Shown piece after piece: positions 1 to 64,000 of a stretch of DNA of 64,000 nt. The notes beneath the pieces were generated by a model, which saw nothing but the letters and a program-made list of their open reading frames with translations, was not told the origin of the DNA and did no database searches. Positions within the stretch are counted from its first letter, which is position 1; each line of letters begins with the position of its first letter. Location: positions 1 through 64,000 of the forward strand of contig NZ_JADCKL010000012.1 of assembly GCF_014982975.1 (NCBI RefSeq), written 5' to 3'. The stretch is from Claveliimonas monacensis (lineage in GTDB: Bacteria > Bacillota > Clostridia > Lachnospirales > Lachnospiraceae). The translations under genes were made by a program, and so were the position numbers.

Positions 1-72
1 CCTCCTTATAATAATCTGTGAGGTTAATTATACGCTATTGTTATTCGAGAAAACGACATGTACCATCAGGTT

Positions 73-1134
73 TTAAGCTGAGATCTGCATTTCTTCTGGA
101 ATAATAATACTTCTGGGATAATGTGTCCAGCACCCGGCAAATGTGATATCCGGATTTTCCCGGTCCAGCTTCCTGTAAGCGGAATAGCCGTCACAGACAA
201 CTACCCCTGTAAAGCCCTTCAGGAATTCTTGCGGGTGGTCTGCTTTTCGGGTCCGCTGATATTCATACAGGACGATGGGCGTATCTTTGTAGATCTTCCC
301 AGTGCGGTAGATCCACATATAACTCTTGCTGTTTACGGGACGCCCATCCTTCGATACCATGACCGGAGTTTCGTCGGCCTGCAGCACATGGAAACGGTAC
401 AGTTCTTTATGGAGATAATCATAAAGGATTCCCAGATACCGGTCCGCACACTGGATCATCCAGTTCGCCATCACCTGCTTGGAAATGTGGATGTCGTTCC
501 GCAGGAATTCCTGACTGATCCGGTACAGAGGAAGCCCGTTTACATACTTGGCATTCATGATACTTGCCGCCAGAGAAGGAGTCAGGATGCTGTTCCGCAG
601 CAGATCTCTCGGACGGTCTGCCTTAACGATCGTCTGATTGTCCCTTCCGGCATAGACAGCTACATGATGCTCTTCAACTGTATACACGGCTGGCTGAACA
701 CGGACTCTTTTGTAGACTTCATCCGGAAGCTGCTTCCAGCCGTCTGCGCCAAAGAGTTCCTGCAGTTTTTCGTCCGAAAGAGTATGAGGGATCACTTCAA
801 CCGGAAGATCCTTTAAATCTTCCTCACGTTTCCCTTTCCTTTTCCGGCGGCTGACCTGGATCACATCCTCTTCGGCAGGCTCAACGACATAAAGAGTTTC
901 TGTCAGGGCTTCTGCTTCGTTAAAGATGAGTTCCAGTTCTAACTGGCCTGCTATAACATCCAGTTTTTCAGAAGAACGCCCATAGCGTTTATTGTTTGCG
1001 TCAGCGATCTGCTCGATCAGCCGCTCCATGTTTGCGTTCAGTTGGTTCAGCTGATCCTGCATGGACAGGATCACTGCTACGAGTGTCTCTTTGCTGAAGC
1101 TGTTCAGTTCTTCTGGTGAGTAGATCTTTGACAT
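73..1134 (-). pseudogene. tnpC: IS66 transposase (TnpC), C-terminally truncated
   Basis: This is the catalytic transposase of IS66. The 353 residues carry the N-terminal coiled region, the central zinc-binding region and the start of the DDE domain, with ADETP and VVCDGYSAY holding the first two catalytic aspartates. After FAGCWTH, where full-length members continue for more than a hundred residues to the catalytic glutamate, the frame runs into a short unrelated tail (YPRSIIIPEE) and stops. Full IS66 transposases are usually over 500 residues. The break near position 120 marks a deletion or recombination point, so the protein is predicted to be inactive. Confidence 0.88.
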
Positions 1135-1279
1135 GTCCGGTGCTCCTTTGTTTTGCTGAAACTATTGTACCGCAAAACAAAAGAAAAAGCGAACCACACA
1201 AAAAAGATCGTTCGTCATTCTCACCATAGGATAAACACTCTGAAAAGCCGAAAAAACTACTGGTTTTTTCAGTTTTTCA

Positions 1280-1320
1280 GAGTACTTATCCACACGGCAG
1301 CTTGCTGCCGGTAAGTACTC
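1280..1320. repeat. Long inverted repeat inside the IS66 element
   Basis: GAGTACTTA pairs with TAAGTACTC and the inner CGGCAGC pairs with GCTGCCG around a TT loop, with a six-base bulge on the left arm. It lies in the untranslated stretch between tnpC and tnpB (1135-1424), which holds no gene. It may be a folded RNA limiting transposase expression, or a remnant of another repeat. The role is not known. Confidence 0.6.
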
Positions 1321-1424
1321 CATGATTGAATGAATGCAATAAGGCTCTGCTGTGGATAACTCCCAATCTGTCCTGGACGGCGAATGCGAAAAGATTTTTG
1401 ATTTTCTCCGTTTTGCACAATGCT

Positions 1425-1784
1425 TTACAGGAGATCCTGAGGATACACTTCCTGGATCGGATGTCTGGAGACGATCTCCAGCCCCTTCATCAACGCCTGA
1501 TATTGTTCCGGCGTGATCTCCAGTGCCTCTTCTTTTGTACGGGGCCAGCTGAAACCGCCAAGCTCCAGCCTTTTGTAGAGGAGAAGGAATCCATCGCCTT
1601 CCCATACAAGCCCCTTGATGCGGTCACTGCGCCTGCCGCAGAAGAGAAAAAGGATGTCCTTTTCATAAGGATCTAACTGGAAGTTGAATTTAATAATAGA
1701 TGCCAGACCATCAATCCCGCGGCGTAAATCTGTGTATCCTGCAGCAATATAAATCTTTCGGAATCCGGTTGCATTATTCAGCAC
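1425..1784 (-). CDS. tnpB: IS66 accessory protein TnpB (Orf2)
   Basis: A 119-residue IS66 Orf2 protein, recognised from the block AAGYTDLRRGIDGLA, the FLFCGRRSDRIKGLVWEGDGF core and the TPEQYQALMKGL end. A longer frame opens at 1817, but the GTG at 1784 is preceded by GGAGG at good spacing and gives the usual family N-terminus (LNNATGFRKIY). It then overlaps the end of tnpA by a few bases, as is common in IS66. The protein is needed together with TnpA and TnpC for transposition; its biochemical role is not settled. It is intact here although tnpC is broken. Confidence 0.85.
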   Translation of the reverse strand: MLNNATGFRKIYIAAGYTDLRRGIDGLASIIKFNFQLDPYEKDILFLFCGRRSDRIKGLVWEGDGFLLLYKRLELGGFSWPRTKEEALEITPEQYQALMKGLEIVSRHPIQEVYPQDLL

Positions 1785-2178
1785 CCAGGAGCCCTCCAAT
1801 CCGGGAGAGAAGCTCATCCGATGCAGAATTCGAAATCTCCAGAATGAGACTGCCTTTCCGGATCACGAGATCCGGATGAAAAACCGGAGCTGTGTTCTGA
1901 GAAGAAGATGGAAGCTTGATCTCAGTAAAAGAGACTGCCCTTTGAGTCGCTGGCACCATCGGCGCCATTTCCTGATGCGGTCCGGCAGTTGCCGGTAATA
2001 ATGAATTCTGGGAATTTTCGAAAGCTTCCCTGCGCAGGATCCTCTGCCAGTAGAAGAACTGCTTCACTGAAATCCCATTTGCTCTGCACCAGGCAGTTTT
2101 AGACATTCCGCTGTTTATGCATTCATTCATGATTTTGGCCCAGTGCTCTGCACGGACCTGATGTGTGATCTTATCCAT
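1774..2178 (-). CDS. tnpA: IS66 TnpA, helix-turn-helix protein
   Basis: First gene of the IS66 operon, 134 residues. The N-terminal half has the short HTH typical of IS66 Orf1 (SGMSKTAWCRANGISVKQFFYWQR). The C-terminal part has the family end with EIKLPSSS and a LILEISN strand. It probably binds element DNA and helps TnpC. An AGGAG-like site precedes the ATG. The reading frame is complete. Confidence 0.83.
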   Translation of the reverse strand: MDKITHQVRAEHWAKIMNECINSGMSKTAWCRANGISVKQFFYWQRILRREAFENSQNSLLPATAGPHQEMAPMVPATQRAVSFTEIKLPSSSQNTAPVFHPDLVIRKGSLILEISNSASDELLSRIGGLLGAE

Positions 2179-2253
2179 AGGGACACTCCTCTAAAAAACT
2201 TGTAGTTTTCTGGAGGTATTATCTCATAGATAGATAAAACTAGCACGGTACTA

Positions 2254-2637
2254 GTGATTTACCGTGTACATATTGTCGGGTTTTTATCATATAATGGGAA
2301 ATATGGTATACAAATTTTTAATTTTGGGTTGTCCTATGAATGGGAAAAATATAATAATTGTAATCCTGAGCAAATATGTTTTGAGTTTAGAAATTCAGTT
2401 ATAGTAAAGCTAGCTGAGAAAATAGTGGATAAAATGATAACTTCCAAGAATATTCGATATGATATAACAAATACAATTCCGGATGAAATCGGAATAAAGC
2501 ATCCAATCATAGCATTATTCGATGATTTGGCAAATAAAAAGATGCTAATAGAATTCCACAGATGTATTTTAGATGTAAATTATCGTAAAAAAATGTTGGA
2601 GGATTGTTTCATGGAAAAGCAAGCAACTTATAAATAG
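2254..2637 (+). CDS. Hypothetical protein, possibly the 3' remnant of a gene hit by IS66
   Basis: A 127-residue frame beginning at GTG just beyond the IS66 end, with no clear Shine-Dalgarno site. I recognise no domain. Composition is AT-rich and hydrophilic with a short hydrophobic N-terminus. The frame is open upstream to about 2230 and begins right where the element ends, so it may be the tail of a longer gene interrupted by the insertion. No function can be given. Confidence 0.4.
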   Translation: MIYRVHIVGFLSYNGKYGIQIFNFGLSYEWEKYNNCNPEQICFEFRNSVIVKLAEKIVDKMITSKNIRYDITNTIPDEIGIKHPIIALFDDLANKKMLIEFHRCILDVNYRKKMLEDCFMEKQATYK

Positions 2638-2753
2638 ACGATTAAAAATGTAGATAATCCTTTCAGTCAAAATTCTAAAATATTATTGACGTTACTAGGA
2701 GACTGATATAATCTATGACTATAATAGAGTTTTACGTTTGAAAGGAATAAAAA

Positions 2754-3218
2754 ATGAAAGTATGGGGAAAATCTGAGTTCAAATCTGATGAGCATTTTTT
2801 GGGAACAATACAGCTGTCTTGCAAAAAAAATATTTATGCTTGTACAGTAGGAAGAACCAACTGTAAATGGGTGTTAAACCTATCGGCGCCAAATATGTAC
2901 CTCTGCAATCTGTTTGTTGATAATGCAATAAATGACTGGAAAAATATATTCCTTGTATCAGATCTGTTTTATGAGCTGTATAAGAAAAGCAAGGAGGCAG
3001 GGAAGAATGCTAATGAGAAATTGAATGATTATTTTTCCAGCAGTTCTTATATGGATCTTGTAGATCGAATTGAGGATCCAATGCGTTTGCTTTTCGCTAA
3101 GGACCCAGACGACCTTGAACTTGAAATTGCAATTTTACTCCATAGAGAAATACCAGTGCAGGAGAGCGAGCGACTGCAGGAGATGGGGAGTGAACTCCAA
3201 GAATTTATTCATGTGTGA
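2754..3218 (+). CDS. Hypothetical protein (154 aa)
   Basis: The frame starts at ATG with an AAAGGAAT-type site a few bases upstream. The protein is hydrophilic and probably cytosolic, with no signal peptide or membrane helix. It has a Cys-containing N-terminal half and an acidic C-terminal helix region (KDPDDLELEIAILLHREIP). I do not recognise the family. It stands alone between the IS66 flank and a candidate small-RNA gene, so context does not indicate a role. Confidence 0.55.
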   Translation: MKVWGKSEFKSDEHFLGTIQLSCKKNIYACTVGRTNCKWVLNLSAPNMYLCNLFVDNAINDWKNIFLVSDLFYELYKKSKEAGKNANEKLNDYFSSSSYMDLVDRIEDPMRLLFAKDPDDLELEIAILLHREIPVQESERLQEMGSELQEFIHV

Positions 3219-3372
3219 GGAGGGAACATCAAAGGATTATTTTACGTAAATGGAAATTTAAAGTGACTTCGCACAATACTTCTAAGATTGTGAAAAGATA
3301 TTGATTTTTGAACTGTAATAGACCGAAAAGTCGATGATTAGGCGAAAAGTGCAAGTGAAAAGTATTTCCATG

Positions 3373-3401
3373 TTGACAAATATTCGGAACGAAGGTACGA
3401 T
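3373..3401 (+). promoter_or_regulatory. Sigma-70 type promoter
   Basis: TTGACA at 3373-3378 and TACGAT at 3396-3401 are separated by exactly 17 bases. Transcription should begin near 3408, directly in front of a run of hairpins with no open frame. Confidence 0.6.
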
Positions 3402-3407
3402 ATACAT

Positions 3408-3536
3408 GATACAGATTACTTTAGTTCCATTTTGATGGAAGCGTAGTTTTTATTCTGAGAGAACTCAGAAGATGTTTTTTGCATATTGAGTGAATGAAAA
3501 GCATTGATTGTTTTTATGACAGTCAGTGCTTTTTTA
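3408..3536 (+). ncRNA. Candidate small RNA or leader ending in an intrinsic terminator
   Basis: After the promoter at 3373-3401 comes about 130 bases without a usable reading frame. It contains the perfect hairpin TTCCAT-TTTG-ATGGAA (3427-3442), a CTGAG/CTCAG hairpin near 3456-3469, and a terminator at 3497-3536 (AAAGCATTGATTG paired by G-U tolerant matches to CAGTCAGTGCTTT, then T-rich). The candidate RNA at 17753-17900 has the same order: a TTCCA/TGGAA hairpin, then an ATTGATT/AATCAGT terminator. No RNA family could be assigned. The rest of 3219-3640 shows nothing else. Confidence 0.5.
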
Positions 3537-3640
3537 TTTCGGAATAAGTATCACGTAACTTATAAATTTTGCAAAATTAAAAGGAGGATAGTCAATAACA
3601 AAGAAAATATTAGGAGACAAAGAATCTTTGAGAATGGAGG

Positions 3641-3826
3641 ATGAATATGAATAGATATGCTGTTTGATATTGTAATATATTAGCCAAGATCGTTATTGCC
3701 GGGTCAGACACTATCGAAGAGGCGAAAGAAAAGATTTAGGCTGCAGATGATGAATGGAGATTTGGATTAGATATGAAAGTCTATGATAAGTGTGAAATCA
3801 GATCGAGTTTAACATCTCAAGAATAA
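3641..3826 (+). pseudogene. Decayed small gene with in-frame TGA and TAG
   Basis: From ATG at 3641, with GGAGG just upstream, one frame runs 62 codons to TAA at 3824. It is interrupted by TGA at 3665-3667 and TAG at 3737-3739. The middle reads AGSDTIEEAKEKI, stop, AADDEWRFGLDMKVYDKCEI, which has the look of a coherent protein. Two stops without a frameshift suggest point-mutation decay of a small element-borne gene. Suppression is a formal alternative that nothing else in the window supports. Confidence 0.55.
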
Positions 3827-3868
3827 TCTAAAAGGTAATACGAAATAAATATAGGAGGATCATTATAC

Positions 3869-4099
3869 ATGATGACAATAGGACAGTTAGATTATGCGTT
3901 AAAAGAAAAAACACCTATTTTTTTAAGGGCAGTAACAGGAAAGAAAAAAGTGGAACTTACAAATTATATACGTGGCCAATCCTGTGTACTTTCATGGGAA
4001 GTAAATAGCATTGAAATTTTAGGAAAGAAAAAAGGAGTTGTAGCAGACATTCTGCTTTCTGAATCAGTAATAAGCGCCTTGGAGACTATAGAGGAATAA
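3869..4099 (+). CDS. Hypothetical small protein (76 aa)
   Basis: Starts at ATG after an AGGAGG site. It is a short, soluble, mixed alpha/beta-looking protein beginning MMTIGQLDYALKEKTPIF with a basic GKKK motif near the middle. No domain is recognised. It follows the decayed gene closely and precedes a zinc-binding-like small gene, so these may all be remnants of one mobile-element module. Confidence 0.55.
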   Translation: MMTIGQLDYALKEKTPIFLRAVTGKKKVELTNYIRGQSCVLSWEVNSIEILGKKKGVVADILLSESVISALETIEE

Positions 4100-4210
4100 A
4101 GGTTGCAAAGCGTTTGGCATTTTCATGCGTATAATCTTGCGGCGAGGAATAATGAAAATATATTTTAGAAACGAGTAATAATAGATGAATGATAAGAAGG
4201 AGAAAGGAGA

Positions 4211-4420
4211 ATGCGTTTGAGTAAAGTAAAATGGTTAGATGAATATTGTAACAATTGTGGCTGCCAGATTAACTCCTGGGATAAAAGAATTTCAAAAACT
4301 TTAGCGTACCGCTATCCTAATTGTGAGAAATGTATAGCAGAAGAATATGACATGAACGTAGATGATTTGCGGAACCGGATGGAACGATTTTTTGGTATGC
4401 GCCCATGCATAGGCATATAA
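4211..4420 (+). CDS. Small Cys-rich protein, probable zinc binder
   Basis: A 69-residue protein with paired cysteines YCNNCGC near residue 15 and NCEKC near residue 38, spaced as in a four-cysteine zinc ribbon. The C-terminal helix region ends FFGMRPCIGI. An AGGAG site precedes the ATG. Similar small proteins occur in conjugative elements of Clostridia, but I cannot name a family with certainty. It overlaps nothing and is followed nine bases later by the 56-residue gene at 4430, so the two are likely co-transcribed. Confidence 0.6.
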   Translation: MRLSKVKWLDEYCNNCGCQINSWDKRISKTLAYRYPNCEKCIAEEYDMNVDDLRNRMERFFGMRPCIGI

Positions 4421-4429
4421 GGGAGTAGT

Positions 4430-4600
4430 ATGAATGCGGATAATGAACTAACAGAAGTATTCCTGGATGTAGAAAATCTGGTGGGGAATTATCTGGATCA
4501 TATTGGTGGGTATCATACAGACAGGTGGATTTCTGATGAAGAGTTGTACCGAACTATTTATGACATTGACATATTGAAAAGCTGCAGCTTAAAAATATAG
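4430..4600 (+). CDS. Hypothetical acidic small protein (56 aa)
   Basis: A 57-codon frame begins at ATG 4430 after a GGGAG site, nine bases after the preceding stop. The product is acidic (MNADNELTEVFLDVENLVGN at its N-terminus). It shares the short string LDHIG with the N-terminal extension of the protein at 5268. Probably translated with the zinc-binder before it. Function unknown. Confidence 0.5.
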   Translation: MNADNELTEVFLDVENLVGNYLDHIGGYHTDRWISDEELYRTIYDIDILKSCSLKI

Positions 4601-4870
4601 ATTGTATTATTTTAAGAGGATTTTGTGCCAATATATATTAGGGGCAATATATTAAGTGTTATATTTGACATTGCTTTTTTTGAGGGGTATACTTATTAGA
4701 AGTTAGCATGAGACCTGATGAGATGATTGGAACTCTAGCCACTTAGTCCAACTTTACAACTTAATCATTTGTAGCAATACTAAAAGAAAAAAACGGAGGT
4801 GAAAAAGATTATTGCTACAGGTGGAATGCTATTTTCCTGTAAAAATAAATATATACAAAATAGTTATTTA

Positions 4871-4900
4871 AGCGGGAAATGTTAAGTTTTCCCGCTGTTT
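4871..4900 (+). terminator. Probable intrinsic terminator
   Basis: AGCGGGAAA pairs with TTTCCCGCT (4871-4896), followed by a short T-rich run. The 4601-4971 stretch otherwise holds only AT-rich DNA. A 28-codon GTG frame at 4799 has its start too close to its only ribosome site to be credible. Confidence 0.55.
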
Positions 4901-4971
4901 CATAATTGGGGCCCCTGATTTAAGCGGCAGATTTATTTTAACAATCTTAAAAATGAATAGAGAGGAAAAGT

Positions 4972-5268
4972 ATGATATCTAGAGAAGAACTGCTCAGGAT
5001 GAAAAATATGACGTTCGACGAAGTGAATCCAGACGATATTATAGATGTTGAGGATTTTCATATTGATGTGACACTGAGTAAATCAGAAAAAATCAAACAG
5101 ATTTTGGAATCTGGAAAGAACCCTTATTTTCTGAAATCTGGAAATACAATTGTTAAAATTGGGTATGCGGATACAACCAGAACAATTGAAGACGCATTAG
5201 AAAGTTTGGTGAGTTTAGAAAGCAAATCAGGAAGCGAAAATGGAAATAGACGTAATGGAGGCTGGTAA
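4972..5268 (+). CDS. DUF6870-like protein, first of a tandem pair
   Basis: A 98-residue acidic protein starting MISREELLRMKNMTFDEV. It has a central TLSKSEKIKQILESGKNPYF segment and a C-terminal region with IGYADT and a repeated ALESLVSLES end. The pattern matches what I remember of DUF6870, a small family common on mobile elements of gut Firmicutes, with no known function. It is followed by a close paralogue at 5268 whose start overlaps its stop (TAATG), so the pair is translationally coupled. The start has an AGAGAGG site. Confidence 0.6.
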   Translation: MISREELLRMKNMTFDEVNPDDIIDVEDFHIDVTLSKSEKIKQILESGKNPYFLKSGNTIVKIGYADTTRTIEDALESLVSLESKSGSENGNRRNGGW

Positions 5269-5582
5269 TGTTTCTCGATAAAAACTTAGATCATATAGGG
5301 AGCAATAAATGCCACGAAGAAGTTTTTATGATTACAAGGGAAGAATTAATTAGAATGAGGAACATGACGTTTGATGAGATAGATCCTGATGATGCAATAG
5401 ATCTTGATGATCTTGATGTTGATGTAACCTTAAGTAAACAAGAGAAGATTTTAAATATTTTAAATAGCGGAAAAAATCCATATTTTTGTAAGTCACAGGG
5501 CTATTTAATAAAAGTAGGATTTGAACCAAACGGTGTATCTGCAGAAGAGGCACTTGAAAGTTTAGTTAAAATGAAATGGTAG
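5268..5582 (+). CDS. DUF6870-like protein, second of a tandem pair
   Basis: This protein resembles its upstream neighbour over most of its length (MITREELIRMRNMTFDEIDP, then VTLSKQEKI and NSGKNPYF). The ATG at 5268 overlaps the previous stop and has TGGAGG upstream, giving a 20-residue extension. An internal ATG at 5328 would start exactly where the homology begins but has no good ribosome site. The duplication has diverged clearly and is presumably not very recent. Role unknown. Confidence 0.6.
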   Translation: MFLDKNLDHIGSNKCHEEVFMITREELIRMRNMTFDEIDPDDAIDLDDLDVDVTLSKQEKILNILNSGKNPYFCKSQGYLIKVGFEPNGVSAEEALESLVKMKW

Positions 5583-5593
5583 TGGAGGTAAAG

Positions 5594-5878
5594 ATGATTA
5601 AATATCGTCCAGTTAGATCAACGCTAAGCGAAGCAATGGAAGAAGAACAATTTTTTGACACAATAGACGCTATGTTTGATTATATTGTGAAAGATTGGCA
5701 GCAGTTTGGAAATGACTTGTTTTCAAAAGAAGATTTGAGTATTGAAGAAAAACCTGGCAAAGATAAACGTATTAATTGGAAAGAATGCAGAGAAGTATAC
5801 GTAAAACGGATGGGGCAAGAAATGTACACAACGCCACAGTGTATTGGATATTGTAGTTTTGAAGACTCTAATGTATAA
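5594..5878 (+). CDS. Hypothetical protein (94 aa)
   Basis: The ATG at 5594 follows GGAGG at good spacing; an earlier in-frame GTG at 5576 overlaps the preceding gene and is less likely. The product is soluble, with an acidic helix (TLSEAMEEEQFFDTIDAMFD) followed by a basic segment and a Cys near the end. It lies in the same run as the DUF6870-like pair. I recognise no domain. Confidence 0.55.
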   Translation: MIKYRPVRSTLSEAMEEEQFFDTIDAMFDYIVKDWQQFGNDLFSKEDLSIEEKPGKDKRINWKECREVYVKRMGQEMYTTPQCIGYCSFEDSNV

Positions 5879-5880
5879 AA

Positions 5881-6189
5881 GTGATTCATATATTAATGAG
5901 AATCTGCAAGATGAAATATAATCGAAAAATTATTAAAACAAATAAAAATTCAGTCCTATATGCAAATAAGTACTGGTTTGTGATAAATCAGAGTGGAAAA
6001 GTACAGGAAGACGGAGTAGATTATTATATTTTAGAAGTTACACGCCTAAAAAAGGATTATACACTATATCGTGGGAGATGCAGAAATAAGTTTATTCAGG
6101 TGTGTGATGATGAAATAAATATTATGCAGGATACATCTGCACAGATCTACTGTGAAATCTATAATTCAAGAAAAACCTATTTAGGGTGA
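5881..6189 (+). CDS. Hypothetical protein (up to 102 aa)
   Basis: The frame opens at GTG 5881, two bases after the previous stop, with alternative ATGs at 5896 and 5911. None has a clear ribosome site, so the start is uncertain. The protein is basic and beta-strand rich (YANKYWFVINQSGKV, VDYYILEVTRL), which could be a small nucleic-acid-binding or structural fold. No family is recognised. It is the last gene before the bidirectional terminator at 6301-6360. Confidence 0.45.
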   Translation: MIHILMRICKMKYNRKIIKTNKNSVLYANKYWFVINQSGKVQEDGVDYYILEVTRLKKDYTLYRGRCRNKFIQVCDDEINIMQDTSAQIYCEIYNSRKTYLG

Positions 6190-6300
6190 AGTTTGTTAGT
6201 ATAATTTTGAAGGTGGGATGCGGCAAGTTGATGAGGTTAAACCATCAACATAGAATCTTACAGCTAAAAAAAATAGCATGATATTTAATAGTTCACTTTT

Positions 6301-6360
6301 AGATAAGAAAAAAGGCAAAACCAGCAGGTAATCCTTTCTGGTTTTTGCCTTTTTCTTATC
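6301..6360. terminator. Strong bidirectional terminator
   Basis: GATAAGAAAAA and AGGCAAAACCAG pair with CTGGTTTTTGCCT and TTTTCTTATC around a 13-base loop, with T-runs on both strands. It separates the hypothetical-gene run on the left from the response regulator converging from the right. Confidence 0.8.
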
Positions 6361-6463
6361 ACAGCATAAAGGAATTTGTTTTATGCACCATCTACCTAAA
6401 ATATGCGTAACACACAAATTATTAAAATATATTATCTGATATGGAAGGAAAGAAATTTGTCTT

Positions 6464-7198
6464 TTAATTTATTAATTTCTTTAAACCTTTCTTTCTCCTC
6501 ACAGAAACAGGACAGCTTTCCCCATTATTCATGTGGACGGTTAGCTCTTTGAAATCTACATCAGCGATGTTATCTTTATTGATAATATATGATGTATGAC
6601 ATCTATAAAATCGATAATCTAATTGTTGCTCAATATCTTTTAATTGTCCAGTAAATTCTATGACACGTTTTCTTGCATGCAAAATAATTTTATGGATATT
6701 ACTGGATGTTTCAAAGAAAATAATATCATTATAGTCAATCACAATATGTTTATCATTTTGATTAATCGTAAAGGTTCGGGTAACATCATTGTACAATGAT
6801 GTGTATTTATTGTTCACATCTAATAGGCATTCATGGATTTTAGATTTTATATGTTCAGCAGTATCCTTTACGATGAAATCTAGAGCTTCTGCCTTATATT
6901 GAAAGGTGAGAAAACTCATCTCTGAATGGGATGTAATAAAGACTATGAAACAGCGAGGCTGAATTTGTCGGATCCGCTGTGCAAGTGTCAGCCCATCCAT
7001 ATCAGATTTTAAATCAATGTCAAGAAAGAAAAGGCCTGTGTTTTCGGAAGTTAATATTTTTTTTAGAATCATATGGGGGTCAGATGTTGCCTGAACAATC
7101 TGCATATCAAAACCTTCCATAAGAATAAAATTAGATATATATTTTTGAAAGAGGCTTAACTGCTTTTTGTTGTCTTCACAGATGAAAATATCAATCAT
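6464..7198 (-). CDS. AgrA-like response regulator, LytTR DNA-binding
   Basis: A 244-residue two-component regulator. The receiver domain has the acidic pair ED at 8-9, the phospho-acceptor Asp60 in FFLDIDL, and FITSHSE plus DFIVKD for the conserved Thr and Lys. The C-terminal LytTR domain (about 135-240) has DYNDIIFFETSS, the FYRCHTSYIIN core and PVSVRRKKGLKKL. It likely binds direct or inverted repeats in the agr promoters after phosphorylation by the kinase at 7986-9308. An earlier GTG at 7210 overlaps the AGGAG site, so the ATG at 7198 is preferred. It is transcribed away from agrB. Confidence 0.9.
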   Translation of the reverse strand: MIDIFICEDNKKQLSLFQKYISNFILMEGFDMQIVQATSDPHMILKKILTSENTGLFFLDIDLKSDMDGLTLAQRIRQIQPRCFIVFITSHSEMSFLTFQYKAEALDFIVKDTAEHIKSKIHECLLDVNNKYTSLYNDVTRTFTINQNDKHIVIDYNDIIFFETSSNIHKIILHARKRVIEFTGQLKDIEQQLDYRFYRCHTSYIINKDNIADVDFKELTVHMNNGESCPVSVRRKKGLKKLIN

Positions 7199-7270
7199 GT
7201 TCAGTATCACTCCTTATTTTATCTTGTGATATGTTTATTATACAATAATTTGAGTTATTATAGAAGAAAA

Positions 7271-7341
7271 ATAATAAGTGTCAACTTTTTGATAATAAGT
7301 GTTTGGGATTAAGCAGTTTTTATATAGAAATGAACGTTTAT
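7271..7341. promoter_or_regulatory. Repeats upstream of agrB, candidate regulator sites
   Basis: ATAATAAGTGT occurs at 7271-7281 and again at 7292-7302, 21 bases apart (two helical turns). AACGTTTAT at 7333-7341 fits the LytTR box pattern as I recall it, and GTCAACTTT (7280-7288) resembles the same box reversed. The region lies between the divergent regulator and agrB genes, so autoregulation by the response regulator is plausible. Confidence 0.45.
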
Positions 7342-7403
7342 TATAAAAACCTAAAGGGTTATTTTTATTCTGCTATTATTGCTCCAAGAAAGGAGATACG
7401 AAA

Positions 7404-7973
7404 ATGGAAACAATCGCGAACAGAATTGTAAATTATTTAGATACTTATAAAACTATTTGGAGCGATGTAGATCGAATGCGAATGAGTTTGGGGCTGCAAA
7501 TCATGATTCATAATATCGTTATGATTGGAACGATTCTTTTGATTTCGAAAATTGCGGGAATTTTTCTGGAAGCCGTTGTTCTTTTGACTGCATATGGAAC
7601 GCTAAAAATGACCGCAGGAGGAGTACATTTCAGAACGAGTCTGGCATGTCTTATTGGGACTGGGGTATTTGTGATGGCTGGAGTTTTGTTTTCTAGACAG
7701 TTAAATATGGAGTTGTTTCATATAATGGGAATTTATCTTGTCTGTCTTATAATTCTGGTTAAAATTGGACCACAAGGTACTGAGAATAATCCAATCTCAG
7801 AAGAAAATTATATAAAACTCAGAAATAGAACGGGGTTTATAGTTTTGACATATATGTTTCTAACCGTTATTGTGGAAAATGTGACAGGTCGCATTCCATA
7901 TTTACTATTTATTGCGGTAGTATTTGAAACAATATCTATTCTTCCGTCTTATCTAAAAAACAGGAGCATTTAA
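7404..7973 (+). CDS. agrB: AgrB-like membrane cysteine peptidase
   Basis: AgrB removes the C-terminal tail of the AgrD propeptide and forms the thiolactone intermediate. The 189-residue length fits the family. The motif MTAGGVHFRTSLAC holds the catalytic His and Cys seven residues apart, after the conserved basic region. Four to six hydrophobic helices span the rest. The ATG has AAAGGAG upstream. The nearest AgrD-like gene is not adjacent but about 1.5 kb downstream, beyond the antisense kinase gene, which is unusual for agr loci. Confidence 0.9.
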   Translation: METIANRIVNYLDTYKTIWSDVDRMRMSLGLQIMIHNIVMIGTILLISKIAGIFLEAVVLLTAYGTLKMTAGGVHFRTSLACLIGTGVFVMAGVLFSRQLNMELFHIMGIYLVCLIILVKIGPQGTENNPISEENYIKLRNRTGFIVLTYMFLTVIVENVTGRIPYLLFIAVVFETISILPSYLKNRSI

Positions 7974-7987
7974 TGCTCCTGTTTTTT
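7955..7987. terminator. Bidirectional terminator between agrB and the kinase
   Basis: AAAAAACAGGAGCAT pairs perfectly with ATGCTCCTGTTTTTT around a two- or three-base loop. It overlaps the last codons of the convergent agrB and kinase genes and serves both. Confidence 0.85.
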
Positions 7988-9308
7988 AAGAAGATTGTTT
8001 TGATATGTGAAGGCGCTGCGTAAAAATATCATCTTGTATTTCAGTGTCTAAAAATACGTGATTATATTTAGAAATGATTTCGTGGGCATTATATAGTCCG
8101 ATCCCGCGGTTCGCTCCTTTTGTGGATACATTGGGTTTTGCCAAAGTGGCATATGGAATGCCCTTTTCTAAAAAGGTATTAGAAATGATAAAGATATATT
8201 CCGTATCCAAGTTAATTAGTGCAAAGCGGATTGAAGGCTGCTCTGTTTCCGTTGTAGCTTCGATAGCATTATCAAGAAAGATTCCAATAATCCGACATAG
8301 GTCAAGTGTATCTATTGGAAGTGAGGTTATTTCATCTGTCATTTCAATACAAACATTGATATTTAATTCTACTGCATATAGCAACTTAGAGGATAGGATA
8401 CTTTTGAGCTCAGTATTTTTGATATTCATCAGTTGGTTCATATGTGATGTGTTTTTTGTGATTTTCTTGCCTAATGGTAAAATCTCTTTATCAAAATATT
8501 CTCTTAAACCGTCCATATCGTTAGCTTCGATATATCCCGACATGGAAAGCATGATATTAGAAAAGTCGTGCTTAAAAGATCGTAATGAAGAATACATGCT
8601 TTCGATTTGATTAGTATATTCCTGCAACCTATTATAGGTATCCCGACGCATATCCATATCCACTTTTTCCATATGAGCTTTTATGATATTTACGATTAGG
8701 ATGGTACTGATGACAAAGTAGCAGGCAAACAAGATACAATTAAATGTTATAATACTACGGCTATATCCAATACATTCCCCAATTACTATATTAAACAAAA
8801 AAATAAATAGACAGCTCCCCAGATTTGTAGCAATAAGTAATAGAAGTTGTTTAGACAATCCGGCATGGATTTTCTGGATAACAAAATGGAGCAGTCGGCC
8901 TATTACTGGACAAATACAGCCTAAAAGTGCAATGTATGAAATTATGTAAATAACATAGTACATAAAATGGGCTTGTAAATCAGTAATAGGATAAATGAAT
9001 GTATCCCATAATAAAGAATAAAGATTATCCCAAAGTACGCAGAAAAGATAGGTGGCTATAAAGACACAGATATTCATTAAACGATTGGGATTGAGTATTG
9101 CAATATAAACACAGGTGCTTATAATTAACAGAATGACTCCAATGTTACCAAGAACAAATCCAATCAATAACATATTGATTAATAATATAACAAATAGTAC
9201 TGCTTTTTGTCTGAGTTTCAACTTGAATGGTAAAAAACAGCAAATGGGTAGCAAATAGGAAAAAACACTTAAAAAATACGGGAGTATTTGTATTGCTTGC
9301 AATGTCAT
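7986..9308 (-). CDS. AgrC-like sensor histidine kinase (GHKL type)
   Basis: A 440-residue membrane sensor. The N-terminal half (about residues 5-205) is a run of six or so hydrophobic helices, as in AgrC. The dimerisation and phospho-acceptor segment reads LRSFKHDFSNIM, with the His in the HD motif. The GHKL ATPase domain has IGIFLDNAIEAT (N box) and NRGIGLYNAHEI (G box). It should sense the mature peptide made from the AgrD-like gene at 9518 and pass phosphate to the regulator at 6464. It is divergent from agrD and convergent with agrB. Confidence 0.88.
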   Translation of the reverse strand: MTLQAIQILPYFLSVFSYLLPICCFLPFKLKLRQKAVLFVILLINMLLIGFVLGNIGVILLIISTCVYIAILNPNRLMNICVFIATYLFCVLWDNLYSLLWDTFIYPITDLQAHFMYYVIYIISYIALLGCICPVIGRLLHFVIQKIHAGLSKQLLLLIATNLGSCLFIFLFNIVIGECIGYSRSIITFNCILFACYFVISTILIVNIIKAHMEKVDMDMRRDTYNRLQEYTNQIESMYSSLRSFKHDFSNIMLSMSGYIEANDMDGLREYFDKEILPLGKKITKNTSHMNQLMNIKNTELKSILSSKLLYAVELNINVCIEMTDEITSLPIDTLDLCRIIGIFLDNAIEATTETEQPSIRFALINLDTEYIFIISNTFLEKGIPYATLAKPNVSTKGANRGIGLYNAHEIISKYNHVFLDTEIQDDIFTQRLHISKQSS

Positions 9309-9370
9309 ATCTACACCCTTTCATATTTAATTATTTGAAATCACCTACATTATATTACTTAGGTTTTTTG

Positions 9371-9404
9371 AAATCAACGATTATTACTGAATAAACGTTG
9401 ATTT
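9371..9404. promoter_or_regulatory. Inverted repeat upstream of agrD, candidate LytTR operator
   Basis: AAATCAACG (9371-9379) is the perfect reverse complement of CGTTGATTT (9396-9404). The right arm contains AACGTTGAT, which fits the LytTR box pattern. It lies in the divergent region between the kinase and agrD. A TATACT -10-like box near 9479 lacks a good -35 element, consistent with activation by a bound regulator. Confidence 0.5.
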
Positions 9405-9517
9405 TTTGAACTTGTATTACGATTTTTCGGATAAAAATATTTTTTATTCATAATATCTTAATTCAAAAAAAGAGTAGGTTATACTTGTATTACCAAATAT
9501 GAAAGGGGTAAGTAAAA

Positions 9518-9664
9518 ATGAAGGAAAAATTAAAAAGAAGCATTGGTAACTTGGCAATCAATCTTGGAAAACATGCGGTAGGAAAGTGTATGATTCCTGG
9601 TATGTTTGATCCTAGAATCCCGGATGAAATAAAAGATATGAAAAGGGAAAGAAGAAGCAAATAG
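9518..9664 (+). CDS. AgrD-like autoinducer propeptide
   Basis: A 48-residue peptide with an amphipathic N-terminal helix (MKEKLKRSIGNLAINLGKHA), a single Cys in GKCMIPGMF, and an acidic DPRIPDEIKD tail. This is the three-part AgrD plan. The Cys would form the thiolactone and the tail would be cut off by AgrB. By position relative to the tail Pro, cleavage may fall after Met or Phe, giving a ring of six or seven residues instead of the usual five; the exact site is inference. GAAAGGGG precedes the ATG. A secreted-protein gene follows 47 bases later. Confidence 0.75.
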   Translation: MKEKLKRSIGNLAINLGKHAVGKCMIPGMFDPRIPDEIKDMKRERRSK

Positions 9665-9711
9665 TTAATGTAGGATAGCTCTAAAGCTTATTAACGTTAA
9701 AGGAGAAAGTT

Positions 9712-10248
9712 ATGAAATGTATTAAAAAACTTGCAGCTCTATTATTATGTTTAGCAATGATGTGTGCTGTATCCATGACAACTTTTGCTGCAGAAGAGGA
9801 GACTGTTACCCCTGACGAAAGGGAGTATCTGATCGTAAATGGAGAAGATATTGTATATGTAGGCGAAGACTATGAAAATCCGGACACAGGAGAATACGTA
9901 CATTGGAATACGAATGCACGAGGAATTGATAAAAGCTTTTCATTTAAAATTCGATATTCTGTATCATCAAGCAACTTTACCGTACATAGCAGTAAAGTTT
10001 TGGTTAAAGCAAATGCACATGTTGAAGATTTAAACGGAAAGACTGTAAGCGGGTATAATGGTCATCTTTATACAGTCTCCATTGTTGGATGGTATTCTCG
10101 AAACCTTCAATTTTCTGTTGGAAGTACCCAGTCTGGAACGATTACTGGGCTTGATAACGGCGGTAGCTATAAAGTAAAAATTACAAATAATGATTATCTT
10201 TCCGACACGAGATATTTAGTTGGGAGCGGAACTGTTTCGACTTTATAA
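9712..10248 (+). CDS. Secreted protein of unknown function, agrD-linked
   Basis: 178 residues with a clear Sec signal peptide (basic MKCIKK, hydrophobic core, TTFAAEE cleavage region near residue 26). The mature part has an acidic first segment and then a serine-rich, beta-strand-rich domain (SFSFKIRYSVSSSNFTV and similar), with no cysteines. It has no sorting signal and no membrane helix, so it is released. It lies right behind agrD and before a terminator, so it is probably co-regulated by the quorum system. It could be an effector or a bacteriocin-like protein. I recognise no family. Confidence 0.75.
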   Translation: MKCIKKLAALLLCLAMMCAVSMTTFAAEEETVTPDEREYLIVNGEDIVYVGEDYENPDTGEYVHWNTNARGIDKSFSFKIRYSVSSSNFTVHSSKVLVKANAHVEDLNGKTVSGYNGHLYTVSIVGWYSRNLQFSVGSTQSGTITGLDNGGSYKVKITNNDYLSDTRYLVGSGTVSTL

Positions 10249-10284
10249 AACTTTGAAGTTCCAAAATAGAGAAATATTTTAATG

Positions 10285-10327
10285 AAATTCTGTCTGCTTA
10301 ATAAAATAAAAGCAGACAGAATTTTTT
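10285..10327 (+). terminator. Intrinsic terminator after the agrD operon
   Basis: AAATTCTGTCTGCTT pairs perfectly with AAGCAGACAGAATTT, followed by T residues. It ends the agrD-secreted protein transcript. Confidence 0.85.
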
Positions 10328-10385
10328 AGATTTAAGTGTAATGTGATAAGCAGTTAATGTGTCTATTATAGTGAAAGGAGTAAAA

Positions 10386-10886
10386 ATGCCGACAGATAAT
10401 GAACTTGAAAGACTTATTAACGAATATGGGAATACACTTTTGCGTATGTGTTATTTGTTTTTAAAAGATTACCAACTTGCAGAAGATGCAGTACAAGAGA
10501 CTTTTATAAAAGTTATGAAATCATATGAAACTTTTAAACACAAATCCAGTGAGAAAACATGGATAACACGAATTGCAATAAATGTATGTAAGAACGAAAT
10601 GAGAGGTGGATGGTTTCGGATCAGAAAGAATAACGATTTTGATGAAGACACAATTGGCGAAAAAACTTTCGAAGATGCAGTTGTAGACAGAGATTCTCTT
10701 TCGAGGGCAATTATGCGTCTAAATGACGTAGATAGAGAAATTATCATCTTATATTATTATCAAGAACTTCATATAAAAGAGATTGCTCCTATCATGCATA
10801 TTTCAGAAAATACTGCATTACAACGCCTGAGAAGAGCGAGAGGGAAACTAAAAAAAAATCTTGTGGAGGACGGATATGAATGTTAA
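10386..10886 (+). CDS. ECF-type RNA polymerase sigma factor
   Basis: A 166-residue sigma factor. Region 2 (about 10-80) has LLRMCYLFLKDYQLAEDAVQETFIK style residues and the KTWITRIAINVCKNE block. Region 4 (about 105-160) has LNDVDREIIILYYYQ, then HISENTALQRLRRARGKLK as the DNA-reading helix-turn-helix. The ATG at 10386 has AAAGGAG upstream; an earlier GTG at 10359 lacks one. It overlaps the next gene by 11 bases, the usual arrangement for an ECF sigma factor and its anti-sigma partner. Confidence 0.9.
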   Translation: MPTDNELERLINEYGNTLLRMCYLFLKDYQLAEDAVQETFIKVMKSYETFKHKSSEKTWITRIAINVCKNEMRGGWFRIRKNNDFDEDTIGEKTFEDAVVDRDSLSRAIMRLNDVDREIIILYYYQELHIKEIAPIMHISENTALQRLRRARGKLKKNLVEDGYEC

Positions 10887-11661
10887 GGAAAGAATAGATA
10901 AAGAACTGAATATGATTTATATGGATGAGAATCTGAAGAAACGGATAAGAAGTAGCTGTTCAAAGAAAAAATCATATAAATTACTAACCAGTATTGCAGC
11001 TTCCCTAGCTATAATTGTTCTGGCCGGAGGCACTGCGTTTGCAGGATATTATGCATTAAGTCGTATTACGGTAAATGAAGAGGAAACACCTGAGCTTAGT
11101 CAGATGTATGCGGTAGATGCGGAGTCTATTAATGGAAATATAGACGAATATGGGATGAGTGATAAAGACTATTCAGACTATGAGAGTATAAAAAGAGAGA
11201 TAGGTATTCCTCTATTAGACACCGAGTTGTCTCAAAATAATCCATATATGCGTGGGCATATTATGACTGATAATAAAGATTTTGCCATTATTACGGTAGA
11301 TAATTATGTTCTTGGTGATACCAGTAATTATATATATAATTCAGAGGAAGAAAGATACTTTTACAATTCTGGAGAGGAATATACCTCATCTGTTTCTCTA
11401 TCAATTGATATTATGTTAAGTAAAGAACAAGAAGTTAACGGGTGGACGGTGGATTATCTGGGAATGTATAAGTTTGTTGAAAGTTATATTTCCGACCAGG
11501 GATATAAAGTTAATATTTTGGAGGATCAAACTGATGAAAATGTAAGAGATTATGTATCAGAGAAATGCGCAGTTTTTGTAAAGGATGGAATACGATACAC
11601 CCTGAAAGGACGAATTCCTCTTGAGAGTATGAAAGAGATCATTAATTCTTTGAAGTACTAA
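10876..11661 (+). CDS. Membrane-anchored anti-sigma-like protein
   Basis: 261 residues with a short cytosolic N-terminus (NVKERIDKELNMIYMDENLK), a basic stretch and one transmembrane helix near residues 37-60. The remaining 200 residues are extracellular, acidic and Tyr/Ser/Asp rich. The start at 10876 has GGAGG upstream and lies inside the sigma gene, so the two are coupled. By analogy the cytosolic part would hold the sigma factor until an envelope signal frees it. The extracellular domain might match the DUF4179-type family, but I am not certain. Confidence 0.75.
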   Translation: MNVKERIDKELNMIYMDENLKKRIRSSCSKKKSYKLLTSIAASLAIIVLAGGTAFAGYYALSRITVNEEETPELSQMYAVDAESINGNIDEYGMSDKDYSDYESIKREIGIPLLDTELSQNNPYMRGHIMTDNKDFAIITVDNYVLGDTSNYIYNSEEERYFYNSGEEYTSSVSLSIDIMLSKEQEVNGWTVDYLGMYKFVESYISDQGYKVNILEDQTDENVRDYVSEKCAVFVKDGIRYTLKGRIPLESMKEIINSLKY

Positions 11662-11668
11662 ATAGATG

Positions 11669-11710
11669 CTGGAGAAAAACAACATCATACAGAAAAGTGT
11701 TTTTCTCCAG
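11669..11710 (+). terminator. Hairpin after the sigma/anti-sigma operon
   Basis: CTGGAGAAAAACA pairs perfectly with TGTTTTTCTCCAG around a 16-base loop, just behind the anti-sigma stop. The U-tract is inside the stem, so it may act as a terminator in either direction. Confidence 0.7.
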
Positions 11711-11747
11711 TCTAAAAAAGATATAAGCGGATAAATATAGCGATATC

Positions 11748-11777
11748 AAGAACGGCAGTAATCCGTTCTTTTTTTAG
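11748..11777 (+). terminator. Second intrinsic terminator
   Basis: AAGAACGG pairs with CCGTTCTT, followed by a run of T. It insulates the sigma operon from the regulators starting at 11880. Confidence 0.75.
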
Positions 11778-11879
11778 GTGCGATTATATTTTTGGAGAGT
11801 ACTGAGGTGCGCCTCATAGCTCAATTTTGCAATATAAGGTAAAATTTTCCAGAAATTTGTCGAAAGCAGGGGGCAATGG

Positions 11880-12146
11880 ATGAAGGGAAATTCCAAACAG
11901 TTGTTAATGGGTTATCTTAGAAAAGAAATCCATGCATTCCGTGATCAAGAAGGATATTCGCAGGAAATGATGGCTGAAAAGCTTCACATAGCGCCACGTT
12001 CGTATTTTGATCAGGAACATGGGAAATATGGATTTTCTGCACTATCACTTATCTATTTTCTTCTGCTACTTCCGGAGGAAGAAGTGATTATATTTCTTAA
12101 AAATTTCAGGGAATTACTGCAAAGGAGTGGGGAGGATGCAGCTTGA
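11880..12146 (+). CDS. Small helix-turn-helix regulator
   Basis: 88 residues with one HTH of the Cro/CI type: IHAFRDQEGYSQEMMAEKLH forms the first part and APRSYFDQEHGKYGFSALSL the recognition part. A C-terminal helical region ends in acidic residues. The start is an ATG or the equivalent near 11880, after a GGGGGCA-type site. It overlaps the next gene, so the two are one operon. It probably regulates the downstream conjugative-element genes; this is inference from position. Confidence 0.65.
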   Translation: MKGNSKQLLMGYLRKEIHAFRDQEGYSQEMMAEKLHIAPRSYFDQEHGKYGFSALSLIYFLLLLPEEEVIIFLKNFRELLQRSGEDAA

Positions 12147-12504
12147 GCCGATTCAATATGAAAAGGTATCGCAATGGCTGTTACGCAAACTGGGAATTAC
12201 AGCAAATTATCGAGGTTTTCATTATATTTCTCATGCTATGTATTTAATATCTGAGGATCAAGAACGATTACTATATGTTTCTAAATTACTATATCCAGAT
12301 CTTGCAAAAGAATACAAGACAGACTGGCGTGCAGTTGAACATAGTATCCGAACTGTAATTAATATTTTATGGAAAGACAATTCGGACTTTTTATGCTTTA
12401 TGGCAGAGTGTCAGCTGTCACGGAGGCCAGCAGCAGGAAAATTTTTAGCAATACTGTATGACTTTATCTCGAATCTTGATATTGAAGCATCACAGTTAAA
12501 CTAA
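12136..12504 (+). CDS. Spo0A C-terminal-domain-like DNA-binding protein
   Basis: A 122-residue protein with the layout of the Spo0A effector domain: GFHYISHAMYLISEDQ, then LYPDLAKEYKTDWRAVEHSI and RTVINILWKDN, compared with the LYP-IAKKYNTT-SRVERAIRHAI block of Spo0A. The receiver domain is absent, so it is not a phosphorelay target. The ATG at 12136 has AAGGAG nine bases upstream; the GTG at 12127 is in the ribosome site. It overlaps the HTH gene before it. It could read 0A-box-like sites and link the element to host sporulation state. Confidence 0.7.
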   Translation: MQLEPIQYEKVSQWLLRKLGITANYRGFHYISHAMYLISEDQERLLYVSKLLYPDLAKEYKTDWRAVEHSIRTVINILWKDNSDFLCFMAECQLSRRPAAGKFLAILYDFISNLDIEASQLN

Positions 12505-12606
12505 GAATATATCACAGAAATTGAAAGAAATTAAGCTTTTTTACAGAAAAGCCGTCTATTTCACGTTTATATAAAGTAGGAACTATTTTATAACGAGGTG
12601 AGAAAG

Positions 12607-13059
12607 ATGGCTTTTTTATATTTGATGAACATTATACATATCGTCAAAAATAGGACAATGTCTATTTGCCGATTTGTCAGAACAGCATTTATTGGACACA
12701 GAGAAACAGCTATAGTAAAAATAGAGGGAGGGAAACCTACTTTGATTTTAGTCGATAGTGGATATCTGCAGAGCTCGAAAAAAATGATGGGAGATTACAG
12801 AGAACGATTATTCGATTATTGCCAGAAAAGAGGATTTCAGGTGCTGGTGCTACTTGAAGCGAATAGCTTTAATAAATCATGTCAGAATTGGGCTGCGAAG
12901 AAAGTATTACAATTAGTGGAAAAGCAATATATAAATACGATTATAATTGTCGGCGGAATATCCCAGAAACGATGGATAGAGATTTTAAAGAGTATGATAA
13001 AAAGAAAAGTAGAAATTGAATATCTCTCAACAAGTGAGGACATAAATACATACAGATAG
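12607..13059 (+). CDS. Degenerate serine-recombinase-like protein
   Basis: 150 residues. The part from about residue 45 (LILVDSGYLQ, then RERLFDYCQKRGFQVLVLL, and QLVEKQYINTIIIVG) follows the pattern of the resolvase N-terminal domain. It lacks the catalytic YxRxS motif, the DR pair and any DNA-binding part. The ATG at 12607 follows a perfect GAGGTGA; an upstream GTG at 12598 is embedded in that site. It may be a regulatory relic of a recombinase or a false resemblance. Its role is unknown. Confidence 0.4.
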   Translation: MAFLYLMNIIHIVKNRTMSICRFVRTAFIGHRETAIVKIEGGKPTLILVDSGYLQSSKKMMGDYRERLFDYCQKRGFQVLVLLEANSFNKSCQNWAAKKVLQLVEKQYINTIIIVGGISQKRWIEILKSMIKRKVEIEYLSTSEDINTYR

Positions 13060-13136
13060 CATACTAAATATAAATGAATTGAAATGATACTATATTTCCT
13101 TATAAATTAATATTCAAATTTCAGAGAACAATTTAG

Positions 13137-13172
13137 CGCCAGCCACGCTAGTTTTTGTGGTTGGCGTCTTTA
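13137..13172 (+). terminator. Intrinsic terminator
   Basis: CGCCAGCCAC pairs with GTGGTTGGCG (one G-U), followed by TCTTTAT. It closes the regulator operon. The stretch 13060-13472 otherwise holds no gene. Confidence 0.7.
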
Positions 13173-13375
13173 TCTTATATGGATGCTTCTATGGGACTAT
13201 ATTCTAAACTTATTAATTTACATTCAAAACATCTCATAAAAAATCCTCAAATCAAATGATAGCTTATCTTTACATATCCATAAAAAGAATCATGATAATG
13301 CACACTTATGCGGTTAAATTTCACTTTTTTTGAAAAATTTTAAAGAATTTTACAGAAAACGGCACTTTTTTTAGT

Positions 13376-13422
13376 TGGTATATATTAGTGCACCTTGATA
13401 ATTGCATATAGCTAATATACCA
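13376..13422. repeat. Imperfect inverted repeat upstream of the partition operon
   Basis: TGGTATATATTAG (13376-13388) pairs with CTAATATACCA (13412-13422) except for a two-base bulge. It stands 50 bases before the first gene of the partition operon, in AT-rich DNA. It could be an operator, a centromere-like site for ParR, or a transfer-origin component. The sequence alone does not decide. Confidence 0.4.
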
Positions 13423-13472
13423 AAAGTATCAATTTTCAGGTGAGAGCAACCATAAAAAGAAAGGAGCAAAAG

Positions 13473-13640
13473 ATGAAGGCAGTGTGTATTGGATTAGGTA
13501 TTTTGGGAGGATTGGCATTGTTCACAGTATTGACCTGTATGTTCCTGTCAGTCGGAAAACGGGCAGATGAAGAGATGCAACGTTATTTTGCAGAACAATT
13601 TCCCGAAAAAGAAAAAGCAGAGCAGAAAGAAGGCAGGTAG
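13473..13640 (+). CDS. Small single-pass membrane protein (55 aa)
   Basis: MKAVCIGLGILGGLALFTVL is the start of one hydrophobic helix, followed by a charged cytosolic tail rich in Glu and Lys. AAGGAG precedes the ATG at 13473; an earlier GTG at 13440 lacks one. It is the first gene of a tight run leading to the ParM-like gene. No function is known. Confidence 0.6.
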   Translation: MKAVCIGLGILGGLALFTVLTCMFLSVGKRADEEMQRYFAEQFPEKEKAEQKEGR

Positions 13641-13643
13641 CGC

Positions 13644-14213
13644 GTGGGAAAATCAGGAGTAATTTCAAAAGAGGATAAAGGGGAGGATAACGAATACTAT
13701 CATGACATCATTTCTCTGTTCAAAATTTACCGTTCGGTCAATTGGAAAATGCAGATTAAAATCAATCAGGTAAAACAAAGTTTTCATGCAGAATATGGAA
13801 CTAATGTAGATGAATTTCTAGATAGTATTTATCAGGCAGGGATGGATATCAATCTTGATATGGAAAATATGAAAGAGAGGATTGAAGCCATTAATCAGGC
13901 AAATAAATACCTAAAACTGATTGATGAGGCGGTGGCGTTGATGAGAAAGTATCATCCGCAGGGAGAGCGATATTACTGGGTATTGTATTACACTTATATG
14001 TCCGCATATCGTGCGGAAAATGTAGACGAAATACTGGACAAATTGGAACCTCATTTTCCAAGAATACCGAGGATTCATCGTGCCACTTATTTCAGATGGA
14101 GAGAAAGAGCGTTTGAAGCAGTTGGGAATATTTTGTGGGGATATGAGCCACAGAACCAAAAGCTGCTGGCTCAAGTCAGAGATGCGTATGAACATGGAGA
14201 GTTAAAAGACTGA
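13644..14213 (+). CDS. Hypothetical protein, sigma region 4-like C-terminus
   Basis: 189 residues from a GTG directly after the small membrane gene. It is mostly helical and soluble. The C-terminal part (HFPRIPRIHRATYFRWRERAF, then GNILWGY) resembles the helix-turn-helix of ArpU or sigma-like phage regulators, in which a YxRxRxxA helix reads DNA. This is a weak resemblance. It is co-directional and close to the partition genes, so a regulatory job in the element is plausible. Confidence 0.5.
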   Translation: MGKSGVISKEDKGEDNEYYHDIISLFKIYRSVNWKMQIKINQVKQSFHAEYGTNVDEFLDSIYQAGMDINLDMENMKERIEAINQANKYLKLIDEAVALMRKYHPQGERYYWVLYYTYMSAYRAENVDEILDKLEPHFPRIPRIHRATYFRWRERAFEAVGNILWGYEPQNQKLLAQVRDAYEHGELKD

Positions 14214-14260
14214 AACTGATAATGCGTGTGCAGCCTAAAGAGGGCGGAAAGGAGGACGAG

Positions 14261-15205
14261 TTGATCTTAGGGGTAGATACTGGTAACAAGATGATAAAGA
14301 CAGATCATTTTATTTTCCATTCTGGGATCAAAGTGAAAGAACAAAGGATTCTGAACGGAGAAGAAGGGATCTGTTATAAAGGTGTTAATTACATAGAGAA
14401 CAGTCAAAGAATAACATATTTGCAGGATAAAACAGCAGATGAAAGATATTATATACTGACGCTGCTTGGAATAGCAAAAGAACTGGAAAGAGAAGAAGGG
14501 AATGTAAGAACGAAAGGGATCATCCCAATTACTTTGCTTGTGGGGCTGCCGCCTGGAGATTATGGCAGGCAAAAACGGAGATTTCAGGAGTATTTTTACC
14601 GTCAAGGGAAAACAGTACATTTCCTTTACAAAAATAGACCTTATCAGATTACATATACAGACGTAAAAGTTTATATGCAGGCATATTCAGCCTATCTTCT
14701 TATTGCTAATCGATTGCGTCTTGTTGAGTACTCAAAGGTTTTGATCATCGATATCGGAGGATTTACAGTAGATTATCTGATGGTACGTTACGGTGTCGTG
14801 CAACCGACTCAGATTGATTCTATACCGGAAGGAATCATTACACTTTATAAGCGGATCAATGCAGGAATCCGACAGCATTTCAATCTCCTTCTGGATGAAA
14901 CAGATATCGATAATATTTTATTTAAAAGGAATACACAGTATCCAGAGAAAGTGCTTCGCCGGACTTTTGAAATAGCAAAAGATTATTTAGTGGAGCTGTT
15001 AGGAACCTTTTTAGAACTGGGAATCGACATACGTACAACCGTAACAGTGTTTGTAGGTGGCGGGTCTATTCTTTTAACAGATCTGATCGAAGATGTGTGG
15101 GTTAGATATAATAGCCAATATTTTATTGTTGATGATCCGCAAGCTAATGTAAAAGGGTTTAAGAAACAGTATCTGGCAGAACTTGCCGACTCTGCGGAAA
15201 CATGA
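14261..15205 (+). CDS. ParM/StbA-type actin-like partition ATPase
   Basis: Actin-like proteins of this kind polymerise and push plasmid copies apart. The 314 residues show the phosphate-1 motif VDTGNKMIKT, the phosphate-2 motif LIIDIGGFTVDYLMV and the adenosine motif VFVGGGSILL. The TTG at 14261 has AAAGGAGG at good spacing; an upstream ATG at 14222 has no ribosome site. It is followed one base later by a ParR-like gene. Partition genes on a conjugative element suggest that it replicates autonomously, at least for a time. Confidence 0.82.
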   Translation: MILGVDTGNKMIKTDHFIFHSGIKVKEQRILNGEEGICYKGVNYIENSQRITYLQDKTADERYYILTLLGIAKELEREEGNVRTKGIIPITLLVGLPPGDYGRQKRRFQEYFYRQGKTVHFLYKNRPYQITYTDVKVYMQAYSAYLLIANRLRLVEYSKVLIIDIGGFTVDYLMVRYGVVQPTQIDSIPEGIITLYKRINAGIRQHFNLLLDETDIDNILFKRNTQYPEKVLRRTFEIAKDYLVELLGTFLELGIDIRTTVTVFVGGGSILLTDLIEDVWVRYNSQYFIVDDPQANVKGFKKQYLAELADSAET

Positions 15206-15206
15206 T

Positions 15207-15533
15207 ATGGGAAAGAGTAATCCATATCGATTTTCACTAGGATTTGATCCACAGGATCCGGATCACAGAAAAGTTGCTGACCTTTTAAATTCACTGGGAC
15301 ATAGAAAAACGAGATTCGTTGTAAAGGCAATTTTAGCATATTGCAGTGAAGACACGAATCAGAAAACAAATACTGATTATAAAAGTGATTTGTTTTATAA
15401 AGATGAGGAATCAGTGAAACAGGAGCGAGTGATTCGCTTTGATGAAGAAGTTCAGGTAGATGAAGAGGATCTGTCCATGATTCAAAAAAATAGAGATTTA
15501 CTAAAGTATTTGGAAGGAGAAGAAAATGTTTAA
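15207..15533 (+). CDS. ParR-like partition adaptor
   Basis: 108 residues. The N-terminal part (YRFSLGFDPQDPDHRKVADL, then NSLGHRKTRFVVKAILAYC) fits the ribbon-helix-helix centromere-binding domain of small ParR/StbB proteins. The C-terminal half is acidic and variable, as in the partners that cap ParM filaments. It starts one base after the ParM stop. The centromere site would be expected upstream of the operon, perhaps near 13376. Confidence 0.65.
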   Translation: MGKSNPYRFSLGFDPQDPDHRKVADLLNSLGHRKTRFVVKAILAYCSEDTNQKTNTDYKSDLFYKDEESVKQERVIRFDEEVQVDEEDLSMIQKNRDLLKYLEGEENV

Positions 15534-15969
15534 AAAGCATCCAGTTCTTTGTTCAATTGCAGCTGCAGCTGTTGCGGTCATAATATTTCAGTTGTTTTGG
15601 GGAATTGCAGTTGTGAGTGGAAATTCTATGTCTCCATCTTATGAAGATGGTGATTTGGTTTTATTTAATAAACGGGAAAATCCAGAAAAAAATCAGGCCG
15701 TGGTAGCATACGTGGGAGATAAGTATGTGATTAAGAGAATTGTCGCAGTGCAGGGTGACGTGATTACGATTTGCGACAATATCCTGCTGATAAACGGAGA
15801 AGAGCAGGGGAGCGTTGATACCGATGGGGATGATAGAGAAGAAAGTATTACGCTTGTAGAGGACCAGTATTTTCTGATGGGAGATAATCGTGAAAATTCA
15901 AAAGACTCACGTATATATGGAGTCGTCTATCGGTGTCAAATTATTGGCGTTGTAGCGAAAAAATTATAG
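15526..15969 (+). CDS. lepB: Signal peptidase I
   Basis: A 147-residue type I signal peptidase with one N-terminal membrane helix. The catalytic Ser is in VSGNSMSPS and the catalytic Lys in VIKRIVAVQGD. Box E follows as LMGDNRENSKDSR. The start overlaps the previous gene and has AAGGAGA upstream. The element carries its own peptidase, probably for its secreted conjugation proteins and adhesin. It is short, like the element-borne SipS-type enzymes. Confidence 0.9.
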   Translation: MFKKHPVLCSIAAAAVAVIIFQLFWGIAVVSGNSMSPSYEDGDLVLFNKRENPEKNQAVVAYVGDKYVIKRIVAVQGDVITICDNILLINGEEQGSVDTDGDDREESITLVEDQYFLMGDNRENSKDSRIYGVVYRCQIIGVVAKKL

Positions 15970-15982
15970 GAGGAGAGTGTAT

Positions 15983-16375
15983 ATGTTCAAAAAAGGAGAA
16001 TACCTTTTCGCTTTTTTATCACTGGCTGAACTAATCTGCATCGGACTAGTGTGGATACATTATGACTGGATGCTGTATCTTCTGTCGGCATTAATTTTAT
16101 TTCAAATGGCCTATTCAGTATTTGTTCAAATCAAGAACCGGACAAAAACAAAAATCTGTCCGCTTTGCAGTATGCATATTGTGGTATGGTATAGAATCTG
16201 TCCCAATTGTGGATATATTTTTGAACCGGGCTGTAAAAAAGATGAACTTACAGATATGATTGAGGATGCTCTTGAAAAAGAGGAAATTCATGATTTTGAT
16301 GGAACTGAATACCCCGTAGACAGAGTAGAACAGATAGAGATGGAGGCTGTAGAAAACTATGTAAAAAGTCCATAA
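15983..16375 (+). CDS. Membrane protein with a zinc ribbon
   Basis: 130 residues. Two membrane helices (about 7-25 and 30-48) are followed by a four-cysteine zinc ribbon: CPLC near residue 58 and CPNCGY near residue 72. An acidic C-terminal tail follows. The GTG at 15977 is in the ribosome site, so the ATG at 15983 (GGAGGAG upstream) is chosen. It follows the peptidase and ends the operon. The function is unknown; a sensor or assembly role at the membrane would fit. Confidence 0.6.
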   Translation: MFKKGEYLFAFLSLAELICIGLVWIHYDWMLYLLSALILFQMAYSVFVQIKNRTKTKICPLCSMHIVVWYRICPNCGYIFEPGCKKDELTDMIEDALEKEEIHDFDGTEYPVDRVEQIEMEAVENYVKSP

Positions 16376-16397
16376 TTGAAAATATATGATAAAAGTA

Positions 16398-16426
16398 AGT
16401 TTTCGGAAAGTTTTTTTTGCTATAAT
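16398..16426 (+). promoter_or_regulatory. Promoter of the 16430 leader
   Basis: TATAAT at 16421-16426 is a good -10 box; the -35 region near 16398-16405 (TTTTCG) is poor. It precedes a structured leader that ends in a terminator. Confidence 0.45.
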
Positions 16427-16432
16427 GTCGAA

Positions 16433-16620
16433 ATGGTGACTTGGAACACATACAAAACCGGAAAATAAATCTCAGGTTTTGTGGCACTGCATGTAAGTCC
16501 CTTTTCTGGATTAAGTGCTGAGATTTAGAAAGGGTGATTCGCATGAGCAAAAGAGAAACTAAAGAAGAAAACAGAGGAATAAAAAGGCTGTTAGAAGACT
16601 CTCTAACGGTCTTTTTTTGT
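16433..16620 (+). ncRNA. Structured leader with terminator upstream of the sigma-like operon
   Basis: AAATCTCA (16467-16474) pairs with TGAGATTT (16519-16526), with GCACT/AGTGC nested inside. CCCTTTTCT near 16499-16507 could alternatively pair with AGAAAGGG (16527-16534), which sits where a ribosome site would be for a 27-codon frame (16543-16626). That frame runs through the terminator (CTGTTAGA with TCTAACGG, then T-run, about 16588-16617). The layout is that of an attenuator, where leader translation or an antiterminator controls the genes from 16727. No family is recognised. Confidence 0.5.
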
Positions 16621-16726
16621 AAATGAGTTTTATTTACATAGACAGTCTGATTTAAGACTGGCTCAGAATCGGGCTCCGCCTGGAAATTCTTGCTGCACTC
16701 AGACAAAAATTTCAGGAGGAAACCAG

Positions 16727-17170
16727 ATGAGAAAAGGTAAAAAAACTGTACAGGAGAACTTTAGTAATTATCTCTTACATGCAGTAGAAAATACGATTCG
16801 TACATATTGTAAAACAAAATATTTGATACTTGAAAATGAAGTATTATCTGAAAAGGACTTGGAAGAGTCATTGGAAGAACCGCAACAGCCTTTAGACGAA
16901 ACAGAAGTAATGGGGTGTGAATTTAAGGGGATCATAGAAATGGAGAAACTCCTTCATCAGATTACAGATAACCATCTTCTAAAAGCATTCTGCAGTCTCT
17001 CCAAGATGGGAAGAGAGGTTATGTGCCTTCGGATTCTTTATGAGAAGAGCTTTAAAGAAATTGGAGAAATTGAAGGAATTACGAAAAAAAAAGCAGAAGA
17101 CACCTATTATAATTCAATAAAAAAAGTACGTAAGATTGTGGGAGGAACCAAATATGAAAAGAGAAGATGA
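16727..17170 (+). CDS. Sigma-70 region 4-like regulator
   Basis: 147 residues. The N-terminal half is polar. The C-terminal part (MGREVMCLRILYEKSFKEIG, then ITKKKAEDTYYNSIKKVRK) is a helix-turn-helix of sigma region 4 type. It has AGGAGG before the ATG. The stop lies inside the next gene, so it is coupled to the Tn916 Orf7-like protein. Such pairs act in transfer-gene regulation in Tn916-like elements. Confidence 0.65.
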   Translation: MRKGKKTVQENFSNYLLHAVENTIRTYCKTKYLILENEVLSEKDLEESLEEPQQPLDETEVMGCEFKGIIEMEKLLHQITDNHLLKAFCSLSKMGREVMCLRILYEKSFKEIGEIEGITKKKAEDTYYNSIKKVRKIVGGTKYEKRR

Positions 17171-17393
17171 ATTTGAGAGAATTTTGCGTAGAGCACAAAT
17201 GGCAGATAAAAATGCGATGGTAAAGATTGTAGAAATGTATCGTCCGTTATTGGTAAGCCATGCTAAAATTAGAGGAAAATTTGAAGAAGACTTATATCAG
17301 GAACTGGTTTATACGACTTTAAAATGCATTTTTAAGTTTCCGTTGGAAAAGGCAAAGAGAGAATCCACGGTCGCTGCGCTATATTCTGTATAG
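17154..17393 (+). CDS. Tn916 Orf7-like helix-turn-helix protein
   Basis: A 79-residue protein of the conserved conjugative-transposon HTH family (often annotated HTH_16). It has KREDEFERILRRAQMADKNA at the N-terminus, a central YRPLLVSHAKIRGKFEEDLY block and a C-terminal FPLEKAK. The sequence resembles sigma region 2. It starts with ATG at 17154 after GGAGGAA, inside the preceding gene. It ends with a short divergent tail. In Tn916 the homologue controls transfer-gene transcription. Confidence 0.7.
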   Translation: MKREDEFERILRRAQMADKNAMVKIVEMYRPLLVSHAKIRGKFEEDLYQELVYTTLKCIFKFPLEKAKRESTVAALYSV

Positions 17394-17485
17394 ACTTGCG
17401 TAAGACAGGGCTGAAAGATATAATGAGTAATGAAACAGAGAACAAATAGAAATGTTACCATAAAAAACAAGCGAGGGAAATGAAG

Positions 17486-17677
17486 ATGGATGAGAAAAAT
17501 TACAAAGCTATTGTTGAGTACTTGGAAAATTCTTATAGCGGAGCAAAGATGATGGATGACTTTGAGTGTATGTGTCGTTTGACACGTGCAATTGCTGCTT
17601 TTAAAGCAGATCCGGAACAGGAAATTTTTTCTGAAGAGTTCAAAGAACAGTATTACAGTGATCAAGTGAAACTGTGA
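17486..17677 (+). CDS. Hypothetical small protein (63 aa)
   Basis: An acidic, helical protein starting MDEKNYKAIVEYLENSY. The GAGGG at 17472 suits the ATG at 17486 better than the ATG at 17480. It lies after the regulators and before a promoter-leader cassette. No family is recognised. Confidence 0.5.
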   Translation: MDEKNYKAIVEYLENSYSGAKMMDDFECMCRLTRAIAAFKADPEQEIFSEEFKEQYYSDQVKL

Positions 17678-17717
17678 AAAGAAGATGTGTATTCTTAAAC
17701 TGTCAGAAGATACCCTG

Positions 17718-17746
17718 TTGACAAAAAAGACCTCTTTTTTTATGAT
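17718..17746 (+). promoter_or_regulatory. Sigma-70 type promoter
   Basis: TTGACA at 17718-17723 and TATGAT at 17741-17746 are 17 bases apart. It drives the leader at 17753-17900. Confidence 0.65.
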
Positions 17747-17752
17747 ATAAGT

Positions 17753-17900
17753 GACACATTTTATAACTGCAGGTTCACAGTGCCAGTTATTAGAATTTTA
17801 TTCCAACGGAGCAGTTGGAAGTTAATTTTGGCAGAAATATTGCATTTTTTAAAAGCAGAAAGACATTGATTATTTTGGTAAAAGTAATCAGTGTTTTTTT
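17753..17900 (+). ncRNA. Candidate small RNA or leader with terminator
   Basis: About 150 bases with no usable frame. It has the perfect hairpin TTCCAAC-GGAGCA-GTTGGAA (17801-17820) and ends in a terminator (ACATTGATTA with TAATCAGTGT, 17863-17894, then T-run). Its plan matches the candidate at 3408-3536: TTGACA promoter, a TTCCA/TGGAA hairpin, and an ATTGATT/AATCAGT-type terminator. It lies directly before the gene at 17951, so it could be an attenuating leader instead of a free small RNA. Confidence 0.55.
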
Positions 17901-17950
17901 GTTTAAGTAAAAATTGTGTCAAGTAAAAATATCGAAAAGGAGGAACAAGG

Positions 17951-18199
17951 ATGAAAAAAATGAAATGCGAAAAAGCAGAGAAAATTAAACGTATGATTTT
18001 TACATACGGGTCAGTGTTATTCCCAATTGCTACAGGGCAGCCGGTAAGTTATTACAGAAAAGGAAGATGGCATAAAACAGAGAAAGTGCAACGGATCATT
18101 CGTTCAGACGAGGAGCGTATTGTTGTGGAAACGAAAAGTTTCGTTTACAGTATTCAGTTCCAGCAGGAAGAAGCTGCCTCTGCAATAGCTGCAGCATAA
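17951..18199 (+). CDS. Hypothetical small protein (82 aa)
   Basis: A basic protein with a beta-rich middle (TGQPVSYYRKGRWHKTEKVQ and FVYSIQF strands) and an Ala-rich end. AAAGGAGG precedes the ATG. It is the first gene after the leader at 17753-17900. No family is recognised. Confidence 0.55.
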   Translation: MKKMKCEKAEKIKRMIFTYGSVLFPIATGQPVSYYRKGRWHKTEKVQRIIRSDEERIVVETKSFVYSIQFQQEEAASAIAAA

Positions 18200-18221
18200 G
18201 AGGAATTACTTTAATTAGGAA

Positions 18222-18257
18222 AATCGGCAGAAAGAGATAAGACTCTTTCTGTCGATT
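18222..18257 (+). repeat. Long hairpin just upstream of the DUF6927-like gene
   Basis: AATCGGCAGAAAGAG (18222-18236) pairs with CTCTTTCTGTCGATT (18243-18257) with one G-U and a six-base loop. It is not followed by a T-run and sits directly before the ribosome site at 18258. It may stabilise mRNA or end the transcript from upstream. Confidence 0.6.
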
Positions 18258-18273
18258 GAAAGGAGTTGAAAGT

Positions 18274-18888
18274 ATGGGATGGATATCTTATCACGTGAAT
18301 ACTTATACAAAAAATGGAAAACAGGTCTTTGACAGAAAGAAGGAATGTGATGCGGAACTTACAAGAGGTATGGAAAAAGACAGTAAGATTTTAAAATCTG
18401 CTATGGTTGGAAGTACATATTATGCTGCGGTGCAGTCGATGAAACCAGATGGCTCTTGTCAGGTATGGGCTGCTATTTTTCGAACATGTTTCGACAGTAA
18501 TTCGGAGGAAAACTTTTCATATAAGCCTATGGATGAGACGGTGGGGCCAGGAATACAATATTGTAAATGCCCCATATCTATATTGGAATTACTGACAGAA
18601 ACATCAAATAAGTATGCACTTGATTGGAGAAACTCATGCAGGAAGTATCATGAAGCTCTAAAAACTAGAGCAAAGTTACGAAAATATCCGATAGGATCAA
18701 AGATAACATTCATAAATCAGCAAAAATTCATGGATGATATAGTGCGAGTAGGAGAAAGAGTATGTTTAGTTAAATGCCCGGGAATAAATGGCAGGCCCGC
18801 ATACTGGAGCAATGGGGCATATCGATGGAGAGTGAGGTTTATCCCGGGAGATTACGAACTTATTGAAAAGAGGGGAGAAGATAAGTGA
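18274..18888 (+). CDS. DUF6927-like protein, first of a pair
   Basis: 204 residues starting MGWISYHVNTYTKNGKQVFD. The order of features (a short basic start, then KKECDAEL, MVGSTYYAAV, the ending CPISILELL, and the W-R-C-K stretch WRNSCRKYH) matches what I recall of DUF6927 proteins of gut Firmicute mobile elements. Their role is unknown. AAAGGAG precedes the ATG. The next gene starts inside its last codons. Confidence 0.6.
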   Translation: MGWISYHVNTYTKNGKQVFDRKKECDAELTRGMEKDSKILKSAMVGSTYYAAVQSMKPDGSCQVWAAIFRTCFDSNSEENFSYKPMDETVGPGIQYCKCPISILELLTETSNKYALDWRNSCRKYHEALKTRAKLRKYPIGSKITFINQQKFMDDIVRVGERVCLVKCPGINGRPAYWSNGAYRWRVRFIPGDYELIEKRGEDK

Positions 18889-19445
18889 GCTGGATCTGTT
18901 TTCAAATAGAATTACCTCATAACAAAAATCAGTGGGGAAAGAAGATTAAAGAAGAGTGTGACCGGATGCTGACCCAACAGGTACATGAAGATAATGGTCT
19001 TTTGCGTCCTGCTATGGAGATTGTCCAATCCTGTATTCATAAAGACATCTATTATGCTGCCGTAAGAACGATATCTTTGTCAGGAAAATGCCGCATTAAG
19101 GCGGCTGTTTTTAAGATCAAGATTCATGAGAATAGGGTTTACAATCTGCTTTGTGATGAAAAATATGAAGATGAACTTCCGCAGGAGCAGGAGTGCCCGC
19201 TAGCGATTCTTCGGCTTTTAAGCGATACAAAATCTGAAAAAGCATTAGAATGGCGGAAAAAATGTTATGCCTTTCATGGTATATTAAAAGAAGAGCAGGG
19301 TAGAAAAAAGGAGAACATATTCCCATTTCAAAAAAAGCCACAGTACGGCAAACGAGTCCACGGATTGAAAAAAGGGGATTCGAAAAACAATTTATATAAG
19401 CAAAGATCGAAGTATAAAATTGCCAAAGGCTGTCATGTAATCTGA
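18885..19445 (+). CDS. DUF6927-like protein, second of a pair
   Basis: 186 residues from a GTG that overlaps the preceding stop. It shares the family plan with its neighbour: an EECDRML segment, then DIYYAAVRT, CPLAILRLLSD and the WRKKCYAFH motif. The C-terminus is basic and different. The pair looks like an old tandem duplication. The function is unknown; both are probably cytosolic. Confidence 0.55.
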   Translation: MSWICFQIELPHNKNQWGKKIKEECDRMLTQQVHEDNGLLRPAMEIVQSCIHKDIYYAAVRTISLSGKCRIKAAVFKIKIHENRVYNLLCDEKYEDELPQEQECPLAILRLLSDTKSEKALEWRKKCYAFHGILKEEQGRKKENIFPFQKKPQYGKRVHGLKKGDSKNNLYKQRSKYKIAKGCHVI

Positions 19446-19587
19446 TTTTCATATTTTAGGCTTTCAAAGCCATTCATCAGAAGAGAAGCGGTGGAATTTG
19501 ACAAGTATTCTCCGCTTCTTTTTCTTTATAATTTTCTCTGCGATAAAATTACTACAAAAATGCGATTAAATTGCGGCTGTAATGAAA

Positions 19588-19616
19588 TTGACAGACGATT
19601 TCAATCAGTATAGAAT
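19588..19616 (+). promoter_or_regulatory. Promoter before the transfer module
   Basis: TTGACA at 19588-19593 and TAGAAT at 19611-19616 with 17-base spacing. It precedes the leader at 19623-19712 and the VirB2-like gene. Confidence 0.6.
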
Positions 19617-19622
19617 GATATC

Positions 19623-19712
19623 GTAAAGTTTTGTGCATGCGGAACGTATGCATGGAGAGCCGCAAAACCTTATAATAAAGCAAAGCGAACAGTCCGAAAG
19701 GGCTGTTTTTTT
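19623..19712 (+). ncRNA. Structured leader with terminator before the VirB genes
   Basis: The first domain nests AAGTTTTG/CAAAACCTT around TGCATGCG-GAA-CGTATGCA. The second is the terminator ACAGTCC-GAAA-GGGCTGT (19689-19706) followed by T-rich sequence, with an outer AAAGCA/TGCTTT pairing that encloses the T-run. The region before the S1-domain gene (34067-34106) has the same construction. Both probably allow regulated readthrough into the following operon. 19446-19587 shows nothing else. Confidence 0.55.
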
Positions 19713-19745
19713 GTGCTTTAAATAATGAAGGAAGGAGGCTGGTGC

Positions 19746-20153
19746 TTGTTTAAGCTGATACGACAACTTCATAAGGGAACGGGAAACCAATTGGGGAATC
19801 CATCTGCAGGTAAGATGACAGAATGGATTCCCCAGTTTATGTTTATTTGTTTTCTCGTAGCGGGACTTACAGCATTTATGATTCAGCCTGTATTTGCCGA
19901 AGATATTTTTACAATGGCAAAAGATGCAATGCAGAAAGTCTATAATGATGTAATCGGTATTGCGACAGTTGCTGCGGTGGTATGCTCTGCGGTCTGCCTG
20001 TTTTTAATGAATTTTTCTAAATCCGGCAGGACCGTGGACGAATCGCGGATCTGGCTAAAGCGGATCATTATCTGCTGGGCGGTTCTGATGGCTTTGGGTG
20101 CGATTGTAAATTACATGGAAGAATTGGTTCCAAAGCAGGAATTTACATCTTAA
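19746..20153 (+). CDS. VirB2/TrbC-like pilin of the conjugation system
   Basis: 135 residues. There are three hydrophobic stretches (about 30-50, 75-95, 110-125): a leader-like one ending MIQPVFAEDIF, then two membrane helices. The size and order fit VirB2-like pilins of Gram-positive type IV systems. The first good start is TTG at 19746, with AAGGAGG seven bases upstream. It is placed ahead of VirB6, as in Tn1549-type elements. Confidence 0.6.
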   Translation: MFKLIRQLHKGTGNQLGNPSAGKMTEWIPQFMFICFLVAGLTAFMIQPVFAEDIFTMAKDAMQKVYNDVIGIATVAAVVCSAVCLFLMNFSKSGRTVDESRIWLKRIIICWAVLMALGAIVNYMEELVPKQEFTS

Positions 20154-20218
20154 TCATTATTAAAATCAGGAAAAAGCCGGCGCTCTCCCGGTCAGTGAAA
20201 GGAGGTATATGACGGCAG

Positions 20219-22183
20219 TTGAGCTGGCTGATAGAGCTATTAATTGAAGGAATCCGAGAAGTTTGTTCACAGTTTCTGGTTGACATGATGGATCTGTTGA
20301 CCAATATGTTTACGGAATTGGTTTCTTGCGATTTAAGCCTGTTTGAAGATCTGTTTGGTGTGGTAAAAGATTTGTATGAAAATGCAATCCTGCCACTTGG
20401 CGTAGCAATCTTGCTATTAATCCTGGTATGGCAGTTATTTAAAGCAATGTTTGGAAGAGGTACAGCAGAAGACCCTGTGGAATTGGTCTGCCGGAGCTGT
20501 ATCTGCCTTTTTTTTGTAATCTTTGCCAGACCGCTTGCAAATTATATTTTGAGTGTTGCAGGGACCCCGTATCAGTGGGTAGCCGGAACAGAAATTGAAG
20601 TAGAGAGTTTCTCGGATTTTGTAAACGCTTTGGATGTTCTTTCTGCGGGGCTTGGAATTAACACATTGAGTATTACGATCTTAATGCTGATCATGCAGTT
20701 TGTAGTTGCATGGAACTATTTCAAAATGTTGTTCATTATAGCGGAACGGTATGTACTTCTCGGTGTGTTCTCTTATACTTCCCCGCTTGCTTTTGCGACC
20801 GGCGGTTCCAAAGCGACAAATAACATTCTTGCATCATGGGCTAAGATGTTTGGTGGTCAGGTTGTTTTGATCATTATGAATGCATGGTGCATGAAGATGT
20901 TTTTAAGCGGCTACGGTAATCTGATGGCAACCGGGTTAGGATTTACACAGTTTTTCATTGCTACCTTGTGTCTGATCGGATTTTGTAAGATCGCATATAA
21001 GCTGGACTCCTATATGGCAGCACTCGGGGTCAATTTAGGAAGGCCTTCCAATGGAATTGGAGCAATGGGCCTTATGATGGCTGCGAGTCGATTATTCTCC
21101 CATACTTCAGGATCATTTAGTGGCATGGGAAGTTCTTCGACAGAAAACGGAACTTCTTCAAATAACGGAGAAGGAGATGTCAATATGGCAGGAGGAAATG
21201 GCCCGATACCTATGAGTCCTGGCGGTGTGGAACCGGAAGAAATGAACCAATCACCAGTGCAGGAAACAGAGGCAGAAAGTACGGAAGCCTTTACAGCAGA
21301 TGCAGGATATGATGAACCAGATAGCCAGGATGATGTTTTGGAAGAGATGGGGGCAGCTCCGGAAATGGATCAGCCTGAAGTAAATACTGCAGGAGCAGAT
21401 GCATTCTTTGAAAGTGGTGGAGATCAAACGATACAGTCCGATGAAGAAGGCAATCCTGTGCCAGGTGATGGAAAAGATACGATGTTTGCGGATGCCGGTA
21501 TGATAGAAAACGATGAAGAAACAGCAGGGAACTTTGCAGGTACTGTGGAGGATGAGTCAGAACAGGGAACCGCTTACGCAGAGAATGTGGAAGACAATGA
21601 ACCGATTCCTATGGGTGAAGGAAATGAAGAGTGGACAGGCCAGACGATGGAGAACGGAGAAGGAGTACCGGATTATCCGCGGGAAGATGAAGAAATGGAA
21701 ATTCCTGGAATGGATCTCGATTCTGGAGGAATGACGGAAAAGGATATGGATCTCGAGGGTGTTACCAGCGGCAGTGCTGGCAGCGGACTTTCTGAAGGAG
21801 AGTACATTTCCGGAAACAGCACTCAAGACCTTCATTCAAGTGGACCAGGCATCCTCAATGAGATCGGAGAAAGCACCGTATCTGAAACGGTCTTTTCTGA
21901 AACAACGAATCCGGATATGGAAGTATCTGGACGTATACAGGAGCATAGCGATAGTGATACGCTTTCTTCCCGTGAGGCAGGGAAGGGTGAAATTCATGGA
22001 AAGGATTTTCGCCGGGATGAGTTTTTAAGAGAAGGATCACCACTCACAGAGCAAGATTTCAAGGAAATGGGAGGTATCCCGTCATCTGAAAAATATCAGG
22101 AACATTTTACTGACGATTTCCATACTGTTCCGAGATCCAGAAGAGATATTCGCCGTAGACGAAAAGACGATACAGAGTATTGA
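20219..22183 (+). CDS. VirB6/TrbL-like conjugation channel protein
   Basis: 654 residues in two parts. Residues 1-300 contain eight or so membrane helices with conserved blocks (AILLLILVWQLFKAMFGRG, FSYTSPLAFATGGSKATN, KMFGGQVVLIIMNAWC) of the VirB6-like family in Tn1549-type elements. Residues 310-654 are an acidic, Gly/Glu/Ser-rich hydrophilic tail. The start is a TTG; AGGAGG lies 13 bases upstream, slightly far, and a short ATG frame overlaps at 20210. The product forms part of the inner channel of the mating apparatus. The tail may interact with other subunits. Confidence 0.8.
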   Translation: MSWLIELLIEGIREVCSQFLVDMMDLLTNMFTELVSCDLSLFEDLFGVVKDLYENAILPLGVAILLLILVWQLFKAMFGRGTAEDPVELVCRSCICLFFVIFARPLANYILSVAGTPYQWVAGTEIEVESFSDFVNALDVLSAGLGINTLSITILMLIMQFVVAWNYFKMLFIIAERYVLLGVFSYTSPLAFATGGSKATNNILASWAKMFGGQVVLIIMNAWCMKMFLSGYGNLMATGLGFTQFFIATLCLIGFCKIAYKLDSYMAALGVNLGRPSNGIGAMGLMMAASRLFSHTSGSFSGMGSSSTENGTSSNNGEGDVNMAGGNGPIPMSPGGVEPEEMNQSPVQETEAESTEAFTADAGYDEPDSQDDVLEEMGAAPEMDQPEVNTAGADAFFESGGDQTIQSDEEGNPVPGDGKDTMFADAGMIENDEETAGNFAGTVEDESEQGTAYAENVEDNEPIPMGEGNEEWTGQTMENGEGVPDYPREDEEMEIPGMDLDSGGMTEKDMDLEGVTSGSAGSGLSEGEYISGNSTQDLHSSGPGILNEIGESTVSETVFSETTNPDMEVSGRIQEHSDSDTLSSREAGKGEIHGKDFRRDEFLREGSPLTEQDFKEMGGIPSSEKYQEHFTDDFHTVPRSRRDIRRRRKDDTEY

Positions 22184-22199
22184 CGGGAGGTGAATCTGG

Positions 22200-24251
22200 A
22201 TGCAGGAGGATAAACAGAATGGCTCTGTTGCAGACGGGGCAGCCAGTGCAGCTCATGGTGCACAGGCCGCATACTCTGTGATTTCAGCCGCAAAGGCTGG
22301 TAGTGCCGCCGCAGGAGCGGCAATAGGAACAGCAACGGCAGGCCCTCTAGGAACAGTTGTGGGTTTCCTAGTGACAACGAAGACTTTTTGGAAGGTGTTA
22401 GGAAGTGTTTTTGCCGCAATCCTTTTATTCATTTTCATTATCGTCAATTTTATCGGAATCCTTTTATCCTACTTAGGTTTCATGGATGCAGATTCTTTTG
22501 CAAATCAGGCTCAGTCGGAAGAGTTGAACAGCATGAGAAGCCGGATTGAATTAATCCTTGAAGAAGAGACATACCGCAATGAAATCCTTTCGATCATCTC
22601 TCAGGAAAGGGAAAGAAAGCTACAGGAAATAGAGGCAGATTGGAGTGCGAATTATGCGGATTATACACTGGAGATTGTGGATGAATACGAAACAAAACTT
22701 AAAGATAATCTTGCATATTATCTTGCTATCTTCCTTTTGGAGCAGTGGGATGAGAGTACTCAGAGATCGTTCTTGGGATATTCGGGAAGCTTAGATGCTA
22801 ATCTGCAGACAGATCTGACAAGTACGTATGATGCCTATTTTGAGGAGGCTGCAAATACATATAATGTCCCCGTGGCACTTTTACTTGCAATGGGACAAGT
22901 AGAATCTGGTTTTAATCCGAATGTGGTGTCTTCGGCCGGGGCGATTGGCATTATGCAGTTGATGCCGGGAACTGCAGCGTCGCTCGGAGTAGATGATCCT
23001 TATGATCCAAGGCAGAATATTATGGGCGGCGCAAAGTATGTTTCTCAATTGATCGAGCAGTTTCAAGATTTTCCGAATGCATTGGAACTGGTAATCGCCG
23101 GCTATAATGCAGGTCCGCAGGCCGTTGTAAATGCAGGCTATCAGGTTCCTGCTTATAAAGAGACACAGAATCATGTCCAAAAAGTGATGGGGTATTTAAC
23201 AGTATCAAATCTGGATACAGACGGAGATGGGCAGGATACGGAAAATCTGGATAACTCTTATGCTCTGCTAAAAACAGCGGTGCAGGAGAATGTAGGCAGT
23301 TTCTTTTCGTGGTCTAATACAGGGGTTGAGGAAACGACACAGAAGCAGACAGTATATTATCTAAATACAGAAAACGGAAGAACAGAAATCTCAAAGGATA
23401 CTTATGATGAATTAAAAGAGAGCGGTCAGAATGCTATTTCGGAAGAGAAGGACATCGAAGTTAAGCGTGTGGAATATACATTGGCACTGTTGCTTAATTC
23501 GCAGCTATCGGGTACTGCGTCAGGGTATGAATACAAATATGTTCTTGATCAGCCCACTTTTGAACTCGTTCTCCGTGTCCTGCAGGTTATGCAGGATGGA
23601 GTAGACGCTCTGAGAGATGCGTTTTTCTCACTGTTTTCCTGGACTGATTTTGTGACAGGAGGAAATATTGAGGATTCCTATGTCGGGAATATTGACGTTA
23701 CAGGTGATGTGATACATTACGATACGGTCGGGAAAGGTGTAAAGGAGGTCGTGTATTTTAATCAGTTGGAAGAACCGTGGGCAAGCCTTCCGTATGCAAG
23801 CAGTACAATCGAAGACTCGGGATGCGGGCCTACATCCATGGCAATTGTGATCTCAACTCTTACTGGAAATAATGTGACCCCGGAAATGACAAAATCCTTT
23901 GCAGAGAATAACGGGGAATATGTACCGGGACAGGGAACCAGCCATTCATTTATCGGTAATGCTGCAGCCCACTGGGGATTAACTTGTGAACGTGTCGGAA
24001 AGGATCGGATGGACGATGTGGTACAGGCGTTAAAAGAGGGCAAAATGGTCGTAGAAATCTGTGAAGCCTATACAATCACTGGCGGGAGCAGCGGACACTT
24101 TATCGTTTTGACCGGAGTGACCCGTGATGGTTATATCACGATTGCTGATTGCGCCAGCAGAGAAAGGACCGGCAAGGTTTATAGTGTGGAAACAATCAAA
24201 AGCTATGGCCGGGATCTGTCTGCCGGCGCTTTCTGGATTATTGGAAAGTAG
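22200..24251 (+). CDS. Bifunctional cell-wall hydrolase of the mating system (VirB1-like)
   Basis: 683 residues. An Ala-rich N-terminus is followed by a membrane helix (about 65-90). A lytic transglycosylase domain (about 220-330) has LLAMGQVESGFNP with the catalytic Glu and SSAGAIGIMQLMPGT. The C-terminal C39-like peptidase domain (about 535-683) has DSGCGPTSMAI with the catalytic Cys, GHFIVLTGV with His and IADCAS. It opens the peptidoglycan for the conjugation channel. GGGAGGTGA precedes the ATG. Confidence 0.85.
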   Translation: MQEDKQNGSVADGAASAAHGAQAAYSVISAAKAGSAAAGAAIGTATAGPLGTVVGFLVTTKTFWKVLGSVFAAILLFIFIIVNFIGILLSYLGFMDADSFANQAQSEELNSMRSRIELILEEETYRNEILSIISQERERKLQEIEADWSANYADYTLEIVDEYETKLKDNLAYYLAIFLLEQWDESTQRSFLGYSGSLDANLQTDLTSTYDAYFEEAANTYNVPVALLLAMGQVESGFNPNVVSSAGAIGIMQLMPGTAASLGVDDPYDPRQNIMGGAKYVSQLIEQFQDFPNALELVIAGYNAGPQAVVNAGYQVPAYKETQNHVQKVMGYLTVSNLDTDGDGQDTENLDNSYALLKTAVQENVGSFFSWSNTGVEETTQKQTVYYLNTENGRTEISKDTYDELKESGQNAISEEKDIEVKRVEYTLALLLNSQLSGTASGYEYKYVLDQPTFELVLRVLQVMQDGVDALRDAFFSLFSWTDFVTGGNIEDSYVGNIDVTGDVIHYDTVGKGVKEVVYFNQLEEPWASLPYASSTIEDSGCGPTSMAIVISTLTGNNVTPEMTKSFAENNGEYVPGQGTSHSFIGNAAAHWGLTCERVGKDRMDDVVQALKEGKMVVEICEAYTITGGSSGHFIVLTGVTRDGYITIADCASRERTGKVYSVETIKSYGRDLSAGAFWIIGK

Positions 24252-25013
24252 GTGAAAAATATAATAGTGAAAAAAATCACAGCGATACTCTTGCTTGTTT
24301 GCGCCTTATTCGTTTTGACCGGTGCTTCTGTATTGGCGGAAGATGAACCCTCTGACCTGCCTGTAATTACCCAGTGGGATCAGGGAAAGGGATATGATGC
24401 TTCGGGGAGTATGCTGAAGGATACGTGGGCCCTTGATTCCGTAAATGTAGACGGAAAATATGTTTTGTTTGGTGCAGATGGAGAAGTACTTCAGAAAGCA
24501 GATAAATGGCAGGAGAGAAACGAAACAGAGGAAAACTATTCGATTACGGACCAGAGTACAGGAATCATAGCGGTGCGGTGCAGTACTTTCCCGGATTTTA
24601 CGGGGATTGTAGAAGGTGTCCTTGAAGAAGAAGCAGGAACCCGCTATTCTTTTGAACTTGATCAGGAGAATGGATATAGCAGGAATGTGTCGGTCAGTGC
24701 CGGGAGTTATCGGCTTTTGCTCACGGCGTATGATGATAAATTTTATTATCAAACTAATTCTCAGGAAGAAGCGGTTGAGATACAAGGAGAAGGGTTTGAG
24801 ATTGTAAATCTGCAGGTGACTCAGGAAACTACGGGAACTGTGAGTGTCCAGGAAGGAAATGAGCGTAAAAACAATGTTCTTTCCAATGAGGTGCAGAGCC
24901 AGAGGGTATCGGAAGATGAACTGGAAAAAATGGGTGCATTTTTGCTAATCACCGTTCTTATTTGCATAGCGGGCTACGGAATTTATCGGAAAAGAAAGAA
25001 GACATATACTTGA
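24252..25013 (+). CDS. Secreted membrane-anchored protein of the transfer operon
   Basis: 253 residues if started at GTG 24252; a second GTG at 24267 has AGGTGA 11 bases upstream and may be the true start. It has a signal peptide (TAILLLVCALFVLTGASVLA), an extracellular beta-rich domain, and a C-terminal membrane helix (AFLLITVLICIAGYGIY) with a basic tail. There is no LPxTG motif. It begins one base after the hydrolase stop. It may be a surface component of the mating machinery. Confidence 0.65.
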   Translation: MKNIIVKKITAILLLVCALFVLTGASVLAEDEPSDLPVITQWDQGKGYDASGSMLKDTWALDSVNVDGKYVLFGADGEVLQKADKWQERNETEENYSITDQSTGIIAVRCSTFPDFTGIVEGVLEEEAGTRYSFELDQENGYSRNVSVSAGSYRLLLTAYDDKFYYQTNSQEEAVEIQGEGFEIVNLQVTQETTGTVSVQEGNERKNNVLSNEVQSQRVSEDELEKMGAFLLITVLICIAGYGIYRKRKKTYT

Positions 25014-25033
25014 TTTTTGAAAGGGGGCATGAG

Positions 25034-25537
25034 ATGTCAGACAAGGAGAGAGTGGATATCTATACGATACCACCAAATTTCGCAGAATCCGGGAAGTGGT
25101 TTTCCGGAAGAATTGATGCGGGAAATGCAGTAGAAGCGGCAATTTTGTCGCTTTTTTTAGTGAGGCTTCTTCTGGAGCTGCCGATAGATGGTGAAATGAA
25201 AATCTACGCAGGCGTTATTTTTATTCTTCCGGTCACCATTTTTGCTGTGATTGGAGTGCAAGGGGAGCGCCTAACCTTATTCTTGTTCCATGTTCTGTGT
25301 TTCCTAAAAAGACGCAGGGTGCTGACGAAGCCAAGCGGGAAGTATCAATTAGAGCGGAAACGCAGGATAGAAAGGCGAAATCGCAGGATGAAGAAGAGAA
25401 TGCTGCGTAAGAAAGGAGGTAATGGAGATAAGCCAGGAAATCAAAGAACTGGAAGCAAGATTAAGAGAGGCGAGAAGAGAAGAAAGGCAAATGCAAAAGG
25501 AGGAAAGGCTTCACCGGCAGAGGCAGAAGAAAGTTGA
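25034..25537 (+). CDS. PrgI-like protein (VirB3-like)
   Basis: 167 residues. The N-terminal half has IYTIPPNFAESGKWF, typical of PrgI-family proteins, then two membrane helices (about 35-55 and 60-80). The C-terminal 80 residues are very basic. The ATG at 25034 follows AAAGGGGG. The last 116 bases also encode the start of virB4 in another frame, so the basic tail is dual-coding. The product is an inner-membrane partner of VirB4. Confidence 0.7.
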   Translation: MSDKERVDIYTIPPNFAESGKWFSGRIDAGNAVEAAILSLFLVRLLLELPIDGEMKIYAGVIFILPVTIFAVIGVQGERLTLFLFHVLCFLKRRRVLTKPSGKYQLERKRRIERRNRRMKKRMLRKKGGNGDKPGNQRTGSKIKRGEKRRKANAKGGKASPAEAEES

Positions 25538-28166
25538 GAGAGAGCAGAGCCGAGAGGAAAGCCGGACGCGGCGAGAGATTCAGATAGAAGAAGAAAAGCT
25601 GAGGCGTTGCTTAGCAAATCCTCAGCTTGAAAAATCGAAGCCTGATTCGAATCAGAAAAAGAAGCATAGTGTCAAATCAAAAGTAAAGGATGAAGAACAG
25701 GATCTGCTTCCAATGACTTGGGCAGCGACCTATCTTCCAATCCGAAAAATTAAGAACGGGATTATTTATACGAATGATGGAAGATATGTAAAAATCTTGG
25801 AAATTTTACCGATTAACTTCCTGCTCCGTTCGCCTTCTGAACAGAGAAATATTGTTTTTTCTTTTTTGAGTTACCTGAAAATAGCTCCTGTCCGGATGCA
25901 GTTTAAGATTGTGTCCAAAAAAGCCGATATTGCGGAATATCTGGAAAAGATTCAGGAAGAGATTGAACATGAGGAAGATGAACAGTGCAGGATTCTTCAG
26001 GAGGATTATGCAAGACTGATTCGTTCAATCGGGACGAAGGAAGCTATTACCAGGCGGTTTTTCCTGATTTTTGAATACCATTCTTATGATGGAAACCGGA
26101 ATCCAAAGGAAAAGGATGTATATCTGAATATCCGATCAGCAGTGCAGACAGCTAAAAAATATCTGGCAATGTGTGGAAACGTGGTCTTGGAACATGAAAA
26201 TGAATCCCGTTTCTGCGTAGATGTACTGTACCAGATTTTAAATCGGAGAACAAGTGTTACAGTACCACTATCAGAGAGAATCCGGCAGGTTTCAGAATGG
26301 TATCGAAAAGAGAATGGAAGAGAAAGCCTTTCCCGTTTGCCGGTTACAGAATTATTTGCCCCGAATGCCATTGACTTTAGGCACCGGAACTATGTAGTAT
26401 TTGACGGTGTGTACCATACTTATTTATATATCCCGTCGAATAAGTACAGAATCCGTGTTCCAGCTGGATGGTTGTCCCTGCTAATCAACGCAGGGGAAGG
26501 GATCGATGTGGATGTATTCTTTTTCAAGCAGGACAAAGCAAAGTGTGTGGAGCGGATTGGACGGAGAATCCGGCTGAACCGGTCGAAGCTGAAAGAGACA
26601 TATGATACAAATACGGATTATGATGATCTGTCAGAATCAATCCGGGCAGGATTCTATTTAAAAAACGGGCTGAGTGGAAGCGAAGAATTCTACTATATGG
26701 CGACACTCATTACCGTTACCGGACATTCGGAAAAAGAGGTGGAATGGCGTGCGAGGGAGATGGCCAAGCTCCTAAGTTCACAGGACATTGGAACTGCCAG
26801 GTGTATCTTTTCAGAGGAAGCGGCATTTTTATCTTCACTACCGATTTTAAATCTGGATCAGAACCTTTACAGGAAATCAAGAAGAAATGTTTTGACTTCC
26901 GGCGTGGCAGCGTGTTATCCATTTGTAAGCTATGAGATGTCAGACCGTGACGGTATCCTGATGGGGGTTAATAAGGCGAATAACTCGCTTGTGATTGTGG
27001 ATATTTTTAATTCGGAGATTTATAAGAATGCAAATATTACAATCTTAGGAACCAGTGGAGCAGGAAAAACGTTCTGCCTTCAGTTGATGGCGCTGAGAAT
27101 GCGGCGAAAAAATATTCAGGTATTTATTGTCGCACCGGAAAAAGGGCATGAACTGGCGAGAGCCTGCCAGAATATCGGTGGAGCTTATCTGAAAATTGCA
27201 CCAGGATCGGATTATGGAATCAATATCATGGAGATCCGGCCCAGTGATCAAAGTGCCAGAGTCATTTTAGACGGGGAGGCTTCCCAGAGATCAGAACTTG
27301 CAATGAAGATTCAGAGCCTCCATATCTTCTTTACGATCCTGATACCGGATATTACTCATGAGGAGCGGCAGCTTTTGGATGAAGCCTTTATTCTTACATA
27401 CAAAGAAAAAGGAATTACTCATGATAATGAAAGCCTCTGGGATGAAAACAACCCGGGGAAATATAAAGAAATGCCGGTATTGGGGGATCTGTATAGGATC
27501 CTCATGGAAAAAGAAGATACAATACGGATGGCAAACATCTTGAACCGTCTGGTCAACGGTTCTTCGTCTAACTTTAACAGACGTACAAATATAGACCTGG
27601 ATAATAAATATATTGTCTTAGATATCTCTGAGATGCAGAGTGATCTGGGGCTTGCAACATTTACAGCTTTGGATTTTGTGTGGTCGAAAGTGAAAGAAGA
27701 CCGGACAAAAGAAAAAGCTTTTTTTATTGATGAGTGCTGGGCGCTGCTTGCCGACAATGAACTTACTGCAAACTATATCCTTGAAATATTTAAGACGATT
27801 CGTGGATATGGAGGAGCAGCGGTTTGTGCAAGCCAGGATCTGGAGGACTTCTTTTCACTGAAAAACGGAAAATATGGAAAGGGAGTATTGAATAATTCGA
27901 AGACGAAAATAATCCTGAACCTGGAGCACAAGGAAGCAGAGATTGTGAAAAATGAGATGGATCTTTCGGAGGCGGAGGCATTAGCAATAACCAGATTCGA
28001 AAGAGGAAATGCTCTGATCTCAACAAATAGTAATAATCTGTTGGTTGAATTTAAAGCCAGCCAGTTGGAAAAAGACCTGATTACCACAGACCGGAAAGAC
28101 TTAAAGGAATTAAAAGAGCGGTTGGAGAAATATGGCGGTCAGGCATATGGAAGAAAGGGGGCATAG
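25422..28166 (+). CDS. virB4: VirB4 ATPase of the type IV secretion system
   Basis: 914 residues. After a charged coiled-coil N-terminus (about 1-90) comes the conserved VirB4 body. Walker A is ILGTSGAGKTF and Walker B KAFFIDECWALLAD, with an arginine-rich C-terminal part. It powers pilus and channel assembly. A perfect AAAGGAGG lies six bases before the ATG, so the overlap with the preceding gene is genuine and suggests coupled translation. Confidence 0.92.
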   Translation: MEISQEIKELEARLREARREERQMQKEERLHRQRQKKVEREQSREESRTRREIQIEEEKLRRCLANPQLEKSKPDSNQKKKHSVKSKVKDEEQDLLPMTWAATYLPIRKIKNGIIYTNDGRYVKILEILPINFLLRSPSEQRNIVFSFLSYLKIAPVRMQFKIVSKKADIAEYLEKIQEEIEHEEDEQCRILQEDYARLIRSIGTKEAITRRFFLIFEYHSYDGNRNPKEKDVYLNIRSAVQTAKKYLAMCGNVVLEHENESRFCVDVLYQILNRRTSVTVPLSERIRQVSEWYRKENGRESLSRLPVTELFAPNAIDFRHRNYVVFDGVYHTYLYIPSNKYRIRVPAGWLSLLINAGEGIDVDVFFFKQDKAKCVERIGRRIRLNRSKLKETYDTNTDYDDLSESIRAGFYLKNGLSGSEEFYYMATLITVTGHSEKEVEWRAREMAKLLSSQDIGTARCIFSEEAAFLSSLPILNLDQNLYRKSRRNVLTSGVAACYPFVSYEMSDRDGILMGVNKANNSLVIVDIFNSEIYKNANITILGTSGAGKTFCLQLMALRMRRKNIQVFIVAPEKGHELARACQNIGGAYLKIAPGSDYGINIMEIRPSDQSARVILDGEASQRSELAMKIQSLHIFFTILIPDITHEERQLLDEAFILTYKEKGITHDNESLWDENNPGKYKEMPVLGDLYRILMEKEDTIRMANILNRLVNGSSSNFNRRTNIDLDNKYIVLDISEMQSDLGLATFTALDFVWSKVKEDRTKEKAFFIDECWALLADNELTANYILEIFKTIRGYGGAAVCASQDLEDFFSLKNGKYGKGVLNNSKTKIILNLEHKEAEIVKNEMDLSEAEALAITRFERGNALISTNSNNLLVEFKASQLEKDLITTDRKDLKELKERLEKYGGQAYGRKGA

Positions 28167-28191
28167 AAATGTAATTGGCAATGTGTAATTT

Positions 28192-28210
28192 ATGCGTAAA
28201 GAATACGCAT
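28192..28210. repeat. Short inverted repeat after virB4
   Basis: ATGCGTA-AAGAA-TACGCAT forms a perfect seven-base stem between virB4 and the next gene. It may be a weak operator or processing hairpin; it is not followed by T residues. Confidence 0.4.
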
Positions 28211-28273
28211 TCGCTATTTATAAGCAATAGGAATACGTAATCATTGCGTATATCCATGGGAAAGGAGAATGCA

Positions 28274-28825
28274 TTGGAATACATAAATAATCAAAAACAA
28301 GTCGAGAAACAGATCCTTGAACTGGTGAAAAAATACAATGTTTTATATAAGAAACAGCTCTATGAGTTTTTTGCAGTAGACGGCCGGGATAAATTTGTGG
28401 GGAAAGCACTGCATTCTTTATTAAAGGATCGGTTTCTCTATCTCAATGATGTGACACAGATGGTGTACCAGCATGAGAAAGCCTATGAGTTTAGGGAGAA
28501 GGGAACACTTATGGCCTTTTGGGTATTGATATCCTTGATGAAACAAAAGAAAATAGAGAACCATTTCTTGTCCTCCAGAGAGGAATATCCGGTCCGGATT
28601 ATTTTTGTGGGAGATGCGGAGATTTATGATATCTTGTATGTTTCTGAGGAAGAGATCCAACTGGTAAATAACCTTTTTTCAAGAAAGAGAATAGAGGGGT
28701 GCCAGCATGTAGTGATTGTAGAAGATAAAAAGGTGATTCCGCAGCTTCAAATTCCTGATGCAATTGGGTTTTGCACAGTTTCAGAAGATGATGGAGGAGT
28801 TGAGTATTATCGCAGAGACGAATGA
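28274..28825 (+). CDS. DUF5697-like element protein
   Basis: 183 residues from TTG at 28274, which has AAAGGAG seven bases upstream; an earlier TTG at 28244 does not. It is a winged-helix-like protein (VEKQILELVKKYNVLYKKQL, FVGKALHSLLKDRFLYL) ending IPDAIGFCTVSEDD and EYYRRDE, which I remember as DUF5697 in Tn1549-type elements. The family name is a recollection, not a search result. It overlaps the next gene. Confidence 0.55.
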   Translation: MEYINNQKQVEKQILELVKKYNVLYKKQLYEFFAVDGRDKFVGKALHSLLKDRFLYLNDVTQMVYQHEKAYEFREKGTLMAFWVLISLMKQKKIENHFLSSREEYPVRIIFVGDAEIYDILYVSEEEIQLVNNLFSRKRIEGCQHVVIVEDKKVIPQLQIPDAIGFCTVSEDDGGVEYYRRDE

Positions 28826-29528
28826 AAAGGAGGTCTTACAAAAATTAAGAGCGCAGCTTGACGCAGGACAAAAGGCGGCCGGCCATGTAGAGCAGATGCT
28901 GGCAGAATCCAGAAATCTGCTGCTCGCATATTCGAGAAAAACTGTAAATATCCATTATGAGAATCTCAGTGATATGATCGTGGAAGCAGCGAAGAGCTCA
29001 GAAGTTTTGACAGAAAAAATGAGGCGGTTAGTCTTAGAAATGACGTTGGATAAAAGGAAATATGAGCGGTATAAATCTGATGTAGTACTGATTCATGGAA
29101 TTAAGCTGAAATATCAGGATGAGATCCTGTGTATTTCTCTTCCGGTCTTAATCCCTCATAGAAAAGCAGAGTACACAGACTATATTTACCGGCCGCTTTA
29201 TACTGCGTTCCAGCACTGGTGTATGCAACAGGCGGAGAATAATCAGGTGATTCCAGAATACAAGAATTGTACCGTCTGTTTCTTCCATCTTTATGATAAA
29301 AATCTGCCTCTTTATAGGGTACGTGATCATGACAATATGGAAGAAAAACACGTCCTTGATGTAATTGCAAATTTCTTCCTGACATCTGACAGTGGATACT
29401 ACACAAGTACTTACCATGAGACACGGATGGAAGAGAAGGACAGGACGGTGATCTACTTGATTCCGGCGGAAGTTTTCCCATCCTGGCTGCAGGAAAAAAG
29501 GGAACAAACGATATCGAATTTTTTATAG
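28788..29528 (+). CDS. DUF6100-like element protein
   Basis: About 246 residues starting MMEELSIIAETNEKEVLQKL. Its first third is helical, and the rest has mixed strands with EYTDYIYRPLYTAFQHW and YYTSTYHETR. I think it is the DUF6100-type protein that follows the DUF5697-type gene in such elements. The start at 28788/28791 lies inside the upstream gene. Its job in transfer is unknown; co-occurrence with VirB4 and VirD4 suggests a link to mating or replication. Confidence 0.5.
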   Translation: MMEELSIIAETNEKEVLQKLRAQLDAGQKAAGHVEQMLAESRNLLLAYSRKTVNIHYENLSDMIVEAAKSSEVLTEKMRRLVLEMTLDKRKYERYKSDVVLIHGIKLKYQDEILCISLPVLIPHRKAEYTDYIYRPLYTAFQHWCMQQAENNQVIPEYKNCTVCFFHLYDKNLPLYRVRDHDNMEEKHVLDVIANFFLTSDSGYYTSTYHETRMEEKDRTVIYLIPAEVFPSWLQEKREQTISNFL

Positions 29529-29647
29529 ACGGAGCTTCTGTTTTTTTCGATAACGGCAAAACATACGAAATGTTATGAAAATACGGGGGTTGAAAAAAGG
29601 ATTCCTTAGTGGAATCTACCCAAGTATGAAAAAGGTAGGGTACGCAT

Positions 29648-30745
29648 ATGAGCAGACACACTGCAGGGGAAAAGATGGAAACAAAAAGGGATACACTTTT
29701 AAAAATGATCGCAATATCAGGAGAACTACCGTCATATTTGACGGGTATAGTCGTTGGTTCGCCATCCTATGCCGCCAGCCTGGTTACTGCGTTGAAGAAG
29801 GATGGATATATACATATCAGGTCGAAAGATGGCGTCAGAGGATATATTTTAAGCAAGAAAGGGAAAACGTATCTGTTAAATCATTATGAGACGGACATGC
29901 GGGACTATTTGACAGGGGCGAGCGAGACAAACCATGTAAAATCGGAGAAAGAGAAAAGGCTCCGCCTTCATCGCATGAGTCTTGCATGGACGCATTTTTT
30001 TTTGCAGGGGTGCATTATCTTTTCATCTGAGAAACCAGAGATTTTTAGTGAAAGTTTTTTCAGGCAAAAAGAAACGGGAACCTATTATGGGAGCCAAGAG
30101 CTAAAAGGAGGAACAGATAAAATAAAAGGCTCCAGAGCTTGTGGACTTTTTATAAAAAAAGGAGAAGCTTTTGTGGTATACCAAACAATGGAAAATCTGC
30201 TGAAGTGGGCAAAAAAAACAGAGCATGCAATGCGTGCGTGGGTGGAAGGAAAAGCGCTCCGGTATAACCTGTCGTGGGGAAGTGATGCGATCTTTTTAGG
30301 AAATTCCATGGCGTTCCTACTCCAGATCCTTGAAAGCACTGGAGGGATAAAGAACCAATTGTTCCAGGTGGACGAAACTTATGAACATTACTATTATATT
30401 CCGTGTTTTTCAACGCCGTCTTTCATTCAGACGGACCTTATCGTAGATGGTAAAACTACCAAGCATTTTAAAAAGTTTTTATATACCATGCTGGATGAGG
30501 TGGAGAATCGGGAGTTTTCTGTCCATGCTGGGTATCAGAAACAGAGAAGGGTCTATTTCTGCTATGAAATGGAATTAAAACATCTGATTCAGGTGAAAAT
30601 GGAACTGGAGAGGAAAGGGAATGGGGTTGTGGTCTGTCTGGATTATCAAGCGGAAACCTTAAAAGAATATTTTGGAGAGGAGGTGGAGATGATGGTTCTT
30701 GTTTGCGAAAAAGTAAAACAGTATCTGGACATGCAGAGATCGTAG
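29648..30745 (+). CDS. Hypothetical element protein with N-terminal winged helix
   Basis: 365 residues. The N-terminus (TLLKMIAISGELPSYLTGIV, then SLVTALKKDGYIHIRSKDGV) looks like a winged helix-turn-helix. The rest is mixed alpha/beta with several Tyr-rich strands. It is between the transfer genes and the replication-initiator-like gene. AGGTAGGG lies before the ATG. It may be a replication-relaxation-type or regulatory protein; I cannot assign it. Confidence 0.5.
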   Translation: MSRHTAGEKMETKRDTLLKMIAISGELPSYLTGIVVGSPSYAASLVTALKKDGYIHIRSKDGVRGYILSKKGKTYLLNHYETDMRDYLTGASETNHVKSEKEKRLRLHRMSLAWTHFFLQGCIIFSSEKPEIFSESFFRQKETGTYYGSQELKGGTDKIKGSRACGLFIKKGEAFVVYQTMENLLKWAKKTEHAMRAWVEGKALRYNLSWGSDAIFLGNSMAFLLQILESTGGIKNQLFQVDETYEHYYYIPCFSTPSFIQTDLIVDGKTTKHFKKFLYTMLDEVENREFSVHAGYQKQRRVYFCYEMELKHLIQVKMELERKGNGVVVCLDYQAETLKEYFGEEVEMMVLVCEKVKQYLDMQRS

Positions 30746-30788
30746 ATGCATATCCTTCGGGAACGCACTACAGGAGGTGGCATAAGCC

Positions 30789-31793
30789 ATGCAGAGCCAA
30801 TTTCATACAGGAAGCTTGACAGTAGACCAGATGAGCAGGCTCCATATTTCTGGCAATGTCATTCCGGTAACCTGGTTTAAGACAATCAGGAAAGCGACGG
30901 GAAAACCAAATCTGAATGCAATCATTATTCTTGCGGACATCGTATATTGGTATCGGCCTGTGGAGATCCGTGACGAATTGACCGGAGAACTGATTGGGTT
31001 AAAGAAAAAATTCCATTCGGATATTCTGCAGCGAAGCTACCAACAGATTGCGGATCAGTTTGGGATTACGAAAAGAGATGCTACAAATGCAGTGGTAGAA
31101 CTGGAAAAGCTCGGAGTGGTGAAACGGGTTTTCAGAACTTTGCGGCTGGGCGGACAACAGATTCCTAATGTGCTGTTCCTTGACCTGAATGTAAAAGTAT
31201 TGGAACATCTTACTTATCCGGACGGAGAAAACCGAGGGTATCCCTCAAATCGGGGACACCCCTCACGCAAAATAGTGACAGGTACTACTGAAATCAGTCA
31301 GAGTGCTTCTCCGTTTTGGGAGGGAGGATACTCTGAAATTGGAGAGACAAATACAGAGAATACTAAGAGAGATTACTCAGAGAATACTCCTTCAGTTTCT
31401 TATGCTGAGACAGAGGAACAGGTCAAAAAGCAGATATCCTATGATGCGTTAAAGCGGGATTATCCATATGATAACAAAATTGATGAGATTTTAGGAATCT
31501 TGATGGATGTGATGACAAGTTCAGCGGCAACAATCCGTGTGAACCGAGAGGAGAAGCCGGCTGAAATCGTAAAGGCGCAATTTGAAAAACTAAATAAAGA
31601 GCATATCCAGTTCGTACTTAGCTGTATGGAGAAAAATACAACGAAGGTGACGAATATCCGGGCATTGTATATTACAGCTCTTTATAACTCAGTGAATACA
31701 ATTTCCAGTTATTACAGCAGTCTTTATAACTATCATATAGCATCTGGGCTGCTGGGAAAAAGAAAGGAGGAAGAGAACGGGGAATATCTTTGA
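30789..31793 (+). CDS. RepA-like/DUF6017 replication initiator protein
   Basis: 334 residues. The N-terminal winged-helix part (GNVIPVTWFKTIRKATGKPN, then IIILADIVYWYRP and SYQQIADQFGITKRDATNAV) is typical of the element-borne initiator family. The C-terminal part (YDALKRDYPYDNKIDEILGI, then NIRALYITALYNSVNTI) matches the DUF6017-like region. AGGAGG precedes the ATG. With ParM/ParR, ERF and primase genes it points to an autonomously replicating phase of the element. Confidence 0.75.
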   Translation: MQSQFHTGSLTVDQMSRLHISGNVIPVTWFKTIRKATGKPNLNAIIILADIVYWYRPVEIRDELTGELIGLKKKFHSDILQRSYQQIADQFGITKRDATNAVVELEKLGVVKRVFRTLRLGGQQIPNVLFLDLNVKVLEHLTYPDGENRGYPSNRGHPSRKIVTGTTEISQSASPFWEGGYSEIGETNTENTKRDYSENTPSVSYAETEEQVKKQISYDALKRDYPYDNKIDEILGILMDVMTSSAATIRVNREEKPAEIVKAQFEKLNKEHIQFVLSCMEKNTTKVTNIRALYITALYNSVNTISSYYSSLYNYHIASGLLGKRKEEENGEYL

Positions 31794-31836
31794 TAACCGG
31801 GGGCTTTTAAAAAAGCTCCTATTTGGCGTCCTGTTT

Positions 31837-33669
31837 GTGGCGCTTACTTTCTACTTTGGCGGTGTATTAGAACGACTGATCCATTCGAAAGTAGAAATCA
31901 ATCCGTTCATCTGTATCCGGCAGGGTATCACAACCATACAGGGATTAAAGTGTTCTGTCTGTGCATTTTTGGTCATTCTGCTGATCGCAGCAGTGATTGT
32001 ATGGCGAGGCAGAGGAAAAGAGGTTTTAGAGACGGATGAAGATAGAAACTTTGATTATTCGGTCAAAGGAACCTATGGTACCGCTGGTTATATGAAACGG
32101 GAGGAAGAAAAAGAGATCCTGAATATTGACAAAAAACTGGATGACGTAAAGGGAATCCTTTTCGGAAAAGATCTGGATACAGGAGAATATATAAGTCTTC
32201 CCGTAGATTCCAGGCTCAATAGAAATCTGGCCGTATGTGGCAGCCAGGGAAGTATGAAGTCCAGAGCATTTGCCAGAAATATGGCGCTTCAATGCGTGCG
32301 GCGAGGCGAATCGATGTTTATTTCAGATCCAAAAAGCGAACTTTATGAAGATCTGGCGGCATACTTTAAGGAGCAGGGCTATACTGTCAAGCAGTTTAAT
32401 CTGATCGATCTTTCCCATAGTAATGCGTGGGATTGTCTTGCAGAAATCGATGATGGCAGCATGATTGATGTTTTCGTGGATGTTGTGATCCGAAATACAA
32501 CAGATAAATTTGACCATTTTTACGATAATGTGGAAATGGACCTCCTGAAAGCTTTATGCTTGTATGTATATGAGGAATATCCGGAAGGAAAAAAGACATT
32601 CCCGGAAGCGTATAAGTTACTGCTTAATAAATCCGTAGAAATGTTGGACAGTATTTTTGAGAGGCTTCCTACAAACCATCCGGCCAGAGGCCCGTATCAG
32701 TTATTCAGTAAAGCGGAAAAGGTGAAGGGGAATGCAGTTTTAGGACTTGGAACACGACTGCAGATCATGCAGAATAAACTGGTCCAGCAGATCACAAGTA
32801 ATAAAGATATAGATCTGACACTTCCTGGAAAACAGAAGTGTGCTTATTTCTGTATTACATCTGATCAGGATTCTACCTTTGATGTGCTGGCAACGCTGTT
32901 TACCTCTTTCCTTTGCATAAAACTGGTAAGGTTTGCAGACCGCACAGTAGAACGGAAACTCCCAGTAGGCATGAGTTTTATATTGGATGAATTTCCAAAT
33001 ATCGGTGTGATTCCTGACTTTAAGAAAAAGCTTGCGACAGCCAGAAGCAGGGGGATCGGGATGAGTATCATTTTTCAGAATATTCCCCAGATGATGAACC
33101 GCTATCCGGAAGGCCAGTGGGAGGAAATTATCGGAGGATGCGATATGTCATTGTTTTTGGGCTGCAACGATATGACAACGGCTACATATTATAGTTCCCG
33201 TTCCGGGGAAGCAACCGTTGCGGTTGCATCCTGCAGGAAAAGTTATTATACTATACGGATGACGGATTATGTACCGGAGTATTCAGAAACCTCTTCCGTA
33301 GGAAAACGAATGCTGCTTTTGCCGGATGAAGTTCTGCGGTTCCCTTTGGACGAAATGCTTTTGATTATCCGAGGGCAAAAAATCCTGAAGTTAAAGAAGA
33401 TGGATTATACAGAACACCCGGATTCCAGACATCTCAAACTGGAAAAAACAGAAGATTTTATACCAGACTGGTATCAAAAGATGCAAAAAGAGAAGATTTC
33501 TTTTGAAGAAGCAGATCCGGAGCAGGAGCGTTCCCTGCGTGTTCAGGCGGAGGAAGAGAAGCAGGAAGAAGAAATTTTGACTCTGCAGGAAGAACTCCCG
33601 AAAAAGAAACCGGGAAAGAAAGCCGGGGATGCAGCATCCGTATTCAAGGTGGAGGATCTGTTTGGGTAA
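31837..33669 (+). CDS. VirD4/TraG coupling ATPase
   Basis: 610 residues from GTG 31837. It links the relaxosome to the channel. It has N-terminal membrane helices and a DNA-translocase domain with Walker A CGSQGSMKSR (Met where Gly is common) and Walker B SFILDEFPNIG. The frame continues upstream without an ATG, GTG or TTG to an AAAGGAGG at 31764-31770, and this part completes the first membrane helix (GLLKKLLFGVLFVAL). The true start is therefore probably upstream, near 31777, at a non-standard codon. Confidence 0.88.
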   Translation: MALTFYFGGVLERLIHSKVEINPFICIRQGITTIQGLKCSVCAFLVILLIAAVIVWRGRGKEVLETDEDRNFDYSVKGTYGTAGYMKREEEKEILNIDKKLDDVKGILFGKDLDTGEYISLPVDSRLNRNLAVCGSQGSMKSRAFARNMALQCVRRGESMFISDPKSELYEDLAAYFKEQGYTVKQFNLIDLSHSNAWDCLAEIDDGSMIDVFVDVVIRNTTDKFDHFYDNVEMDLLKALCLYVYEEYPEGKKTFPEAYKLLLNKSVEMLDSIFERLPTNHPARGPYQLFSKAEKVKGNAVLGLGTRLQIMQNKLVQQITSNKDIDLTLPGKQKCAYFCITSDQDSTFDVLATLFTSFLCIKLVRFADRTVERKLPVGMSFILDEFPNIGVIPDFKKKLATARSRGIGMSIIFQNIPQMMNRYPEGQWEEIIGGCDMSLFLGCNDMTTATYYSSRSGEATVAVASCRKSYYTIRMTDYVPEYSETSSVGKRMLLLPDEVLRFPLDEMLLIIRGQKILKLKKMDYTEHPDSRHLKLEKTEDFIPDWYQKMQKEKISFEEADPEQERSLRVQAEEEKQEEEILTLQEELPKKKPGKKAGDAASVFKVEDLFG

Positions 33670-33691
33670 TATACAGGAGGTTGTATACAAT

Positions 33692-34006
33692 ATGGATGTC
33701 AAGAAGAATACACTGACCAGACATACATTCCGGAAACTGCTCTTTCAGGAATTTGGCATAGAGATCGGAGAGGAAGAATCCGAAAAGATAGAATTAGCGG
33801 AATCCTGTATTGAGATTTATAACAGCATGGAAGAGTTTTATGAAAAGACCGGCTGGGATAAGGACAATCCGGAACACAGCAGCCAGGAATATCTGGAGCA
33901 AAACCATATCTGCCGAGACATTCAGGGCAAGATCTGGTATTTTTCGAGAATCCGCTGGGAGGAAGGTTTAAAGAGTCTTCTTGCGGAGAAAGGAACTTAT
34001 GAGTAG
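33692..34006 (+). CDS. Hypothetical protein (104 aa)
   Basis: The ATG at 33692 has AGGAGG about ten bases upstream. It is an acidic, soluble protein (HTFRKLLFQEFGIEIGEEES at the start, then YEKTGWDKDNPEHSSQEY). It follows virD4 by 22 bases and precedes a structured leader. No family is recognised. Confidence 0.6.
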   Translation: MDVKKNTLTRHTFRKLLFQEFGIEIGEEESEKIELAESCIEIYNSMEEFYEKTGWDKDNPEHSSQEYLEQNHICRDIQGKIWYFSRIRWEEGLKSLLAEKGTYE

Positions 34007-34106
34007 GCAGCAGGTGGAACTGCTGCTTGGTTGAAGCTTACAATTTCATATGGAGCAAAGAAATACGGGCACAGGGAAACAGTCAAAAAGGCTGTTTTTT
34101 TGTGCC
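34007..34106 (+). promoter_or_regulatory. Two-hairpin leader ending in a nested terminator
   Basis: GCAGCAG-GTGGAA-CTGCTGC (34007-34026) is followed by a terminator in which ACAGTC/GGCTGT (34079-34095, T-run inside) is enclosed by GGGCACA/TGTGCC (34067-34106). It is the same design as at 19689-19712. No clear promoter is seen in front, so it may be internal to the operon and permit controlled readthrough into the S1-domain gene. Confidence 0.5.
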
Positions 34107-34125
34107 TTTTTTGAAAGGAGATTTT

Positions 34126-35079
34126 ATGGCAGAAGCAATGAAAACTGAAGAAAAAGAAATGCCCAAGGCAGTCATGCCTGGGTCAGTCCTCACAATCGAA
34201 GTGGACTCAAGCATTGAGAGCAGTCAGGAAAAGGAAGAAGCCAGATGGCACCAGCTCTTAAATGCCCAGAGGACACGAAAAATTTTAACCGGACCGCTTA
34301 GCGGCATTGAAAAACTGGAAAGCGGCTGGACGGTGGCCGTGACTTATTTCAACGGATACCGGATCATTATCCCCATGTCCGAAATGATGATCAATTTAAA
34401 GGGCGATGGTCGAGAGAATGCGGATACCTTAAACCGTCAGGTCAGGATTGCCAATAATATGCTGGGCGCTGATATTGATTTTATCATCAAAGATCTGGAT
34501 GAGGCGTCCAGAAGTGTAGTAGCTTCCCGCAAGGATGCAATGCTCAGGAAGCGACAGATTTTTTACTTTACTGATAATGAAGAGGAACAGCCCATGATCT
34601 ATCCTGGAAGGATCGTAGAAGCAAGGGTCATTGCCGTTGCACCGAAAGCGGTCCGTCTGGAAGTGTTCGGAGTAGAATGCTCAGTCCGGGCAAGGGACAT
34701 GGCATGGGAGTGGATGCCGGATGCTACAGAAAAATTTCAGGTGGGGGATCTGGTACTGGTCTGCGTGAATAAAGTGGAGGCTCCGGATGTTGAGAATGTG
34801 ACTGTCATGGCGGATGCAAAAGGCGCAACGGAGAACACCAATAAAGACAATCTGAAAAAATGCCATCGGCAGGGGAAATATTCCGGTATCATTACCGATG
34901 TTTATAAAGGAACTTACTTTATCCGTCTGGATCTTGGTGTCAATGCGATTGCCCACGAGTGCAACATGACAAATCTGCCGGGAAAATGGGACCGGATCGG
35001 CTTTGTCGTTACCCGGATCAATGAGACATCAGAAGTGGCAGAGGGGATCATTACGAGGATGATCAAGCGCCATGAATAA
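34126..35079 (+). CDS. S1-domain RNA-binding protein
   Basis: 317 residues. Two or more S1-like beta-barrels are visible: one from about residue 160 (IYPGRIVEARVIAVAPKAVR, ending in a basic surface) and another from about residue 245 (GKYSGIITDVYKGTYFIRLD, then GVNAIAHECN). The N-terminal third is a separate domain (TRKILTGPLSGIEKLESGWT). It binds RNA, by analogy with S1 proteins, and could be the factor controlling the terminator-containing leaders. AAAGGAG precedes the ATG. Confidence 0.65.
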   Translation: MAEAMKTEEKEMPKAVMPGSVLTIEVDSSIESSQEKEEARWHQLLNAQRTRKILTGPLSGIEKLESGWTVAVTYFNGYRIIIPMSEMMINLKGDGRENADTLNRQVRIANNMLGADIDFIIKDLDEASRSVVASRKDAMLRKRQIFYFTDNEEEQPMIYPGRIVEARVIAVAPKAVRLEVFGVECSVRARDMAWEWMPDATEKFQVGDLVLVCVNKVEAPDVENVTVMADAKGATENTNKDNLKKCHRQGKYSGIITDVYKGTYFIRLDLGVNAIAHECNMTNLPGKWDRIGFVVTRINETSEVAEGIITRMIKRHE

Positions 35080-35106
35080 AGTTTATAAAAATTTTAGAAA
35101 ATTGCC

Positions 35107-35136
35107 TTGAAATACAATGCCCAGATTTTTTATCAT
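35107..35136 (+). promoter_or_regulatory. Candidate promoter before the DUF3268-like gene
   Basis: TTGAAA at 35107-35112 and TATCAT at 35131-35136 with 18-base spacing. It precedes the gene at 35169. Confidence 0.4.
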
Positions 35137-35168
35137 GCACCATACATAAAGAAAGGGGGAATATCCGC

Positions 35169-35657
35169 ATGAAGAAACGGAAGAAACAAACGGAAGTTTT
35201 CTGCCCTTATTGTGGGAGAAGAGCTGTCCTTCGACCAATCACTTATGTTGTTGGCGAAAACCGGAGAATCTTCGACCCTGACCAAAAGGTTTATGTATGC
35301 AGTGCATATCCGGCGTGCAATGCCTATGTGGCAGCCAGCAAAAAGAATTTGAAGCCGCTTGGGAGCCTGGCAGACGGAGAATTGAGAAACTTACGGATCC
35401 AGGCGCACCGGGCGCTTCGGGGACTCTGGCAGAACGGCTATCTATCCGAAAAGGATGCGTACCACTGGTTAAGCGGGAAACTGGGGCTTCCTGAGAAGGA
35501 TACCCATATCGCAAAATTCAGCCACTACTGGTGCGAGGAAACGATCCGTTGCTGTGAAGCATACATAGAAGAACGCAGGGAACTGGAGCTGAAGGGCAGG
35601 ATGATGACAAAGAGCAGAAAGGAAGGAAGCCATGATACTAAGGGCAACAGAACGTGA
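35169..35657 (+). CDS. DUF3268-type zinc-finger protein
   Basis: 162 residues starting with a CPYCGRRAVLRP zinc knuckle, followed by VYVCSAYPACNAYV, giving the paired cysteines of a DUF3268-like finger. The rest (SLADGELRNLRIQAHRALRG, then YLSEKDAYHWLSGKLGLPEK) is helical and also family-like. It may bind nucleic acid. AAAGGGGG precedes the ATG. It overlaps the next gene's start. Confidence 0.7.
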   Translation: MKKRKKQTEVFCPYCGRRAVLRPITYVVGENRRIFDPDQKVYVCSAYPACNAYVAASKKNLKPLGSLADGELRNLRIQAHRALRGLWQNGYLSEKDAYHWLSGKLGLPEKDTHIAKFSHYWCEETIRCCEAYIEERRELELKGRMMTKSRKEGSHDTKGNRT

Positions 35658-36285
35658 CATGTATAAGCTGATGGATTACAAGGAAACATGCCTCATACGG
35701 GCGGGTATCTGCATGGGAGGGGCCTGCATCTGCACTGTGCTGATGGCCTGCATAGGAGTTTCCTGGGAACCTCTTTATCTTGTGGTCCTGCTTTCCGGTA
35801 CAGCAATTTGCCTGTTCCGGGAAGCAATCGAAGCGAATGACCGGATCATGCAGACCAAGGATTGCTACATGGAACTGGAAAGCGACTGTCTTGTGGTCAG
35901 ACAGCCTCAGAAAAAGGAACATTATGAAGCCTGCAGGATCTTTTTTGACGAGATAGAAAAGGTCGTCGAAGGCAGCCAGGCTGGCGAAGCAGAATTTTAT
36001 GTGGTGATCCGAAGGATGAAGGACAGAGATCGGAAGAGTTTTATCCTTCTGGATGATACGGAAAAAGAGACGCGGATCTTTCAGGTCCGTTCCTTTGGGT
36101 ATAAGAAAGAGGATTTCCAAAAGCTTTACCGGAAACTCCGCTGGGAGGTTCCGGGCCGCGTCCGGATTTTCGGGACACGGAAGCAGACTGCCTGGTTCCG
36201 AAAGAAACCGGGAAAGGGCTGGAAACTGTTTTTGGCAGCAGTTTGTCTGTATGGGATTCCGAAAGCCTTTCTGCTTCTTATATGA
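35632..36285 (+). CDS. Membrane protein, PH/YcxB-like
   Basis: 217 residues. Two N-terminal membrane helices (about 25-45 and 47-62) are followed by a beta-rich cytosolic domain (DCYMELESDCLVVRQPQKKE, then FYVVIRRMKDRDRKSFILLD) that looks like a YcxB or bacterial PH fold. A final helix (LFLAAVCLYGIPKAFLLLI) is hydrophobic. AAGGAAGG precedes the ATG. The function is unknown; it is the second gene of a five-gene run. Confidence 0.6.
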   Translation: MILRATERDMYKLMDYKETCLIRAGICMGGACICTVLMACIGVSWEPLYLVVLLSGTAICLFREAIEANDRIMQTKDCYMELESDCLVVRQPQKKEHYEACRIFFDEIEKVVEGSQAGEAEFYVVIRRMKDRDRKSFILLDDTEKETRIFQVRSFGYKKEDFQKLYRKLRWEVPGRVRIFGTRKQTAWFRKKPGKGWKLFLAAVCLYGIPKAFLLLI

Positions 36286-36296
36286 AGGAGAAAGAT

Positions 36297-36938
36297 ATGA
36301 GAGAGTTTTATACAGCGATTGGAGTCAAGCAGGAATCCGGCCCTTTTTGTGTAATCAAGCAGGGGGAACGGGTATTCTTAGCCCGGACAGAACAGCTTCT
36401 TTGGACGACTTTGCAAGGGCAGTTTCTTGAAAAAGATGAAATCTATCCTGAAATGTGTTCCGAGAAAGCAGGAAGTTGTGCGAAAAAGGCAGGTGAAGAA
36501 GAGGTTTCCTACTGTCTGAGAAGATTAACAAACCGGAGGCTGGTTGTAAAAGTTATGGCAAATGGTGCAGAGGATGCACAGAAAATGCTCCTGAAGAGTT
36601 CCGTAGTGGTTCCTGCAGCACCAGTTTTTGAGATAGCCGCTTCTGCTTTCTTTCGAAGGGCGTTTTGTGAGCCGGGAACAGTATCTTCCCATGACAAACT
36701 CTGGCGGAAACAGTGGGAGCAAAGAGAGCGGTCTGTATTAAAGATGCTGGGGATCTTTGGGGATGTATCAAAGTACCTGGAGGCCATAGAAGGTTCGCAG
36801 GAAGCGCTGCCAAAACGTCTTTTAAAATACCGGGATGTGCTTGAGATGTATGACAGAGAATCCTTCCTTCGGACGCTTTGCCGGCTGCATGAGCAGAAAA
36901 TGATTGGGATTTTAACAGTACAGGAAAACGAGGTGTAA
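36297..36938 (+). CDS. Hypothetical protein (213 aa)
   Basis: The ATG at 36297 has AAGGAG upstream. The N-terminal half is mixed alpha/beta, and the C-terminal half is helical and charged. The protein contains several cysteines (CSEKAGSCAKKAG). No domain is recognised. It lies between two membrane-protein genes and is two bases from the next one, so a common complex is possible. Confidence 0.55.
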   Translation: MREFYTAIGVKQESGPFCVIKQGERVFLARTEQLLWTTLQGQFLEKDEIYPEMCSEKAGSCAKKAGEEEVSYCLRRLTNRRLVVKVMANGAEDAQKMLLKSSVVVPAAPVFEIAASAFFRRAFCEPGTVSSHDKLWRKQWEQRERSVLKMLGIFGDVSKYLEAIEGSQEALPKRLLKYRDVLEMYDRESFLRTLCRLHEQKMIGILTVQENEV

Positions 36939-36939
36939 G

Positions 36940-37470
36940 ATGAAGAAATTAAGAAGATTACTGTTGAAGATAAAGGCAGACAGGCTATTAAAGGCTGCAG
37001 ACCGTCTGGTTGCAAGCATGGAAGAGTTCCCATATGTTTTCAAGGACAGGATGCTGAAATTGTCGCTCTTGTCCTTTTTTCTTGGGGGTGTAGGGACTTA
37101 TGCGGGGATCCTGATCGGGGAAAGAAACTTTATCCTGTTCTCATGGGTGCTTTGCGGGATCAATCTCTATCAGGCTGCCAGACTATACCGGATTGCAAAG
37201 CAGAAAAAATATGAAGTGATAGAAGGGCGTGTGTCTCAGATCAGAGGGAAACATGGGATTGGCAGGACCTGCAGAGTATTTATCCAGACAGAAGAGGGAG
37301 AAACGAAAGAATTTGTCTTGGAGAAGGGAAGTCCTTTACAAGCCGGGAAATGTTATCGGTTTTACTTTGACGAAAATCGCTGCCTCACTTCAGGGATCCG
37401 TTCTTTAGATGCCATGCTCAATGTGAATTCGTTTTACGGAGTGGAGGAAGTCAGCAGGGAAGAAGGCTAA
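36940..37470 (+). CDS. Membrane protein with two helices (176 aa)
   Basis: A basic N-terminus (MKKLRRLLLKIKADRLLKAA), then two membrane helices (about 43-60 and 64-80), then a beta-rich cytosolic domain (VIEGRVSQIRGKHGIGRTCR and KCYRFYFDENRC). It could be a small beta-barrel of the NfeD/OB type; this is a guess. It starts two bases after the previous stop. Its stop overlaps the tRNA-like structure at 37457. Confidence 0.55.
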   Translation: MKKLRRLLLKIKADRLLKAADRLVASMEEFPYVFKDRMLKLSLLSFFLGGVGTYAGILIGERNFILFSWVLCGINLYQAARLYRIAKQKKYEVIEGRVSQIRGKHGIGRTCRVFIQTEEGETKEFVLEKGSPLQAGKCYRFYFDENRCLTSGIRSLDAMLNVNSFYGVEEVSREEG

Positions 37471-37502
37471 GAAAGGTGTGGTTCAAATCCGCACCCTTCC
37501 CA
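37457..37502 (+). other. tRNA-like fold: acceptor and T-arm only
   Basis: GGGAAG (37457-37462) pairs with CTTCCC (37496-37501). Inside it lies a T-arm-like hairpin GGTGTG-GTTCAAATC-CGCACC (37475-37495), with the classical TTCAAAT loop of tRNA and one G-U pair. Twelve bases replace the D and anticodon arms, and CCA is not encoded. It overlaps the stop of the preceding gene and lies ahead of the cold-shock gene. It may be a relic of a tRNA 3' end used as an attachment site, or a regulatory mimic. Confidence 0.45.
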
Positions 37503-37549
37503 TCGTGTTGCCATACACGAAAATAAAATAGAAAAGGAGAGATGATTTT

Positions 37550-37795
37550 ATGGCAGACAGTAACAAAATGAAAGGAACCGTCAAATGGTTCAGCGCAAGA
37601 AGAGGATATGGTTTCATTACAGACGAGGATGGAATCGACTATTTTGTGCACTTTTCTGAGATCCAGTCAGAGGGCTTTAAAACCCTGCGGGGCGGGGAAA
37701 AGGTCCTGTTTTCTGTTTCTGAAGATGAGAAGGGCAGGAGCCTTGCAAAACAGGTTGTCCCTGCCGAGATGCCTGAGGAAACCGAGGAGGAGTAA
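37550..37795 (+). CDS. Cold-shock domain protein (CspA family)
   Basis: 81 residues of the CspA fold. It has GTVKWFSARRGYGFITDEDG containing RNP1 (YGFIT) and YFVHFSEI containing RNP2, with a short acidic tail. It binds single-stranded RNA or DNA and is known to act as an RNA chaperone or antiterminator. AGGAGAG precedes the ATG. As it is encoded on the element close to leader terminators, it may help readthrough. Confidence 0.92.
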   Translation: MADSNKMKGTVKWFSARRGYGFITDEDGIDYFVHFSEIQSEGFKTLRGGEKVLFSVSEDEKGRSLAKQVVPAEMPEETEEE

Positions 37796-37802
37796 CAGGA
37801 GC

Positions 37803-37827
37803 GGGCGGCGGAAAGTTTACGCCGCCC
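37803..37827 (+). terminator. GC-rich hairpin after the cold-shock gene
   Basis: GGGCGGCG pairs perfectly with CGCCGCCC around a nine-base loop. It has no T-run, so it is a weak or factor-dependent stop, or an RNA-stabilising end. Confidence 0.55.
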
Positions 37828-37902
37828 CCAAGCAACATTCTACAATAGTATAGGGAACATTCCCTGATATTCTAATAAATAGAAAATATGTCATAAGTGA
37901 GA

Positions 37903-37931
37903 TTGACACATACAATATGTTGTGCTAATCT
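37903..37931 (+). promoter_or_regulatory. Sigma-70 type promoter
   Basis: TTGACA at 37903-37908 and TAATCT at 37926-37931 with 17-base spacing. It drives the leader ahead of the 38109 operon. Confidence 0.6.
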
Positions 37932-37937
37932 TAAAAT

Positions 37938-38093
37938 GACTTTTATTTTATGGGAAAATGAAATCGATACTTTCCTAAGTCACTTTTGTTCCGGGAATAG
38001 CCGGAAGAAAACTTTAACAATTGTTTATGATTGGAACAAATAGAAAGACACAGAAAAGAAGGAAGACTCTTTTTTGTGTCTTTTTTTGTGCCA
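37938..38093 (+). ncRNA. Leader RNA with terminator upstream of the 38109 operon
   Basis: Transcription starts near 37938. There is no usable frame, some pairing (GTTCC with GGAAC) and a final terminator: AAAGACAC (38044-38051) pairs with GTGTCTTT (38076-38083), followed by T residues. The ribosome site of the 31-codon gene at 38109 comes directly after. The arrangement repeats the leader-terminator pattern seen elsewhere in the element. Confidence 0.5.
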
Positions 38094-38108
38094 GAAAAGG
38101 AGGAATCT

Positions 38109-38204
38109 GTGGAGAACAAAAAAGAGATGAAACTAGTGCATTTCCAGTACGGGATTGGGAATGCGGAAAATTTCCGTATGAGAAGGAGGAAGGATGAAGT
38201 TTGA
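38109..38204 (+). CDS. Very small protein (31 aa)
   Basis: A GTG at 38109 has a perfect AAAGGAGG six bases upstream, giving a 31-residue basic peptide (VENKKEMKLVHFQYGIGNAE at the start, then FRMRRRKDEV). Its end overlaps the start of the next gene at 38194. It may be a translational-coupling peptide or a small regulatory protein. The strong ribosome site supports translation. Confidence 0.5.
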   Translation: MENKKEMKLVHFQYGIGNAENFRMRRRKDEV

Positions 38205-38763
38205 GCATAATGCAGCGATGATTGGTTCAGCACAATTCTTGGAAGAGCAGCTGAGGAAGAAAGAGATCAGCTATGACCGGCTTTCAACCGTGGAAGAGAT
38301 TACAGGCTGCGATACAGAGTTTTGCGGGATGGCAGTGGATTTTTTAGACAGTTACTGCAGCAGCGACCAGAAAGAAGAATTGGATGAATTATTCTGTGGT
38401 CTGACAGGGCAGCGGATTGGAGACTTTTTAGAGCGGTGGCTCCAGATCCTGTTGATAAAGTGGCAGGAATGTGTGAAAGAACCTATGGAACTCTGCCTGA
38501 ATGGAAAGCATTTTATATTCATTGGGAAATGCACAGAAGAAGAGAAAAGAACCCTGTTTCCATCCGGCAGAAGAGCAGAAAAGCTGACCGTTGCGTGGAA
38601 GAAGCAGGGAGAAGAAACATATCGGGCATATTTACAGGAAATCTTTCTTTGCAGAGAGGATTTGCGGCTGTATCTGGGGTCCGAGAAAGGATTGATCCCA
38701 GGAGGGACAGAAAGGAGGAAACGATATGCTGGCAAGTATCCTGTGGCAAGGCAGTCTGCCTGA
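38194..38763 (+). CDS. Hypothetical protein (189 aa)
   Basis: AAGGAGG precedes the ATG. The protein is soluble, with an acidic first half (LEEQLRKKEISYDRLSTVEE, then TGCDTEFCGMAVDFLDSYC) and an alpha/beta second half. Several cysteines are present. I recognise no domain. It overlaps the following gene by 38 bases and is part of a run of element-specific genes. Confidence 0.55.
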   Translation: MKFEHNAAMIGSAQFLEEQLRKKEISYDRLSTVEEITGCDTEFCGMAVDFLDSYCSSDQKEELDELFCGLTGQRIGDFLERWLQILLIKWQECVKEPMELCLNGKHFIFIGKCTEEEKRTLFPSGRRAEKLTVAWKKQGEETYRAYLQEIFLCREDLRLYLGSEKGLIPGGTERRKRYAGKYPVARQSA

Positions 38764-39988
38764 AGAAGATGAGATCAATCAGATGAAGGAAGAAGGATAC
38801 CATTTTGTGGAACAGGCAGACGGTTTCCGGATCTGCCTGCCATTAGACAATACGCCTTCCGGAAATTATTATGAGGACGGTTTTTCGACAGGATTTAAGA
38901 AAGAAGTAGAACTGCATCAGTACCTTGCAGAGACGGAAAAGAGGGCACAATGGATTACAGTGCCAAGCAGAAAAATGCGTGTATATGCTACGGGCCGTCT
39001 GGTTGGGGCTCCAGAGTCAAAGGCGGATGAACGTTGTGCCAGAATCTTCCGTGACACACAAAAATCGGCAGGCCTAATGTTGAAAACAGACCGGGGAGAA
39101 GCATACCAGATCGGGAAAACTGCGATCAGCACTTTGGAGAGCAGGGCGAGGATCAGCGGGAATGCACTTGGAAAGGTGTCCCGGCCGGTGTTCGCTGAAA
39201 TTTTGAACCAGTGCCTGAAAGTGGCGAAAGGAAAGGCGCTGATCCGGCTTTCAGAAGGAAAGGTACGTGCAATCCATTCCGCAGAGAAAAACGGATATCA
39301 GGTATTCCCTTTGTCCGAACTGTTTATGCAGGCGTCGGTCTATATCAACGGGGAATATCAGAAAACGGAGTTCCAGGAAGGATATGCGGATCAGTCCATG
39401 GTGACGGCGGTATGGAAGGTTTCAGATGAGCGTCTGGAAGAAGTCTACAGTGAGATCATGGAGAAGTACGGAAAACAGGTACGGGGCAAATTAAGCGCAA
39501 CGATCCGGATCTGCTCTTCCGATGTAGCGGCTTCCGGAGCCAATATCTTTTATAGCCTGCAGGAAGGTAAGCATGAGATTGCATTGGGAACAGATATGCG
39601 GCTGAAGCATGACCACAATACGCACATGAAAGAATTCAGTACGAATCTTTTATCAACCTTTGAGTGCTATAAAACGGTGATCAAAAAAACAGTCGAGAAA
39701 TTGGTCAAAATACCGATTGAGAATCCGGCGAACACTATGATCGGCGTGATGAGCAGGTATAAATTCGGGAAAAAAGTGACTGCAGAAATGGTGGAGCGCT
39801 TCAAGGCAACATTCGGGGAAGACCCCTGCAGCGCATATGAAGTTTACTGCGGGATTAGCGAAGTATTGTTCCAGGCGCAGAGCCAGGGAGCAAGCGGCAG
39901 GAGTCTGGTGGAGTTAGAGGAGAAAGTAGCAAAATGCCAGAGCGTAAAGTGGCAGGACTATGACATCCCCGGAGAAGTGCAGTATTAG
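38726..39988 (+). CDS. Conserved hypothetical element protein (420 aa)
   Basis: A large soluble protein starting MLASILWQGSLPEEDEINQM. Blocks such as LESRARISGNALGKVSRPVF, SSDVAASGANIFYSLQEGKH and LKHDHNTHMKEFSTNLLSTF give it a folded look that recalls DUF932-type phage or plasmid proteins, but I am not sure. The ATG has GGAGG just upstream, within the previous gene. It probably takes part in DNA maintenance, judging from the ERF and primase genes downstream. Confidence 0.55.
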   Translation: MLASILWQGSLPEEDEINQMKEEGYHFVEQADGFRICLPLDNTPSGNYYEDGFSTGFKKEVELHQYLAETEKRAQWITVPSRKMRVYATGRLVGAPESKADERCARIFRDTQKSAGLMLKTDRGEAYQIGKTAISTLESRARISGNALGKVSRPVFAEILNQCLKVAKGKALIRLSEGKVRAIHSAEKNGYQVFPLSELFMQASVYINGEYQKTEFQEGYADQSMVTAVWKVSDERLEEVYSEIMEKYGKQVRGKLSATIRICSSDVAASGANIFYSLQEGKHEIALGTDMRLKHDHNTHMKEFSTNLLSTFECYKTVIKKTVEKLVKIPIENPANTMIGVMSRYKFGKKVTAEMVERFKATFGEDPCSAYEVYCGISEVLFQAQSQGASGRSLVELEEKVAKCQSVKWQDYDIPGEVQY

Positions 39989-40022
39989 ACGGATACAGGA
40001 AATCAGAGGGAAAGGAGACAGG

Positions 40023-40544
40023 ATGAACCTTAAGAATGGAAAAGAAATGGAACGATTGGTTGCAGGAACATATTTGAACAGTATGTGTATCGACAGGGGC
40101 AAGACTCTGGCAGAAGAAATGGGAAAACAGGGAACTGACGTAAAAACGGCATTTACCTATCTCAACCTTGCGTGGCTGGAGATCTTAAGTAAGATGGAAT
40201 ATCATGATGCGCGAAACGAGGCATCGGTGCAGCTGGCGAAAGAGATCTATAACCGTCCGGTGGAGCCTCCCAAAGTTACAAGTTTAAAGGAGGTATCTGA
40301 AAAAGAAACAGTCCGCAGCGTTGATTCAGAATCGCCACGGGATGTTGCGAAAGCGTTGTCTACTTATCTTCGGACGGATTCGGCAGGACGGTATGCAGGA
40401 TTTTTACAGGCGCTTATGAGCGAACATCGTACCCTGCAGCAGAGTTTCACCCGGATGGGGATGTGCTGGCTTCGTGCAGACTGCAGGAACAGGAAAAACC
40501 TCTCCTGGATCTGTGACATTGATGCACATTTACCGTTTATCTGA
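40023..40544 (+). CDS. Hypothetical protein (173 aa)
   Basis: The ATG at 40023 has AAAGGAGA upstream; an earlier in-frame ATG at 39960 overlaps the preceding gene and lacks one. It is helical and soluble (MERLVAGTYLNSMCIDRGKT, then AFTYLNLAWLEILSKMEYHD). No domain is recognised. Similar short helical proteins occur beside it at 40573 and may be distant relatives. Confidence 0.5.
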   Translation: MNLKNGKEMERLVAGTYLNSMCIDRGKTLAEEMGKQGTDVKTAFTYLNLAWLEILSKMEYHDARNEASVQLAKEIYNRPVEPPKVTSLKEVSEKETVRSVDSESPRDVAKALSTYLRTDSAGRYAGFLQALMSEHRTLQQSFTRMGMCWLRADCRNRKNLSWICDIDAHLPFI

Positions 40545-40572
40545 AGGCTGAAAGAAAGGAGCAAAATACGAT

Positions 40573-41127
40573 ATGAAAATGTTTAGGGAACCAAGAGTAG
40601 AAGGAATCCGGTATGCCAGGTTCCTGCTTCGTATGGCTGAAGACTATAAAGCGAAAAAAGGAGCAGGCAACACTTGGGAAACTCAGAAGTTGTTGCGGCA
40701 GATCCGCGGTGACAAGCGGAAAAAGACAATATGTCGAAATATGGATTACCTGGTATTAAGCTGGATGCAGTTTTTGACGACTCTTCCGGAATGGAAGGAA
40801 GAAGAGCTGTGGGCGGTGAAGGTAGCAAAGATGGCTGTCATACAATTTCCTGACCTGCCAAAGTGCAAGCCTCTCTTCCGGGCAAAATGGAAACAGCCGG
40901 GAGGCACAGAAGCTGAAGAAATGCGGAATCTGTTATGCAGGATTTCTGACCGGGAGAAAGATGAGTTCATGCAGGCATTCTGGATGCAGCTGAAAACTGC
41001 AAAGCGGGAGAAACAGCAGCATCTGACCGAATTCTTTTTAGAATGGATCTGGGTAACCCCGGAAAAAACGCAGGTATTAGAGAGCCTCAGGTACTGGGCT
41101 GCGGATTACTGCCTGCCATTTGTATGA
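40573..41127 (+). CDS. Hypothetical protein (184 aa)
   Basis: It starts MKMFREPRVEGIRYARFLLR after an AAGGAG-type site. The protein is basic, helical and Trp-rich (TLPEWKEEELWAVKVAKMAV, then EWIWVTPEKTQVLESLRYW). It has the same C-terminal LPFV or LPFI ending as its neighbour at 40023, which ends HLPFI. The shared end hints at a family of related element proteins. No function is known. Confidence 0.5.
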   Translation: MKMFREPRVEGIRYARFLLRMAEDYKAKKGAGNTWETQKLLRQIRGDKRKKTICRNMDYLVLSWMQFLTTLPEWKEEELWAVKVAKMAVIQFPDLPKCKPLFRAKWKQPGGTEAEEMRNLLCRISDREKDEFMQAFWMQLKTAKREKQQHLTEFFLEWIWVTPEKTQVLESLRYWAADYCLPFV

Positions 41128-41146
41128 AAGGAGGAAAAGGATAATA

Positions 41147-42136
41147 ATGAAGAGAAAAAGAAAGCCGGGATGGGCAAAGAAGACGACAGAGGGACGCCGG
41201 ATGTTCCGGTGGCTGAGAAGAAGGAAAGAGCAGACGCTTACAGAACGGGGATGGCAGTTTATTAAGGTGTACCATTGCCCGTTTATTTTTGTTTATGGGC
41301 AGACAGCGGAAAAGGAGCGGTATGTATGCCGGGACTTTCAGTTTCTGGCAATCTTTAACATGGATACCTGGGAATTGACGGATGTTTCTTACCAGCTTCG
41401 GAGTTTCTTAGAGATTCCGGAGAACCAGAAGTTCCGTTTCCAGCAGAAATGTAAACGTCAGGCAGAGCGGGAAATCCAGAAGTATGCCATAAAGTTACTG
41501 GGGGAAGAGGAAGGATGGAAGGAGAAAGAGATCTTTCCATGGAAGAGGACTTCCGTTTTATGCAGGTACAGAGACTGGATCAAGAAAGAAGCAGAGATAC
41601 AGGCTGCAGGAGGCGAAGAATCCGAACGGTTCAAAGAGGACATCCGGCAGTTTACCTTTGACGGGGACCGGGATTACTTCGATTACCGGACGTATCTTTC
41701 CTATCTGAAGAATCCGGAAACTTTTATCTTCCGATATGGCCGGAAGTTCTGCAAAAGGATCAAAGAGCAGTACCGGATTAATCGGATCCTGAAAGAAGCT
41801 GTGGAGCAGGAGAAGATACGGTATCAGGAAGAGAGACGGGAGCGAATCGCTCTGATCACGCGCATCCGTGAAGCTGTAAAAGGGATTGATGATGAAGTTG
41901 CCGTGATTACAGAGGCAGGGAATGGTACCTATGATGTGTTCCATATGGAACCGGAAATTCTTCGGAATTTCCTTGGTGTTTATCCTATTTCTACAATCTC
42001 CGGGAAAGAGAAGCGGGATCTGCTCAAAAAGTATGGAAAAGACAAGGCGTGGGATATCACCGAGATCTGGAAAGTGGGCATCCGGAACCGGTGGCTCTAC
42101 GAGGCGGAAAAATCAGGAATATCCGATGCCGCATAG
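41147..42136 (+). CDS. Hypothetical protein, coiled-coil and basic (329 aa)
   Basis: The ATG at 41147 has AAAGGAGG about 11 bases upstream. The product is highly charged with long basic helices (KEQTLTERGWQFIKVYHCPF, then FRYGRKFCKRIKEQYRINRI) and looks like a nucleic-acid-associated protein. Its last third has a short ordered block (AVITEAGNGTYDVFHMEPE). I recognise no family. Confidence 0.5.
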   Translation: MKRKRKPGWAKKTTEGRRMFRWLRRRKEQTLTERGWQFIKVYHCPFIFVYGQTAEKERYVCRDFQFLAIFNMDTWELTDVSYQLRSFLEIPENQKFRFQQKCKRQAEREIQKYAIKLLGEEEGWKEKEIFPWKRTSVLCRYRDWIKKEAEIQAAGGEESERFKEDIRQFTFDGDRDYFDYRTYLSYLKNPETFIFRYGRKFCKRIKEQYRINRILKEAVEQEKIRYQEERRERIALITRIREAVKGIDDEVAVITEAGNGTYDVFHMEPEILRNFLGVYPISTISGKEKRDLLKKYGKDKAWDITEIWKVGIRNRWLYEAEKSGISDAA

Positions 42137-42150
42137 GAAAGGAGAACATT

Positions 42151-42525
42151 ATGATTCGAAGGAAGATCAGGCAGTGCCTTGCATTAAGGAAAACGAAACA
42201 GAAACGTGAAAAACGCAGGCCGGGAGCTTACCGTATGTTTCTGTTGGATCTGGATGCGACGTATGGACAGGAGGAAGCAGATTCTTACGGGGTAGAACCG
42301 GTCCTTTATCTGCTGCTCGACCCTAAGTGGAAAGCAGAACAGATCGCGATACGTGCGGTCCATGCGTTTCATGACAAGGAAAATGATGTGCCGATCGGGG
42401 ATTTGTTTGAATATGGATTGAAAAAGAACCAGATTCCCTTTGAACGGATCTACATATTCAAGATTCCGTTCGGGAAACGGAAACAAAAGTATTTAGAGGA
42501 TCATATCTCACAGGTATATTTATAG
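42151..42525 (+). CDS. Hypothetical protein (124 aa)
   Basis: The ATG at 42151 has AAAGGAGA upstream. It starts basic (MIRRKIRQCLALRKTKQKRE) and then has an alpha/beta part (YGVEPVLYLLLDPKWKAEQI, ending FKIPFGKRKQKYLED). Small and soluble. No family is recognised. It precedes the ERF gene by 13 bases and could assist it. Confidence 0.5.
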   Translation: MIRRKIRQCLALRKTKQKREKRRPGAYRMFLLDLDATYGQEEADSYGVEPVLYLLLDPKWKAEQIAIRAVHAFHDKENDVPIGDLFEYGLKKNQIPFERIYIFKIPFGKRKQKYLEDHISQVYL

Positions 42526-42538
42526 GAGGATACACAGG

Positions 42539-44506
42539 ATGAAAAAAAGACATATGCTGAATCTTCAGCAGAAACTGATCAAAATATCGAAAAAGCTGCC
42601 GAAGCTGATCAAGAAACATTATTCTGATGAAGTGGATTATGATTTCGTGAAGATCGATGATATCTATGAGATCATCAATCCGGCTTTTGCAAAGTACCAT
42701 ATCTGTATCCAGGAGATGGAAGAGAAAGATTCCAAAACAGAGTTTAAGGATGGGCGGTGGATCTATACCTCCGAGCTGTATTTTTGCCTTGTGAATGCAG
42801 ACCAGCCTGCAGAAAGGGAGCCGGTACATATCCATCTGATCGGGGATCATGAAGACTCTCCGGCAAAAGCACAGGGAGCAGCATGGACTTATGGCCTGAA
42901 ACACTTCCTGCTGTATAAATTCCAGATCAAACAGGTATCGGAAGACCCGGATATGAAAGGCAAGCCGGCAGGCGGTGCATCAAAACAGGCGGAGATACCG
43001 AATCAGACTGGAACAGGCAGAACCGCTTCTGGCAGACGGAAAGATACAGACCCGAAGAAAGCTCCTTCCGATGTAGTTGGAAAAAGCCCTTTGTATGGAC
43101 GGCTTGCAGAAGATGCAGGGGAGAGGAAAAATAACGTGGGCGACCGGACTAGAAATGGAGACAGCAGTGCCAAACAGATGACATCTGCGGCACCAGACCC
43201 GGCAGAGATCTTCGGGAAAACGTCAGGTGATGCAACAGAACGTGGCGATAAGAATAGTGGAACAGAGCAGGAACTGGCAGAGTACCCGGCCAGCGACGGA
43301 AAGGAAGTGGCACATCATCCGAATGGAGATGGTGAATCTGGAGGGGCTAAAGAGACAGCTCCCTACACTTCATCGGGAAAAGGACGGGTGATCCCTATGC
43401 CTGGCGCAGAAAAAGTAGTCCAGGGCAGTTTCCGGAGTACAGATGAAACTTCCTGTCCGGAGAGAAAGGTTCCTGACGAACCGTCTGGCAGCAGTGTGAA
43501 TCCGAAGAAGGATGAAACACCAGTGGCGCAGAACGAACCGCAGGAAACAGGCAGTGTTCCTGAAAGGGTGCCTGATCTGCCGGAACAGAAAGCAGAAGAG
43601 AGTGATCTGAGAGAAGAAGAGTTACCTGCGGAAAAGAAAGCAGGAGAGCAGGTTGAGACTGTATCTGGTGAGAAAAAGGATGCTTCTTCTGGCGGAGACG
43701 GAACGGTAACCGTGAATGAGGACCCGAAGGAGCCGGATGATCGAAAAGGGAAAGAGCCTATCAAAGAAGATGGCGAAATTGCAGAGCCGGCGAAAGACAA
43801 GGAAGACGATAGAAGTGAAGAACAGGATGCGCCGGACAGTGATAAGGTACATGGCAAAGAGAGAAGAAAACGAAAAAAAGGGCGGCATCACAAGGAAGGG
43901 GGCGGTGAAGATACCGCCCAGATGAGCCTGTTGGATTTTGCGGGTTCTTTTCGAGCAGATGAAGAAAGTACAGGTTCTGTTCTTACAGAGAGTGAAGCAA
44001 GAGAAGAGAAGGAAGCAAATGCAGAAAGAAGTGCTCCTGAATTTGTAGAAAGCAGAGGGCATGAACCAGAGAACAGGATAGATGGGCTGAAAGAAGCAGA
44101 GGAACCAGAAGTACCGGGAGTTGATCGAAAGGATGAAGCGGAAGCGGATGTCCCCGCAGAGGAAGAAAATGCGGATACATCAGGAACCGGCGGATCATCC
44201 AAAGATGAGAACGGCTTTGCAGAGGCAGAAGAGGTTCCTTTTGATGAAGCAGACGAAGAGGATTTCTTTAAAGCACTGGAAGAGGAAATCCGGGATGAGG
44301 AAGAAACGCCTTTGACGCTTGAGGAAGCTCTGCAGACCATCTGCCCCTATGCACTATTTGCTGGGAAAACTTTTGAGGAAATGCTGGAAAGCGACGCAGG
44401 GCGTAAACAGCTTTCCTGGTTTGCGACAGAATACATGGGATCGGATTTCCGTGTTCGTGATGCTGCAAAGATGGTATTAGAAAATCTGGAACAGAAAGCG
44501 GCATAA
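42539..44506 (+). CDS. ERF-like single-strand annealing protein with a long acidic linker
   Basis: 655 residues. Residues 1-135 fit the ERF family (LQQKLIKISKKLPKLIKKHY, YHICIQEMEEKDS, GDHEDSPAKAQGAAWTYGLK). The next 450 residues are a low-complexity Glu/Lys/Asp/Pro-rich linker. The last 75 (ICPYALFAGKTFEEMLESDA, then WFATEYMGSDFRVRDAAKMV) look like the C-terminal domain often seen at the end of such proteins. It anneals single strands for recombination or replication of the element. GGAGG precedes the ATG. Confidence 0.7.
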   Translation: MKKRHMLNLQQKLIKISKKLPKLIKKHYSDEVDYDFVKIDDIYEIINPAFAKYHICIQEMEEKDSKTEFKDGRWIYTSELYFCLVNADQPAEREPVHIHLIGDHEDSPAKAQGAAWTYGLKHFLLYKFQIKQVSEDPDMKGKPAGGASKQAEIPNQTGTGRTASGRRKDTDPKKAPSDVVGKSPLYGRLAEDAGERKNNVGDRTRNGDSSAKQMTSAAPDPAEIFGKTSGDATERGDKNSGTEQELAEYPASDGKEVAHHPNGDGESGGAKETAPYTSSGKGRVIPMPGAEKVVQGSFRSTDETSCPERKVPDEPSGSSVNPKKDETPVAQNEPQETGSVPERVPDLPEQKAEESDLREEELPAEKKAGEQVETVSGEKKDASSGGDGTVTVNEDPKEPDDRKGKEPIKEDGEIAEPAKDKEDDRSEEQDAPDSDKVHGKERRKRKKGRHHKEGGGEDTAQMSLLDFAGSFRADEESTGSVLTESEAREEKEANAERSAPEFVESRGHEPENRIDGLKEAEEPEVPGVDRKDEAEADVPAEEENADTSGTGGSSKDENGFAEAEEVPFDEADEEDFFKALEEEIRDEEETPLTLEEALQTICPYALFAGKTFEEMLESDAGRKQLSWFATEYMGSDFRVRDAAKMVLENLEQKAA

Positions 44507-44596
44507 GCCTATATTTCGGGGAAAGAGGAAGGAAAGCTCCTTCTTCTTTCCTGATTTCAAAAGAAGTCCATCCTCACAAAGGAAAGTGGTAGTGAA

Positions 44597-45925
44597 ATGA
44601 AAAAAAGAAAAACTCAGGATGAAGAATATACTGCGCCTTTTACGATCATGGATGTTGCCGCCTACCTGGGGATTGAAAAACTGGAAGACTGTCAAAAAGG
44701 CTATCGGGTGAAAGATCCGGAGAATGAAGCAAATGTGGTCTGCCCGTTCTGTGGGGATGCCCGGGGAAAGGCGAGCATCTGCGTGTGCGGTGGCGGCCAG
44801 GTAAAAAATGTCTTTCACTGCTATGACTGCGGCAGCGGTTATAACATGGTCACCCTCTATGCAGAACTGAAGCATATGAAGGGGAAGGACCGCTATAAGA
44901 GAGCATACCGTGAGCTTTACCGGAAAAAGCAGCGTCAGGGAAACGGAAAAATGAGATCCAGGAAAGCCATGCAGCAGGAGTCCCAAAAGGTAAAGAAAAG
45001 AGCCGGGAGCCAGAAAAAGAAGATGGCCGAGCCGCTTAATAGAGAACAGGTGGATCAGACGTATCGAGCGATGCTGAAATACCTTAAATTGAAACAAGTG
45101 CATCGAAACGACCTCGTCCGGAGGGGCGTAAGTGATGAGATCATTCAGAGGATGATAGAGAAAGGGTATCGAAGTATCAATGTGGAAGGAAGCCTGTCCA
45201 TTGCAAGGCGTTTGATCAAAGACGGCTGTAAGCTGGAAGGCGTGCCTGGATTCTTTAAAAATTGGGATGGAGAATGGGATCTTAACTTCCATGACGGAAA
45301 CCGAGGGTATTTATGCCCGGTCTATGATATCGAAGGGTTTCTCCGGGGATTCCAGATCCGCCTTGACCGTCCGGTAAAAAAGAACAAATATGTCTGGCTC
45401 TCCAGCAGCGGCATGGAAAAAGGGACTGCCATATCAAGCTTGGTGGGAGTATCCGGCGTACCAAAGGGAGAGAGCATCTTCCTGACAGAAGGAATCCTAA
45501 AAGCGGAAATTGCTTCCCAGATCAGGGGAGACTGTTTCCTTGGAAACCCTGGTATCGGAAACTGGCGTGACCTTTCTGAAGTTTTAAAAGCTGCGAAGGA
45601 GAGAGGCGTGAAGCATGTGTATGAAATGTATGACATGGACAAGATGCTCCGTCTGACCTGTCAGGAGGACTATGATGAAAGATGCAGGGAATGTGAAGAT
45701 AAAGAGGAACATGGGAATCCGGAGTTTGAGTGCCCGAGAAAACGATTAAAGAGAGACACGATCCGGAAAGGATGTAACTCGGCTTATCGTGTCTGCAAGG
45801 AGCTGGGCCTTACCTGCAAAAGGGAACTGTGGGATGTAGGGGAAGACGGACTTTGGGATGAACATGAAAAAGGAATCGATGACTGGGAGACAAGAGAGAT
45901 CCGGAAGAAATGCGATTCTGCATAA
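44597..45925 (+). CDS. DnaG-like primase with CHC2 zinc finger and Toprim domain
   Basis: 442 residues. The N-terminal CHC2 zinc finger has CPFCGDARGKA and FHCYDCGSGYN. The Toprim part (about 285-360) has FLTEGILKAEIASQ with the catalytic Glu and YEMYDMDKM with the DxD pair. The basic linker between them is typical. It would lay primers on the transferred strand or during element replication. The start is an ATG after an AAAGTGG-type site; the region 44507-44596 holds no gene. Confidence 0.82.
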   Translation: MKKRKTQDEEYTAPFTIMDVAAYLGIEKLEDCQKGYRVKDPENEANVVCPFCGDARGKASICVCGGGQVKNVFHCYDCGSGYNMVTLYAELKHMKGKDRYKRAYRELYRKKQRQGNGKMRSRKAMQQESQKVKKRAGSQKKKMAEPLNREQVDQTYRAMLKYLKLKQVHRNDLVRRGVSDEIIQRMIEKGYRSINVEGSLSIARRLIKDGCKLEGVPGFFKNWDGEWDLNFHDGNRGYLCPVYDIEGFLRGFQIRLDRPVKKNKYVWLSSSGMEKGTAISSLVGVSGVPKGESIFLTEGILKAEIASQIRGDCFLGNPGIGNWRDLSEVLKAAKERGVKHVYEMYDMDKMLRLTCQEDYDERCRECEDKEEHGNPEFECPRKRLKRDTIRKGCNSAYRVCKELGLTCKRELWDVGEDGLWDEHEKGIDDWETREIRKKCDSA

Positions 45926-45974
45926 GCGGGGCAGAAACCGTCTCAGAAAAACGTGCAGGGATAAGATTTAGGTT

Positions 45975-46013
45975 ATGCAAAAGGGGAACTTATTTTAAGT
46001 TCCCTTTTTGCAT
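45975..46013 (+). terminator. Strong intrinsic terminator
   Basis: ATGCAAAAGGGGAACTTA pairs with TAAGTTCCCTTTTTGCAT, with one mismatch and a short loop. It separates the primase operon from the adhesin leader. Confidence 0.75.
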
Positions 46014-46070
46014 GGCTTAAAAGCCATGAGAAGGGAGGTTTTTATGATCCGGGACAGACCTGAATCATGT

Positions 46071-46141
46071 GGCAGGGCGAATCTGTAAGAGACGGCGGCT
46101 TTACGAAAGGCAAAATAATCGCCCTGCCCTGTAAGGCCGCC
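46071..46141 (+). promoter_or_regulatory. RNA with two mutually exclusive stems before the adhesin gene
   Basis: GGCAGGGCGA (46071-46080) pairs perfectly with TCGCCCTGCC (46119-46128). GGCGGCTTTAC (46094-46104) pairs with GTAAGGCCGCC (46131-46141) with one mismatch. The order is A-B-A'-B', so the stems cross. As only two bases separate A' and B', both full stems can hardly form together, so this is more likely an either/or switch than a pseudoknot. It ends 50 bases before the adhesin's start. No known riboswitch class was recognised. Confidence 0.5.
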
Positions 46142-46190
46142 ATTTTCACTTTTATGAATGAAGATTTGGAACGAAAGGAGAGAAGTTTAC

Positions 46191-49100
46191 TTGAAGAAAA
46201 ACTGGAAAACGAGACTGACTGCAGGATTTCTGGCTGTTCTGCTTGGCTGCTCTGCGCTTCTTAGTGTACCGACGGACACTGCATATGCGGCAGCATCACA
46301 GAGCCAGGAAAACTCCCAGGCAGAAGATCTGACCATCGAGAAAGGGGAAACGTTTGACATTGCCAGCGATTTTACCGGGATCCATACAGAGGAAGGGGAT
46401 AAGGTATCCTATGTTGCCTCCGCTGATGAGGATGGAAAAGCCTTTGATGCGGACCGGCCAGGAACTTACGACTGTATTTACCGGGTAGAAAAATCGACAG
46501 GTGAAACCTATGAAGTGGTCCGGACGATCACGGTCAGCAGTAACGCAAAAGAGAACAGCACTCCTTCGTCCCAGCAGAAGGAAGATAAGGATGCTTCGTC
46601 AGAAGATGAGGATCCTGACCCTGCCGGGGCGGAGATTGAACTAGACGGCGTAACGGAAGAGGATGGCTTATATCTGTCCGTTGTGCCTTCCGCCCTTGCC
46701 TCGACAAGGGAAAGTGCAACCCTGGTACAGGGCGAGCGGATCTGGTATCCCAGTGATCTTGGATCCTACAGCACCTGTTATTTCTATGTCAATGACCGGC
46801 TGGCATACTGTATTGAATCGAACTTAAATTCTCCTCCGTCAGCGGACTATGTAGCAGGGATTTATGAAAGCAACTTAAATCTTCAAAAAGTCTTGTACTA
46901 TGGTTATGGAGGCCCGGGAGACTTGACCGGAGATTACTTAAGCGGCTATAGCAATGACATGAAGTACATCATGACCCACCTTGCTGCCAGCGTGGCTTAT
47001 GCAGGAGAGGACGTAGGATTTACCGGCTGTTATGAGAGCGGGATTCAGAAGTATAAAGTCCGGGAATATATCCAGTTCCTTTACGGTCAGGAGGCACCGC
47101 CGAGTGCAGCCATCAGCCTTTCCTCTACACAGGAAAACGCCTATCTGGAGGGGGATGTGCAGAGAACAGATCCTATCACATTAAACGGGGATCACAGAAA
47201 CTATATCACCCTGAACCTTCCGACGGGTGTCACCTACCATGATACAGACGGCGGTGAGCAGAGTGGAGGAACAGTAACGATTTACGGAGGAACCACGTTC
47301 TATTTTACCGCAGCAAAAACGGTTCATGGAACATGGAATACCGGAAACTTAAGCGGGCAGATCGGAGCCCAGTGGAAGACACTGGTGGTTTCCGCAGGAG
47401 ACGGATACCAGGATGTCGGTTATGGCGAGTTCTATGAGGAACCGAGCGCCAGTGTCAGCTTTTCCATCAAATGGATGGATTTCTCCTGGGTGGAAGTGAT
47501 TAAGGAGGATGCCCAGAGCGGAGTCCGCCTGGCAGGAGCAGTGTTCGGAATCTACCGGGACGAGGCATGCACAGACCTGATCACAGAGATGCCGGCGACA
47601 GACGAGAACGGCGCATCAAAAGCAGAGCTGAATATGGGAGACGGAACGGTTTACCTAAAAGAAATCTCTGTTCCGGAAGGCTATAAGCTGAACACGTCTG
47701 TTTATAATGTGGAACTTAAAGTTGCAACAACACAGACAGTTACGGTGACCAACGAGGAACAGAAAGGGAAGATCGTGATCCGGAAACAGGGAGAGAAGTT
47801 ATCTGGAGTTTCCGGAGAAGAGGGAAATCTTTCTTTTATCTATGAAAATGCAGCTTTTGCGGATGCCCAGTATAAGATCTATGCGGCAGAGGATATTTAC
47901 AGCCAGGATAAACAGACCCTGATCCATCATGCGGGAGATCTGGTAGAAGAGCTGATGACCGGGGCCGATGGAAGCTGCGAGACAGGGATGCTCTATCTGG
48001 GAAGTTACCGGATCGTGGAAATAAAAGCGCCTCATTCCCTGACGATCGGAGAATCTGAAGAAGAGCGCACAAAGGATGTGACCCTTTCCTATGCCGGTCA
48101 GACGGTGGAACTCTCAGAGGAAGAGGCAACCTATACGAACGCACGCCCGAATGTGGAAGTCAATATCGTAAAGAAATCCGAGAACGATGATGTGACATTA
48201 AAAGGCGCTGTCTTCGGGCTGTATGCGGCAGAGGACATTACAACGGCAGATGGTACCGTACTTGTAAAATCCGGGACATTGATTCAGAGCGTGGAATCTG
48301 ATGCGGATGGCAACGCAGCGTTTACAGCAGACATCCCCGTTGATTTCCATTATGCAGTAGAAGAGATCCAGGCTCCGGAATATTACTATATGAGCAGCGA
48401 CCGTTATGAGTTCTACTATGAGTATCAGAATGACACAACCTACACCTATACCTTCGCCCACACTTTTACAAACAAGGAGGTGCGGGGTGAGATCCATATT
48501 GAAAAGATCGACAAGGATACTCAGTCTTCCGTATCCCAAGGGGATGGCGATTTAGACGGTGCGGTTTACGGGCTGTATGCTGCAGAAGATATCCAGCACC
48601 CAAACGGCAAGAGCGGGACTCTTTATGAAAAGGATGAGCTGGTGACCCAGGGTGTGATCGAAGATGGAGAACTGGATTTCACAGACCTGTATCTTGGAAG
48701 CTACTATGTGCAGGAGATCTCTGCACCACCTTCCAATGCCTATCTGATCGATGAGACGAAATATCCGGTGGAGGTTTCCTATGAGGGGCAGGAAGTGGAA
48801 ATCGTACGCCGGGATGTGACCGTGGTGGAGACGATTAAGAAACAGGCGTTCCAACTCATTAAGATTTCTGAGGATGGTGACCAGACGGAAACAGACCTGT
48901 TAGAAGGGGCCGGGTTTAAAGTGTACCTGATCAGCTCTTTGAGCGGAGTGAAGGATGGAAGCTTAGAGCCGTCCAATGGCACAGAATATACTGCAGAAGA
49001 TTTCATTGGTTATGATTTCAGTGAGGAAGAGTGCGCTTCCTACTATGAGAATGGGGAAAAGATCGTTACGGAAGAGATGTTCAGCGATAAGAACGGATAT

Positions 49101-51749
49101 GTTCTTTCCCCGGAACTTCCCTATGGAAAATATGTCGTAATCGAATCTACAGTGCCGGAAAACATGAACGGGATCAATCCATTCCTCGTGACGATTGACG
49201 AGGACAGCAGAGAGCCGCAGCCATGGCGTGTCTTCGATGACCGTCCCTATGAATTCTACTTTAAGATCATTAAGAAGGACGCCCAGACCGGGCTGCCGGT
49301 ATTAAAGAACAGTGCGAAATATAAGATCTATGATATGGAAAATGAGGAATACGTATCTATGAAGGTACGCTATCCGGAAGTGGATACCATTGATACGTTC
49401 GAGACGAATGAGGAAGGATACCTGCAGACACCGGAGCAGCTAAAAAGCGGCACCTACCGGATCGAAGAGGTGGAAAGCCCCAACCTGTTTGTACAGCCTG
49501 GGCATGAAAACGCCCTGATGGATGGGGAGACATCGATTCCGCTCAATGAGGTCACAAATGCAGGCGTCTATGAGGGAGCTCCGAGGGATTCTATTACCAT
49601 CAAAGTAGACAGCGAGACTGCTCATGAGGTGGAAGAGGATACCGGAAAATACATCATCGTGGTGGAAGTCTACAATGATGAGGCTGTAGGCAGCCTGACG
49701 ATTGAAAAGACCGGTGAAGTATTGGTGGATGCAGAGACAGCAGGGGAGCCAATCCTTGCAAAAGCCCGTAATGTACTGGCCGGGATTGTAAATAGTGTGT
49801 CCAATCTGGTTACCGGAGAGGATGCCATGGAAGTTGCAGAAGGCTATTCCTTTATTTACGAGGAACAGGGGATTGCCGGAGCAGAATTTTCCATCTATGC
49901 AAGGGATGTCATCTACTCACCGGATGGTCAGACAGATGAAGAGGGAAATCTGGTGATCCGTTATGAAAAGGATGCCCTTGTTGGATCTATTGTAACAGGC
50001 GAGGACGGGAAAGGGACTCTGAATAACCTTCCGGTAGGAAATTACTATATCAAAGAGACGAAGACAGGGGATTCCTTTGTTCTGGATCCGGAAGAGAAGG
50101 ATTTCTCGATCACCTATCAGGGGCAGGAAGTTGCTGTAGACTATGTGACAAAGGAGATTGAGAACCAGAGACAGAAAGTGGATCTTTCCGTGGTAAAAAA
50201 ATCTTCTCAGACTGAAGAACCTCTTGCAGGCGTTGTATTCGGCCTGTATGCGGCTGAGGATATCACCGGTGCAGATGGAAGCGTTCTTGTGGAAGCAGGG
50301 GCTCTGATCGAAAAGGGAACCACCGGGGAAGACGGTACCCTTGCCTTTTCTTCTGACCTTCCCCATGGGAAATATGAGATCCGGGAGATCGAACATCTGC
50401 CGGGCTATCTGCCAAATGAGGAACCGATCGAAGTGGATGCTTCCTATACAGACCCGGCTCTGGAAGTGATCGAGATCACAAAGGAAGTGGAGAATCAGCC
50501 TACGGTTACAGAGATTACGAAAACGGATATTACCGGGGAAAAAGAGGTGGAAGGAGCCACGCTCCAGGTGATCAATGAAGCCGGAGAAGTGGTGGAAGAA
50601 TGGGTATCCACTGCAGAACCCCATGTGATCTATGCCCTGGCACCTGGGAATTATACGCTCCATGAAGTGTCCGCACCTACAGAGGATGGTTATGTTCGTG
50701 CAGAGGATGTAGCATTTACGGTTGAAGAATCTGGAGAGGTCCAGCAGGTTTCCATGCAGGATGACCATACAAAGGTGGAGATCAGTAAGACAGATATAAC
50801 TGGGGAAACGGAAGTGGAAGGGGCGCACTTACAGATCATCAACCAGGACGGAGAGGTTGTAGAGGAATGGACCTCTACAAACGAGCCTCATCTGATCGAG
50901 TATCTGCCGGTAGGCGAATATACCCTGCATGAAGAAAGTGCACCTACGGAGTCCGGTTATGTGCGTGCGGAAGATGTGACGTTTACAGTGGAAGAGACTG
51001 GTGAGATCCAGCAGGTTTCCATGAAGGATGATCATACAAAGGTGGAGATCAGTAAGACCGACATTACCGGGGAGCAGGAGATTGAAGGAGCGCTTTTACA
51101 GATCCTGACACCGGATGGAGAAGTGGTAGAGGAATGGACTTCCGGAAACGAGCCTCATTACGTGGAATACTTAGCTCCTGGGGATTACGTACTCCATGAA
51201 GAATCTGCTCCGGAAGGATTTCTGATCGCAGCAGATGTAGAATTTACCGTAGAGGAATCCGGAGAAATCCAGCAGGTTTCCATGGTGGATGAAGTTCCCA
51301 TGGGCCAGCTTGTGATCAAAAAGACCGATGCAGCAGACGGATCGGCTTTGGCCGGCGTAGGATTTACCCTGACGAATCAGGAAACCGGAGAAGTGGTGGC
51401 GGAGCTGACAACAGGCGAAGATGGTACAGTGACCAGTGATCTGCTGCCTATCGCAACCTATGCGGACGGCAAGGTGGCTGGGGACATTACTTATATCCTG
51501 ACGGAAACCAAGCCGTTAGAGGGCTATGTGGCAAATGAAGAGTCCTATGAGATCACTTTCAGTTATCAGGATGCCGAAACAAAAGTGATCGAAGTGGTAC
51601 AGGAGATTACCAATGAGAAGACACCGGATGCTCCGGAAGAAGTAAAGACCGGAGATAATACTATGCTCATCATTCCAGTGATTATTGGAATCCTGGCGGT
51701 GATCGGAATCATCGTTCTGATCATTCGGATCCGGCGCAGTAAGAGATAA
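46191..51749 (+). CDS. Giant SpaA/CnaB-repeat adhesin with a thioester-like domain
   Basis: 1852 residues from TTG 46191, which has AAAGGAG about ten bases upstream and gives a clean signal peptide (KKNWKTRLTAGFLAVLL ... TDTAYA). It has an early domain resembling a TQXA thioester domain (STCYFYVNDRLAYCIES with the Cys), but the later motif reads THLA where Gln is expected. Many SpaA/CnaB beta-sandwich repeats follow (recurring EVAS/KGAVFGLYAAEDI-like, TNEE-like ends). It ends VKTGD, a hydrophobic helix and RRSKR, a sortase signal variant. It is presumably anchored by the sortase at 51891. Confidence 0.82.
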   Translation: MKKNWKTRLTAGFLAVLLGCSALLSVPTDTAYAAASQSQENSQAEDLTIEKGETFDIASDFTGIHTEEGDKVSYVASADEDGKAFDADRPGTYDCIYRVEKSTGETYEVVRTITVSSNAKENSTPSSQQKEDKDASSEDEDPDPAGAEIELDGVTEEDGLYLSVVPSALASTRESATLVQGERIWYPSDLGSYSTCYFYVNDRLAYCIESNLNSPPSADYVAGIYESNLNLQKVLYYGYGGPGDLTGDYLSGYSNDMKYIMTHLAASVAYAGEDVGFTGCYESGIQKYKVREYIQFLYGQEAPPSAAISLSSTQENAYLEGDVQRTDPITLNGDHRNYITLNLPTGVTYHDTDGGEQSGGTVTIYGGTTFYFTAAKTVHGTWNTGNLSGQIGAQWKTLVVSAGDGYQDVGYGEFYEEPSASVSFSIKWMDFSWVEVIKEDAQSGVRLAGAVFGIYRDEACTDLITEMPATDENGASKAELNMGDGTVYLKEISVPEGYKLNTSVYNVELKVATTQTVTVTNEEQKGKIVIRKQGEKLSGVSGEEGNLSFIYENAAFADAQYKIYAAEDIYSQDKQTLIHHAGDLVEELMTGADGSCETGMLYLGSYRIVEIKAPHSLTIGESEEERTKDVTLSYAGQTVELSEEEATYTNARPNVEVNIVKKSENDDVTLKGAVFGLYAAEDITTADGTVLVKSGTLIQSVESDADGNAAFTADIPVDFHYAVEEIQAPEYYYMSSDRYEFYYEYQNDTTYTYTFAHTFTNKEVRGEIHIEKIDKDTQSSVSQGDGDLDGAVYGLYAAEDIQHPNGKSGTLYEKDELVTQGVIEDGELDFTDLYLGSYYVQEISAPPSNAYLIDETKYPVEVSYEGQEVEIVRRDVTVVETIKKQAFQLIKISEDGDQTETDLLEGAGFKVYLISSLSGVKDGSLEPSNGTEYTAEDFIGYDFSEEECASYYENGEKIVTEEMFSDKNGYVLSPELPYGKYVVIESTVPENMNGINPFLVTIDEDSREPQPWRVFDDRPYEFYFKIIKKDAQTGLPVLKNSAKYKIYDMENEEYVSMKVRYPEVDTIDTFETNEEGYLQTPEQLKSGTYRIEEVESPNLFVQPGHENALMDGETSIPLNEVTNAGVYEGAPRDSITIKVDSETAHEVEEDTGKYIIVVEVYNDEAVGSLTIEKTGEVLVDAETAGEPILAKARNVLAGIVNSVSNLVTGEDAMEVAEGYSFIYEEQGIAGAEFSIYARDVIYSPDGQTDEEGNLVIRYEKDALVGSIVTGEDGKGTLNNLPVGNYYIKETKTGDSFVLDPEEKDFSITYQGQEVAVDYVTKEIENQRQKVDLSVVKKSSQTEEPLAGVVFGLYAAEDITGADGSVLVEAGALIEKGTTGEDGTLAFSSDLPHGKYEIREIEHLPGYLPNEEPIEVDASYTDPALEVIEITKEVENQPTVTEITKTDITGEKEVEGATLQVINEAGEVVEEWVSTAEPHVIYALAPGNYTLHEVSAPTEDGYVRAEDVAFTVEESGEVQQVSMQDDHTKVEISKTDITGETEVEGAHLQIINQDGEVVEEWTSTNEPHLIEYLPVGEYTLHEESAPTESGYVRAEDVTFTVEETGEIQQVSMKDDHTKVEISKTDITGEQEIEGALLQILTPDGEVVEEWTSGNEPHYVEYLAPGDYVLHEESAPEGFLIAADVEFTVEESGEIQQVSMVDEVPMGQLVIKKTDAADGSALAGVGFTLTNQETGEVVAELTTGEDGTVTSDLLPIATYADGKVAGDITYILTETKPLEGYVANEESYEITFSYQDAETKVIEVVQEITNEKTPDAPEEVKTGDNTMLIIPVIIGILAVIGIIVLIIRIRRSKR
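50505..51302 (+). repeat. Three tandem CnaB-type repeats
   Basis: Unit 1 begins at 50505, unit 2 at 50772 and unit 3 at 51039, a period of 267 bases (89 codons). Each has K-V-E-I-x-K-T-D-I-T-G-E, then E-V-V-E-E-W and H-E-x-S-A-P. The third is slightly shorter. Sequence is well kept between copies, so copy number may vary between strains. Confidence 0.8.
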
Positions 51750-51833
51750 GAGGAATATCTGTAAGTAAAACAGGGATCAAATAAGAAACATGAAGTCTGG
51801 CAGAGAAGCAGGCTACTAGAATAGTATAGTCTG

Positions 51834-51875
51834 GAGCGGCAGTGTACTTTTTGGGTATGCTGCCGCTCTTTTTTT
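51834..51875 (+). terminator. Terminator between adhesin and sortase genes
   Basis: GAGCGGCAG pairs perfectly with CTGCCGCTC around a 17-base loop, followed by seven T. A TATAGT box at 51826 might be a -10 region. The sortase could therefore have its own attenuated transcript. Confidence 0.75.
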
Positions 51876-51890
51876 GATTGGAGGCAGAGG

Positions 51891-52595
51891 ATGAAAAAAG
51901 AATATATATTGCTGGGAGTTTTAGTGGCTGTTTTGCTGGCAGCAGGGATCTGGATCTTTCAGATAGTAAGCGAATACCAGAGGGCGGATCAGGAATATGA
52001 GGAACTGACGGAATATATAAGAGAAACAGACGAAGAGGATACGCCTCAAGAGGATAAGACAGAAAATGAAGAAGACGAAGAGACAGAGGGATCCGGCAGT
52101 GCGGAGGACTTTACCGTTGATTTTGAAGCATTGAAACAGATCAATTCGGATATTGTAGCATGGATCCGTGTACCTGGAGTCTTGGACTATCCTGTAGTGC
52201 AGGGAACAGACAATTCCTATTATTTGCATCATACTTTTCGGAAAGAGTATAACATTGCCGGGAGCATTTTTCTGGATTCCAGAAATGCGTCTGACTTTTC
52301 GGATGGAAAGAATATCATTTATGGTCATAACATGAGGGATGGGAGTATGTTCCATGTGCTGCGTAAGTTTCAGGATCTGGATTTTTATCAGGCAAACCGG
52401 CAGATTTGGCTTTACCTGTCCGATGGTAGTGTGCAGGTCTATGAGATTGTAGGGTGTGAAGAAGTGAAGGCAGCAGGAAAAACATATGAGCTGGGGAACG
52501 GTAATGAAGATGAAAAGGAACTGATTCTGTCTACCTGCAGCTCAAGGTCAGAGTGGAGAGTGATTGTTAGAGGAAAACTAAAACATCATTCATAA
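51891..52595 (+). CDS. srtB: Class B sortase
   Basis: 234 residues with one N-terminal membrane helix and an acidic linker (about 40-75). The catalytic domain has IIYGHNMRDGS with the His, ILSTCSSRSEW with the Cys and the C-terminal Arg. It probably anchors the neighbouring adhesin to the wall, using the variant signal VKTGD. GGAGGCAGAGG precedes the ATG. Its end overlaps a terminator at 52594. Confidence 0.88.
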   Translation: MKKEYILLGVLVAVLLAAGIWIFQIVSEYQRADQEYEELTEYIRETDEEDTPQEDKTENEEDEETEGSGSAEDFTVDFEALKQINSDIVAWIRVPGVLDYPVVQGTDNSYYLHHTFRKEYNIAGSIFLDSRNASDFSDGKNIIYGHNMRDGSMFHVLRKFQDLDFYQANRQIWLYLSDGSVQVYEIVGCEEVKAAGKTYELGNGNEDEKELILSTCSSRSEWRVIVRGKLKHHS

Positions 52596-52620
52596 AAGGG
52601 GCAACTTATGCCCCTTTTAT
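52594..52620 (+). terminator. Terminator after the sortase gene
   Basis: AAAAGGGGCA pairs with TGCCCCTTTT with a short ACTTA loop, followed by T and A. It ends the conjugative-element run. Confidence 0.7.
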
Positions 52621-52646
52621 AATAGAATGGTTGAGTGAAGCTGGAT

Positions 52647-53363
52647 TTAGAGATTGAAATCCGTCTCCCAGCAGTCAAAAGCGGTAATAATTTTTTGTTC
52701 AAGTGATAAATTTTCATTTTGGTTTAATTCTTTATTCGGAATACGTATTTCCTTAGGGGGACATAATGCAACAAAATCGTTATAAATTTTGATACCGACA
52801 ACATCAAATTCATTATGGAAACGTTTATTTCCGAAATAATAGTCCTTATTCTCTTTATTGGGACAGGGCTGATTTTTATTATAGTCAAAAACTTGAACAT
52901 GGAAGAATAATTCGCGGTATAAGGGCTTATTAGATAAAATATATATCAAGTCTTTCATATCCTGTATGTCGTCTGTTTGATAGTTCTCTTTAATAGCCTG
53001 GTTGATTTTTGTGACATATTGTTTAGCGGTTTCTAAATATTTATCGTAAGATTCACAATCATTGTGTCCAGTGGCTTTCTCTAGTGCGATTAGTAATTGA
53101 AATACGGAAAAGTATCTAAGGAGTTCCCGTTTGTTGTCATATACAGATTCAACATTTTTTTGGATATATTCTACAAGGTCATATAAAACATCTTTTCTAG
53201 AATTATAAAATTCGGGTAATGTCAGTCCTTCGTAAAAAATAATCTTTTTAGAAGATATCTCAAAAATAGAATGATCCTCAAGATATGGGCCTGGTGGAAG
53301 AGGAATGAAAATATTGTTGTCTTTGTTCAATTGTAATATCTCTATTAAATCTAAAACAGTCAT
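52647..53363 (-). CDS. Hypothetical AT-rich minus-strand protein (238 aa)
   Basis: A soluble, helical protein (MTVLDLIEILQLNKDNNIFI at the start, then LIALEKATGHNDCESYDKYL). The codon use is very AT-rich, unlike the element genes before it but like the peptide island after it. GGGAGGA-type site before the start. No domain is recognised. It could be a cargo gene or an immunity/regulatory gene for the neighbouring island. Confidence 0.55.
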   Translation of the reverse strand: MTVLDLIEILQLNKDNNIFIPLPPGPYLEDHSIFEISSKKIIFYEGLTLPEFYNSRKDVLYDLVEYIQKNVESVYDNKRELLRYFSVFQLLIALEKATGHNDCESYDKYLETAKQYVTKINQAIKENYQTDDIQDMKDLIYILSNKPLYRELFFHVQVFDYNKNQPCPNKENKDYYFGNKRFHNEFDVVGIKIYNDFVALCPPKEIRIPNKELNQNENLSLEQKIITAFDCWETDFNL

Positions 53364-53873
53364 AAAATAATCCTCCCAGTTTTAGTATTTGTTATTACTT
53401 TTCTATAATAGCACAAGTAAGGACAAGAAACCATTAGAATTTATGGCTTTCGGATTGTTCCGGATTGTTTTGAAAAGTCGCTTGTTTAGATAAAAAGAGA
53501 TGATAGCGGCTACGCTTTTTCTAAAAAAACATAGAGTGTTTTATGGATTCGTACGATAATTCAGCAGAATAATACACTTATTAAATTTTCGTAAAAAACC
53601 TTATTTTTGACATATAATTTTATTACAAAGAAATACAAAACAAGTAAGAAAAAATAGCATTAAAACTATTCTATGACATGGACTTTGAGAAGAGAGAACG
53701 GTATTTTTTGTACTAAGTAGATAGTTTATATGATATTAAAGAAGAGGATTAAAATGAGATTTAGAAAAAAGATGAACAACGAAAAAATGTAAAAACTGTA
53801 AAATATGCAAAACTAGAAATTATTTTATCGTCTCATGTTTTGTATCGCTAAAAAAGAATGTAGGAGGTGTTTT
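53364..53873. other. Gene-free upstream region of the peptide island
   Basis: 510 AT-rich bases between the divergent gene and the first radical SAM gene. A TATAAT at 53613-53618 is the best -10 candidate, without a clear -35. A 12-codon frame at 53754-53792 with a GAGG site is too short to support. No strong repeats are visible. Confidence 0.4.
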
Positions 53874-55262
53874 ATGAACGAAAGATATAAAATAACAGGT
53901 TTAATTAGAGCCGAAAAATTTGGTGGGCTATATTATGAGCGAGATAGATTGGTTATTGAACTCCTTAACAATAGCAGTTTTGAAATTATGGATTTAATTG
54001 GCAAGGGTTATAGTGTTAAGGAAACAATTGAAAGAATTACAAAAAAATATGATGTCGATTATTCAAGAGTAGAAGAAGACGTTTTAAAGTATATTTCTTA
54101 TTTAGAAAAAAGTGGATATGTAGTATCGGAAAGTTCAAGCGACAATAGTAATGCAAGCGTTTATTTGCAAAAGAGCAAAGAACACACTTTGGTATGGCAA
54201 GACTTTATATTAGGTATGGAACCATATGAATTAAGAGCACCATTAAAAGTATTATTGGAGCTTACATATGCTTGCAATTTAAGATGTATACATTGTTTTG
54301 CCGATGCTGATTATTGTAAAGAAGGTATGACAATAGAGAAAGAACTAGGTTATGAAGAGTGGTGCAGAATAATAGATAACATTGTGAAAAATGATGTTTT
54401 TGAAATTCTTCTTTCAGGTGGAGAAGCCACTATGCGAGATGATTTAATAAAAATATGTGAATACATTCACTCCAAGAATAGAACATATAGCTTGTTGTCA
54501 AATGCTACTTTGATTGATTCAAAAATGGCGAGAGAATTAAAAAGGACAGGCTGCTCAAAAGTTGAAAGTAATCTTGATGGCCATGATGCAAAATCATATG
54601 AGGCATTTCGAGGGGTTAAAGGTTCTTTTGAACAAACAATTAAAGGTATCAAAGCCTGTCTAGAAGCAGGTATTCCAGTAAGATGCAATGTAATGGAAAC
54701 CAAAAAAACAATTTTCAATTTAAAAGAAATAGTAAATGTTGCATATAAAATAGGTGTGCGAGAAGTTTGTGTAATTCCGTTGGAATTAGGTGGACGTGCA
54801 AAGAACTTAAAAGAAATTTGCTTTCAAAAAGGCGATTTAGAAGGCCTAAATAGCTTTTATGAAGATGTTAATCAATGGTTTGATAAAAAATACGGCAATA
54901 CAGATATGGTACTATTTACTCCTAATCAATTTTCAAAGAATAAAGAGAGTAAATACACTAAGATTTTTGATATTGCCGGAATGATGCCTCGATGCGGTGC
55001 TGGTTTGATACACTGTACTATAAATCCATATGGTATCGTTAAGATGTGCCCAACAGATCATTCTTTACTTATAAATGAACAACTAAATATTTTACATGAT
55101 GACTTGGGTAACATATGGAAAAATTCAAAGGTGCTGAAAACAATCAGAGGCAATAATTTTAGAAAATGTGTCCATTGTGATCAGGTATGTGAAATGGAAT
55201 GCCCTGTAATGCGGAATGAATTAGAAGGTACACTCAATTATAGTTGTCATATGGGGGATTAA
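53874..55262 (+). CDS. Radical SAM/SPASM peptide maturase with N-terminal PqqD-like domain
   Basis: 462 residues. Residues 1-95 look like a PqqD/RRE domain that grips a leader peptide (VIELLNNSSFEIMDLIGKGY, then VEEDVLKYISYLEKSGY). The radical SAM barrel begins with LELTYACNLRCIHCF (CxxxCxxC for the 4Fe-4S cluster). The C-terminal SPASM region has CGAGLIHCTINPYGIVKMCP and further cysteines (CVHCDQVCEMECP). AGGAGGTG precedes the ATG at 53874. It is predicted to modify the peptide at 61876. Confidence 0.87.
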   Translation: MNERYKITGLIRAEKFGGLYYERDRLVIELLNNSSFEIMDLIGKGYSVKETIERITKKYDVDYSRVEEDVLKYISYLEKSGYVVSESSSDNSNASVYLQKSKEHTLVWQDFILGMEPYELRAPLKVLLELTYACNLRCIHCFADADYCKEGMTIEKELGYEEWCRIIDNIVKNDVFEILLSGGEATMRDDLIKICEYIHSKNRTYSLLSNATLIDSKMARELKRTGCSKVESNLDGHDAKSYEAFRGVKGSFEQTIKGIKACLEAGIPVRCNVMETKKTIFNLKEIVNVAYKIGVREVCVIPLELGGRAKNLKEICFQKGDLEGLNSFYEDVNQWFDKKYGNTDMVLFTPNQFSKNKESKYTKIFDIAGMMPRCGAGLIHCTINPYGIVKMCPTDHSLLINEQLNILHDDLGNIWKNSKVLKTIRGNNFRKCVHCDQVCEMECPVMRNELEGTLNYSCHMGD

Positions 55263-55266
55263 TAAT

Positions 55267-56301
55267 ATGATAGGAAAAAGAATAATAACACAGGAGGATA
55301 TTAACATTTTTTTGAATGATGGTCTTAATTCTCCGTTTAAAATTCCATCAAAATTTTCCGCTCCAATTTCACTCATATGGGAAGTGACAGGAAATTGTAA
55401 TTCAAATTGTATTTATTGCTCGGGTAGTTTCCCGAAACATATCAATGAAATGAAAAAGACGGATAAAATAAAGTTGGCAAAAGAAATCTGTGATATGAAA
55501 GTATTTATGATTTCATTATCTGGAGGTGAACCTTTGATAAGTCATGATTTATTGGAACTTGTCAATATCTTTATAGAAAATGATGTTTCAATAATGATCT
55601 GCACTTCTGGATATAGGATAAATTATAGCATTGTAGATGCGCTATTGAGATTAAAGAAAGTCTCTTTTAATATATCTATAGACTCTATAAACGATGAAAT
55701 CAATGATTTTCAAAGGGGACGTGTGGGTGCATTAAAGGGAGCGCTAAATTTAATTGAGTATATTAGAAACAATGAATTAACAGATACATTTATAAGTATA
55801 GAATCGGTTGCAACAAGAAAAAATTATTCCGGTATGACTGATTTGGTTGAATATTTTTCAAAAAATTGCAACGTAAACGAAATTAGAATTCAGCCTGTAG
55901 TAACAATGAATAAAGATGTTGTTGAAAATGAGTTAGAGATTAGCAAAGAAGAGTTCAAAAACTGCATGATAAATGTAAAAAAATTTATTGAAGAATATAA
56001 CTCAGTTGTTAGCGAGCCGAGCGAGGGATATATATGTGTTAGATTTGTAGATCAATTTAAAATGATAAAAAATGGGTTGGAAACAGAAAGAACATGGGGC
56101 GGCATCATTACTCCCCAAGGCGAATTTTTGCTCAGCGTTTATTTACCCAGCAATTTAGGTAGTGTATTTGAACTTGGAACCTTTAGAGAAACTTGGAATA
56201 AAAAGTTTTCTGATGGGTGGAAAATACTAAAAAAGGACAGTAATTTAAGTAATATTAATTGTGTTTACGATTTGAGAAAATTGTATGTAGATGTTTTATA
56301 A
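55267..56301 (+). CDS. Radical SAM enzyme with a degenerate, Cys-poor SPASM-like end
   Basis: 344 residues. The cluster motif is WEVTGNCNSNCIYC (CxxxCxxC), with ISLSGGEPLI following, as in peptide-modifying radical SAM enzymes. The C-terminal region still has the SPASM layout (GGIITPQGEFLLSVYLPSNL, then GTFRETWNKKF), but the cysteines that would hold auxiliary clusters are replaced. It may therefore have one cluster only. It starts five bases after the previous stop and is co-transcribed. Confidence 0.8.
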   Translation: MIGKRIITQEDINIFLNDGLNSPFKIPSKFSAPISLIWEVTGNCNSNCIYCSGSFPKHINEMKKTDKIKLAKEICDMKVFMISLSGGEPLISHDLLELVNIFIENDVSIMICTSGYRINYSIVDALLRLKKVSFNISIDSINDEINDFQRGRVGALKGALNLIEYIRNNELTDTFISIESVATRKNYSGMTDLVEYFSKNCNVNEIRIQPVVTMNKDVVENELEISKEEFKNCMINVKKFIEEYNSVVSEPSEGYICVRFVDQFKMIKNGLETERTWGGIITPQGEFLLSVYLPSNLGSVFELGTFRETWNKKFSDGWKILKKDSNLSNINCVYDLRKLYVDVL

Positions 56302-56312
56302 GGAGGTTAATT

Positions 56313-57332
56313 GTGAAAAAATTTGTGAACATTTTTGGAAACATAAATAACGACAAAGATATAATTGATGCTGCAGATGATTTCGCAGATTTAAGTAAAG
56401 CTAAACTTATACCTGATGAAGGATTTGATGCACCATTGTATGTCATGTGGGAGTTGACAAGTACTTGTCCAAACAAATGTATTTATTGTTATAATGATTC
56501 TCACAATAAAAGAGTTAATGAACTTAGTAGGAAAAGGAAATTTGAAATTGCAGATGAATTAATAAATGCAAAAGTTTTTCAAGTGTGTTTAACTGGTGGA
56601 GAACCTACATGTAGTAGTGAATATTTTGATTTAATGAGATATTTGCGATCTAATGGGATTGAAATTGGAACTATTTTAAGTGGTGCAAATCTAGATAGAA
56701 AAAAAATCAGAAAAATTGCAGAGTATGTTAATATGATTCAAATTAGTCTTGATGGTTCAAAACCTGAAATTCATGATTTTGTTAGGAATAGAAAGGGCTC
56801 ATTTGATGAAGCAGTTAATGCAATTAAAGGTTTTGTTAAACTAGGAAAACAAGTAAGGGTATCTTTTGCTACTACAAAATATAATATAGATGATTTTAAG
56901 AATACAGTCGAGTTGTGCAAAGAATTGGGAGTGGAGTCAGTAAGAACTCAGCGATTATCTATTTCTGGCAGAGTAAAAGGAAACGAAGAAGCAATTTACG
57001 CCACTGAAAAGCAGTTTGAAGAGTTAGAAAAATATATTTATTCAAAAAAAGCTCCTATACAAATTGAGTACAGAAGCCCTGCTGAGCATATAGAGTTTGG
57101 TATTAAAAATGGATATGCAACAGTTATGAGAATTACTTCGGATGGACTAGTAGGAATCACCCCATATATTGATGTATACTTTGGAGATCTAAATAAAGAA
57201 TCTTTTAATGACGTATGGAGAAAGATGAAAAAAGGATGGCATAATGAAGTAATGCTCTCATTAGCTAAAGAAATGAATTCAAGACAAAATGGCACATTAT
57301 TAGATCCGTTAACAGAAAAAATATTTTTATAA
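56313..57332 (+). CDS. Radical SAM enzyme, second Cys-poor SPASM-like paralogue
   Basis: 339 residues from GTG 56313 with AAGGAGG upstream. It has WELTSTCPNKCIYC and VCLTGGEPTC, clearly related to the gene before it. The final region (VMRITSDGLVGITPYIDVYF, then FNDVWRKM) lacks all SPASM cysteines; there are none in roughly the last 170 residues. The pair looks like a duplication followed by divergence. They may modify different positions of the same peptide or form a complex. Confidence 0.8.
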   Translation: MKKFVNIFGNINNDKDIIDAADDFADLSKAKLIPDEGFDAPLYVMWELTSTCPNKCIYCYNDSHNKRVNELSRKRKFEIADELINAKVFQVCLTGGEPTCSSEYFDLMRYLRSNGIEIGTILSGANLDRKKIRKIAEYVNMIQISLDGSKPEIHDFVRNRKGSFDEAVNAIKGFVKLGKQVRVSFATTKYNIDDFKNTVELCKELGVESVRTQRLSISGRVKGNEEAIYATEKQFEELEKYIYSKKAPIQIEYRSPAEHIEFGIKNGYATVMRITSDGLVGITPYIDVYFGDLNKESFNDVWRKMKKGWHNEVMLSLAKEMNSRQNGTLLDPLTEKIFL

Positions 57333-57353
57333 ACTGAGAGGAGTGTACTAAAA

Positions 57354-57632
57354 ATGTATAGAAATGAAATCCCTAAACTTATAAATATAAAATGGAGATA
57401 CGAGGGTGGTGGACAGTTCATAATATATCAACACCCAATAACAGGTATGCTGGATATTCTCAATCCTGTAGCCAGTCAAATTTTTGTGAATTGTGATGGT
57501 ACAAAATCAGTTAATCAGATTTGTAAAAATCTCTGTGAAGAATACTCAAATATTGACCAAAAGATTATTGAAGAAGATGTTAGTCGGTTCATTAATTATT
57601 TAGTGAAAGAGGATTTGTTGTTTTTAATTTAG
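57354..57632 (+). CDS. Stand-alone PqqD-like RRE protein
   Basis: 92 residues with the PqqD fold features: FIIYQHPITGMLDILNPVAS, then SVNQICKNLCEEYSNIDQKI and EEDVSRFINYLVKEDLLFLI. Such proteins hold the leader of a RiPP precursor and deliver it to the modifying enzyme. This is the second RRE of the locus besides that fused to the first enzyme. AGAGGAGTG lies before the ATG. Confidence 0.78.
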   Translation: MYRNEIPKLINIKWRYEGGGQFIIYQHPITGMLDILNPVASQIFVNCDGTKSVNQICKNLCEEYSNIDQKIIEEDVSRFINYLVKEDLLFLI

Positions 57633-57643
57633 GGAGGAAGAAT

Positions 57644-58108
57644 ATGAAATTTATAGAGTTGAAACATTCTGATATTAATTCTGTTTGTTCATATATTACA
57701 CATGCTTTTAGTAATAATCGCCAGATATTATCTATGTATAACAATGAAGATATTCTAGAAATGAGAATCAAAAACAAAATTGAATGTGGGATTGTATGTC
57801 AAACTGATACTGATATAGCTGGTGTTATAACAGCAATTACTACTAACAAAAAAAATTACTGGGCAATAGGGCTTTTATTTGTGAGCGAAAAATATAGAAA
57901 CAAAGATATAGGAAAAAAACTTGTTTCTCACCTTGAAAGAGCCATTTCGGAACAATATAAAGCAAGGTATAAAGTGAATGTTTCAGTAAGTGCTACGAAT
58001 CAACCTGCCTTATCAGTCTTTAAATACAATGGCTATAATATAGAAGGAGAAATGAAAGGGCTAATACCAGAAGATGATATGATCGTTTTTGGGAAAATTG
58101 TTGATTAA
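57644..58108 (+). CDS. GNAT-family N-acetyltransferase
   Basis: 154 residues. The acetyl-CoA binding region is visible as FVSEKYRNKDIGKKLVSHLE, the Q/RxxGxG/A-like turn of GNAT enzymes, followed by NVSVSATNQPALSVFKYNGY. It could acetylate the N-terminus of the processed peptide, or confer self-resistance. Other RiPP loci use such enzymes for both; the choice here is inference. AGGGAGG precedes the ATG. Confidence 0.82.
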   Translation: MKFIELKHSDINSVCSYITHAFSNNRQILSMYNNEDILEMRIKNKIECGIVCQTDTDIAGVITAITTNKKNYWAIGLLFVSEKYRNKDIGKKLVSHLERAISEQYKARYKVNVSVSATNQPALSVFKYNGYNIEGEMKGLIPEDDMIVFGKIVD

Positions 58109-58133
58109 AATATACAATACGGAGGCGTTGCAT

Positions 58134-58328
58134 ATGGAGAATCTTAACTATATTTGGCTTTTTGTACCTGTTATTGTAATAAATTTAATATTAGTAATTG
58201 TTTCATTGAGGGATTTATTTAAAAATCGTAGAGTGAGATATGGCAGTATTGTGATTTGGATATTGATTATCCTATTTATACAAATAATAGGTCCCATTCT
58301 TTACTTGACTATCGGGAGGGATGATTAA
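58134..58328 (+). CDS. Small membrane protein, PLDc_N-like
   Basis: 64 residues with two membrane helices (about 7-24 and 40-60) separated by a basic loop (RDLFKNRRVRYGS). The order LNYIWLFVPVIVINLILVIV ... IGPILYLTIGRDD resembles the N-terminal phospholipase D-nuclease family common beside peptide ABC transporters. Candidate immunity or export accessory protein. GGAGGC precedes the ATG, and the stop overlaps the next start (TAATG). Confidence 0.65.
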   Translation: MENLNYIWLFVPVIVINLILVIVSLRDLFKNRRVRYGSIVIWILIILFIQIIGPILYLTIGRDD

Positions 58329-59251
58329 TGAAATTACACGAAGAGCCTGTTTTGATAGCTAATGGCATAACTAAAAGCTTTAAGGGAAAGTGTGTAATTA
58401 AAAATGCGTCTTTTAGTATCAAAAAAAATTCTATTGTAGGTCTTGTGGGAAAGAATGGTGCAGGGAAAACAACACTTATGAGAATCTTGATAGGATTTTT
58501 GAAGGCTGATAGTGGTAGTGTTTGTATTGATGGCGTTGTGAGAAAAAATAATACTAAAACAAGTGGAATAGGTTACCTCACAGATGTTCCAGTATTCTAC
58601 GAATATATGACATGCTTTGAATATCTATCTATGTGTGCAGGACTATTGGGAATTGAAAACAGTAGAATTGGGTCTGAAGTAGACCGATTTTTAAAGTTAG
58701 TAAATCTTGAGAATAGTAAAGATAAAAAAATAAAGGGATATTCTAGAGGGATGAAGCAGCGATTGGGAATAGCCCAATGTTTGATTGGCGATCCTAAATT
58801 AATTATTTGTGATGAACCCATGTCTGCACTTGATCCGATAGGACGAGAAGAAGTGGCTGATATCTTTAACAATATAAAACAGGATACGAGTATACTGCTC
58901 TCCACCCATATTATGAGTGATGTAGAAAAATTATGTGATGAAGTAATTATTTTAAAAGATGGCAATTTGACGAAAATAGAATCCTTAGATGAGGTGGAAA
59001 AATTTTCGAATAAAAGCAAAATTTTAGAAATTGATTTTACTGGCTGCAAAAAAGATATCATTGATAATTTTGAATTAATAATTAAAAATAAAAAAATTAC
59101 GTATGAAAGGATATACAAAAAATTTAGGATAAATAATCTTAGCGATCAAATCATTGCTGACATATGTGGAATATTCTGCAACGCAAATGCAATGTTAATG
59201 TTTCCACGAAGTATCAATATAATTGATAAGGAAATTGACGAATTCTTTTAA
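58328..59251 (+). CDS. ABC transporter ATPase
   Basis: 307 residues. Walker A is GLVGKNGAGKTTLM, the signature YSRGMKQRLGIAQ and Walker B LIICDEPMSALDPIGR. It is of the drug/bacteriocin ABC type (BcrA/NatA-like). It overlaps the small membrane gene at its start and pairs with the permease at 59264. It may pump out the mature peptide or protect the producer. Confidence 0.9.
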   Translation: MKLHEEPVLIANGITKSFKGKCVIKNASFSIKKNSIVGLVGKNGAGKTTLMRILIGFLKADSGSVCIDGVVRKNNTKTSGIGYLTDVPVFYEYMTCFEYLSMCAGLLGIENSRIGSEVDRFLKLVNLENSKDKKIKGYSRGMKQRLGIAQCLIGDPKLIICDEPMSALDPIGREEVADIFNNIKQDTSILLSTHIMSDVEKLCDEVIILKDGNLTKIESLDEVEKFSNKSKILEIDFTGCKKDIIDNFELIIKNKKITYERIYKKFRINNLSDQIIADICGIFCNANAMLMFPRSINIIDKEIDEFF

Positions 59252-59263
59252 GGAGGTATTACT

Positions 59264-60037
59264 TTGAACGAGCTATGCGTTTTGCTAAAAAAAGAAGTAA
59301 AAGAGTATATTCGTAAACATAAGATTTTGATTATATTATCAGTCTTTATTTTGATTGGTATAATCTCTCCTTTAGGAACAAAATATTTAGGTGCTATATT
59401 GCAACAGCTTTTGCCTAGTGGATATGAAATCAAATTTAGATCTCCTTCAGAAATAGAAGCCTATTTTCAGTTTTTTAAGAATATTTCACAACTTGGTTTG
59501 ATTATTTTTATTTTCGCAACTGTAGGGATAATGTCAGATGAGTTTGAAAAGAAAACAATAATTAATATATTATCAAAAGGCATAAATAGAGGTACTGTAA
59601 TACTTTCTAAATTTGTTGTAACATCGGTTATATTTCTCTTAAGTTATACTGTCAGCATTATGGTGTTCAGATATTATACAGGTATATTTTGGGGAAACAA
59701 TATACGCATAGGAGTTGTTATATATTCAAGTATTTTAATTTACTTTTATGGTGTTCTTAATATATCAGTTAACATTTTTTTTGGAACTATTTTTGAAAAT
59801 AAGATTCTTACGCTAGTTGTTTGCTTTGCTTTTAATATAATTCAGATGTTTTTAGGAATTTTTCCACAAATAGCAAGATATTTACCTGTTTCTTCATTAT
59901 CTCAATGTGTTTATATTGTAGAGGGTAAAATTGATATTTATGAGACAATTCCAGCACTACTTTCTACATTATTTTTTACTGCCTTATTATTGATTATATC
60001 AATATATTTATTTAATAGAAAGGAAATTGATCAATGA
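59264..60037 (+). CDS. ABC-2 type permease
   Basis: 257 residues from TTG 59264 with AAGGAGGT upstream. Six hydrophobic helices with the ABC-2 motif order (LCVLLKKEVKEYIRKHKILI at the N-terminus, MSDEFEKKTIINILSKGINR in the first cytosolic loop). It is the membrane partner of the ATPase before it. Its stop overlaps the next ATPase start by ATGA. Confidence 0.82.
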   Translation: MNELCVLLKKEVKEYIRKHKILIILSVFILIGIISPLGTKYLGAILQQLLPSGYEIKFRSPSEIEAYFQFFKNISQLGLIIFIFATVGIMSDEFEKKTIINILSKGINRGTVILSKFVVTSVIFLLSYTVSIMVFRYYTGIFWGNNIRIGVVIYSSILIYFYGVLNISVNIFFGTIFENKILTLVVCFAFNIIQMFLGIFPQIARYLPVSSLSQCVYIVEGKIDIYETIPALLSTLFFTALLLIISIYLFNRKEIDQ

Positions 60038-60975
60038 AATATCTTCAAAAAGAAAAATCAATAGAAGTAAAAAATCTTGTAAAACAATTCGATAGAAAAG
60101 TAGTGCTTAATGGAATTTCTTTTGAAGTAAACAAAGGTGAAATATATGGCTTTTTAGGACCTAATGGTGCTGGGAAAACTACGCTTGTTAAAATCTTGAA
60201 TGGACTTATAAAGCCGGATGAAGGCTATGTCGAAGTATTTGGCATTAGTCCTGTAAAATATCCGGATAAGGTTCATGCTAAAATAGGAACTTTGACTGAG
60301 ACAGCTAATATGTATAAATATCTTACAGGATTAGAAAACTTAATGTTTTTTTCAAAAATATTTGGCATGAATGATATGCAAGCCAAGGAAAGATCCTTGG
60401 AAGTTCTTAAGATGGTAGATATGTATGATGAGAAAGATAAAAAAATAGAATTTTATTCAACGGGTATGGAAAAAAGATTATCCTTGGCAAGGACTTTTTT
60501 GCATAGTCCTAAAATTGTAATTTTAGATGAGCCTACTACAGGATTAGATCCTGAAAGCGCTAAAAATATAAACGTTGCAATAAAAAGATATGCTGAAGAG
60601 AATGAAGCTACAGTATTTTTATGTACTCATCAATTAAGATATGCCCAGGATATATGCACTAAATACGCATTTATTAATAATGGTAATATAATATGCATAG
60701 GTGAGTTAGGTGACATAATAAAAAAATATAAATTTGATAAGTTTATATATATTGAAGCGGAAATAAATCATAACCTTGAAGAGTTTAATCTTACTAAGCT
60801 AAATGGTAATGAGTATAGGGTTATTATGAAAGATAAAGAGCAGGTATCTAAAATAGTAGAAAGAATAGTGTTAAGTGGTGGTAAAGTTTATAGCGTCAGA
60901 ATACTTGAACCTAGCTTAGAAGATGTTTATTTTAAACTGATTAAAAGAGGTGGGGCATATGAGCAATTTAGCTAA
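60034..60975 (+). CDS. Second ABC transporter ATPase
   Basis: 313 residues. Walker A is FLGPNGAGKTTLVK, the signature YSTGMEKRLSLAR and Walker B IVILDEPTTGLDPES. It differs from the first ATPase in sequence, so the locus has two complete ABC systems. The start overlaps the preceding permease. The C-terminal part may be a regulatory extension. Confidence 0.9.
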   Translation: MKYLQKEKSIEVKNLVKQFDRKVVLNGISFEVNKGEIYGFLGPNGAGKTTLVKILNGLIKPDEGYVEVFGISPVKYPDKVHAKIGTLTETANMYKYLTGLENLMFFSKIFGMNDMQAKERSLEVLKMVDMYDEKDKKIEFYSTGMEKRLSLARTFLHSPKIVILDEPTTGLDPESAKNINVAIKRYAEENEATVFLCTHQLRYAQDICTKYAFINNGNIICIGELGDIIKKYKFDKFIYIEAEINHNLEEFNLTKLNGNEYRVIMKDKEQVSKIVERIVLSGGKVYSVRILEPSLEDVYFKLIKRGGAYEQFS

Positions 60976-61750
60976 TGAAATAGTCAAAAAAGATATTTTT
61001 TCTGTTCTAGGTAATAAGAGGTTAATTTGTCTTATATCGCTGGTGCCTGTCATATTAACACTTGTTATGCCTAGTATACTAATAATATATGTTGCCAAAT
61101 CTAATATTGAATTAGATAGGTTTTATAGTGTTCTTAAACAACCCATAATTGATAGTATGGAAAACTTTACAAAGTACGAGCAGAAAGAACTTATCATAGC
61201 ATTTTTTATTGATAATATTTTACCGATATTTTTTTTACTTATACCTACAATGAGTTCTAGTATTATTTCTGCAAATTCTTTTGTTGGGGAAAAAGAGAAA
61301 GGTACTTTAGAAACATTATATCTTTCCCCAATCAAAGTACAAGATATATTTATAGCTAAGGTAAAAGTTTCAATAATTTTTAGCATGGCTTTGAATATTA
61401 TAGTTTTTTTTGTAATGTGTATTGAGCTAAACATTCTATTAAGTGTTCTTGGATTTCAATATTTTGTTCCTGGTGTAAGATGGGGAATATTACTATTAAT
61501 TACCAGTTTAGCTATAACGATTTTATCCACAACATTTGTAATTAAAAGTTCAAAGAAATCAGAGACTGCAGAAGAGGCGCAACAATCGGCTGTCTTTATA
61601 ATACTTCCTATAATGGCTTTAGTCGTAGGACAATTTGCTGGATTAATATTTATCAGCGATTTACTAGTTATAGTTGTAAGTTTAGTATTATTAATTTTTT
61701 CTTTGGCGATGTTAATTCGTGCGTCGAGTAAAGTTGACTATAATTGTTGA
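60959..61750 (+). CDS. ABC-2 family permease (NatB-like)
   Basis: 263 residues. The ATG at 60959 has GAGGTGG upstream and overlaps the ATPase. The motif ISANSFVGEKEKGTLETLYL is the typical ABC-2/NatB block. Six helices follow (LLITSLAITILSTTFVI, LLVIVVSLVLLIFSLAML). It pairs with the second ATPase, and ends before the promoter region of the peptide gene. Confidence 0.82.
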   Translation: MSNLANEIVKKDIFSVLGNKRLICLISLVPVILTLVMPSILIIYVAKSNIELDRFYSVLKQPIIDSMENFTKYEQKELIIAFFIDNILPIFFLLIPTMSSSIISANSFVGEKEKGTLETLYLSPIKVQDIFIAKVKVSIIFSMALNIIVFFVMCIELNILLSVLGFQYFVPGVRWGILLLITSLAITILSTTFVIKSSKKSETAEEAQQSAVFIILPIMALVVGQFAGLIFISDLLVIVVSLVLLIFSLAMLIRASSKVDYNC

Positions 61751-61771
61751 TGCTTTAAAACATCATTTTAT
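61749..61771 (+). terminator. Short hairpin after the second permease
   Basis: TGATG pairs with CATCA around CTTTAAAA, followed by TTTTAT. A short stem, so probably a weak terminator or processing site; the peptide gene then follows 100 bases later. A TTGTTT/GAATAA pair at 61812-61840 could be a promoter for it. Confidence 0.4.
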
Positions 61772-61875
61772 AGTAAAATACGTAACTGAATTATTTATTG
61801 TAAATTCTTTTTTGTTTAGCTTTCTTTGGATTAAGAATAATAAATAATGTTAGTTAGAGTGGAGGAGGTGAAAAT

Positions 61876-62004
61876 ATGACTAAGAGAGAGTATGTATCGC
61901 CTGCTAGCTTAAGATTGTCAAGTGTTGACAACGAATATGGCGCAGCTATAGGTGCAGTAGTACTTTGGGTAATAGGTGCTGTGTTTGGTTGGTTAGTAAC
62001 ATAG
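61876..62004 (+). CDS. Candidate RiPP precursor peptide
   Basis: A 42-residue peptide with a strong GGAGGAGGTGA before the ATG. The leader has REYVSPASLRLSS, a YxxP motif like those read by RRE/PqqD domains in lasso and other RiPP systems, then an acidic VDNEYG. The last 20 residues, AAIGAVVLWVIGAVFGWLVT, are purely hydrophobic with two Trp, Gly at regular intervals, no Cys and only a terminal Thr. This suits radical SAM chemistry (epimerisation or C-C linkage) better than sulphur crosslinks. It is the last gene of the island and the only plausible substrate seen. Confidence 0.75.
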   Translation: MTKREYVSPASLRLSSVDNEYGAAIGAVVLWVIGAVFGWLVT

Positions 62005-62115
62005 GTCGTTTTCTTTTATATAATCTCATTTGTGGTGGTTTCGTTTATGGCACTATATATCATAAATAAAGAAAGCCGAAACCATTATTGCAAAAAACAG
62101 GGAGACTTTCTATGA
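62005..62115 (+). other. In-frame continuation beyond the precursor's TAG
   Basis: After the amber stop the same frame stays open for 36 more codons to TGA at 62113. It would read a hydrophobic helix (VVFFYIISFVVVSFMALYII) and a basic tail with one Cys. There is no start with a ribosome site in it. It might be a separate small membrane protein's remains or accidental. TGGTTTCG (62036-62043) pairs with CGAAACCA (62077-62084) in the same stretch. Confidence 0.35.
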
Positions 62116-62173
62116 TCTTTTACGTCAATAATTTTAAGTTTATATGGTAAATCATACATTTAGCTTATTATTT

Positions 62174-62193
62174 GGTCGCCGACGACGGCGACC
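62174..62193. repeat. GC-rich palindrome at the island's right edge
   Basis: GGTCGCCG-ACGA-CGGCGACC forms a perfect eight-base stem in AT-rich DNA. Beyond it the sequence changes to IS21-like remnants. It may be a terminator of the peptide transcript or an end of the mobile segment. Confidence 0.55.
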
Positions 62194-62464
62194 GGTTTTC
62201 ATTTGTTTTGGTATTGCATAACTCTGGCAGCCGATCGGATCAGGGAAGCAGTTCTTGAAATGCAAGGAGCAGACTCCAACAACCTTGTTCTATTCCAGGT
62301 ACAGCTGATGGGAAGTTTGAAAGTGATATGTAAATGTACTGTATTGTTCCTTGTAGCCATAAAAACGGCAGTGGACGCAATCTGGTGAATATTACGGTGC
62401 GGCGGAGCCGCCAGTCCTGTGGCGAGAGTCACCTGTCCGGACTAACGGAGCCACATGTTTAGAG

Positions 62465-62944
62465 TTACTTGGCATGGGCAGGATCCAAGCCATATATCTC
62501 TCTCATGGAAAGGCCTTTCGATGGATCAATGCTCTCAATGTTGATTTTATATGAATCGTAAGAAATACGATCCATAATGGTATCTGCAAGATTGCTCTCA
62601 CCGCTGCAGACCTGCTGGTACCACTCGCTTTCCCGGAACTAGGAGCAGAAGATGATCGATGACTTCTTCCTGCGTTTGTGGATCAGCTCGAAAAGATTTC
62701 TGGCTTTGGACTCGGTCAGTTTGAGCAGGAGCCATTCATCAATGATCAGCAGGACTGGCTTGGTGTATTTCTTTAGTACACTAGAAAAAGCACCGGTATC
62801 TCTGGCTGCCTGGAGATTAAGTGACAGGTCTGGAAGCCGGACATAATTCACGGTGTAATAGTGTTCACATGCCTCCATACCAAAAGCGCATACAAGATAA
62901 GTCTTACCACTTCGTGTGGCACCGGTAATAAAAATGTTGCGGAA
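62465..62944 (-). pseudogene. istB: istB remnant (IS21-family ATPase), N-terminally truncated with a stop
   Basis: Minus-strand frame with the IstB/DnaA-like ATPase features: IFITGATRSGKTYLVCAFGM (Walker A), KYTKPVLLIIDEWLL (Walker B) and the family end SMREIYGLDPAHAK. It has an in-frame TAG at 62639-62641, and its beginning is cut near 62944. IS21 elements need IstA too, which is not present. The stretch 62199-62460 beyond its stop is probably the right-hand part of the same element. Confidence 0.75.
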
Positions 62945-62960
62945 AAGCGAAAGTTAGTCA

Positions 62961-63000
62961 ATGCGTTTCATGACGCATCGGCGCCTTTCGCAGAAAGGCG
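62961..63000. repeat. Two adjacent hairpins at the istB break
   Basis: ATGCGT-TTCATG-ACGCAT (62961-62978) and CGCCTTTC-GCA-GAAAGGCG (62982-63000) are both perfect. They sit between the truncated istB and the small HTH gene, so they may mark an insertion or deletion junction, or terminate the istB-side transcript. Confidence 0.5.
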
Positions 63001-63010
63001 GAATATAAAA

Positions 63011-63241
63011 ATGAAAGATAATTACTCATTACATATTGCGGAAATACTTATAGAGCAAAGGAAAAAAGCCGAAAAATCACAAAAAGAACTGGCAGAGTAT
63101 TGTGGTGTATCAAAATCCTCTGTATCAAAATGGGAAAATGGTACATCTCGTCCCAGTATAGATAAGCTTCCTAAAATAGCTGATTTCTATAAGATAACTA
63201 TTCAAAAATTACTAACTGGAAACAATACAAATATCAATTAA
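63011..63241 (+). CDS. Small XRE-family HTH regulator
   Basis: 76 residues with a complete Cro/CI-type HTH: LIEQRKKAEKSQKELAEYCG, then VSKSSVSKWENGTSRPSIDK, and a short C-terminal LPKIADFYKI segment. AAGGCGG lies before the ATG. It may be a free regulator or the head of a larger protein whose membrane part decayed downstream. It stands next to the remnants at 63291-63822. Confidence 0.7.
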   Translation: MKDNYSLHIAEILIEQRKKAEKSQKELAEYCGVSKSSVSKWENGTSRPSIDKLPKIADFYKITIQKLLTGNNTNIN

Positions 63242-63290
63242 TTGTGGAAGATATTAAACTAAATATATTTTTAAACCATTTAACATTTAA

Positions 63291-63455
63291 AAGCGAATCC
63301 CCCCATTACCCAGCATTAGAAAATACGCTGAAAAAAATAGTGTGGCTTCAAATACAGTTGTTAACACACTTCACTTACTAAGAGATAAAGGTATTGGCAT
63401 TGTCAATAATTGCATTACCTGTGAAAAAACAGGATATCGTAAAAGTATGATTTGA
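63291..63455 (+). pseudogene. GntR-like winged-helix fragment
   Basis: A frame without a start codon reads KRIPPLPSIRKYAEKNSVAS, then NTVVNTLHLLRDKGIGIVNN, which follows the GntR/MocR HTH pattern LPSxRxxAxxxxVxxNTV. It ends in TGA after KTGYRKSMI. The N-terminal part is closed by a TAA at 63288. It is a fragment of a transcription regulator, perhaps once linked to the permease-like fragment that follows. Confidence 0.5.
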
Positions 63456-63822
63456 CTATATTACAATCATATTGCTTATTGGTATGGCGAGAACATTTGG
63501 AATTAATTTGTTAGGATATTTTATGTTTCAAGATTATAAGCTGATGATGCATATAGTGGCTACATTGGGTGTATTGCTACTAACGTTGTTTTTACTTTCT
63601 ATACTGCTCATGAGATCATATTTGTCAGGTGCAAATGCCACATTTATAGCTTTAACGGTATTTATCATTATTGTGTAGTCATAACTTTTATTGCAGATCG
63701 GTTGAAAATTAACTTGGCAGGAATTATAGCAGATAATTTTTCCATTGCTATATTGGGCACTATAATCTTTGTGGTATTTTTCTATTTTTGCTCTCAAAGT
63801 TTCTATATGGGCATTTTCTAAA
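63451..63822 (+). pseudogene. Frameshifted membrane-permease fragment
   Basis: Two pieces of hydrophobic sequence in different frames: DYITIILLIGMARTFGINLL with later LLLTLFLLSILL (about 63451-63678), then TFIADRLKINLAGII, ending FVVFFYFCSQSFYMGIF (to 63822). A frameshift near 63680 separates them. Together they resemble the C-terminal half of an ABC-type permease. This region is a decayed gene in the peptide-island flank. Confidence 0.5.
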
Positions 63823-63863
63823 AATTATGATAGATAAAGATGATTATATTTAAGAGGTGACAA

Positions 63864-64000
63864 ATGAAAAATTTATTATTTACTTCAGAATCAGTAACAG
63901 AAGGACATCCGGATAAAATGTGCGATGCAATTTCAGATGCAATCTTAGATGAATTAATGAAAAAAGATTCAATGAGTCGAGTGGCCTGTGAAGTGGCAAC
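63864..64000 (+). CDS. metK: S-adenosylmethionine synthase, 5' part, cut by the window edge
   Basis: The first 45 codons read [20 protein letters not shown], then [15 protein letters not shown], the highly conserved N-terminus of MetK (methionine + ATP to S-adenosylmethionine). AAGAGGTGA precedes the ATG. No SAM riboswitch is evident in the 40 bases before it. It is likely host core DNA and marks the right edge of the accessory block. It supplies the co-substrate of the radical SAM enzymes next door; that link may be accidental. Confidence 0.92.

Follow-up and report, generated by a model that had tools for sequence, protein, structure and literature searches.

A probable undescribed group of radical SAM RiPP loci with a cysteine-free, hydrophobic YxxP precursor

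The window, a stretch of 64,000 nucleotides from Claveliimonas monacensis, contains a single AT-rich gene run at 53874-62004, in which all the named genes lie on the + strand. Coordinates and Pfam matches confirm the one-directional set listed in the preliminary description: three radical SAM enzymes, a PqqD-type protein, a GNAT enzyme, a small membrane protein, two ABC pairs and a 42-residue peptide with a YxxP leader. The first enzyme, rSAM1 (53874-55262, 462 aa), is assigned an N-terminal PqqD-type RRE (residues 31-83), a radical SAM domain and a SPASM domain from Pfam and alignment. It is followed by two further radical SAM enzymes placed by Pfam and alignments, rSAM2 (55267-56301, 344 aa) and rSAM3 (56313-57332, 339 aa). 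Next come a stand-alone PqqD-type RRE protein (57354-57632, 92 aa; PF05402 at 1.9e-12, TIGR03859 at 38.5 bits against a cut-off of 46), a GNAT acetyltransferase (57644-58108, 154 aa; Pfam 8.8e-12) and a small PLDc_N-type membrane protein (58134-58328, 64 aa; PF13396 at 1.2e-07). ABC ATPase 1 (58328-59251) pairs with ABC-2 type permease 1 (59264-60037), and ABC ATPase 2 (60034-60975) with ABC-2 type permease 2 (60959-61750); the ATPases were assigned by NCBIfam search and the permeases through Pfam ABC-2 families. The precursor gene (61876-62004) is preceded by GGAGGAGGTG. There is no protease among the cluster genes. On the 3' side of the peptide gene lies a terminator-like hairpin of 10 pairs (62172-62195, +), a consensus match only, and the region holds five such hairpins against 2.5 (sd 1.8) in shuffles. 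The promoter scan gives 50 hits against 50.6 expected from shuffles, the Rfam search returns no match, and the repeats in the region are unremarkable.

The Pfam matches of rSAM1 are to Radical_SAM (5.9e-21) and PqqD (6.2e-06), with a weak SPASM match (E 0.0024; 18.6 bits, cut-off 21.5). Eight Cys in its C-terminal SPASM region are common to all five aligned sequences, one of which is a fragment. Among proteins of solved structure, PqqE and SkfB are closest to rSAM1 in sequence, with PqqE the top PDB match. rSAM2 (Radical_SAM 2.6e-19, no SPASM match) and rSAM3 (Radical_SAM 1.3e-24; SPASM E 0.05, below the cut-off) are related to each other (hhalign 2.7e-49 over 279 columns), and in neither tail is any Cys common to all members. 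The rSAM3 tail appears weakly SPASM-like, and the rSAM2 tail is so termed from its alignment to rSAM3. The invariant Cys of rSAM2 are the three cluster Cys only (4/4 sequences); those of rSAM3 are the three cluster Cys together with Cys92 and Cys202 (5/5), two residues that may be structural. Secondary structure and confidence were taken from two AlphaFold models, of which that of rSAM2 is poor (mean pLDDT 62.9). Among the best rows listed, no NCBIfam model reaches its cut-off for rSAM1, rSAM2, rSAM3 or the PqqD-type protein; the PqqE and MftC models fall below it for all three enzymes, and none of the known cyclophane-maturase models attains it among the best 25 rows per protein. A search of the window's own genome with rSAM2 recovers the three cluster enzymes, the query included, and four further radical SAM places, one of them at C4:82177.

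The precursor has a YVSP motif (Y6-P9) in its leader and NEYG at residues 19-22, and the border between leader and core probably falls at A23. The core, AAIGAVVLWVIGAVFGWLVT, is free of Cys, Ser and Lys, as had been claimed; its proposed likeness to gramicidin holds for composition and extends to composition only. With a mean hydropathy of 2.19 and a best 19-residue mean of 2.35, the core on its own would make a plausible transmembrane stretch. A signature, AI-x4-[LV]-W (61945-61968, +; A24-W31), emerges from the peptide alignment and motif scan. In all five peptides of the family its Ala lies 18 residues past the leader Tyr and its Trp is invariant; the second residue after this Trp is Ile or Trp. 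The leader Tyr and Pro and their spacing to the core are likewise constant in all five, as expected for RRE binding, and none of the five, as aligned, contains Cys. The window peptide has no match in Pfam and the five peptides none in NCBIfam.

The cluster is rare; a few other bacteria have a similar peptide beside similar enzymes. In a search for relatives covering 51 loci, the top three are members, L019 was set aside, and L020-L066 were judged by two motif scans only, one of which gave a single, unrelated hit (L058). Pseudobutyrivibrio ruminis (L016) has the same gene order, including the PLDc_N protein, and a nearly identical peptide at the equivalent place. [Clostridium] polysaccharolyticum (L017), which also keeps the PLDc_N protein, and a distant MAG (G891/L018) hold the core enzymes with one and two peptides, respectively, that share the YxxP, the constant spacing and the signature. 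Precursors are 40-43 aa long in the window, L016 and L017. In the MAG, the start codons of the two peptides and of rSAM1 are uncertain; the peptide ORFs (59 and 61 aa as listed) were trimmed of their first 12 residues for alignments and models, and rSAM1 was begun at 8223, inside an ORF listed from 8127. The position of the peptide gene varies: it is last in the window and L016, stands before rSAM1 in L017, and is present in two copies in L015.

Enzyme content varies as well. No PqqD match is seen in rSAM1 of the MAG, where a PqqD-type gene lies separately upstream. Of the five loci of sufficient length, four have rSAM2 and the MAG lacks it, so that the three radical SAM enzymes, all present in the window as described, are not an invariant core. 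In L017 and G284 the run includes two B12-binding radical SAM enzymes and a methyltransferase; no B12 radical SAM enzyme occurs in the window or P. ruminis runs. G284 has rSAM2, rSAM3, PqqD and a 5'-truncated rSAM1, and a genome-wide profile search, with E-values up to 10 admitted, gives no peptide match. Homologous loci lacking the peptide had been named as evidence against a new system; this one locus, with its truncated rSAM1, is of that kind, four of the six hold the YxxP/hydrophobic-core peptide, and G1144 is a 3.5-kb contig too short for judging. In sum of gene content, a conserved short peptide with a YxxP leader and a hydrophobic core free of Cys accompanies rSAM1 (RRE fused or split), a stand-alone RRE, ABC transporters and rSAM3, in which the invariant cluster Cys form one set only.

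Between the window and P. ruminis, the 42 aligned codons of the peptide comprise 20 identical, 18 synonymous and 4 nonsynonymous ones (dN 0.076; dS 2.23, near saturation), and by this codon comparison the peptide is under purifying selection. A chance ORF is rejected because of this test. The peptide is also the best conserved of the ten genes compared (90% vs 46-77%). The expression Y..P.{8,20}AI....[LV]W, derived from the five peptides, gives 17 matches over 26,640 six-frame stretches, all copies of those same five, and the strong E-values in the peptide-profile genome search belong to peptides used to build the profile. In hold-out searches, a three-row clostridial HMM places MAG peptide 1 at the top of 420 frames with E 0.015 and finds MAG peptide 2 at E 6.4 only. 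With a two-row MAG HMM, the window peptide comes out top among 1832 frames at E 0.038, as does the L016 peptide among 551 at E 0.1; the L017 peptide (E 0.11) takes second place among 483 frames, outscored by an unrelated one (E 0.034). The support that these hold-outs lend to kinship of the peptides between clades is weak.

The locus is almost certainly a RiPP biosynthetic locus, and its group is very likely undescribed. We favour an undescribed radical SAM RiPP group with the mechanism outlined below and a probably membrane-active product, a reading, drawn from sequence comparison, to which we give a probability of roughly 0.72. RREs recognise the sequences YxxP and W/Y/LxxP/L/I (PMC12710340, partial text), and the PqqD-type domains would grip the YxxP leader and offer the core to the enzymes. 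rSAM1, alone in having the full SPASM Cys set, would act oxidatively on the core, either cross-linking it through a C-C bond or desaturating it around the conserved Trp. rSAM3, with two invariant extra Cys and no auxiliary-cluster Cys, would be redox-neutral, most likely converting aliphatic residues from L to D; epimerases that have a single cluster and depend on a critical Cys have been described (PMC8326336, partial text). rSAM2 would add a further change. The leader would then be cut off, with no protease gene in the cluster, and the GNAT enzyme may acetylate an amino group. Export would fall to one ABC pair, and protection to the other pair with the PLDc_N protein; the product would most likely be a membrane-active antimicrobial or a signal. 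Of the parts of this scheme, membrane activity of the product is reasonably likely, whereas epimerisation by rSAM3 stands a little short of even odds and the formation of an oxidative bond by rSAM1 is a similarly tentative assignment.

Two readings press one side of this chemistry, each possible though tentative. The product may be a D-amino-acid peptide made in the manner of epipeptides or proteusins, with rSAM2 and rSAM3 epimerising Val, Ile and Ala, C-methylation in the clusters with B12 radical SAM enzymes, and a membrane-spanning helix as the result. The Cys patterns of rSAM2 and rSAM3 point this way; proteusin epimerases have the radical SAM cluster only, need a Cys, and act at sites that include Val and Ile (PMC8326336, partial text); the B12 enzymes and methyltransferase of L017 and G284 are also consistent with it. 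The epipeptide YydF depolarises membranes and its genes adjoin the ABC pair YydIJ, although the main YydF resistance is due to LiaIH, not YydIJ (PMC7026026, partial text). However, rSAM2 has no invariant extra Cys, an NHLP or Nif11-type leader is not recognised (window peptide by Pfam, five peptides by NCBIfam), and the window and P. ruminis runs are without a B12 enzyme. Alternatively, the product may be C-C cross-linked or oxidised, rSAM1 linking the conserved Trp with an aliphatic side chain close by or oxidising aliphatic side chains. The eight shared Cys of rSAM1, its kinship to PqqE and SkfB and the invariant signature Trp argue for this, and a radical SAM/SPASM enzyme that converts Val to cyclopropylglycine is known (PMC9062424, partial text); against it are the cyclophane-maturase models, all short of their cut-offs among the best 25 NCBIfam rows, and the lack of the polar third residue of Aro-x-Asn, the place of which is taken by Ile or Trp. 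It is rather unlikely that the family is a new RiPP class, so far of clostridia and one distant MAG, in which a SPASM enzyme and one or two further enzymes, whose Cys-less tails may be degenerate SPASM domains, would work in turn on a Cys-free, transmembrane-like core bound via a YxxP leader, to give a membrane peptide with cross-links and/or D-residues; the B12 variants would add C-methyl groups, paralleling polytheonamide with a different set of parts.

A splicease-like rSAM2, cutting tyramine out at NEYG to leave a keto-beta-residue beside the core, is improbable. XYG is the splicease site, and EYG occurs in the window, L016 and L017 peptides, whose loci have rSAM2, and is missing from the two MAG peptides, whose locus has none. 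However, three loci against one is a comparison confounded by kinship, G284 has rSAM2 and no peptide, the natural sites named are MYG and LYG (PMC10533398, partial text, as for XYG), and NEYG may be a mere leader or cleavage feature. Still less probable is a peptide that is not a substrate, either because it is a hydrophobic bacteriocin or membrane peptide left unmodified or because the enzymes make a small cofactor: the transmembrane-like core, the G284 enzymes without a detected peptide and the PqqE match of rSAM1 would fit, but the constant leader and spacing, and a peptide gene that stays beside the enzymes as its place within the run changes, do not.

The favoured group shares features with several known systems. 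SkfB, CteB and StsB maturases and PqqE/PqqD are alike in the RRE, radical SAM and SPASM arrangement of rSAM1 and in a stand-alone PqqD-type RRE, but here the precursor has no Cys, the rSAM2 and rSAM3 tails share none, and no NCBIfam cut-off is reached among the rows listed. A Cys thioether is impossible here because the precursors lack Cys; a sactipeptide or ranthipeptide is rejected, there being no Cys donor in the core of any of the five peptides. PQQ and mycofactocin are rejected on their sub-threshold PqqE and MftC models. Proteusins such as polytheonamide have hydrophobic, aliphatic cores. Like the present loci, they (PoyD/PoyC) employ one-cluster radical SAM enzymes and B12 radical SAM enzymes (here in L017 and G284), but the YxxP leader without an NHLP/Nif11-type match and an rSAM1 with SPASM set the present group apart. 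Circular bacteriocins of the amylocyclicin type combine a hydrophobic peptide with ABC genes; they are distinguished, by description only, by the radical SAM enzymes and the short YxxP precursor found here. One such bacteriocin is reported in [C.] polysaccharolyticum DSM1801 (PMC13289728, partial text). The epipeptide system YydF/EpeE (yydFGHIJ) likewise has a short precursor, a radical SAM enzyme and an ABC pair (PMC7026026), and the present product may be membrane-active like YydF; here, in contrast, there are three radical SAM enzymes and RREs, and no counterpart of the putative protease YydH. Lasso peptides also combine a YxxP leader with a PqqD-type RRE (PMC12710340), but the enzymes here are radical SAM enzymes; a lasso peptide is rejected, as NCBIfam and Pfam find no cyclase or leader protease among the ten protein genes. 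The preliminary claim that no described RiPP class fits stands for NCBIfam, Pfam, PDB sequences and the open-access literature taken without supplementary files, as far as those texts extend.

Mobile elements add little. In viral contigs, queries with rSAM3, the rSAM3 alignment and the precursor alignment give 3, 47 and 40 pattern matches, respectively, with no relative by tblastn, and rSAM2 patterns in genome contigs yield 0/10 relatives. The rSAM2 query finds 29 plasmid records, all below 60% identity, and the 20 of these listed fall at mycofactocin, PqqE or other radical SAM loci, or at unannotated ones; the peptide query finds none in plasmids. The rSAM3 query finds eight distant phage records.

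Most known radical SAM RiPP pathways rely on Cys or on a polar residue close to an aromatic residue. The conserved substrate here is almost wholly aliphatic with Trp, and the enzymes must therefore work at unactivated side chains or at alpha-carbons. The five natural precursors, alike in spacing and signature, form a series for matching enzyme to change, and the enzyme sets rise in complexity from two radical SAM enzymes (MAG) through three (Pseudobutyrivibrio, window) to the B12-extended sets (polysaccharolyticum, G284). Two named isolates, P. ruminis CF1b and [C.] polysaccharolyticum DSM 1801, are possible natural producers.

The radical SAM gene run of the window is a real, rare and conserved locus of RiPP type. 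Its precursor is hydrophobic and free of Cys, and the locus possibly represents a new class of RiPP. ORF reading and Pfam matches bear out the preliminary description of the run at 53874-62004 (8.1 kb), which comprises ten protein genes and a peptide gene arranged head-to-tail, with short gaps or overlaps between them. A radical SAM/SPASM enzyme with a fused PqqD domain at residues 31-83 (rSAM1) is followed by two radical SAM enzymes (rSAM2 and rSAM3) related to each other across 279 columns (hhalign 2.7e-49), a PqqD protein, a GNAT, a PLDc_N protein, two ABC pairs and the peptide. None of the three radical SAM proteins reaches an NCBIfam cut-off among its best 25 matches, nor does the PqqD protein in any of its eight; a Pfam search with an E limit of 1 finds no match for the window peptide. 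Among the papers listed by full-text searches, no title or abstract opening describes the cluster, which may appear without a product in supplementary files or antiSMASH output. The Hungate1000 bacteriocin paper reports a circular bacteriocin for polysaccharolyticum and 22 RRE-containing hits, with no mention of CF1b or radical SAM in the main text (PMC13289728), and Pseudobutyrivibrio is not mentioned in PMC8241843.

The locus is rare and scattered, since few matches are found in the genome and contig searches. With E-value limits that are not uniform between genome sets, the rSAM2 query matches a single genome of 250 in the family, that of the window itself, and rSAM2 or rSAM3 matches 1 of 11 genus genomes (again its own), 2 of 391 class genomes (own and G284), 2 of 398 phylum genomes (own and G891), 1 of 100 relatives of G284 (G284 itself), just G891 and G1144 among 151 relatives of G891, and this pair again among 154 genomes of the G891 class. 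A precursor profile matches two genomes among 397 of the family: that of the window, and one whose match lies at the same place as in polysaccharolyticum, so that the window belongs to the family of polysaccharolyticum. Searching genome contigs with a three-row rSAM3 alignment gives 321 pattern matches; 51 loci are related, and three of them stand out: Pseudobutyrivibrio ruminis CF1b (L016, 77% identity), [Clostridium] polysaccharolyticum DSM 1801 (L017, 45%) and MAG Ess09-15 (L018, 37%), which holds the same cluster as G891 (L015). The next-best match has 30% identity over about half of the query. This distribution may reflect horizontal transfer.

Each related locus has its own arrangement. 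In P. ruminis, the gene order is identical to that of the window, and a GHKL kinase and a LytTR response regulator are additionally present immediately upstream. The order in L017 is rSAM2, a large B12-rSAM (B12-binding match 29.3 bits, slightly below the Pfam cut-off), PLDc_N, an ABC pair, a GNAT (23% identity to that of the window), peptide, rSAM1, rSAM3, PqqD, a degenerate rSAM, a B12-rSAM, a methyltransferase and another ABC pair. G284 has a truncated rSAM1, rSAM2, rSAM3, PqqD, a degenerate rSAM, a B12-rSAM, a methyltransferase, an ABC pair and a large B12-rSAM. The degenerate homologues (L017 11326-12189; L011, the G284 locus, 11548-12516), which lie beside B12-rSAM genes, have no CxxxCxxC and are possibly binding subunits; that of L017 is assigned to rSAM by weak similarity. 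The rSAM2 of G284 is named from gene order and best match, because it is about equally close to G891 rSAM3 (183 bits) and to other rSAM2 proteins (183-191 bits). The G284 cluster may be in decay: its rSAM1 (L011 8500-9047) is 5'-truncated, and the precursor profile finds no peptide in the whole genome. In G891, a separate PqqD-type protein, peptide 1, rSAM1 with no PqqD match, rSAM3, PqqD, a LuxR-type response regulator, peptide 2 and ABC genes are present, and no rSAM2 is seen. A 3.5-kb contig of G1144 bears an rSAM, a PqqD and an ABC protein; no peptide is seen on it, and the best genome-wide match has E 0.26.

The window peptide, MTKREYVSPASLRLSSVDNEYGAAIGAVVLWVIGAVFGWLVT, is hydrophobic and Cys-free, as first claimed. 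As listed, the ORF of P. ruminis has an extra residue near the N-terminus, and four aligned residues differ, three in the leader (2, 4 and 7) plus V41A; of the 42 codons compared, 20 are the same, 18 carry synonymous changes and 4 carry nonsynonymous ones. Between these two loci dS is saturated, hence uncomputable, for seven of ten genes. The leader Tyr and Pro, and the AI and Trp of the AI-x4-[LV]-W signature, are common to all five peptides at equal spacing from Tyr, the two MAG peptides having been shortened at the N-terminus before comparison. A search of NCBIfam with an E limit of 10 matches none of the five. Hold-out tests between clades lend modest support to kinship of the peptide sequences: the expected frame ranks first in three of four (E 0.015, 0.038 and 0.1) and second for L017 (E 0.11), and MAG peptide 2 is weak (E 6.4). 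A five-peptide model finds nothing credible in L011 and L069 (best E 0.71 and 0.74).

The enzymes differ in their cysteines. Eight C-terminal Cys of rSAM1 are kept in 5/5 aligned sequences, the pattern of SPASM enzymes with two auxiliary clusters. In rSAM3, the cluster residues C52, C56 and C59 plus C92 and C202 are common to 5/5 sequences, while rSAM2 has only C44, C48 and C51 in common among 4/4, with four more positions shared by the window and P. ruminis alone. The tails of both read as SPASM-like in our alignments; Pfam SPASM matches rSAM3 at E 0.05 and does not match rSAM2. The nearest solved sequences are PqqE, then SkfB, for rSAM1, and SkfB, then PqqE, for rSAM2 and rSAM3. Predicted models have mean pLDDT 75.3 and pTM 0.79 for rSAM3, and 62.9 and 0.70 for rSAM2. 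Oxidative chemistry would fall to rSAM1, because an electron sink is required and rSAM1 alone seems to have one. Single-cluster radical SAM epimerases with a catalytic Cys are known (PMC8326336), as is a SPASM enzyme acting on an aliphatic side chain (PMC9062424). The co-occurrence of EYG (residues 20-22 of the peptide) with rSAM2 weakly suggests a splicease-like option (PMC10533398).

The GC content is 30.3% in the run and 47.7-49.7% in the 2-kb blocks at 42 to 52 kb; the window at 2-20 kb is likewise AT-rich (31.6-39.2%). An Agr-type system at 6464-9308 consists of AgrB, a GHKL kinase and a LytTR regulator. Its kinase and regulator align at 25% and 26% with the pair that adjoins the P. ruminis cluster, too low to support a call of orthology. 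Conjugative-element genes at 13600-52600 (an actin/ParM-like protein, a TraG-type ATPase, a T4SS coupling protein and an ERF recombinase, then a 1863-aa SpaA-repeat surface protein with a thioester domain, and a sortase) lie a little to the left of the run. A 238-aa protein at 52647-53363 (minus strand) has no Pfam match above cut-off, and an IS21 IstB-type ATPase remnant (62642-62878, minus strand; PF01695 2.2e-15, residues 114-192 of 238) lies shortly after the peptide gene. About 16 kb downstream, on the same contig beyond the window, is a second radical SAM peptide-type cluster (G000:C4:78259-83000; L080 from 14760) with a PapB-like rSAM (NF047865 190 bits, cut-off 340), an S8 subtilase, a split ABC transporter and an rSAM/SPASM protein, partial at the edge. 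Speculatively, its subtilase could conceivably cleave the leader in trans.
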